A stretch of DNA of 24,802 bases from a virus, in the IMG/VR virus record IMGVR_UViG_3300007345_000260, positions 1-24,802 of that record; one strand, given 5' to 3'. Position numbers and translations under genes: made by a program. Shown one piece after another: positions 1 through 24,802 of this stretch; within the stretch, counting starts at the first letter, position 1, and every line of letters begins with the position of its first letter. The notes beneath the pieces were generated by a model. That model was not told where the DNA came from. It searched no databases and saw nothing but the letters and a program-made list of their open reading frames with translations.

Positions 1-72
1 GTCGGAGAAGACTGGAAGAACTTTTCCAAACAAATATGGGTTAGGAGAATTAAAAACTATTTAAATGAATAA
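1..72 (+). CDS. 3' end of an unknown gene (partial)
   Basis: An open frame enters from the left edge and ends at TAA 70-72, giving 23 residues with a Trp- and basic-rich tail (ending IKNYLNE). Its stop overlaps the ATG of the next gene by 8 bases, the same tight packing seen along the rest of the window, so it is probably the real end of an upstream gene. No family can be assigned from so short a tail. Confidence 0.55.
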   Translation, partial: VGEDWKNFSKQIWVRRIKNYLNE

Positions 73-553
73 AATGAAAGACATAGTTTATATATCTGTA
101 ATATTATTATTAACTTCTCTTTTTTTTATTAAAAGTAAAGGGCCAGTTACATATATGACAGATATTAATGACTGTGCAGGAGTGTATTATCCTGAGTTTA
201 CTGGATATAAAATTCCTAGCACAATTAGTAACAAAGATCACATATTATACGTAGACCCTAATCAGTACAATTATACTACAGGGACTAACAGTGTTTCTAT
301 TAGTGACACTGAGTATAATATGTTAAAAATTAAAAATATAACCAAAATGGATAATGGCTTTTATAGCATTAACAATGGTTATATTAGAATAAAGCCTGGA
401 AAGGTCCTTATATTAAGAGATGCGATTGTTATGACTAATGATCCTAGTTACCTTAAATCCTATAATACATGGGAGGATGAGGATGGAGAAGTTTATTATG
501 ACGACTCAAATAAATTCTTAAAAAGAAGGACTTATGAAAAATGTCCAGGTTAA
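65..553 (+). CDS. Membrane-anchored or secreted hypothetical protein
   Basis: A 162-residue protein of unknown function. Residues 6-22 form one hydrophobic segment after a short basic N-terminus, so it is either exported by a signal peptide or anchored by its N-terminus with the rest outside the cytoplasm. No lipobox is visible. The remainder is polar and rich in Tyr, Asn and Asp, with Cys37 and Cys160 as possible disulphide partners. The start overlaps the preceding gene by 8 bases and the end overlaps the next by 20, consistent with one operon. I do not recognise a family. The nearby SleB-type hydrolase and lipoprotein suggest an envelope-related cluster, but that is inference. Confidence 0.75.
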   Translation: MNKMKDIVYISVILLLTSLFFIKSKGPVTYMTDINDCAGVYYPEFTGYKIPSTISNKDHILYVDPNQYNYTTGTNSVSISDTEYNMLKIKNITKMDNGFYSINNGYIRIKPGKVLILRDAIVMTNDPSYLKSYNTWEDEDGEVYYDDSNKFLKRRTYEKCPG

Positions 554-965
554 TCCTAAGTTCGTAAACGCTGCACAGATAGAAGCTTATTCTAAAATTC
601 TATTCAGTGAAGCTGTTAGTAGTAACTTTATTATCAACGAACTTAATCAGGATTATTTCGGTATTGACTATTTCTTAACTGAATATAGAGATGGTCAAGT
701 TATACCTAGAATGTGCTTAGCTCAATTAAAAGGTACTGCTGTACCTGGAAAGAGATGGGTCCAACTAAGCACAGATATTATCAGATTCTGGAATAGTTTA
801 CCTTTAGATGTTTATATCTATCTAGTAAATATAGAAGATAGAACAGTAGATGTAATCAGATCCAGAGAAATCTTATTAAATAACAATAAAACAATTAGAG
901 TATATGCAACTAGTAGCGTTACGAAACCAGAAAACAAAGGAGATTTTAAACGTATCCTACACTAA
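534..965 (+). CDS. DUF4365-like protein, possible PD-(D/E)XK-type nuclease fold
   Basis: A 143-residue protein resembling DUF4365 domains. The visible pattern is an early acidic helix (Glu17), then GIDYF with Asp45, then a beta-strand ending AQLKGT with Gln64 and Lys66. This spacing fits the restriction-endonuclease-like core, in which Asp and (E/Q)xK residues bind metal. A WVQLSTDIIRFW segment (residues 75-86) follows, as in DUF4365 proteins that have a Q(L/V)K core and a later Trp/Leu-rich strand. Nuclease activity of the family is not established, and Gln in place of the second acidic residue may weaken catalysis. It overlaps the previous gene by 20 bases and the next by 62. The assignment rests on motif reading alone. 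Confidence 0.6.
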   Translation: MKNVQVNPKFVNAAQIEAYSKILFSEAVSSNFIINELNQDYFGIDYFLTEYRDGQVIPRMCLAQLKGTAVPGKRWVQLSTDIIRFWNSLPLDVYIYLVNIEDRTVDVIRSREILLNNNKTIRVYATSSVTKPENKGDFKRILH

Positions 966-1116
966 GGACGGTTTAAAATATACCTATAACCAGGCTGGTA
1001 GGAATTTATTTGATGCACCTTTTACGAAAGTAGTACCTTATGAATTTCTTAGGCATAAAAATCCTCATCTTATGAAGAAAGAGAGGTTATGGGCAAGGAA
1101 AGCCCGCATTTTATAA
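904..1116 (+). CDS. Small basic hypothetical protein
   Basis: A 70-residue protein, strongly basic at its C-terminus (KKERLWARKARIL). The only in-frame ATG gives an unusually long 62-base overlap with the preceding gene. A purine-rich AAGGAG lies at 938-943 inside that overlap, but no ATG, GTG or TTG follows at useful spacing, so 904 is kept as the start. The downstream part (KYTYNQAGRNLFDAPF onward) lies outside the overlap and looks like ordinary protein. The basic tail could bind nucleic acid, but no family is recognised. Confidence 0.5.
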   Translation: MQLVALRNQKTKEILNVSYTKDGLKYTYNQAGRNLFDAPFTKVVPYEFLRHKNPHLMKKERLWARKARIL

Positions 1117-1130
1117 CTAAATTTTAAAAT

Positions 1131-1640
1131 ATGAAATCATTCGTATCAGCCGCTCTAATAGCAGTGGCATTATATTTAGTTCCTATCACTCCTCAAGAGG
1201 TAAAGGTAGCAGAACAAAATTATAATTATGATGTTGAGAGTCTAATGAAGCAGCCTTCTTATGAAGATGTTTTCTTATTAGCTAGACTTCTCAAATCAGA
1301 AGCTTATGCAAACGAAATGGCTGACTCCGTGGCCACAGTAGTATTAAATCGCATTTATGACAAAAGACATCCTAATACTCTCGAGGGTGTTATATTTGAA
1401 GGAGCTGGAACCCGTAAAGTACAATTTGACGGCGTTGAGACTGAGAATTTCAACAAAGCTCCAGAAAATTATTATATTAATGCAGCAAAGAATGCTTTGC
1501 TCTTATATGAAAATGGATTATACTATCCTACCGATGTATTGTATTATTATACTACAGCGGCTACGGATAAAGATTTTATTAACTCCATGAAAGGTAGACA
1601 TGTATACACTATACAGAATACTACCTTTTGTAAAAGATAA
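1131..1640 (+). CDS. SleB-like cell-wall hydrolase (Hydrolase_2 family), exported
   Basis: A 169-residue peptidoglycan hydrolase of the SleB/CwlJ (Hydrolase_2) type. Residues 1-20 form a hydrophobic signal or anchor. The domain begins near residue 45 with LARLLKSEAYA, where Glu57 is at the position of the family's catalytic Glu. ATVVLNRI follows (residues 68-75), then TLEGVIFEG, VQFDG (97-101), an Ala/Leu helix around 117-127 and a terminal GRHVYT strand; these match the family order. Such enzymes cleave glycan strands, and in phages they serve lysis or virion entry. The exported form suggests action in the periplasm. No holin could be identified next to it, so its place in lysis is uncertain. 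It starts 14 bases after the previous gene. Confidence 0.85.
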   Translation: MKSFVSAALIAVALYLVPITPQEVKVAEQNYNYDVESLMKQPSYEDVFLLARLLKSEAYANEMADSVATVVLNRIYDKRHPNTLEGVIFEGAGTRKVQFDGVETENFNKAPENYYINAAKNALLLYENGLYYPTDVLYYYTTAATDKDFINSMKGRHVYTIQNTTFCKR

Positions 1641-1645
1641 AATTT

Positions 1646-1801
1646 ATGAAATTTAATGTAACATTAACAGGAAGTATTAAATTAACTAGTATAGAAGCTG
1701 CCGATAAAGATGAAGCATTAGAGAAAGCTATGGAAATAGCTGAATCTTATATGATTCATGAGATTATCGACGACAGCAAAATAGAACAAATAAATAATTA
1801 A
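1646..1801 (+). CDS. Small acidic hypothetical protein (51 aa)
   Basis: A short open frame from ATG 1646 to TAA 1799-1801. The protein starts with a strand-like MKFNVTLTGSIKL and continues with an amphipathic acidic helix (residues 18-44, including EALEKAMEIAESY). It sits 5 bases after the hydrolase stop and 2 bases before the lipoprotein start, so it fills the only slot between them. That packing, plus the beta-then-helix composition, argues for a real gene. Function unknown. Confidence 0.65.
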   Translation: MKFNVTLTGSIKLTSIEAADKDEALEKAMEIAESYMIHEIIDDSKIEQINN

Positions 1802-1803
1802 TA

Positions 1804-2079
1804 ATGAGAAAACTGTTAACTATTTTAGGTTTATTAGTTTTTACTACTTCTTGTAGTAATGATTCTATTATAGGTCCTAATAAACCTTGTAATTGCGGAG
1901 AAATTGTACAGTACAGTTTCAGTAGCAATGATCCTAATATGTATATAGTTGTAGAAAACTACTGCTCTAAGAATACTAAGGTATTTGAGTTTGAGTATAG
2001 TATAAATAACTATCTTAATTTAAGAAGTTATACTAATACATTTGAAGATTATTGCGACCCTAATCAAGTAACATGGTAA
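1804..2079 (+). CDS. Small lipoprotein
   Basis: A 91-residue predicted lipoprotein. A basic start (MRK), a hydrophobic core and the lipobox FTTSC put the lipidated Cys at residue 17. The mature part contains two closely spaced Cys (CNCGE, residues 29-33) and further Cys at 54 and 83, so disulphides are possible. Lipidation would place it in the periplasm or outer membrane of a Gram-negative host. It is the last gene before a rho-independent terminator. Phage lipoproteins of this size can be outer-membrane spanins or superinfection-exclusion factors; nothing in the sequence decides between them. Confidence 0.75.
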   Translation: MRKLLTILGLLVFTTSCSNDSIIGPNKPCNCGEIVQYSFSSNDPNMYIVVENYCSKNTKVFEFEYSINNYLNLRSYTNTFEDYCDPNQVTW

Positions 2080-2100
2080 CCGCAACATTGTATTCTTACA

Positions 2101-2127
2101 AGAGGGAGCTGTATTGCTCCCTTTTTT
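2101..2127 (+). terminator. Rho-independent terminator after the lipoprotein gene
   Basis: GGGAGC (2104-2109) pairs with GCTCCC (2116-2121) around a 6-base loop, and six T residues follow at 2122-2127. The stem can extend by A-T and G-T pairs into 2101-2103. It lies 24 bases after the lipoprotein stop and ends the first gene block. Confidence 0.85.
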
Positions 2128-2142
2128 GTTTAAAAAATAATT

Positions 2143-2277
2143 ATGAAATATAAAGGATTTTACCAAGAAAAGGGGGGTAAATATATAATAAAAATTGTAC
2201 CTTCTAAGATTAAGAAACAAGGAGATAAGAAATCTTCTAAAATTAAAGTAAATGAACTTAGTAAAGTGGATCAATGA
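2143..2277 (+). CDS. Small basic hypothetical protein (44 aa)
   Basis: An open frame from ATG 2143 to TGA 2275-2277 encodes a very lysine-rich peptide (many KK and KIK pairs). It begins 16 bases after the terminator's T-run and overlaps the polymerase start by 26 bases, so it is the first candidate gene of the next block. High Lys content could suit nucleic-acid binding. AAGGAG-like purines around 2218-2223 lie inside this frame upstream of the polymerase ATG, so part of it may serve as polymerase leader. It could be a chance frame. Confidence 0.45.
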   Translation: MKYKGFYQEKGGKYIIKIVPSKIKKQGDKKSSKIKVNELSKVDQ

Positions 2278-3991
2278 GCAAGATTATATCTGCCTGGATA
2301 CGGAAGCAAGAGGTAAATATCTTGGGCACTTCCATCCTAATGAAGGATTAGATCCTTATTTGTCTGAAATCATCTCTTTACAGATAGGTAATGAAGATGA
2401 GCAACACATAATATTCGGAAAACCTTCTGTAGAGATCATGGAAGCGTTATCTAATAAATTATGTATCGGACATAATATTAAATATGATTATAAATTACTG
2501 TATGTAGCTACAGGAATTAGATTAGAAAATGTCTATGATACTATGATAGCAGAAAAGCTATTAACTAATTCTTCTAAGAGGCTTACTTATTCTTTGGGGG
2601 ATGTCTTAGAAAGACTATTCGATATAAAGATGAATAAGTCAATTAGAGAGAGTTTCATAGATACTGTTATTATGGATGAAGAACAAATAACTTATGCATT
2701 AGAAGATATCAAACATCTTAACAGACTTTATCTTTCACAGTTAAAAAGATGTGAAGGTAAAGGAATGCAGAAGTTATTTGAGTTAGAGATGAATACTGTT
2801 AAAGCTATTGCAGAAATGGAGCTTAACGGTATGATACTTAATGAGGAAGATTGGATGGATGTTTACAATTCTAATTTAGAGAAAATGAATTCTATTCGTG
2901 CAGAATTAAATTCTTTTCTTTGGAAGGATGGTAAATATCAATTCTTTGATATTATAGAAAGAGAATGTCTCATTAATTGGGATTCTTCTAAGCAAGTGAT
3001 ACCAGTGTTTCAATCATATGGCTTTGACATAAAATCAAAAGACCATAAAACTGGATTATCTATAGCAGAGAAGAATATCAAAAAGTATTCTGATCATCCT
3101 TTTGTAGATTTATATTTACAATATAAGGGTATAGCTAAATCAGTTAGCACTTATGGTCAGAATTTTATAGAGAAGTACAAGAATCCTATTACTAGTAGAT
3201 ACCATCCTAACTTTAATCAGTTAGTAAATACTGGTAGGATGTCTTGTAGTAATCCTAATTTACAGAATATTACAGTAGGTCCATTAAGAAAATCTTGGAA
3301 TACTAAGAAATTAGGAAGTTCAAGATATCTTGTATGTGATTATTCTAAACAAGAGTTGTGTGTATTAGCTGATAGAGCTAATGATCAGAACTTAATTAGT
3401 ACTCTTCTATCAGAGGATGCTCATGCAGAAACTGCTAAGAAGATATTTAAAGAAGATTATGACAGAGATAAACATAGGCCTATAGGTAAAATGGTTAACT
3501 TTGCAGTAGCTTATGGATCTACTTCTTATGCTCTTTCTGAGAATTTAGGAGTATCTCTAGAAGAGGCTGATAGTTATATTGATTTATTCTACAAAGCGTA
3601 TGACAAATTAGCTCCTTATTTTGATAGTATATACTACAAAGCTTTGCAAGATAGGTATATATTAATGGATGATATAACTAATAGGAAATTCTACATAGAA
3701 ACTTTTATGAGATCTGATGAGATCCGAAGAAAGTGTCAGAATTATCCTATTCAGTCATTGTCTGCAACTATTACCAAAGAAGCTCTATGTTTAGCTTATG
3801 AGTTTACTAAGAATGATCCTAGGATTTCTTTATTGAATGTTCAACACGATGAAATAATCTTTGAAGTAAATCAAGATTATGAAGAGTTAGAACAAGCTAT
3901 AAATGATCTTATGGTTAAAGCTAGTAAAAAGTACTTAACTAATATAGAGTTATCTGTAGGATATTTAACCTCAAAATATTGGGATCATTGA
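2252..3991 (+). CDS. polA: Family A DNA polymerase with 3'-5' exonuclease
   Basis: A 579-residue replicative family A polymerase. The proofreading domain is intact: Exo I has Asp16 and Glu18 (CLDTEAR), Exo II is GHNIKYD (73-79) and Exo III is YALEDIKHL (148-156). The polymerase domain has TGRMSCSNPNLQNI (327-340), motif A DYSKQELC with catalytic Asp363, the O-helix with Arg409, Lys413, Phe417 and Tyr421 at the canonical four-residue spacing, and motif C QHDE with Asp533. No 5'-3' exonuclease domain is present, as in phage T7-like polymerases. It would copy the phage genome together with the DnaB-like helicase and primase encoded further right. It follows a terminator and overlaps its downstream neighbour by 4 bases. 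Confidence 0.97.
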   Translation: MNLVKWINEQDYICLDTEARGKYLGHFHPNEGLDPYLSEIISLQIGNEDEQHIIFGKPSVEIMEALSNKLCIGHNIKYDYKLLYVATGIRLENVYDTMIAEKLLTNSSKRLTYSLGDVLERLFDIKMNKSIRESFIDTVIMDEEQITYALEDIKHLNRLYLSQLKRCEGKGMQKLFELEMNTVKAIAEMELNGMILNEEDWMDVYNSNLEKMNSIRAELNSFLWKDGKYQFFDIIERECLINWDSSKQVIPVFQSYGFDIKSKDHKTGLSIAEKNIKKYSDHPFVDLYLQYKGIAKSVSTYGQNFIEKYKNPITSRYHPNFNQLVNTGRMSCSNPNLQNITVGPLRKSWNTKKLGSSRYLVCDYSKQELCVLADRANDQNLISTLLSEDAHAETAKKIFKEDYDRDKHRPIGKMVNFAVAYGSTSYALSENLGVSLEEADSYIDLFYKAYDKLAPYFDSIYYKALQDRYILMDDITNRKFYIETFMRSDEIRRKCQNYPIQSLSATITKEALCLAYEFTKNDPRISLLNVQHDEIIFEVNQDYEELEQAINDLMVKASKKYLTNIELSVGYLTSKYWDH

Positions 3992-4203
3992 TCACTATAG
4001 AAAGGATAATAGACGAATTAAACGAAAAAGAATATTTCCCTTATCAAGATAATGATGAAGGAGATGATTATGTGCATTGTTATGATGCTATTACATCAAA
4101 AGATTATAAGTATAAAATCTTTTTAGAAAAAAGCCCATTTATAGGTTTAATCATTACTGATAAAGAATTAAAAGACGGTATAGTTTATGATTTCTCTCAG
4201 TAG
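3988..4203 (+). CDS. Small acidic hypothetical protein, TTG start
   Basis: There is no in-frame ATG. The likeliest start is TTG 3988, which overlaps the polymerase stop as TTGA, the same arrangement as the ATGA junctions elsewhere in the window. A second TTG lies at 3979. The product is about 71 residues, starting with an acidic helical part and ending in hydrophobic strands (IGLIITDKELKDGIVYDF). It ends in TAG and overlaps the next gene by 17 bases. No family recognised; the reading is supported by frame continuity and tight packing. Confidence 0.6.
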   Translation: MITIERIIDELNEKEYFPYQDNDEGDDYVHCYDAITSKDYKYKIFLEKSPFIGLIITDKELKDGIVYDFSQ

Positions 4204-4414
4204 AATAGTAAAATATTATCAAACAGGGACTGACTTATCTAAGAATAAGACTATTATTAAAGATGAAATAGGAAAGGTCTATTATATTAGTCCAGGACGT
4301 TTCCCTTACGCTGTTAGAGCTTCAAAGACTGTACAGAAATGTGCAGATTTCCCATCTAGACCTAAATCAAAGAAAAGGATTAGGTGGAATAAAGAAACAG
4401 AATATACGATATGA
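4187..4414 (+). CDS. Small basic hypothetical protein
   Basis: A 75-residue protein with a basic C-terminal half (RPKSKKRIRWNK near residues 57-68) and few acidic residues there. The middle has a strand-like KVYYISPGRFPYAVRASK. Overlaps of 17 bases upstream and 4 bases (ATGA) downstream place it in the polymerase-to-lipoprotein run. Function unknown; nucleic-acid binding is possible from charge only. Confidence 0.6.
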   Translation: MISLSRIVKYYQTGTDLSKNKTIIKDEIGKVYYISPGRFPYAVRASKTVQKCADFPSRPKSKKRIRWNKETEYTI

Positions 4415-4812
4415 GAAAACTAAGTGTAATACTTTTAATAATCTCTCTATTCTCTTGTGAGATAGAGAAAGTAGAAGAAAAGGGTACATCTCAAAAAAAG
4501 GATGATAACCCTGTGGTTATGGTAGAGGAAAAAGCTAAACCTAAGCCAAAGGTTTATAAATCTCAATTTGAGAAATTATTTGACTCTTATAAAGAAATTG
4601 TATTATTTCGTTTACGTGAAAAAGCGAAGAAAGACAATATTACTAACAAAGAGTTAAAACTCAGAATGGAGAGTTATGAAATTATGTTTAAAGACTTAGA
4701 AATTATCAAAAACTTTGATAATGAAATGATTAGGTTTACTGAAGATTTAGCAGAGAAGTCTCTTATTTCTGTAGACTCTACAGGAAGTAAATATATAATT
4801 AAACTTAAATAA
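4411..4812 (+). CDS. Lipoprotein with charged helical body
   Basis: A 133-residue predicted lipoprotein. The signal MRKLSVILLIISLFSC ends in a lipobox with lipidated Cys16. The residues right after it are strongly acidic (EIEKVEEK), resembling the acidic lipoprotein export signals known in Bacteroidetes, which direct lipoproteins to the cell surface. A Lys/Pro-rich linker (about 43-50) is followed by a highly charged helical region (52-118). It begins at an ATGA junction and ends at a TAATG junction with the next gene, a polytopic membrane protein, so the two are probably translated together. It may act in envelope remodelling or superinfection exclusion; I cannot choose. Confidence 0.75.
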   Translation: MRKLSVILLIISLFSCEIEKVEEKGTSQKKDDNPVVMVEEKAKPKPKVYKSQFEKLFDSYKEIVLFRLREKAKKDNITNKELKLRMESYEIMFKDLEIIKNFDNEMIRFTEDLAEKSLISVDSTGSKYIIKLK

Positions 4813-5933
4813 TGACAGTTTCTTGGATAGGAGAAGTTATCTTTATCATAGGAGTAATAGCTCTTATTGCTATAGTTTGGTTTGTACAAGCTAAACTCTT
4901 AAAGAGGAAGACTACTATCTTAGATAGTATTAAACATTTTGCTAGTAATGTATCTAGTAACATTAATAGAAACTTCTTAGAAGTTATTAATAGTATATTC
5001 GTATTCGGTATTATAGTAGAAGCAACTACTGCTGCATGTGCAGTGTTTAATGTAGATTTCTTCTTACTTACTTTATCAAAATTCGTATTAATTGCTCTTA
5101 TCGAATGGGCTACTATGTCTTTTGGAATTTGGAATCTAAAAAGAATAGGAAAGTCTTGGGAAATGTTAGGATGTAACTTTAAAGTGAAAATGTCCAGACT
5201 TATTGTTTCTTTAGGTGTAATTACTTTACTCTCTTTAGGCAATTATTTTGGATATGTTACTCCTTATGCTATTTATATAGCTATAGGATTAGGTTTAATA
5301 TTTACTATAGTCCATATTACTACTAAGATGATTATGGTACATATTATTCCTGGAATTATCTTTCCAGTTATTTCAATTAGCTTTACTTTCTTATTAATTT
5401 ATTTCTCACTTGCTTCTATCGGAGCAGTGAATTTTGAAAGCCAAGAAAATATTAGAATCGGAGGCTTTATCTTAGATATTAATAAGTTAAGTCAGAGTCA
5501 GTTGACTATTACTTCTATTACTGTTATGTTAGCTTCTGTAGTATTAGGATTTACTTCCTTTTTCGGATATAATGCTAATACACAAGCAGACTTGGAATCG
5601 ACTATTTACGGTATCCAAAGATACATTAAGTCTTTTAGAGCTGCTTCTGCAGAACTTCTAAAAGCTTATGGAAGTAAAGAGTTCGATTTGGCTAGTTTCA
5701 TTAAAAAGATAGAAGCTAGTAAACACCGTAACTCTATTGAGTTATGGATTATTTCTGCTGAAGCGGAAAGATTAAAATTAATGAAAGCAGGATCTGAGCA
5801 TAAAGATATTACACCTGCTTATGTAAATTATTATAAAACAAAGTCTATTATGGATAGGTATATTCAAGAGACATTAGTAAAGATAAAAGAGGATTCAGAA
5901 TTTGATCCTGGAACATTTAAAATGAAAAAGTAA
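4812..5933 (+). CDS. Polytopic inner-membrane protein with helical cytoplasmic tail
   Basis: A 373-residue integral membrane protein of unknown family. A first membrane segment lies at about 8-26 and is followed by a basic stretch (KLLKRK). Further hydrophobic segments lie at about 57-77, 80-100, 133-152, 154-172, 176-206 and 231-250, giving about seven or eight passes. From about residue 255 the chain is soluble, helical and charged for about 115 residues. The start shares one base with the lipoprotein stop and its own stop shares one base with the following cyclotransferase-like gene. Candidate roles include remodelling the host membrane or blocking further infection; the sequence does not show a transporter motif. 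Confidence 0.8.
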   Translation: MTVSWIGEVIFIIGVIALIAIVWFVQAKLLKRKTTILDSIKHFASNVSSNINRNFLEVINSIFVFGIIVEATTAACAVFNVDFFLLTLSKFVLIALIEWATMSFGIWNLKRIGKSWEMLGCNFKVKMSRLIVSLGVITLLSLGNYFGYVTPYAIYIAIGLGLIFTIVHITTKMIMVHIIPGIIFPVISISFTFLLIYFSLASIGAVNFESQENIRIGGFILDINKLSQSQLTITSITVMLASVVLGFTSFFGYNANTQADLESTIYGIQRYIKSFRAASAELLKAYGSKEFDLASFIKKIEASKHRNSIELWIISAEAERLKLMKAGSEHKDITPAYVNYYKTKSIMDRYIQETLVKIKEDSEFDPGTFKMKK

Positions 5934-6436
5934 TGAAAAACAGAATAGCCGTATACGGCACATTGAAGAGAGGAAGAGGTAATTGGAATTATTTTCTAAA
6001 AGACTCTTCTACTTATGTAGGAACTGGTAGAACAGTAGTTAAAAGACATATTACTAACGGAGGAGGATTTCCTTTCGTATCCCAGACTCCTTACGAGAAT
6101 GGTGTGCATGTATTAGTCGAAATCTACTTAGTAGATGACGAAACATTAGAAAGTCTTAATAGTTTAGAAGGCTATTCTTACCCTAATTGTGCTTACAATC
6201 TCTATGAGAGGGGTGAGATAGAAGTTTACAGTAACTCTGAAGATAGAGTTGTAAACTGTACAATTTACTATAAAGATATTACTAGTCCTGCTAACTTCGG
6301 TAATACGTATATGGCTGAAGACGGGAATTGGGAAGACACTCAAACAGAAGATGAGGTGATGTCTCCCAATAACATTATTAATGAAAAATTAAATCAAACA
6401 TCAGAAACCTGGAAAAATATATTCATAAATGGATAA
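5933..6436 (+). CDS. AIG2/GGCT-like gamma-glutamylcyclotransferase
   Basis: A 167-residue protein of the gamma-glutamylcyclotransferase (AIG2/GGCT) fold. The signature VYGTLKRG lies at residues 7-14 with GNWNYF just after, GGFPFV at 44-49, then EIYLV (63-67) and LESLNSLEGY (72-81), where the conserved acidic residue of the family appears as Glu79. The family releases 5-oxoproline from gamma-glutamyl peptides or amines. In amidoligase gene clusters such enzymes are predicted to trim or remove gamma-glutamyl attachments. The last 30 residues or so are polar and extend beyond the core. It is tied by one-base and 8-base overlaps to its neighbours. A second, more divergent cyclotransferase lies one gene downstream. 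Confidence 0.85.
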   Translation: MKNRIAVYGTLKRGRGNWNYFLKDSSTYVGTGRTVVKRHITNGGGFPFVSQTPYENGVHVLVEIYLVDDETLESLNSLEGYSYPNCAYNLYERGEIEVYSNSEDRVVNCTIYYKDITSPANFGNTYMAEDGNWEDTQTEDEVMSPNNIINEKLNQTSETWKNIFING

Positions 6437-6908
6437 GAGAGAAAGAATAGTGAAGAAAAAATTAAGTAAAGAAGATAAGTATAATATTCTTTACGGGTTA
6501 TTATTAGCAGGAGCTGATATTACTGAAGAGGGTATAGTATATCAATGTGATCTTAGTCACATGATAGGCTGGTTAAAGACTTTCTTAGCTAAAATAGAAA
6601 TGAAATATACTCTAAAGAAGAATGTATTTCATATACCATTAGATATTTATTATTATGATAAATCTCCTAACGAATTATGCAGACAAATCCATCCTTATGG
6701 GTTTTTCTTATTATGGGCATTAAAATCAAATAGTCCATTAACTATTCCTTCTGGATATGACTTCTCTGAAGAATTCCAAGAAGCGATAGGAGTTCCTGTT
6801 ACTTATACAGTAGACAAAGAAGGGAACGGTTATATCACAATTACTTCAGACTGTATTGCACAGTTTTATTTTTTATTGTCGATAATTAAAATGTATCCAG
6901 TATATTAA
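6429..6908 (+). CDS. Hypothetical protein between two cyclotransferases
   Basis: A 159-residue protein with no family I recognise. A basic N-terminal 17 residues precede a hydrophobic helix with GLLLAGADI (residues 23-31). The middle is rich in Tyr and hydrophobics, with an IHPYGFFLLWAL segment (86-97), and the C-terminus again has a hydrophobic helix (about 145-155). The two helix-strand halves could be an internal repeat, but identity is low. It overlaps the upstream cyclotransferase by 8 bases and the downstream one by a single base (TAATG), so it is probably made together with them. Confidence 0.7.
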   Translation: MDKRERIVKKKLSKEDKYNILYGLLLAGADITEEGIVYQCDLSHMIGWLKTFLAKIEMKYTLKKNVFHIPLDIYYYDKSPNELCRQIHPYGFFLLWALKSNSPLTIPSGYDFSEEFQEAIGVPVTYTVDKEGNGYITITSDCIAQFYFLLSIIKMYPVY

Positions 6909-7597
6909 TGAGGCCACTTTCTATAAAAAAAGACATTATATTTGTAAATCTTTATAAAAAGTATTACGATAAAGATATTAGAAAAATGAAAGATGAGGAT
7001 ATAGTAAAATCTGATATAATTGGAATTTACAAAGACTATTCTAGTTGTCTTAATAGTGCTTTATCTTATTACACAAATATACCTGATTATTTCAATGTAA
7101 TCGGGTATGGTTCCTTGTTAAAGCTATCTGATGCTCAAAGAACTATGCCTTCTCTCGAAAAAGTGGAGTTGGGATATATTAAGGGATACAGACGCATTTT
7201 TAATTTATTAGGGACTACAGGTAATTATCTAAATGTTTATCATGTAGATTCTGATGAACCTATGCCTGTTGCCTATATGAAAATTAAGCAAGATGAAATT
7301 TATGATTTCGCATTTAGAGAAAGGAGATATCAATTAGAACTTACTACTCTTGATTCAGGAGAAGAAGCTTTAATATTATTAGCAAATGATTCTTGGATTG
7401 ATTATAATCAGCCTCCTATTCTTACTTATCTATTATTATGTATGACAGGTGCTCATGAATTAGGTGGGTATAAAGTACTTAATGAATTTATTAATACTAC
7501 TGATACTAATTTTGGACCTCTTGAGAGATGGTTAAAAACTAGTCAATTAGAAGGAGTTATTAATTACATAATCAGAAACGGACATACCAGTAGATAA
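6908..7597 (+). CDS. Second, longer GGCT/ChaC-like cyclotransferase
   Basis: A 229-residue protein with about 60 extra N-terminal residues before the cyclotransferase core. Core signatures are VIGYGSL (64-70), KGYRRIFNLLG (92-102) and FAFRERRYQLE (134-144), where Glu138 sits at the usual catalytic position of ChaC/GGCT-like enzymes (the F-RE--Y pattern). The fold releases 5-oxoproline from gamma-glutamyl compounds. It differs clearly from the enzyme at 5933 in length and motif spacing, so the pair is not a recent duplicate and may act on different substrates or steps. It ends exactly where the duplicated HPDCCGE module begins, with no gap. Confidence 0.8.
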   Translation: MRPLSIKKDIIFVNLYKKYYDKDIRKMKDEDIVKSDIIGIYKDYSSCLNSALSYYTNIPDYFNVIGYGSLLKLSDAQRTMPSLEKVELGYIKGYRRIFNLLGTTGNYLNVYHVDSDEPMPVAYMKIKQDEIYDFAFRERRYQLELTTLDSGEEALILLANDSWIDYNQPPILTYLLLCMTGAHELGGYKVLNEFINTTDTNFGPLERWLKTSQLEGVINYIIRNGHTSR

Positions 7598-8230
7598 ATG
7601 AACGCTCTATCTAAAGAATATTATATTATTAAAGCAGGAGATAATTATTTTCTTACTAAGAAATCAGAATATAATATCTCTGCAAACTTTAGCAATAACT
7701 TTAGAAACTTTATCATAGGAATAGATGATAAAAATAGGTTAATTTCTTATTATCTTTATAGGGAAGTTAACCCTGAAGAATATAAACGTTTTAAAACTGT
7801 AGAGTTAAAAACGGGATTTTTAGTAGAAATCTTTTATTCTGACTCTTCTTTCTTTAGAGTTAGTGACCCATTTACTAAGAAGTTAATAGTAAGGTTTAAC
7901 TATAACACTCATCCAGATTGCTGTGGAGAAAGTATTATTAAGTTAGACTACACTAGTATAGAGTCTTCTAAATTTAATTTAGATACTATTTTTGCTATAT
8001 GTTACCAATTAAAAGGAGATATAGGAAGTAACTTATCTTTCTTTCCTCAAGAGAACAGAAGTGAGGAAAATTACCTAAAAAATAGATTTAGTGATTTAGA
8101 ATTAAAAATATTTGAAAACAACTTTGTTACAAAGATTACTGATAGTTATTATGCAAAACATTACAAAGGCCCATATAAAAATTATTGGGACGTTGAAGAA
8201 TTCATAATAGATTTCTATAATGAAAGATAA
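7598..8230 (+). CDS. Module protein A, HPDCCGE motif (first copy)
   Basis: A 210-residue protein of unknown family. Its key feature is THPDCCGESII at residues 104-114, flanked by strand-like segments. The same HPDCCGE motif recurs in the protein at 8945, and both proteins also end with a related region containing (L/I)SF and KIT-D-YY. His, Asp, two adjacent Cys and Glu in one loop could bind metal or form a thiol active site; that is inference from residue chemistry. The gene starts directly after the second cyclotransferase stop and overlaps partner B by 11 bases. No signal peptide is visible. Confidence 0.75.
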   Translation: MNALSKEYYIIKAGDNYFLTKKSEYNISANFSNNFRNFIIGIDDKNRLISYYLYREVNPEEYKRFKTVELKTGFLVEIFYSDSSFFRVSDPFTKKLIVRFNYNTHPDCCGESIIKLDYTSIESSKFNLDTIFAICYQLKGDIGSNLSFFPQENRSEENYLKNRFSDLELKIFENNFVTKITDSYYAKHYKGPYKNYWDVEEFIIDFYNER

Positions 8231-8948
8231 AAAGTACGGTAAATATAGTATTAATATAAAAAACGTAGAATATGAATTTATCTACTTTAAGATCTCTAAT
8301 ATGAAATATGTCAAATCATTGAAAAATGATATATTAGAGATATTTCCTAGCTTAGATATGGATTACATTAAAAGTAATAATTACGCGTTAATCATAGGTG
8401 ACAATTGTGTAGAAATTTCTTATGTAGAGCAAGCTTATAAAATAGATTGTCCTTCAAGAGGATACTTATATAACAATATGAAATATATAGGAGGGTTTGA
8501 AACAGCCTTTTCTGAAAAAAGTAAAATAAGATATTATGAAAATTTATGTAATACGGATGTAAATCCTTATTTTATACCTACAACTATTGCTAAAGCAACA
8601 GAAAGAAGGGTTATAAGATTAACTGATTCAATAAACAAAGACGATTATAGAGATATTAACTTTTTCGTAGAGGGTAACAATGTACTCTGTTACAATTCTT
8701 CTGAGAGAGAATATTCGGATTATGTTATATTAAAATCCGTTTTAATTAATAGTTATTATAACGTTAATTATGCAGAAACTTTAAATATTATAGTACACTT
8801 ACCTGATTCTTCTGAAGATGATTATGATAAATTAAAAGAAGCGCATGTATTGTCTATGGGATTTGAAGATGTATATTCTTATTATAATTACAATTCTGAG
8901 AATCAAGTACATATTCTCAAAAAATCTTTAAAAGACATAGTTATATGA
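8220..8948 (+). CDS. Module protein B (first copy)
   Basis: A 242-residue protein of unknown family, paralogous to the protein at 9501. The C-terminal 90 residues share a clear pattern with the copy: GN-V--YNS-ER, then D--VL, then VHLP near 192-195, and a closing ILKKSL at 232-237. The strand-helix-strand order with an end in a hydrophobic strand loosely recalls acetyltransferase-like folds, but no acetyl-CoA loop is seen. It overlaps protein A upstream by 11 bases and the second A downstream by 4 bases. Always pairing with an A gene suggests the two products work together. Confidence 0.75.
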   Translation: MKDKKYGKYSINIKNVEYEFIYFKISNMKYVKSLKNDILEIFPSLDMDYIKSNNYALIIGDNCVEISYVEQAYKIDCPSRGYLYNNMKYIGGFETAFSEKSKIRYYENLCNTDVNPYFIPTTIAKATERRVIRLTDSINKDDYRDINFFVEGNNVLCYNSSEREYSDYVILKSVLINSYYNVNYAETLNIIVHLPDSSEDDYDKLKEAHVLSMGFEDVYSYYNYNSENQVHILKKSLKDIVI

Positions 8949-9508
8949 TCTATAAAGTAAACGGAAATTATTATAAAGAAGAATATCGTCAGGTAATAGG
9001 ACGAGAATTAATAGCTTTTCCTGTGAGAAAGCTAAACTTCAAAGAAGTTAAATTAAAAGATGGGTATATCTTTGTAAAATTAGATAACTCAGTAAGTTAT
9101 GTAAAGCCTTCTCAAGTAGAAGAGTCTGTTTTAATCGAGAAATATGTAATAAAAAGTAATGTTGATTCCAGTTACAATATTATTGAGAGTTTACATATAG
9201 TTACTATGCCAGATGGTAGACAAAATAAATTTATTATTCACCATCATCCTGATTGTTGTGGGGAAACTTTTATTAATCTAATGGACAGGCAAGATACTGA
9301 TGTAGAAACATTAGCTACTTTAATCCTGTTTAAACATAGTTCTCCAGGTTTAAATAATATTTCTTTTTACGAATCATTAGATATAAATTTTTCTTATATA
9401 GAAGATATTTTAAAATCTCTTTCTGAGTTACTGTCGTCTAAATATAATAAGATAAATTATAATAAGATAACAGATAATTACTATACAATATACATAGGAG
9501 ATGAATAA
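8945..9508 (+). CDS. Module protein A', HPDCCGE motif (second copy)
   Basis: A 187-residue paralogue of the protein at 7598. HHHPDCCGETFI occupies residues 99-110, in a strand context matching the first copy, and the C-terminus has NNISF (137-141) and NKITDNYY, both matched there. The N-terminal half has diverged strongly, so the duplication is old. The extra His residues before the motif strengthen a metal-binding reading, without proving it. It overlaps B upstream by ATGA and B' downstream by 8 bases. Function unknown. Confidence 0.75.
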   Translation: MIYKVNGNYYKEEYRQVIGRELIAFPVRKLNFKEVKLKDGYIFVKLDNSVSYVKPSQVEESVLIEKYVIKSNVDSSYNIIESLHIVTMPDGRQNKFIIHHHPDCCGETFINLMDRQDTDVETLATLILFKHSSPGLNNISFYESLDINFSYIEDILKSLSELLSSKYNKINYNKITDNYYTIYIGDE

Positions 9509-10136
9509 GAAAATATATGAACTTAAAGCAAACTGGCAAACAAAAGTATATAAATACTTAAATATCAATTTTGAAGGGAATCAATTATTGATAGCTTTAC
9601 AAAAAGAGATACCTGAGTGTATAAAAGATATTCCTAATTTATATGGAGTTTACTCTTTTTCAGATATTTTTTATAGTAAATTCTCTCATAACTTTTCCAT
9701 TAAGCTGAGTGATACTATGGAGGATGAAGAGATTAAAAAATTAATTCATGGAGAAGTTTGGAAGCTTATTAATTACGATTTTAGTATAATAAGTTATCCA
9801 GGAAATCTTGCTAATACTATTAAATACCGTTATAAAAAAGATAAAAAAGGGGAAAATCATTACGGCACTATTTCTTATTTTGGTAAAGGTAATACTGTCT
9901 TTCTATACAATTCTATGGAAAGAAGTAAATTAGATTTATTAGTATTATTTGTAATGTTGCTTAAACTAAATACACCTGCTATTAAGAATTTTGTAGTACA
10001 TCTTCCTAACAATGATTATGAGTATGAAGATACATACTGGAATCATATAGCAAATTTAGAATTTAATGTACTTTTTGAGTATGAAAATAATAACTCAGGA
10101 AATACTGTAGCTATTCTTAAAAAATCATTAGTATGA
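9501..10136 (+). CDS. Module protein B' (second copy)
   Basis: A 211-residue paralogue of the protein at 8220. The conserved C-terminal part includes KGNTVFLYNSMER (129-141), FVVHLPN (164-170) and VAILKKSL (203-210). The N-terminal parts no longer align by eye. Charged residues are spread through the middle (YKKDKKGENHYG). It completes the A-B-A'-B' run and overlaps its downstream neighbour by 4 bases. Function unknown; the constant order of A and B argues for a joint role. Confidence 0.75.
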   Translation: MNKKIYELKANWQTKVYKYLNINFEGNQLLIALQKEIPECIKDIPNLYGVYSFSDIFYSKFSHNFSIKLSDTMEDEEIKKLIHGEVWKLINYDFSIISYPGNLANTIKYRYKKDKKGENHYGTISYFGKGNTVFLYNSMERSKLDLLVLFVMLLKLNTPAIKNFVVHLPNNDYEYEDTYWNHIANLEFNVLFEYENNNSGNTVAILKKSLV

Positions 10137-10594
10137 AAAAATATAAATTAAAAGATAGGGAATATATATTACTAGATAATATTAGATCTTTAAATTTTAA
10201 CACTACGCAAGAAGCAGTAAGTGTTTATAGAGACAATTGTCAAGAGTTGTTTTCTATAGAAGAGTTCTTAAAAGGAATGTTAGGCTACGATAATGAATTA
10301 AATTTCTTTATAGGTCCAGATCAATGGGGACCAGTAGGTCAACAAGCTTGCTTTGTTGAGTTATGTATATTAGCAGATAGTGTTTACACTGTAGCAGATG
10401 AGTCAATAGTTGATTATCATAATTATTGGCTTAATTTAGAAATGCATAATTTTAATAATAAAGGGGTTTCCATTGAAGAGCCTCTATTTATAGAAATAAT
10501 GGGATATAAAGTTATGTTCTATTATGGATTAGAATTAGCCGATAAAGGCATTTTGGAACCTAAACCTACATTAGTCTTATGCAACACTTTCTAA
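10133..10594 (+). CDS. Acidic hypothetical protein
   Basis: A 153-residue soluble protein, rich in acidic and aromatic residues, without a recognised family. A notable loop is FIGPDQWGPVGQQACF (residues 59-74), and the C-terminus has the hydrophobic strand GYKVMFYYGLELAD. It starts at an ATGA junction with B' and its end overlaps the next gene by 16 bases, so it belongs to the same transcript as the duplicated module. No signal peptide or membrane segment. Confidence 0.7.
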   Translation: MKKYKLKDREYILLDNIRSLNFNTTQEAVSVYRDNCQELFSIEEFLKGMLGYDNELNFFIGPDQWGPVGQQACFVELCILADSVYTVADESIVDYHNYWLNLEMHNFNNKGVSIEEPLFIEIMGYKVMFYYGLELADKGILEPKPTLVLCNTF

Positions 10595-11136
10595 AAATAG
10601 CCATAATGTTACTACTTCCTTTAGCGGGAAATAGTCAATTATTAACATATTATGGTAGAGCTATTCTGCCTAAACAATCTACTACTAAAGAAGAAGCAGT
10701 AGAATTATCTAAAATTTTATTAAAAGAAGAAGGGGAAAAAGCTTTAAGCCAAGGTTATATTAAAGCAAAACCTGAAGAAATTATTAAATATGCTGAAATC
10801 TACATGAGAGTAGGCTATATAGATGAGATTAATACTAAACCTCTATTAGAGTACACTATAGAATTAGGATTAAAAAAGAAAGATATTTTTACTTTCTTAG
10901 AAACTGAGCACCCAGTAGCTTTTGTAGGTTACTCGGCTAGAATGGTAATATTAATGACAGAAGATTATCAATTTACTCAGATATTTATTAAAGATAATGA
11001 AGATCCTATTGTTATCTTAATAGATGGAAAACATTTAAGAAGATCTAATTACGTAAAGTATCCTTATTATATTCACTATACTGGATCAGGTGTAGGAGTT
11101 AATACTAAGCATACTGATAGAATTAAATTAAGATAA
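10579..11136 (+). CDS. Exported hypothetical protein
   Basis: A 185-residue protein with a cleavable signal peptide: MQHFLKIAIMLLLPLAGNSQ has a hydrophobic core and a small-residue (A-G-N-S) cleavage region before Gln20. The mature part has a helical region (about 37-105), then strands, with no Cys, and ends in a basic KHTDRIKLR tail. Export implies a periplasmic or surface role. It overlaps the preceding gene by 16 bases and is followed 5 bases later by a membrane protein. No family recognised. Confidence 0.7.
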   Translation: MQHFLKIAIMLLLPLAGNSQLLTYYGRAILPKQSTTKEEAVELSKILLKEEGEKALSQGYIKAKPEEIIKYAEIYMRVGYIDEINTKPLLEYTIELGLKKKDIFTFLETEHPVAFVGYSARMVILMTEDYQFTQIFIKDNEDPIVILIDGKHLRRSNYVKYPYYIHYTGSGVGVNTKHTDRIKLR

Positions 11137-11141
11137 ATACT

Positions 11142-11564
11142 ATGGAAGATCCAAGGCTAAAGCAGCCTAAAAACGATTTTCAAGTTTTTATGTTTATTAT
11201 ATTATTATTAGGGACTTTATTAGGAGGTTACTTGTTATTGTTAGACGCTTTTTACACTAAATTTACTGAACACTATAGAATAGTGTTTAAAATACCAGAA
11301 AAAAAAGATTACATGATATGGTTCCTAATACTAGGACTTTTAGACACTTTACTAGGAAATGCTTTTTATCCTTCTTCTATAAGAAGTGAAAGAAGTCATT
11401 CTATGTATTATATTTATAGACCTTTTAGAATTTTATTTTTTCCTAAAAGAATTTATCTAAATGAGAATTATAGATTTACTATATTATCTAAAGTAGATGC
11501 TCCTGTCTTTTTAGATCATGAAAAAGAAGAAATTAGAAGGATGTATAAATCCGGCAAAATATAG
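11142..11564 (+). CDS. Two-pass membrane protein
   Basis: A 140-residue protein with hydrophobic segments at about 14-36 and 57-78, separated by a charged 20-residue loop, and a basic, aromatic C-terminal half (about 79-140). The layout suggests both ends in the cytoplasm. It ends in TAG, 34 bases before the predicted ribozyme cleavage point, and is thus the last gene of the block that starts in the membrane/cyclotransferase region. Size and topology would permit a holin-like role, but the long soluble tail is unusual for one; function unknown. Confidence 0.7.
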   Translation: MEDPRLKQPKNDFQVFMFIILLLGTLLGGYLLLLDAFYTKFTEHYRIVFKIPEKKDYMIWFLILGLLDTLLGNAFYPSSIRSERSHSMYYIYRPFRILFFPKRIYLNENYRFTILSKVDAPVFLDHEKEEIRRMYKSGKI

Positions 11565-11576
11565 GTTGAAATTCCT

Positions 11577-11593
11577 CCCCGTTCTATACGGGG
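11577..11593 (+). other. GC-rich hairpin just upstream of the ribozyme
   Basis: CCCCG (11577-11581) pairs with CGGGG (11589-11593) around the 7-base loop TTCTATA. Stem and loop length match a tRNA T-arm, though position 57 of such a loop is normally a purine. AAAAT separates it from the predicted ribozyme cleavage site. No full cloverleaf surrounds it. In this AT-rich sequence a 5-bp pure GC stem is conspicuous; it may protect the 3' end left after cleavage. Confidence 0.6.
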
Positions 11594-11598
11594 AAAAT

Positions 11599-11648
11599 GG
11601 CATCATGACCAAGCCTCTACGTGGCGATGCTAGGTAACGCTAATTGGT
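11599..11648 (+). ncRNA. HDV-like self-cleaving ribozyme (minimal, theta-like)
   Basis: The 50 bases fold into the nested double pseudoknot of HDV-like ribozymes. P1 is GGCATC (11599-11604) with GATGCT (11626-11631), including a G-U wobble at the first base as in HDV. P2 is ACCAA (11608-11612) with TTGGT (11644-11648). P3 is GCC (11613-11615) with GGC (11623-11625), around loop L3 TCTACGT. P1.1 can form between C11617/T11618 and A11632/G11633, exactly where HDV has its two CG pairs. J4/2 reads GCTAA (11639-11643), identical to the antigenomic HDV strand, which makes C11640 the predicted catalytic cytosine. P4 is reduced to GTAAC. Cleavage is predicted between 11598 and 11599. P1 has 6 pairs rather than 7. 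Found by reading and untested by covariance search; it lies wholly between genes. Confidence 0.8.
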
Positions 11649-11675
11649 ATTTTTAATTAATTAAATAAAAACATT

Positions 11676-11777
11676 ATGGAAGAGCAAATATTAGAGCCAG
11701 AACAAGATAGTTTAACTGGCAAATTTGAAGAAAAAGGTAAACAAAGAAAAAATGCTAAGAACAGGAAAAGTAGGTAA
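11676..11777 (+). CDS. Very small hypothetical peptide (33 aa)
   Basis: An open frame from ATG 11676 to TAA 11775-11777 encodes a peptide with an acidic N-terminal half (MEEQILEPEQD) and a basic C-terminal half (KGKQRKNAKNRKSR). It is the first ATG after the ribozyme, 27 bases beyond its end, and overlaps the next gene by 26 bases. Position and charge pattern favour a real leader-like gene; its brevity leaves doubt. Confidence 0.5.
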   Translation: MEEQILEPEQDSLTGKFEEKGKQRKNAKNRKSR

Positions 11778-11940
11778 TGTACCTAAATCTGCTTGGATAG
11801 TAGTAGTAACTGTGAGAGAAACTAAAACACAGTTTGCTACTACTTATCATTATGATAAAAAAGTGCCTTATAAACAGGCTTTATTGGACGCTATGAGCGA
11901 ATTTCCAGAACCAGATTATTTAGTATTTGTAGGAGGATAA
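11752..11940 (+). CDS. Small hypothetical protein
   Basis: A 62-residue protein. ATG 11752 is preferred over an upstream in-frame TTG at 11725, because the longer version would overlap the preceding frame by 53 bases and adds only a lysine-rich stretch. The product is mostly beta-strand-like: SAWIVVVTVRETKTQFATTYHYD, then a helix, then DYLVFVGG at the C-terminus, a compact one-domain pattern. No recognised family. It lies 4 bases before the next gene. Confidence 0.6.
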   Translation: MLRTGKVGNVPKSAWIVVVTVRETKTQFATTYHYDKKVPYKQALLDAMSEFPEPDYLVFVGG

Positions 11941-11944
11941 TTAA

Positions 11945-12466
11945 ATGAAAGAAAAAGAGAATTTAATAAATTTACTAGAATCTTTAGATAAGATTATGGG
12001 ATTATTTCATAATAAAATAGTAGTTGTTGACGCTCCTATGTTATTATTATCAAAAGATAATAGAAAAAACTATCTTCTATGTAATTATGAACCAGAATAT
12101 GGTTTACATTTATTAAATAATTTACATGATTATGAAAATTATAATAAATCAGAAGAAGATAGATATGATTTATTTGAATTATTTAAAAAAGTTTTATTGC
12201 AAGATAAAGTTTATCTTAGCGATGAAGATTGGGAAAAAGTAGAACTTTTTGCTTTAGCTTTTGATAGAATTAAGTTTAAAGTTGCTACAATATCTAAATA
12301 TTCTATTACTAAATTTACTTTTGATGGTAAAACTTTAGTTATTTATGATGAAAATAATAACGCAATAAAATTAACTTTAGTCGAATTTCCAAACTCAACA
12401 CAGTTTGTAAAACTCGAAAAAGAATATTCAAAATCAAAGAAAGATGTTCAAAACAAAGGAATTTAA
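11945..12466 (+). CDS. Hypothetical protein
   Basis: A 173-residue soluble protein with an N-terminal helix, the hydrophobic strand NKIVVVDAPMLLL (residues 23-35), a long charged helical middle and a C-terminal beta region with FTFDGKTLVIYDENNNAIKLTLVEF (residues about 128-152). Codons are extremely AT-rich even for this window. It overlaps the next gene by 23 bases. No family recognised. Confidence 0.65.
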   Translation: MKEKENLINLLESLDKIMGLFHNKIVVVDAPMLLLSKDNRKNYLLCNYEPEYGLHLLNNLHDYENYNKSEEDRYDLFELFKKVLLQDKVYLSDEDWEKVELFALAFDRIKFKVATISKYSITKFTFDGKTLVIYDENNNAIKLTLVEFPNSTQFVKLEKEYSKSKKDVQNKGI

Positions 12467-12914
12467 ACCTCAGATTTCATTAGATTTATATGATATTACA
12501 GAAGAAAATATAAAAAATTTAGGATACTTTATGATTATCTTCTATGATAAAGAAAAAAAGATATATGAAATAGAAGATTTCGCTCAATATCATTCAAAAG
12601 ATGAAATACTACGATATTCTTATCCTTTATCTGATTTAAAACCTTATAAAGGAACTCTAGAAGAACTTATAAAGGAGACTAGAGAAAATGATTGGAGAAA
12701 GTTTTATATTATGAAAGGCAGTTTTACTGATAAAGATATAAAAAATGAAAAAAGACCTATTAAATATGATTTAAAAAATTGGTTTGAAAATCCAGAAATA
12801 TTAGAAAAATTCATTCTTCGTAAAACGACAGAGAATGAAATTACTCTTCTTACTAATGGTTTAGAATTAACTTTAAAAGATGATGGTACTTATATATTAT
12901 CTGATCCTAAATAA
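12444..12914 (+). CDS. Hypothetical protein
   Basis: A 156-residue charged protein. The N-terminal part is mixed strand and helix with YFMIIFYDKEKKIYEIEDF (residues 28-46), and the C-terminus ends in paired strands (NEITLLTNGLELTLKDDG). The C-terminal beta region faintly recalls the end of its upstream neighbour, but not enough to call them paralogues. A 72-base A/T-only stretch follows before the helicase, with no hairpin or clear promoter. No family recognised. Confidence 0.65.
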   Translation: MFKTKEFKPQISLDLYDITEENIKNLGYFMIIFYDKEKKIYEIEDFAQYHSKDEILRYSYPLSDLKPYKGTLEELIKETRENDWRKFYIMKGSFTDKDIKNEKRPIKYDLKNWFENPEILEKFILRKTTENEITLLTNGLELTLKDDGTYILSDPK

Positions 12915-12986
12915 ATTAAAGATATAATTTAAATTAAATTATAAAATATAAAAATGCTTTAAAAGAAGCAGAAATTACTAAAAAAT

Positions 12987-14060
12987 ATGTTAAGACAATT
13001 ACAAAAAGATGCATATAATGCATGGTTAGAACAAGGAAAAAGAGGAGTAGTAGTTTTACCTACAGGTACTGGTAAGTCTTTTGTAGGTTTAACTGCTGCT
13101 ATTGATATTAATAAAGAAATTAAAGATCCTAAGATACTATTTTTAGCAGAAACTCGAGCAAGAGAAAAAACTCTTGAAGAGGAGTTAGAAAAGTATTGTA
13201 ATTTATTCTCCATAGAACCTGTTCCTATAGAATTTATGTGCTATCAATCAGCTTACAAATTAGAAGATCAATATTATGATCTTGTAATAGCAGATGAGAT
13301 ACATAGCTCTATTTCAGATAAGTATAAGAACTTCTATGAAAAGAATAGATATAAATACATTATGGGTCTAACTGCTACTCCTAGAGTAGATAAAGAATTA
13401 TCTATCGAGTTCTACGATAGAATTCCTATTGTTTTTCAAGCTTCTATAAAAGAAGCTGTAGAGAGTGGAGCTATATTAGATTATAATTTACATATTATAA
13501 ATCATAAATTAGATAATAAAGATGCTTATATAGAAGCTGGTAGAAAAGATAATAGATTCTTTACTACAGAGAAAAAACATTATGAGTATCTAAATAAAAT
13601 GCTTGCTAAGCATTATTATTCTAATAAAGATTATCTATTAAAACTCTTTATCGCAAAGAGGGCTAATTTTCTTTATAACCTAAAATCTAAGATAGGGTTA
13701 ACTAAAGATTTAATAAATAAAGGTAAAAGAGTAGTAGTATTTGCTAATTCTCTTCCTTTCTTAGAAGAAGTCTGTGATCATGTAGTAAAAGGTAATGATC
13801 CTTCTACTTTAGATTATATAGACGACTTCAATAAAGGGAGAATAAACGTCATAGGGAGCTTTAAAATGCTAGAGCAGGGTGTTAACCTTAAAGGGGCTGA
13901 TACTGTCGTTATAGCGTCTTATTTTAGCGTTTCCGGTAAGTTTATACAAAGAATTGGTAGAGCTTTACGTAAAGACTCTGATAAGCCTAATATTTATGTG
14001 ATAAAAACCTTAAACACTGTAGAAGAAAAATGGATCAACAAGATGTTATCAGGCAGTTAG
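12987..14060 (+). CDS. SF2 DEAD/DEAH-type helicase
   Basis: A 357-residue superfamily 2 helicase with both RecA-like domains. It starts with LRQLQKDAYNAWL (Q-motif-like), then Walker A PTGTGKS (25-31), DEIH box (103-106), motif III LTATPR (128-133), motif IV region VVVFANS (249-255), motif V MLEQGVNL (294-301) and motif VI QRIGRALR (321-328). This is the compact UvsW/type III restriction-helicase style. Such phage enzymes unwind or remodel branched DNA or R-loops during replication and recombination. No nuclease or other extra domain is attached. Its end overlaps the next gene by 31 bases. Confidence 0.93.
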   Translation: MLRQLQKDAYNAWLEQGKRGVVVLPTGTGKSFVGLTAAIDINKEIKDPKILFLAETRAREKTLEEELEKYCNLFSIEPVPIEFMCYQSAYKLEDQYYDLVIADEIHSSISDKYKNFYEKNRYKYIMGLTATPRVDKELSIEFYDRIPIVFQASIKEAVESGAILDYNLHIINHKLDNKDAYIEAGRKDNRFFTTEKKHYEYLNKMLAKHYYSNKDYLLKLFIAKRANFLYNLKSKIGLTKDLINKGKRVVVFANSLPFLEEVCDHVVKGNDPSTLDYIDDFNKGRINVIGSFKMLEQGVNLKGADTVVIASYFSVSGKFIQRIGRALRKDSDKPNIYVIKTLNTVEEKWINKMLSGS

Positions 14061-14317
14061 TATCCAGATATCTTAGAAAGAATTCCTACTCTAGGAGATT
14101 AGTAGAAAGAGTTAGATATAATATTAAAACTAAACCTAATAAAAATTTAGGGACTAATGTTTTTGACTCTGTCTATGAGTTAGAAGAATTTAAAATTCTA
14201 GTTAGATCTCTTAGGAATACTCGATATGATTGTAGAAAATCTCCTGAGAATATCTTTACTTTTTTAGATAATATTATTAAAATGAAAAAAGATGAAATTA
14301 GAACAAGTAAAGATTAA
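14030..14317 (+). CDS. Small basic hypothetical protein
   Basis: A 95-residue, strongly basic protein, mainly helical by composition, with Arg-rich runs (YSRRLVERVRYNIK, residues 20-33, and VRSLRNTRYDCRK, 58-70). It overlaps the helicase gene by 31 bases and the following zinc-ribbon gene by 26. The charge suits nucleic-acid binding and its coupling to the helicase would fit an accessory factor; both are inference. Confidence 0.65.
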   Translation: MDQQDVIRQLVSRYLRKNSYSRRLVERVRYNIKTKPNKNLGTNVFDSVYELEEFKILVRSLRNTRYDCRKSPENIFTFLDNIIKMKKDEIRTSKD

Positions 14318-14471
14318 TTACATCTTAACTGATGTAGAGTTTAAGTGCCCTAATTGTAAGCTAATACAGGTTTCTAAACCTTATGCTAAAAATAGTGACA
14401 CATTAAATTTAAAATGTATTAAGTGTGACAAAGACGCTAAGATAATAGTAAATATGTTAATGAAACTATGA
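14292..14471 (+). CDS. Small zinc-ribbon protein (59 aa)
   Basis: An open frame from ATG 14292 to TGA 14469-14471. The protein has two Cys pairs, CPNC (residues 19-22) and CIKC (42-45), separated by 19 residues, which is a typical four-cysteine zinc ribbon. Short strands flank each knuckle. It overlaps the preceding gene by 26 bases and joins the next through an ATGA junction, filling what would otherwise be a 150-base gap. Zinc ribbons of this size are usually nucleic-acid- or protein-binding adaptors, for example in transcription. Confidence 0.8.
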   Translation: MKLEQVKINYILTDVEFKCPNCKLIQVSKPYAKNSDTLNLKCIKCDKDAKIIVNMLMKL

Positions 14472-14650
14472 AGACTATTGACAGAATAATTTTAGATTAT
14501 ATTGAAAATGAGCTTCCTATTGAGAAAGTAGGAAACAGTTATTATATTAATGGACGATTAGCTAATATAGAAGAAAAAAGAGCTATAATGAGGCTTTATC
14601 GTACTAAAGAGATTATTCGTAGGAATAGTCATTTAATTAAAAATGATTAA
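14468..14650 (+). CDS. Small hypothetical protein
   Basis: A 60-residue protein with an N-terminal acidic helix (DRIILDYIENELPIEK, residues 5-20), a short strand pair (NSYYINGRL) and a basic helix (IMRLYRTKEIIRRN). It joins the zinc-ribbon gene by a 4-base overlap and the MazG-like gene by a 2-base gap. No family recognised. Confidence 0.6.
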   Translation: MKTIDRIILDYIENELPIEKVGNSYYINGRLANIEEKRAIMRLYRTKEIIRRNSHLIKND

Positions 14651-14652
14651 AT

Positions 14653-14958
14653 ATGAAAACTTTTGAGGATTTAAGACAAGATACTCTTTTATGGGGAAAT
14701 AAGAGAGATCTTTTACACAGTAGTAATGCTTCTAAACAGTTTATGAAACTGATAGAAGAAGTTGGAGAACTTTCTAGAGCTATCTTAAAAGATGATAATG
14801 ATAAAATAGTAGATGGCATAGGAGACTCTTTAGTATGTATAATTATACTAGCCGAGCAGTTAGGTTATAATCCTGTCAAATGTCTTAACTCTGCTTATGA
14901 AGAGATTAAGAATAGAGAAGGGGAAACTGTAGACGGTGTCTTTATAAAAAACGATTAA
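14653..14958 (+). CDS. mazG: MazG-like nucleotide pyrophosphohydrolase
   Basis: A 101-residue single-domain protein of the all-alpha NTP pyrophosphohydrolase (MazG-like) superfamily. The metal-binding signature KLIEEVGELSRAI has Glu35, Glu36 and Glu39, and the second acidic site is VDGIGDSLV with Asp54 and Asp58; here Gly55 takes the place often held by Glu, as in a common phage subgroup. These enzymes hydrolyse nucleoside triphosphates to monophosphates, and phage forms are thought to adjust host nucleotide or alarmone pools or remove non-canonical dNTPs. It sits among small genes between helicase and replication block. Confidence 0.88.
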   Translation: MKTFEDLRQDTLLWGNKRDLLHSSNASKQFMKLIEEVGELSRAILKDDNDKIVDGIGDSLVCIIILAEQLGYNPVKCLNSAYEEIKNREGETVDGVFIKND

Positions 14959-14980
14959 TTAACTAAAAAACAATAATACC

Positions 14981-15247
14981 ATGTTAAAAATTTATTCAAG
15001 TTACGAAGAATTCCTTAAAAGAGAAGACAAGAACATAAATGGAGTTACTCAAGCTTTTTATGACTCCTTTAAAGGGAAAATAAGTCTTAAAAATTCTTAT
15101 GGGTGCTGGAATTGTAACAAATGTTATAATTGTTATGACTGTGTAAACTGTTATAACTGTGAAGTTTGTTTACAATGTGAGAACTGCAAAAACTGTATAG
15201 GGTTAATAGAGGAAAAAGACGTAGATGGAAACGACGAAAACTGGTAA
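14981..15247 (+). CDS. Cys-every-third-residue repeat protein
   Basis: An 88-residue protein with eleven Cys spaced exactly three residues apart, at positions 42, 45, 48, 51, 54, 57, 60, 63, 66, 69 and 72. Each step reads Cys-(aromatic or other)-(Asn, Asp, Lys, Gln or Val), most often C-Y-N. Period-three repeats can build a tight beta-helix or a helical metal-thiolate ladder. The first 41 residues look like a normal folded or helical head, and the tail is acidic. No signal peptide, so the Cys are probably reduced and could bind metal. It overlaps the next gene by 23 bases. Confidence 0.75.
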   Translation: MLKIYSSYEEFLKREDKNINGVTQAFYDSFKGKISLKNSYGCWNCNKCYNCYDCVNCYNCEVCLQCENCKNCIGLIEEKDVDGNDENW

Positions 15248-15674
15248 GACTTACTATAAAGACGTTGAAAAAAACTATTACTACATTTTAAATGAAAAAA
15301 ATAAATTAATTAAAACAGTAGATTTAACTAGGAAAGATTGTGTTATTTATATTTACTACAAAAAAAGCTCTAAAAAACCTTCTAATCAAATAAAGGTAGA
15401 TAAAGAATATTTTACTAGAGCTTTCTCTACTAAGATTAAGAATTTAAGACAGTTTCCTACGAAATATTATCAAAAGTCTTTCTATAAAGATAAGAATAAA
15501 TCTTATATAAAGACTAAGATTAAATGGGATGTACCCAGTGAAGTAGTTGTTTTAAACAATAACGAGTTATCTATTCCAGAGCCTTTATCTTGGAAAGATA
15601 AGTTAGAAAACTTTAAAACATTAATTGTATCTAGCTACAATAAAGTAGCAGATTATATAGAAGATTTAGATTAA
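15225..15674 (+). CDS. Lysine/tyrosine-rich hypothetical protein
   Basis: A 149-residue very basic protein in which Lys and Tyr dominate residues 1-110 (for example KTYYKDVEKNYYYIL), followed by a more acidic C-terminal 40 residues. Strand-like segments alternate with charged loops. It starts 23 bases inside the Cys-repeat gene and ends 2 bases before the next gene. DNA binding is plausible from charge, but no known fold is recognised. Confidence 0.65.
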   Translation: METTKTGKTYYKDVEKNYYYILNEKNKLIKTVDLTRKDCVIYIYYKKSSKKPSNQIKVDKEYFTRAFSTKIKNLRQFPTKYYQKSFYKDKNKSYIKTKIKWDVPSEVVVLNNNELSIPEPLSWKDKLENFKTLIVSSYNKVADYIEDLD

Positions 15675-15676
15675 AT

Positions 15677-16156
15677 ATGAAATTAGAAGATTTAAAAGAA
15701 CTGTGTGATCATCTCGGTTTCTTTTATCAAGCTGAAAACCTGGGTTTCGTTACGAATGTTGACGGAACCTGGGAATTGACAGAACTTGCTATGAGAGAAA
15801 TAGATTTTAAAAGCCCAGTAGAGGAAGAAGAACCTGAACTAATTCTAGAAGAATTAGTAGATAGGTATAGGGATTTATTCCCTAGAGGAGTTAAATCTGG
15901 AGGATATTATGTATCAGGAGATAAGAAATCTTGTCAGATGAAACTTAAAAGGTTTCTGAAAAAGTATAATTTCTCCGAACAAGAAATATTATCCGCTACA
16001 TCTAATTATGTAGAAAGGATGGCTGAACAAGGTTATCAATATATGCAATTAGCACATTTCTTTATAGAAAAGAATGGTGTATCTAATTTAGCTGCAGAAT
16101 GTGAGCAATTAAAAATAGATGATGTAGAGAAAGAGGGTAATTCTCAAACATTATAA
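15677..16156 (+). CDS. Hypothetical protein, possible helicase partner
   Basis: A 159-residue protein with an N-terminal 45-residue segment, an acidic linker (PVEEEEPELI, residues 46-55) and a C-terminal helical domain: YRDLFPRGVKSGG (63-75), MKLKRFLKKYNFSEQEIL (87-104), ATSNYVERM and YQYMQLAHFFIEK. Small helical proteins of this layout are common next to phage replicative helicases, where some load the helicase or link it to the replisome. The DnaB-like helicase starts only 2 bases downstream. The role is inferred from position and shape; I have no residue-level proof. Confidence 0.7.
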   Translation: MKLEDLKELCDHLGFFYQAENLGFVTNVDGTWELTELAMREIDFKSPVEEEEPELILEELVDRYRDLFPRGVKSGGYYVSGDKKSCQMKLKRFLKKYNFSEQEILSATSNYVERMAEQGYQYMQLAHFFIEKNGVSNLAAECEQLKIDDVEKEGNSQTL

Positions 16157-16158
16157 TT

Positions 16159-17154
16159 ATGTTAGAAACCATTATTAGAAATAGGATGAGGAGAGTAAAT
16201 GGTATGTCTAATAATATACCTTTTCCTTTTCCTAAAATAGAAAAGATTTTACCTGGTATAGAAAGAGAACAGATACATTATGTAACTGGAGGTACTGGTA
16301 CAGGTAAAACAAAATTAACAAAAAAACTTTATGTATTTACTCCCATAGAAGAAGCATTAAAAGATGATAATATAGATCTTAAAATAATATATTTTGCTTT
16401 AGAGGAATCTAGAGAAAGATTTGTTTTAAGTATGTATTCTTATTTTTTATACAAGTATTATGGGCTAGATAAAACTGTAAATCAGTTATTATCTATAGGA
16501 AAAGAAGAACTTACTATTTCTGAGATGGATCTAATTACTGAGATTACTCCTTTTATAGAGGATATATTAAAGTATATTGATATTGTAACAGAAGTAAGAA
16601 ATCCTACAGGCATATATTACCGTGTTAAATCTTTTTTAGATAAAACTGGTAAAACCTCTCACAAAATGAGAGAAATAGATGGAAAAGAAGTTAAGGTTAG
16701 AGATAAATATACTCCTGATCATGAGAATAGATATACTATTATTGTAGTAGATCACATGTCTTTATTGAGTACGGAGAAAGATTGTCCTACTTTACATTCT
16801 TCTATGTCTAGAATGTCTTCTACTTATTTCCTAGATTTAAGAGATTTTTATAAATGTACTTGTGTAGGAGTAGTACAGCAGATGGCTCAACAAGAAAGTG
16901 TAGATCACTTTAAGTACAACAAAATAGAGCCTTCTTTACAAGGTATAGCAGACAATAAGACTATAACGAGAGATGCAAATAAAGTATTTGGTTGTTTTTT
17001 ACCAGCTAGATATGATTTAGGCACTTACAGAAAAGTTAAAGTTACAAATAATTTATTCTCTTTTTCTATTATCAAAAATAGAGAAGGGTTATCAAATATT
17101 CACCTTCTATTAGACTTTACGGGTTCAGTAGGAGATTACTCAGAATTTAAATAA
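16159..17154 (+). CDS. dnaB: DnaB-like replicative helicase (RecA-fold core)
   Basis: A 331-residue SF4-type helicase lacking the N-terminal domain of bacterial DnaB. After a short leader, IHYVTGGTGTGKTKL carries Walker A (44-51). ALEESRERF (80-88) matches the motif 1a Glu region, IIVVDH (194-199) is Walker B, VVQQMAQQES (238-247) is motif 3 and IIKNREG (304-310) is motif 4 with the arginine that contacts nucleotide. It should form hexamers that unwind DNA 5' to 3' ahead of the polymerase. Its neighbours (RecA-like ATPase, primase, UDG) support a replication block. The insertion near 160-190 is highly charged and unlike the core. Confidence 0.87.
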   Translation: MLETIIRNRMRRVNGMSNNIPFPFPKIEKILPGIEREQIHYVTGGTGTGKTKLTKKLYVFTPIEEALKDDNIDLKIIYFALEESRERFVLSMYSYFLYKYYGLDKTVNQLLSIGKEELTISEMDLITEITPFIEDILKYIDIVTEVRNPTGIYYRVKSFLDKTGKTSHKMREIDGKEVKVRDKYTPDHENRYTIIVVDHMSLLSTEKDCPTLHSSMSRMSSTYFLDLRDFYKCTCVGVVQQMAQQESVDHFKYNKIEPSLQGIADNKTITRDANKVFGCFLPARYDLGTYRKVKVTNNLFSFSIIKNREGLSNIHLLLDFTGSVGDYSEFK

Positions 17155-17159
17155 AAACT

Positions 17160-17912
17160 ATGTTACCTAAAGAAAAAATTAAACCGACTTCTTTTAATCC
17201 TAGAAAACTAATTATTTACTCTAAGCCTAAAGTAGGTAAAACTACTTTTGCTTCTCAATTAGAGAATAATTTAATTCTAGATTTTGAGAATGGTACTGAT
17301 TATGTAGAAGCTCTAAAGATTAATGTTAATTCCATTACTGCTTTAGAAAACATAATAGAAGAAATTAAAAAAGCAGGTAAGCCATATAAGTACATTACTC
17401 TAGATACTATTAGTTCTTTAGAGGCAATGTGTGAATGGACTGCTACAAGAAATTATATGCTAACTAGTGTGGGAGCTAGGTTTAATAGAGTAATAGGTAA
17501 AGCAAGTAGAGCTCCAGGAGATAACTTTCTTCCTTTTAATAAATGGGAGTCAGTTCTTACTTTACCTCATGGTACTGGTTATTACTATCTTAGAAAAGAA
17601 ATACTAAGAATTATAGATTTAGTGGCTAGTGTATGTGACAGTCTAATTATACTTGCTCACGTTAAGAATACTTTTGTAGACTCAGATACTACTAAAGTAG
17701 ATGTTAAAGAATTAGACTTAACAGGGAAATTGAAAAAAATTGTAACTTTAAATGCTGATGCAACTGGTTATATGCATATTTCTAATAAAGGAGAAAGAAA
17801 GATTACTTTTATTTCTTCTGAATTAGATGATGCAGGTTCTAGATGCCCACATTTAGCAAATAAAGTTATAGATCCTGACTGGAATTTAATCTTTGACGAT
17901 GCAAAAACCTAA
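17160..17912 (+). CDS. RecA-fold phage ATPase (AAA_24/Sak4-like)
   Basis: A 250-residue P-loop protein of the phage nucleotide-binding type. Walker A is YSKPKVGKTTF (20-30), followed by LILDFENGTDYV (38-49), which is the usual second strand of AAA_24/Sak4-like proteins. Walker B is YITLDT (78-83). A later strand SLIILAHVK holds the sensor His, and GKLKKIVTLNADATGYM matches the C-terminal region of the family. Sak4-like proteins promote single-strand annealing with an SSB partner in phage recombination. It starts 5 bases after the helicase gene, and a candidate SSB lies two genes downstream. Confidence 0.85.
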   Translation: MLPKEKIKPTSFNPRKLIIYSKPKVGKTTFASQLENNLILDFENGTDYVEALKINVNSITALENIIEEIKKAGKPYKYITLDTISSLEAMCEWTATRNYMLTSVGARFNRVIGKASRAPGDNFLPFNKWESVLTLPHGTGYYYLRKEILRIIDLVASVCDSLIILAHVKNTFVDSDTTKVDVKELDLTGKLKKIVTLNADATGYMHISNKGERKITFISSELDDAGSRCPHLANKVIDPDWNLIFDDAKT

Positions 17913-18276
17913 TATAAATAAATCAAAACTTAAAATAGAATATGAGATACTAGGAGCAAAAGGTGTTTCTAGTCAAATTAATATGAGAGAAAATATATAT
18001 CTTATATTAAGCCTCATAAAATTTAAAAATGGAATGTCTTCTTCAAAAGAAGTAGAAGAAATTAGAAAAGTATTAGAAATAGAAGTTAAAAGTAGAAGCT
18101 TCTTGAAACTTTATAAAGACAATTTTGTTTTTAATAAAGATGCTTTTTGGAAAGTGTCTGAAACTTTTCATATAGGCGGAGTCTCCAAAAAAGAAGATGA
18201 TGAGGCTCAAATATTACATTTGATTGAAAAACTTAAAACAGAACTTTCAGAGATAATCTCTGAGTTAATTAATTAA
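17899..18276 (+). CDS. Hypothetical protein
   Basis: A 125-residue charged, mainly helical protein. ATG 17899 is chosen over a TTG two codons upstream. Helix-like regions at about 26-65 and 100-125 (ending in a Leu/Ile-rich heptad pattern, LIEKLKTELSEIISELI) suggest a C-terminal coiled coil for self- or partner-association. It overlaps the RecA-like gene by 14 bases. No family recognised. Confidence 0.65.
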   Translation: MQKPNINKSKLKIEYEILGAKGVSSQINMRENIYLILSLIKFKNGMSSSKEVEEIRKVLEIEVKSRSFLKLYKDNFVFNKDAFWKVSETFHIGGVSKKEDDEAQILHLIEKLKTELSEIISELIN

Positions 18277-18306
18277 TTTTTAAACTACAATAAAAATAAA
18301 AATATT

Positions 18307-18864
18307 ATGTATAACTTATCAAAAGAACTTAGACTAACTGTTGACTTTCCAGTAAAAATTAATGAAGATGTATACTTACATGACGCTATGTTCGTTAAAA
18401 GTGAAAAATTCCAAGGAATTAGTTTCATATTTAGAAAAGATGATGAAGAATCAGGTCAATTACAAGAATTAAAATATATGTTGTATGATGTGAATCCTAA
18501 AAGCATTCCATCTTGGACTACCTTAGAAAAAGAAATTCATACTTTGAAATCTAGAGTTTACCATATTTTGGAAAACTTCTATGATCCAGAAGATATTAAA
18601 ATAGATGCTGATAACTTCGAAGATATGGCTTCGAAAGTTATCTTTTTATTGAAAGATGGTCCTATTAAAGATAGGACTACATTTAGTTTAAAATTGATTT
18701 ATAACAAAAGTTTTGAAAAGATCATTTTACCTGCAAGAGGTCACGTAATTAAATCTGATAAAGTTAATTACGAGTTATCTTATACAGACTGGGAGAAAGA
18801 AAACTATCTTCTTCCTGAAGAATTAGATGACGATGATACTTCCTTTGGAGGAGATGTAATTTAA
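18307..18864 (+). CDS. Candidate phage single-stranded DNA-binding protein
   Basis: A 185-residue protein whose N-terminal 55 residues read as consecutive beta-strands, followed by a helical insert (about 70-120), more strands (FSLKLIYNKSFEKIILPARG, about 126-145) and an acidic tail, EELDDDDTSFGGDVI. An acidic C-terminus on a beta-rich body is typical of SSBs, where the tail recruits replication partners. The gene is the last in a block with helicase and Sak4-like ATPase, and is followed by a strong terminator, fitting high-level expression. No SSB-specific motif can be proven by eye. Confidence 0.6.
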   Translation: MYNLSKELRLTVDFPVKINEDVYLHDAMFVKSEKFQGISFIFRKDDEESGQLQELKYMLYDVNPKSIPSWTTLEKEIHTLKSRVYHILENFYDPEDIKIDADNFEDMASKVIFLLKDGPIKDRTTFSLKLIYNKSFEKIILPARGHVIKSDKVNYELSYTDWEKENYLLPEELDDDDTSFGGDVI

Positions 18865-18878
18865 TTTAAGTGTTTTAG

Positions 18879-18909
18879 CCCCTACTATTAATTTAGTAGG
18901 GGTTTTTTT
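18879..18909 (+). terminator. Strong rho-independent terminator ending the replication block
   Basis: CCCCTACTA (18879-18887) pairs perfectly with TAGTAGGGG (18894-18902) around a 6-base loop, and seven T residues follow (18903-18909). It lies 14 bases after the candidate SSB gene and is the strongest terminator in the window. Confidence 0.95.
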
Positions 18910-18916
18910 GTATATA

Positions 18917-18924
18917 TAATTTTG
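18917..18924 (+). promoter_or_regulatory. Possible Bacteroidetes-type -7 promoter element
   Basis: TAATTTTG matches the Bacteroidetes -7 consensus TAnnTTTG. It sits between the terminator and the amidoligase ATG at 18932, where a new transcript must start if termination is efficient. No TTTG lies at the usual -33 distance, and the start point would fall almost on the ATG, implying a near-leaderless message. AT-rich DNA makes chance matches easy. Confidence 0.3.
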
Positions 18925-18931
18925 TATAGTA

Positions 18932-19663
18932 ATGAATATCACTATCGGAACAGATCCAGAATTTTTTGTAGTAGATACTATGGGAAAATATATTCCCCCT
19001 AAATTTGTGACTAAAGGAACTAAGAAAATTCCTCAAAGATACTCAAAAGGGGTGATTCATCAAGATGCTGCTGCTGTAGAATTTAGCATTCTTCCTTGCG
19101 ATAATGCAGAAGACTTTAGTGCTAATATCCAAGAAGCATTAGATAGTATTTTTATTAATCCTTATTTTAAAATGTATCCTTATACATCTATAAAATTAGA
19201 TGATCAAATTATTTCAATGGATTCTTCTTTATCAGAAGTAGGATGCCAACCTGATTATAAATTTATTGAAAGTAAAAGGGTAAAAAGAAAATTAACTTAT
19301 AACAATACTAATTGGAGAATGGCAGGAGGTCATATTCATATTGGTATAGGATTTATTAAAAGTGATTCTTTATTAGAGCAAATTATTACAGACTTAGATA
19401 ATAAATTTATGTCTTGGTATAGAGAGCAAGATTTTTATCATGCTGAGACTGAGGCAATTAGAGAAGCACATTATGGAGATAATGGAGTATTTAGACAAAA
19501 GAAATACGGATTAGAATACAGAACTCCTTCTATGGCTTGGATTAAAACTCATGAAGATAGAGTTAATGTATTTAATAAAATTTATGAAATTGTAAAACCT
19601 TACTCATGTATAGTTTCGGAGGAGAAGGAAAAGAGAGATATTGCTACTACGAGAATATCTTAG
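18932..19663 (+). CDS. Glutamine-synthetase-like amidoligase (COOH-NH2 ligase type 2)
   Basis: A 243-residue enzyme of the phage amidoligase family (phiEco32-like COOH-NH2 ligase type 2), which uses a glutamine-synthetase-like fold to join a carboxyl to an amine with ATP. Signatures in order are GTDPEFF (6-12, metal-binding Glu10), HQDAAAVEFS (43-52, with Asp45 and Glu50), GGHIHIG (132-138) and LEYRTPSMAW (194-203). All expected acidic and His residues are present. The family is predicted to make peptide or amide links on metabolites or proteins. It is the first gene after the terminator, and its last 58 bases overlap the primase gene, so its expression is coupled to replication genes. Confidence 0.9.
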   Translation: MNITIGTDPEFFVVDTMGKYIPPKFVTKGTKKIPQRYSKGVIHQDAAAVEFSILPCDNAEDFSANIQEALDSIFINPYFKMYPYTSIKLDDQIISMDSSLSEVGCQPDYKFIESKRVKRKLTYNNTNWRMAGGHIHIGIGFIKSDSLLEQIITDLDNKFMSWYREQDFYHAETEAIREAHYGDNGVFRQKKYGLEYRTPSMAWIKTHEDRVNVFNKIYEIVKPYSCIVSEEKEKRDIATTRIS

Positions 19664-20631
19664 ATTATGTAAGTGAGATTAAAATAATCTCATTTTACAT
19701 GAAACAACCGATTAGGTATAACAATAGTTATAGATCACCTTTAAGAGAGGATAGAAAGCCTTCTATTGCTTTTTATCCTGCTCGAGAAGGGTATAAAGAA
19801 GGAAGAATGATGGACTTCAGTAGACCTGGTTCACCTATTCTAATACTTACTTTTATAAAAAAACTTCTAAAAAAGAAGAATTATGCTGATGCTTTAGACC
19901 AAATTAACTATGATTTTGATATAGGATTGTTCTATCTAAATGGACATCCTCCTAAGAATAAGTTTGATGGTTATACTGGACAAGTAGATGAAAACCAATC
20001 TTCTAATAGTTATTCAGATGCTAGAAGCCATATTCAAGAATTCACAAAAAGAGATGAAATCTTTTGGAATAACTTTGGCATTAGCTTAGATACTTTAAAG
20101 AAATTTAATGTTTTCTCTACTAGAAAAGTGTTAATGCCTAGTGGAACTACTTTAGTATATTCTATAAGTAACCCTATTTACACTTATTCTTTTAGTAATA
20201 AAACTAAAAAAATATATTTACCTTTAAATAAAATAGGTGCTAGATTTTTAGGTTTTGGTCCTACTCCTCTCCAAGGTTATGATCAACTTCCAGAAAAAGG
20301 AGAATTACTAATTGTAACTAAATCTATGAAAGATGTTATGTTACTTTATGAATTAGGTTACAATGCAGTTGCACCTAATAGTGAATCTACGGGTATAGAT
20401 TCTTCTGTATTTGAAGACCTTAAAAAGAGATTTAATAAAATTGTGTTATTTTACGACAATGATGAAGCAGGTATTAAAGCTTCTAATGTCTTCTCTGAAA
20501 TATATAATATACCATATATGATGTTAGATCCTAGTGATGCTAAAGATATATCTGATTATTATTATTATAATGTGAGAAGTCACAATAGTTGTAAAGAAAA
20601 AGTTAAAAAATTATTAGAAGATGTTATATAA
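19606..20631 (+). CDS. DnaG-like TOPRIM primase, divergent active site
   Basis: A 341-residue primase-type protein. The N-terminal region ILDYVSEIKIISFYM...YRSPLREDRKPSIAF (18-56) matches the CHC2-side of phage primases but has no zinc-binding Cys/His set. The TOPRIM domain has LLIVTKSMKDVMLLYELG (234-251) and IVLFYDNDEAG (279-289, DxD motif), then a closing DAKDISDYY (311-319). The Glu normally found at the first TOPRIM strand (vEG--D) is replaced by Thr238, a TK-KD variant seen in some phage primases; Glu260 may compensate. ATG 19606 overlaps the amidoligase by 58 bases; no better start was found. It would prime lagging-strand synthesis with the DnaB-like helicase. Confidence 0.83.
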   Translation: MYSFGGEGKERYCYYENILDYVSEIKIISFYMKQPIRYNNSYRSPLREDRKPSIAFYPAREGYKEGRMMDFSRPGSPILILTFIKKLLKKKNYADALDQINYDFDIGLFYLNGHPPKNKFDGYTGQVDENQSSNSYSDARSHIQEFTKRDEIFWNNFGISLDTLKKFNVFSTRKVLMPSGTTLVYSISNPIYTYSFSNKTKKIYLPLNKIGARFLGFGPTPLQGYDQLPEKGELLIVTKSMKDVMLLYELGYNAVAPNSESTGIDSSVFEDLKKRFNKIVLFYDNDEAGIKASNVFSEIYNIPYMMLDPSDAKDISDYYYYNVRSHNSCKEKVKKLLEDVI

Positions 20632-21271
20632 AAAATGGCAAACATATTTAGAACCGTTTGAAAACACTGAAGAGGGTAAACTATATCTTAATAACTTATA
20701 TAAAGTAGTTATAAAGAATAGAAAGTTAGTTTGCCCTTCTTTGAATAATGTATTTAGAATATTTGATTTGTGTACTCCTGAAGAAATTAAAGTAGTAATA
20801 CTTGGCCAGGATCCTTATCATTCTATCTACAAAGGACAAAAGGTAGCTAATGGTGTTGCATTCGGTAGTCATATAGAAGGATTTATGCCACCTTCTTTAA
20901 AGAATATCTCTAATCAGTTAGAGAAAACTGTTGGAAAAGGTTTAGAATCATCTGATTTAGACTATTTAGTAGAACAAGGTGTATTCTTAATGAATACTTC
21001 TTGGACTGTAAACATAGGTAAACCAGGTTCACACGTTTATATGTGGAAAGACTTCACAAAAGAAGTTTTAAAAATTATTAACAAAGAAGCAGAAAACAGA
21101 GAAATAATTTCTTTATTGTGGGGAAGACATGCACAATCTTTTAAAGAAGATTTGTCTAATACTACTATAATTGAAAATTCTCATCCTTCTCCTTTTAGTT
21201 TTAATAAAACAGATAAACCATTTACTGATTTAGATTTCAGTAAAATAAACGGGATAAAATGGCACAGATAA
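20621..21271 (+). CDS. ung: Uracil-DNA glycosylase, family 1
   Basis: A 216-residue UNG enzyme of usual length. The water-activating loop is GQDPYH (62-67, Asp64), followed by PPSLKNI (90-96), the uracil-specificity segment VFLMNTSWTV (121-130, Asn125), ISLLWGRHAQ (163-172) and the DNA-intercalation loop HPSPFSF (188-194, catalytic His188). All catalytic residues are intact. It removes uracil from DNA, so this phage probably does not use uracil in place of thymine. It overlaps the primase gene by 11 bases and the next gene by 13. Confidence 0.96.
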   Translation: MLYKKWQTYLEPFENTEEGKLYLNNLYKVVIKNRKLVCPSLNNVFRIFDLCTPEEIKVVILGQDPYHSIYKGQKVANGVAFGSHIEGFMPPSLKNISNQLEKTVGKGLESSDLDYLVEQGVFLMNTSWTVNIGKPGSHVYMWKDFTKEVLKIINKEAENREIISLLWGRHAQSFKEDLSNTTIIENSHPSPFSFNKTDKPFTDLDFSKINGIKWHR

Positions 21272-21567
21272 TAGATCATAAAAATTATAAAAAATATCCT
21301 AGAGATTTTAAAAAGAATTTTAAAAAAATATTTAAGATATCTTTTATATCCTCTGATGGAATTATTATTACTAGTGATGATGATATTAACTTAGAATATC
21401 TAAAACTATTTGATACTTTCTATGAAGTATTTATACAGTTAAGATCTAGAAGATCTAATAATTTAGATTTAAATTGGAATGATTTCTGTCAGTTTATTTA
21501 TGATTTAAACACTAATTTTTATTATTTCATTGAAGAGAAAAAATGCGGGATATGCATAAACCGTTAA
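21259..21567 (+). CDS. Small hypothetical protein
   Basis: A 102-residue protein with a strongly basic N-terminus (KNYKKYPRDFKKNFKKIFK, residues 8-26), an acidic DDDIN turn, and a helical aromatic C-terminal half. Two Cys form a CGIC pair near the end (residues 97-100), overlapping the next gene's start by 25 bases. It lies between UDG and the ATP-grasp ligase in a continuous overlapping run. No family recognised. Confidence 0.6.
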   Translation: MAQIIDHKNYKKYPRDFKKNFKKIFKISFISSDGIIITSDDDINLEYLKLFDTFYEVFIQLRSRRSNNLDLNWNDFCQFIYDLNTNFYYFIEEKKCGICINR

Positions 21568-22367
21568 GAAGAAGAGCAAGAGGATATTTTGGTATAACAC
21601 AGCCATCTTATTCTAAATTAACTAGAGACTTTCCTGCTAAGAAGATTAGACAGTTGACTGGAGGACACTCTAAAGTCTTATTAAGATTTGGTTATTCTGG
21701 AAATTTTCCTGTTACAGATGATGAAGGTTATATCTTTGTAAACAGCAGAGAAAGTATTAATATTGCTAAGAACAAAAGCAAGACTAAAGAGTTGCTTAAA
21801 GAATTAGGAATACCTACCCCTAATTGGGCTATTTTAAGCGATTTAAGAGACTTTTATTCTTTACGCTTCCCTTTATATTCTAAAACATTTTACGGCTCTA
21901 GAGGGCGTGGAATGGTCTTTATAGAAAATGAAGAAAAGCTTAAAGAACATTACGAAAACCATGACTCTTCAATAGGTAGAATTATAGAAGAGAGATGTAA
22001 TTATGTTAGAGAATATGGGATTCATGTTTCTAGTGCTAGTGGTATTTTTCATGCTGTCAGAAAGATGTTGAAATCTGAAGCAGAAGATAGATGGTTTAGA
22101 AATAGTAATAACTGTGTTTTCTATTTAGAAGACAATGAACATTTTAACAAACCAGAATGCTGGGAAGAGATAGAAACTCAATTACTGAGATTTATGGATA
22201 AAACTGGGTTAGATATAGGAAGATTCGATGTCAAAGTAAATAACTCTGGTAAATTATTTAGTGTATTAGAGGTTAATACTTCTCCTTCTATTGAAGGAGA
22301 AATAGTTTATAATAAATACAAAAGAGAACTGGAAAAAATAATAATATGTGCGGCATCGCAGGTATAA
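21543..22367 (+). CDS. RimK-like ATP-grasp ligase
   Basis: A 274-residue ATP-grasp ligase. Visible elements are the NKSKTKELLKELGIPTPNW segment (77-95), YSKTFYGSRGRGMVFI (112-127, ATP-binding Lys114 and the Gly-rich loop), IIEERCNYVREYGIHV (147-162), GRFDVKV (226-232) and EVNTSPSIEG (243-252, metal-binding Glu243 and Asn245). These match RimK/glutamate-ligase types, which join amino acids or peptides to a carboxyl through an acyl phosphate. The first 20 residues are basic. It overlaps the GAT-II gene by 22 bases, so both are probably made together. The substrate is not shown by the sequence. Confidence 0.9.
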   Translation: MRDMHKPLRRRARGYFGITQPSYSKLTRDFPAKKIRQLTGGHSKVLLRFGYSGNFPVTDDEGYIFVNSRESINIAKNKSKTKELLKELGIPTPNWAILSDLRDFYSLRFPLYSKTFYGSRGRGMVFIENEEKLKEHYENHDSSIGRIIEERCNYVREYGIHVSSASGIFHAVRKMLKSEAEDRWFRNSNNCVFYLEDNEHFNKPECWEEIETQLLRFMDKTGLDIGRFDVKVNNSGKLFSVLEVNTSPSIEGEIVYNKYKRELEKIIICAASQV

Positions 22368-24178
22368 TAAAAAATGCTAATTTAAACGAATTAGATATTT
22401 ATAAAGGTTATTTATTATGGATTAATATGGCAGAGAGAGGCAGAACAGCACATGGCTGTTCTGTCATTGATACTTCTGAAAATGTTATTAATTATTATAA
22501 ATGCGGATCTGAAAATAAAGAACCTAAAAAGAGTTCTGAAAATGATGAAGCATTACAAATGTTAGGTAAATGTGTTAACTCTCTTTCTGATCCTAGGATT
22601 ATGTTTGTTCATGATAGAGCAGCTTCTACTTTTGCAGGTGGAACGAATAACAGAGAAAACACTCAACCTTTAATAGTACCTTTTAATGATGAAGATCATA
22701 TCTCTTTAATGCATAATGGTACTATCCATAACATGGAAGATATTTATTTTAAACAAACTGGAAAAAATCCAGATCCCAAATTATCTGATTCTTATTTAGC
22801 AGCTCTCCTTTTCCAAGAAGAGAAATATGATTGGTTAGCTAATTATATAGGTGCTGCTTCTTTAGTGTGGTATAATACTGCTACAAAGAAAGTTTATATG
22901 TGGAGAGGGCAATCTCCAGATTATCAAGACGATAAACTTTTGTCTGAAGAAAGGCCACTTTATTATGTTACAAAAAAAGATAGGATAGAGTTTGCTTCTA
23001 CTATAGAAGCATTATTTAACACTGATCTAGATCCTGATTTAGATTCTATACTTAGTTTACCAGCTAATACTTTATTTAGTGTTAATTTGGAAAATTTAGA
23101 GTTAGAAGAGATTGTAAAATTAGACAGAAGTAAAGCTCATCAAAAAGAGAGCTATCATCATGGAAGTTATGGAGGTTATGGTGGATATGGTGGATATGGC
23201 AGCCAGAATAGATATAACCCTTATCAAGGAATGAGAAGACCTACTCAGAATAAACCTTCCTTACCTAAAAAAGTACAACCTTTAGATCATAATGCATATT
23301 TAAAAAGCCAAGACTTAGGAGGACTTTTTGAAGCTATTCCCTTTTGTATTAATTATCCTGATAACTATAATGATATTATTTCTAGATTACCTGTTGAAGC
23401 TGTTTATATGACAGAATTTAAAAGTAATTTAAGAGATTCTAAAATTAATTTGTTTGCAGGTCTATATTACAATAATGGAGGTTTGATGCATTCTCAATTT
23501 CCTGTTTACTCTTCTTTAGCTGATTATGATAACTTCCCTCCTATAGCAGACAATTATTTAAATATTCCTTATCTAGTAAGTAATGTTACAAGTAATGTAC
23601 TTAGTTTTAAATTCAAAAAAGAGCTAGTAGAAGAGTATTTCTGGAAGGGTCTTCTATGCAAAGATAAAGAAAGCTTCTTAAAATTAGAATACTTAGTAAA
23701 TAATAATAAATCTACTCAAGTTATTACAGCATTAGAGTTATCTACTTATTTGAAATGTCCTACTTTTTACGGAGTAATCATTGATAATAATAGAGTTAAC
23801 TTTACTGTGTCAGATACTTACTATAAAGGTATGTTATTAAGTAGTCATTTTAAAAACTATATAGAAATATTTCCTTATACTAACATTAATTATAATTACC
23901 AGAACAGAAGTCTTACTAACAATTATTATAATTATTGCTTAGCTACTTTCTTGAGAGGCATATTTAACGGTGTATTTAGTATGAGAAATTATGAAGAATT
24001 AATTTCCCCTATTAACGTAGCAGGTTTAGATAACATATTATATGGAAAATACTCTTTATCTGATTTAAAATCTAAGATAGCAGAAAAAATGAAATCATTA
24101 GATTCTAGTATATCTATAAAGGATACTAAAATCAAACTTCATAAAATATTTTTAGGCAATGAGAGCACCGAGAAATAA
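22346..24178 (+). CDS. Class II glutamine amidotransferase fused to an unknown C-terminal domain
   Basis: A 610-residue protein. The N-terminal Ntn-hydrolase domain (about 1-255) begins MCGIAGI, so Cys2 becomes the nucleophile after Met removal. FVHDRAAST (87-95), LMHNGTIHN (121-129, oxyanion Asn124/Gly125) and DSYLAALL (148-155) complete the GAT-II site, which releases ammonia from glutamine. A flexible linker (about 262-312) contains a Tyr-Gly-Gly repeat and then Pro/Lys-rich sequence. The last 300 residues form a domain I do not recognise; it is not an asparagine synthetase or a sugar isomerase. Ammonia could feed a ligase such as the neighbouring ATP-grasp enzyme; alternatively the domain cleaves gamma-glutamyl amides. 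Confidence 0.9.
   Translation: MCGIAGIIKNANLNELDIYKGYLLWINMAERGRTAHGCSVIDTSENVINYYKCGSENKEPKKSSENDEALQMLGKCVNSLSDPRIMFVHDRAASTFAGGTNNRENTQPLIVPFNDEDHISLMHNGTIHNMEDIYFKQTGKNPDPKLSDSYLAALLFQEEKYDWLANYIGAASLVWYNTATKKVYMWRGQSPDYQDDKLLSEERPLYYVTKKDRIEFASTIEALFNTDLDPDLDSILSLPANTLFSVNLENLELEEIVKLDRSKAHQKESYHHGSYGGYGGYGGYGSQNRYNPYQGMRRPTQNKPSLPKKVQPLDHNAYLKSQDLGGLFEAIPFCINYPDNYNDIISRLPVEAVYMTEFKSNLRDSKINLFAGLYYNNGGLMHSQFPVYSSLADYDNFPPIADNYLNIPYLVSNVTSNVLSFKFKKELVEEYFWKGLLCKDKESFLKLEYLVNNNKSTQVITALELSTYLKCPTFYGVIIDNNRVNFTVSDTYYKGMLLSSHFKNYIEIFPYTNINYNYQNRSLTNNYYNYCLATFLRGIFNGVFSMRNYEELISPINVAGLDNILYGKYSLSDLKSKIAEKMKSLDSSISIKDTKIKLHKIFLGNESTEK
23168..23200 (+). repeat. In-frame Tyr-Gly-Gly repeat in the GAT-II linker
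   Basis: Three and two-thirds copies of a 9-base TATGGNGGN unit encode YGG-YGG-YGG-YG (residues 275-285). Third bases vary between copies, so slippage is not recent or is limited. It forms a flexible aromatic-glycine linker between the amidotransferase and the C-terminal domain. Confidence 0.8.
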
Positions 24179-24802
24179 AATCAAAGGTTACATAGTGTTT
24201 AACGGAGATATTTACCACTCAAGTGAAGTAGTACAACTCTCTAATGGGAGTTATATCCCTAAGAAATTCGCTTTATTTAACCCTGGTAAGAATGTTTATA
24301 TTCAGAAAGATAATGGCTATTACCCTAACGGGATTATGATTAAAGATAAGAAAATTATTCCTGTCTTTATAGATACTTATAAAAATGTTTATCATTTAAA
24401 ATTAGGTTATAACGGCTCAGAGACTTTTAAAATTAAAAGTAATATTACTAAAATATTTAAAGGAGAAGAGATTAAAAATCCTAATAGTTTAGATAATAAA
24501 TGTATTGAATTTATAAACTCTTTTCCTTCTCTAAAAGAAGCTAGAGAGTTTTTACATGCAAACATTATATCTGATATTATTAGTTTTCATAATTCAGATA
24601 TTTATGATGATTTTCTACTCTATACAGAAGAAGGAGAAGAGATACCTTCTTTTTTAACTTTCAAAAATAATATATTTTATTTAAAAAGTTATATGTCTCT
24701 ATTAGAGAGAGAACCTGCAGTTAATTATTGGGGAATTTATTTTAATAAATTTCCTTATAATATTAGTGAGTATTCTCCAAGTATTAAAAAAGAGATTGAG
24801 AA
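24159..24802 (+). CDS. Large hypothetical protein, truncated by window edge
   Basis: An open frame from ATG 24159 runs 214 codons to the right edge without a stop. It overlaps the GAT-II gene by 20 bases. The N-terminus has strand-rich, Tyr/Asn-rich repeats (YIVFNGDIYHSSEVV, YIPKKFALFNPGKNVYI), a middle with KLGYNGSETFKIK and a helical region near 127-150. No signal peptide. Its place directly after ATP-grasp and GAT-II makes it a candidate substrate or partner of that system, but no family is recognised and the C-terminus is missing. Confidence 0.75.
   Translation, partial: MRAPRNKIKGYIVFNGDIYHSSEVVQLSNGSYIPKKFALFNPGKNVYIQKDNGYYPNGIMIKDKKIIPVFIDTYKNVYHLKLGYNGSETFKIKSNITKIFKGEEIKNPNSLDNKCIEFINSFPSLKEAREFLHANIISDIISFHNSDIYDDFLLYTEEGEEIPSFLTFKNNIFYLKSYMSLLEREPAVNYWGIYFNKFPYNISEYSPSIKKEIE

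Follow-up and report, generated by a model that had tools for sequence, protein, structure and literature searches.

A tandem A-B gene pair and a previously unnamed HPDCCG protein family in crAss-like phages

Introduction

Four co-oriented genes whose stop/start junctions overlap or abut lie in an uncultivated virus record of 24,802 bases, the whole of which was analysed here and is called the window. An earlier note on this DNA had described them as an A-B-A'-B' module, derived by old duplication of a gene pair, with an HPDCCGE motif for which it knew no described family. The locus raises the questions of what family these proteins represent, whether A and B are themselves related, and what the two might do together. 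Judged by its gene content, the window is a fragment of a crAss-like phage, a placement made because it carries PolA, DnaB, AAA, primase, UDG and SNF2-like genes. Its closest PolA matches are Crassvirales (cr111_1 and cr108_1), and its core genes correspond to the replication block given for Crassvirales in PMC7886860. A second IMG/VR contig, 3300025671_000404 (L008, 27.7 kb), shares the left end of the window, where PolA is 100% identical across the aligned part, and continues this phage further to the left; L009-L011, retrieved through a chance PolA peptide, are unrelated phages.

Results

The four open reading frames were found on the + strand where the earlier note had placed them, with the shared motifs that it had claimed: A (7598..8230, 210 aa), B (8220..8948, 242 aa), A' (8945..9508, 187 aa) and B' (9501..10136, 211 aa). 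The HPDCCGE motif occupies residues 105-111 of A (7910..7930) and residues 101-107 of A' (9245..9265), and the two proteins also have KITD-x-YY near the C-terminus in common. B carries the signature GNNVLCYNSSER (8673..8708), which aligns with HPDCCG and the next strand in the relatives described below, and a C-terminal signature running from IIVHLP to YYNYNSENQVHILKKSL (8787..8930); the counterparts in B' are GNTVFLYNSMER (9888..9923) and FVVHLP to YENNNSGNTVAILKKSL (9990..10130), all on the + strand. By local alignment A and A' score z = 7.5 and B and B' score z = 16, with 0 of 2000 shuffles as good in either case. The BLASTP match of A to A' (E 1e-5) covers only 18 aa around the motif, and that of B to B' (E 2e-14) reaches 33% identity over 129 aa. 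On these alignments A is homologous to A' and B to B', and an old duplication of the pair with its order conserved, as had been proposed, is supported. A match of A' to the amidotransferase C-terminus (z 4.3) was dropped, the two having no motif in common.

The view that no described family accounts for these proteins held at the level of sequence: A and B have no family match in Pfam, PHROGs, NCBIfam, PADLOC or PDB sequences, the last also when searched with profiles. Single-protein searches with A, B, A' and B' gave nothing credible among 50,697 annotated phage records, nor did those with A and A' in IMG/VR. The relatives reported here were retrieved from IMG/VR with the motif of A alone. 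The exact HPDCCGE DNA pattern gave three matches in IMG/VR and 64 contig matches in 84,980 genomes, all in chance contexts. Relaxed to HPDCCG, the pattern occurs in 74 IMG/VR stretches, five of which (L168, L169, L175, L215 and L217) encode a coherent domain, LFxxxxHPDCCGxxL...HL...YxNxNSGN, and all five come from one crAss-like phage lineage. Two other apparent finds, L235 and the L197/L158 group, were judged to be chance. A scan of IMG/VR with the C-terminal signature returned L175 itself only, the HPDCCG relatives used as queries against phages gave no match, and we found no account of the family in the literature. The contigs of the relatives keep the gene order of the window (PolA, replication gene, DnaB, AAA, primase) at about 25-40% identity, and likewise have GGACT, ATP-grasp, COOH-NH2 ligase and GATase genes where the contig reaches. 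This is a real phage protein family that had not been named.

The wider comparison narrows the motif. HPDCCGE is indeed shared by A and A', as first noticed, but its Glu is not conserved in the wider relatives and the core is HPDCCG, with His, Pro, Asp, the Cys-Cys pair and Gly all retained. The metal or thiol active site that the earlier note had suggested, with this Glu among its residues, stays a conjecture. The core is invariant in seven proteins whose identity elsewhere is about 20-40%. Between A and A' the DNA of HPDCCGE differs at three sites, all of them third codon positions, and a difference confined to third positions is consistent with selection on the protein. Both observations bear on the idea that these are fast-evolving early genes without enzymatic function, encoding for instance proteins for binding or host takeover, and that HPDCCG serves folding alone. 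The very fast divergence of the family, the absence of a cofactor motif and the position of the relatives' genes among small unknown genes within a DnaB insertion would suit such genes; the invariant core and the third-position pattern of its codons tell against them, and we regard this reading as unlikely.

The HPDCCG turn is present in A and A' and absent from B and B'; VHL...YxNxNSGNxI is present in B and B' (0 of 1000 shuffles), with no clear trace in A and A'. In the aligned sequences the two signatures are thus partitioned between A (HPDCCG) and B (C-terminal). Most of the five relatives bear both, and the Y-x-N-x-NSGN turn of B' is common to HPDCCG relatives. An HMM of the five relatives, searched against 163 sources, placed all four window proteins among its top matches (A' 2e-4, B' 6e-4, A 6.5e-3, B 0.03). 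B and B' match this HMM without having the motif, and 0 of 1000 shuffles did as well. A reverse HMM, made from B, B' and the gene downstream in L215 and so containing no HPDCCG, found L175 (5e-4) and L215 (0.024) as its next best matches. L215 itself has an HPDCCG gene followed directly by this motif-less paralog (E 4e-4). Because the relatives retrieved through the motif of A proved to be homologous to B, A and B can be seen as versions of one ancestral protein, and we consider it likely from these comparisons that the two share common ancestry as diverged versions of a single domain.

The link is less direct on the side of A. Once the motif is masked, neither A nor A' matches the family HMM, and on the downstream side of the motif A scores like shuffled sequence (z 0.1) and A' weakly above it (z 2.8), so that the connection of A to the family comes from an exact motif of six to seven residues together with genomic context. 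One could suppose that A is no paralog of B but an unrelated neighbour whose HPDCCG turn arose by convergence, for example as a small metal knuckle, and that only B derives from the HPDCCG family; the lack of clear family similarity in A beyond the motif speaks for such a proposal. It would also require that proteins retrieved by the motif of A happen to be homologs of its neighbour B, in the same lineage, which is a very unlikely coincidence, and a weak blastp match of A to L175 (51 columns, E 0.002) takes in some 33 residues ahead of the motif. We judge convergence quite unlikely.

Common ancestry might also have come about by fission, an ancestral protein having split in two to give A and B. 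In blastp against L175, A matches the region of residues 102-149 and B' that of residues 185-221, that is, different halves, the N-terminal/motif half by A and the C-terminal half by B. Each of the four proteins nevertheless has the length of a whole relative (187-242 aa in the window, against 213 aa for L215 and 232 aa for L175), and the alignment of B runs through the position of the motif with a GNxVxxYNS segment of its own. Because each protein is of whole-relative length, duplication with reciprocal decay is preferred to fission, which we take to be very improbable.

A candidate fold came from an AlphaFold model of L175 built from nine sequences. The model has a mean pLDDT of 58, with values of 67-90 over about residues 150-220; a model of the A' domain reached pLDDT 45. 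In a Foldseek search of the PDB with the L175 model, the best 50 listed matches were all GNATs (top E 2.9e-3, probability 1.0), and VIA-align gave Z up to 8.5 against GNATs, with an rmsd of 3.2 over 87 aa, a Z near 8 being one that, by the tool's own warning, may reflect a common arrangement. HPDCCG forms a turn joining two strands in the model, VHLS closes a strand ahead of a helix, and NNNSGN makes up the turn of a hairpin. The fold match is thus a lead, short of proof, with which the order of elements in the sequence (strand VHLS, helix, GF, hairpin) agrees. The CoA pyrophosphate loop [R/Q]xxGx[G/A] is absent from nine of nine family proteins, and sequence profiles including Acetyltransf_1 and the Pfam GNAT models do not match them; for these two reasons we do not file the family as GNAT acetyltransferases. 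From this moderate model of L175 the family probably has a GNAT-like fold, and a scaffold of this kind may underlie its activity. The earlier note had named a confident match to a well-known family as evidence against its reading; what was found is a weak form of this, a fold resemblance reached through a moderate-confidence model of one relative, and no match in sequence.

The GNAT fold is also known from enzymes whose chemistry and active-site nucleophiles are different (PMC8072286), and one of the phage enzymes of the superfamily, Mom, makes an unusual DNA modification (PMC7824862, PMC8072286). It is conceivable that HPDCCG is a metal site and that A and B are metal-dependent GNAT-fold modification enzymes like Mom of phage Mu, which modifies DNA adenine, with no part in gamma-glutamyl metabolism. 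The GNAT-like match of the L175 model is in line with this proposal, as is the composition of the motif. Metals are commonly bound by Cys, His and Asp, and Mom was reported by Karambelkar et al. (2020) to bind iron. Against it, the DNA-modification families in the libraries searched were not matched, and we do not think it at all likely.

The genomic setting includes cyclotransferase and amidoligase genes. A begins directly after a second cyclotransferase-like gene (6908..7597, +; YGSL motif, phrog_2520 E 1e-3), which bears out the earlier note on this point, and a gamma-glutamyl cyclotransferase-like (GGACT) gene lies at 5933..6436 (+; Pfam PF06094, E 1.4e-14). Farther along the + strand are genes for a phiEco32-like COOH-NH2 ligase (18932..19663, PF14395 E 8e-6), an ATP-grasp ligase (21543..22367, PF02222 E 3e-6) and a class II glutamine amidotransferase (22346..24178, PF13522 E 5e-7). 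The last has a Gly/Tyr-rich linker (HHGSYGGYGGYGGYGSQNRYNPYQG) and a C-terminal portion some 280 residues long. Elsewhere in the window, a small open reading frame at 14981-15247 encodes Cys at almost every third residue (CWNCNKCYNCYDCVNCYNCEVCLQCENCKNC).

The amidoligase/cyclotransferase cluster was found in all three phages with enough sequence (the window and the two long relatives, G001 and G002). In G001 and G002 the COOH-NH2 ligase and GGACT genes lie roughly 6-9 kb downstream of the HPDCCG gene on the same strand; the sequence of G003 stops about 5 kb downstream, short of this distance. The crAss-like cr108_1 and L020 have amidoligase genes and no detectable HPDCCG gene, and no cyclotransferase gene directly neighbours the HPDCCG gene of the relatives, whereas one does neighbour A in the window. 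The association of HPDCCG genes with amide chemistry is plausible but not specific.

In the relatives the HPDCCG gene instead sits, with other small genes, in an insertion of ~2.3-2.7 kb that splits the Walker A region of DnaB at the position of residue 50 of the window DnaB, which is itself intact (16159-17154). The first DnaB piece ends ...ANSKVG and the second restarts KTQ.ADWLF. Both flanking pieces were seen in L175 (57-269 and 2651-3601, +), L169 (4094-4204 and 6454 on, +) and L217 (6234-6344 and 3581-3655, -), and L168 and L215 are consistent with the same arrangement. Introns have been reported in crAss-like phages (PMC7886860); Rfam models, introns included, gave no match in the DnaB insertions.

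In the region of the DnaB insertion, L215 also encodes a GIY-YIG-like endonuclease. Beside the HPDCCG gene of L168 is a recognisable GNAT (883-1551, PF00583 E 2e-6), whose C-terminal DNPVPSL...NGVETDK segment is found again in L175 (1789-2076) and L215 (234-575), there encoded by small genes of its own. Small conserved TTDCC...VVSPGE...LGF proteins are encoded beside the HPDCCG gene in L175 (1477-1776) and L217 (4730-5053); by eye these TTDCC-type genes and L175b/L168c seemed to have the same layout, for which hhalign gave no support.

Discussion

These observations can be assembled into one account of the locus. The ancestor would have been a single phage protein with an HPDCCG strand-turn-strand and a C-terminal helix, strand and hairpin bearing VHL[SP] and Y-x-N-x-NSGN-x-I, on a fold that, from the L175 model, was probably GNAT-like and free of the acetyl-CoA pyrophosphate loop. 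After a duplication, A would have kept HPDCCG, and B would have lost it and kept the C-terminal signature; the A-B pair would then have been duplicated in tandem, an order of events suggested by the similarities among the four proteins. An A:B heteromer would reunite the two half-signatures in one putative active site, to which A might contribute HPDCCG, its Cys either acting together with His/Asp as a nucleophile or a general acid or else binding a metal, and B might contribute VHL[SP]/NSGN. Such a site could carry out acyl or aminoacyl transfer within the phage amidoligase/gamma-glutamyl pathway.

We hold the parts of this account with different confidence. A heteromeric role, which the earlier note had inferred from the conserved gene order, is better supported than before because A and B appear to be paralogs of a domain that has both signatures, and it is not required by the family because the relatives have both in one chain; we adopt the A:B heteromer with complementary half-signatures as the best-supported working model, one whose chances are about even. 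A role of A and B in the amide pathway, suggested by neighbourhood and co-occurrence, is possible and rather doubtful. The account as a whole, from one ancestor and a GNAT-like fold to a heteromer engaged in acyl or aminoacyl transfer, is the best explanation that we can offer and is tentative, with a chance somewhat short of even. A more far-reaching form of it, a CoA-independent GNAT-fold transferase with its active site split by gene duplication over the obligate partners A (thiol/HPDCCG half) and B (acceptor half), is improbable. If true, a split-site pair would have been duplicated again, and Cys chemistry would transfer acyl or gamma-glutamyl groups as part of amide synthesis by the phage.

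The locus offers an undescribed crAss-like phage protein family defined by a strictly conserved HPDCCG, a case in which duplication and the ensuing reciprocal loss of complementary signatures can be tested, and a possible way into the unexplained amidoligase/cyclotransferase pathways that phages encode.

Among known systems, the GNAT fold is a V-splayed beta sheet ordered beta4-alpha3-beta5-alpha4-beta6-beta7, with the CoA pyrophosphate loop between beta4 and alpha3, and we know of no GNAT with an invariant HPDCCG turn. In its moderate-confidence model, L175 resembles this superfamily in the strand and helix order of its C-terminal 100 residues and in its PDB fold matches; the nine members of the HPDCCG family differ from it in having neither the loop nor a Pfam GNAT match. 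Mom is, as A and B may be, a phage-encoded GNAT-like protein with possible metal or thiol residues; unlike it, A and B have amidoligase genes as neighbours, and they showed no sequence match to Mom in the libraries searched. The COOH-NH2 ligase, ATP-grasp, GATase and GGCT genes of phiEco32-like amidoligase clusters are found in the window and in two long relatives, and to our knowledge HPDCCG/B genes have not been described in such clusters. There is also a likeness to the HPDCCG family of L175, L215, L169, L217 and L168, which has HPDCCG, VHL and YxNxNSGN in common with the window and belongs to the same lineage, with synteny of PolA, DnaB, AAA and amidoligase genes. The relatives have a single chain with both signatures, encoded inside the DnaB insertion; in the window A and B each hold one of the two, their genes lie outside DnaB, and the divided pair is present twice.

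Follow-up and report, generated by a model that had tools for sequence, protein, structure and literature searches.

A predicted HDV-like ribozyme directly behind a strong hairpin in a crAss-like phage, and its probable role in mRNA 3'-end formation

Results

The locus and its phage

The DNA analyzed here (the window) is the whole stretch of 24,802 nucleotides in IMG/VR record IMGVR_UViG_3300007345_000260, a 24.8-kb viral contig whose main genes all lie on the plus strand and use the standard code, the latter as the initial annotation had stated. Judged by its genes, the phage is Crassvirales-like (crAss-like): its DNA polymerase, SNF2-type helicase, DnaB-like helicase, Sak4, and primase have their matches in Crassvirales (for the SNF2-type helicase, Cellulophaga phage phi14:2 at 40%), and the gene order resembles that of cr128_1. 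The same genes place the locus in a Caudoviricetes phage genome, a feature by which theta ribozymes are recognized. Elsewhere in the window, five further genes (5933–6436, 6908–7597, 18932–19663, 21543–22367, and 22346–24178) occur in one phage segment; two are gamma-glutamyl-cyclotransferase-like, and the others are an amidoligase (COOH.NH2 ligase), a ribosomal-S6-glutaminyl-transferase-like gene, and a glutamine amidotransferase, the set being possibly a peptide or amino acid ligation cassette.

At 160 nt, the widest gap between genes in the window follows a gene (11142–11564) for a 140-aa protein with two hydrophobic stretches and no PHROG or Pfam match. The gap is occupied by a candidate P4-less HDV-like self-cleaving ribozyme (11599–11648), which lies in sense with both neighboring genes and occurs once in the record; the upstream stop codon stands 34 nt ahead of the predicted cut. 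Directly downstream, 27 nt past P2 of the ribozyme, starts a candidate 33-aa ORF (11676–11777), and the next gene is a 62-aa ORF (11752–11940) whose ATG at 11752 lies within an open frame of 11725–11940. Upstream of the ribozyme on the same strand we found a 7-bp hairpin with a 5-nt loop (UCCCCGU-UCUAU-ACGGGGA, 11576–11594), overlooked in the initial annotation, which ends 4 nt ahead of the predicted cut, with AAAU in between. Its stability is −12.6 kcal/mol (z −3.3 to −3.4), a value reached by 0 of 200 shuffles. Ordinary terminators in the window (2080–2142 and 18865–18931) carry U-tracts after their stems, unlike the 11576 hairpin, which has none and by its sequence is not a normal terminator.

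Architecture of the candidate ribozyme

The 50 bases of the candidate read, block by block, GGCATC (P1), ATG (J1/2), ACCAA (P2), GCC (P3), TCTACGT (L3), GGC (P3'), GATGCT (P1'), AGGTAACG (J1/4 and linker), CTAA (J4/2), and TTGGT (P2'). In the RNA, P1 joins 11599–11604 (GGCAUC) to 11626–11631 (GAUGCU) and places a G11599·U11631 wobble at the predicted cut, this G1·U being present in 22 of the 26 sequences aligned below. J1/2 spans 11605–11607, and P2 joins 11608–11612 (ACCAA) to 11644–11648 (UUGGU). P3 and L3 fill 11613–11625, with a GCC/GGC stem (11613–11615/11623–11625) closed by the loop UCUACGU (11616–11622), and P1.1 consists of C11617–G11633 and U11618–A11632. J1/4 and the linker AGGUAACG (11632–11639) stand where P4 would be, and J4/2 (CUAA, 11640–11643) opens with the predicted catalytic C11640. 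This is the nested double pseudoknot of the general HDV fold (P1, P2, P3, and P1.1, with the catalytic C opening J4/2), from which we infer cleavage at U11598|G11599. A C occupies the catalytic position in every relative used, and descriptor variants with A or G at that position had no match at 11599–11648. The 50-mer can also adopt a different, nested fold (−11.5 kcal/mol) that employs the same P2 strands.

On rereading, the elements and coordinates of the initial annotation (P1, P2, P3, P1.1, and C11640) proved exact to the base. That annotation had also described a P4 shrunken to GTAAC. The 8-nt linker AGGUAACG, however, matches GGGUAACG/GGGUAAUG of P4-less viral ribozymes, so that P4 is better read as absent; a missing P4 or short linker is also a mark of minimal drz/theta ribozymes.

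Chance expectation and covariance models

A mechanical HDV descriptor, scanned over both strands, had 11599–11648 as its sole match in the window. A loose descriptor gave 119 matches in 300 shuffles (~0.4 per shuffled window), and helices alone are therefore weak evidence. A strict descriptor, demanding an HDV-type L3, a GC-rich P3, P1.1, and a J4/2 with AA, recovered 11599–11648, had 0 matches in 1,500 dinucleotide shuffles of the window, and matched only known HDV-F-prausnitzii (RF02682) ribozymes across 2.7 Mb of other loci. Since it was composed after the candidate had been seen, independent models carry more weight.

The initial annotation had proposed a covariance-model search as a check. 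Rfam RF02682 aligns from the first to the last position of the candidate, with 17.3 bits (E 0.0104 for the window), far under its gathering threshold of 44. Two custom models built without the window recognized the candidate: a P4-trimmed model from nine RF02682-type ribozymes gave 24.4 bits (E 2.9e-5) and a model from 25 ribozymes of other viral contigs gave 42.4 bits (E 1.1e-8), both E-values being rough because the models were only briefly calibrated. The latter score falls inside the range of 31–62 bits of most viral members. As far as the sequence goes, the fold at 11599–11648 is not due to chance, and we consider it very probably an active HDV-like ribozyme.

BLASTN of the 50-mer and of drz-Mtgn-1 against phages gave no match. 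Exact-core scans with L3 UCUACGU returned only cellular RF02682 ribozymes and chance matches, a scan with a drz-Mtgn-1-like core returned three matches, all chance, and plasmid matches were confined to the AT-rich leader. A 27-bit match to model R1 in a Spirosoma genome was taken as a false positive because it lacks P3/L3. For the same reason, we did not accept as an HDV fold CAGGGAACGCTAA, a weak ribozyme-model match in cr128_1 (L058), where it lies in a gene-free stretch of ~1.2 kb (940–2131) past two tRNA-Arg genes. Model R2, run with strict filters and without a positive control, found no ribozyme in 395 genomes from a single bacterial phylum, the one to which a Tannerellaceae genome belongs.

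Viral relatives and covariation

A final pattern scan (P3 GCC/GGC, L3 TCYNCGT, RR, and CTAA) returned 75 viral stretches; 30 of these places also form P1, P2, and P1.1 by the descriptor, and 34 by a relaxed descriptor. In these relatives P1 is 6 or 7 bp long, G1 mostly faces a T, and the linker has 8 or 10 nt. We aligned 25 of them, the ribozymes behind the 42.4-bit model, with the window after trimming all rows to one register; the scan pattern and the window have P3 and part of L3 in common. In these 26 sequences, 10 of the 11 pairs of P1 and P2 show changes on both sides, and the covariation score is 0.84, as against 0.17 for shuffled and at most 0.11 for slid alignments. Up to four pair types occur per position, and both sides are changed in 134 cells. 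Although 99% of cells are paired, this is partly by construction because P1 and P2 pairing served as a selection criterion; the diversity of the pairs, unlike the 99%, is not a product of selection. What the window adds is a double change in P1.1, from C–G to U–A relative to the 25 viral relatives. Hand-registered composites had earlier given both-sided changes at 14 of 16 pairs, in a comparison that involved RF02682-type sequences and drz-Mtgn-1. The compensatory changes that the initial annotation had suggested looking for are therefore seen in P1 and P2 among ribozymes of other viral contigs, and its HDV-like, theta-like reading is supported by these relatives and their covariation.

We also searched the phage's own lineage. 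Helicase alignment led to 73 crAss-like loci, in which neither the descriptor nor the models found the ribozyme and which hold no homologs of the genes at 7598–12914. The top score of the 25-ribozyme model in 77 crAss-like loci (927 kb) was 16.2 bits, and the weaker model R1 found the ribozyme in none of 42 whole records. Among viral contigs, none encodes a relative of the upstream 140-aa protein, and the helicase has no close relative. The ribozyme is thus not conserved in the lineage, and since the flanking genes have no homologs in relatives that also lack the ribozyme, it looks like a local gain.

Recurrence of the hairpin and tRNA or tmRNA contexts

The pairing of a hairpin with a ribozyme behind it is seen again in unrelated viral genomes, at ribozymes not adjoining tRNAs, a recurrence likewise overlooked in the initial annotation. 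We describe the pair as a strong hairpin ending 0–6 nt ahead of the cut, the gap in the window being 4 nt. With perfect stems of 6 bp or longer as the test, and a score threshold fixed only after the data were viewed, a strong hairpin ends 0–5 nt ahead of the cut at 13 of 25 other distinct ribozymes outside tRNA/tmRNA contexts, versus 5.8% of control sites placed 30–110 nt past genes in the same loci (p ~2e-10). Two ribozymes that seemed to follow tRNAs missed by ARAGORN (L171 and L213) had been moved to the tRNA group. Perfect hairpins are missing at the other 12, a few of which have imperfect ones (L163, L199, and L211), and some of the 12 may follow tRNAs overlooked by ARAGORN. L162 and L179, which have neither a perfect hairpin nor a recognized tRNA, share AACGAAGCCC directly 5' of the cut (within 20 nt). 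In four loci, hairpin and ribozyme lie 35–101 nt past the gene for a major head protein or its homolog (phrog_11589 in L165, L176, and L190; a 31%-identical homolog in L177); for the L176 protein, cultured phages offered no match. The recurrence of the pair in unrelated viral genomes suggests that some phages trim message ends by ribozyme.

A further 13 or 14 viral relatives abut tRNA or tmRNA 3' ends. At L217 (3227–3719, IMGVR_UViG_3300001480_000369) and L201 (4729–4367, minus strand, IMGVR_UViG_3300001484_000542), a P4-less HDV-like ribozyme begins exactly past the encoded CCA of a phage tmRNA gene, which suggests that the ribozyme processes the tmRNA 3' end. The window ribozyme is not of the tRNA subgroup of theta ribozymes, defined by a cut at most 5 nt from a tRNA 3' end. 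ARAGORN predicted no tRNA by default and only junk at a lowered threshold, and Rfam found none in 11450–11800 even at an E-value of 10, in agreement with the initial annotation.

Discussion

We propose that hairpin and ribozyme together form a device for mRNA 3'-end formation, which is probably the main role of the ribozyme. The polymerase would transcribe the upstream gene, then the 7-bp hairpin, and then the 50-nt HDV-like ribozyme, which would fold cotranscriptionally and cut just 5' of its first base, using C11640 as general acid together with a bound Mg2+. The upstream message would be left with a stable hairpin, AAAU, and a 2',3'-cyclic phosphate, a 3' end that would look like the hairpin left by intrinsic termination and be shielded from 3' exonucleases. 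Transcription would go on, and the downstream RNA would begin with the folded ribozyme, bearing a 5'-OH, ahead of the small genes (11676 onward), which would remain in the same transcription unit; self-cleavage would stand in for a U-tract terminator. We infer cleavage and its position, the shielding of the 3' end, and any influence on expression from the HDV mechanism. That a polycistronic RNA is split between 11142–11564 and the downstream small genes is plausible, and the abutting hairpin and its recurrence speak for a role in making the 3' end of the upstream message, beyond mere separation of two messages.

The ribozyme might instead be genuine but serve chiefly to separate the downstream genes, its 5'-OH, ribozyme-bearing start tuning their stability or translation while the hairpin is incidental. 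Such a role would suit its sense orientation with both genes, the AT-rich leader and small ORFs that follow from 11676, and the 12 of 25 non-tRNA relatives devoid of a perfect hairpin. It is nevertheless unlikely, since a hairpin at 13 of 25 sites against 5.8% makes an incidental hairpin improbable for the class, and the upstream neighbor in several relatives is the major head protein gene. Less probable again is a dead or fortuitous HDV-like fold at what is an ordinary terminator or a DNA/protein-binding element. Every position with a catalytic or tertiary role is intact, the double change in P1.1 is compensatory, the model built without the window yields E 1.1e-8, and a U-tract for termination is lacking, against which stand the locus being kept in no close relative, its single occurrence in the record, and the nested alternative fold. 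We reject as highly improbable a tRNA-processing theta ribozyme whose tRNA was lost or degenerated, leaving the hairpin as a T-arm remnant, because, despite a loop (UUCUAUA within CCCCG/CGGGG) that is T-loop-like at first sight and the relatives abutting tRNA/tmRNA 3' ends, neither ARAGORN nor Rfam gives a tRNA, the 5 nt from the 5-bp stem to the cut are too short for an acceptor strand, and the relatives' hairpins are longer (6–11 bp) and not T-arm-like.

If hairpin and ribozyme do form mRNA 3' ends, the major-head-protein message, among others, would receive a defined, stabilized 3' end with downstream transcription not stopped. The hairpin rule offers a testable role, in message 3' ends, for roughly half of the sampled non-tRNA ribozymes. 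More tentatively, such a device could be widespread among phages, with an HDV-like ribozyme taking the place of the terminator U-tract and trimming just behind a hairpin, tRNA, or tmRNA. The tRNA, tmRNA, and mRNA cases would be united by a ribozyme cutting right behind a stable RNA structure, and a Crassvirales-like phage would gain a ribozyme in a setting that involves neither tRNAs nor recoding.

Minimal HDV-like/theta ribozymes in phages, isolated ones included, have already been published, with 526 non-tRNA occurrences given without function (Kienbeck et al. 2024, PMC10879173). As far as the main text of that paper goes, it makes no mention of hairpins, terminators, or tmRNA, and what appears new relative to it is the association with hairpins, the occurrence at tmRNAs, and the position behind major-head-protein genes. 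The window ribozyme resembles the theta/minimal drz ribozymes described there (drz-Mtgn-1) in its phage-encoded, P4-less HDV fold of 50–60 nt, 8-nt linker, G1·U at the cut, and catalytic C in J4/2. It differs from theta ribozymes by a hairpin in place of the adjoining tRNA, the standard code, and a core of UCUACGU/AGG with a U–A pair in P1.1 rather than UCCNCGU/GG or UUCCCGU/GA. With HDV-F-prausnitzii (RF02682) it shares an identical L3 (UCUACGU), AGGYAAC in J1/4, GCUAA at J4/2, and equal P1.1 pairs, whereas those ribozymes have a 7-bp P1 and a true P4 hairpin and come from Faecalibacterium-type genomes; the window ribozyme has only the linker in place of P4 and stays below the family's gathering score (17.3 versus 44). 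The tRNA/tmRNA-adjacent P4-less viral ribozymes (L161, L182, L188, L201, L217, and others) have the same core and cut-site geometry, but the stable structure 5' of them is the tRNA or tmRNA whose 3' end forms, where the window has a simple hairpin. Finally, the proposed device resembles an intrinsic (Rho-independent) terminator in leaving a message that ends in a stable GC hairpin, but it has no U-tract, and the end would come from RNA self-cleavage, so that transcription need not stop.
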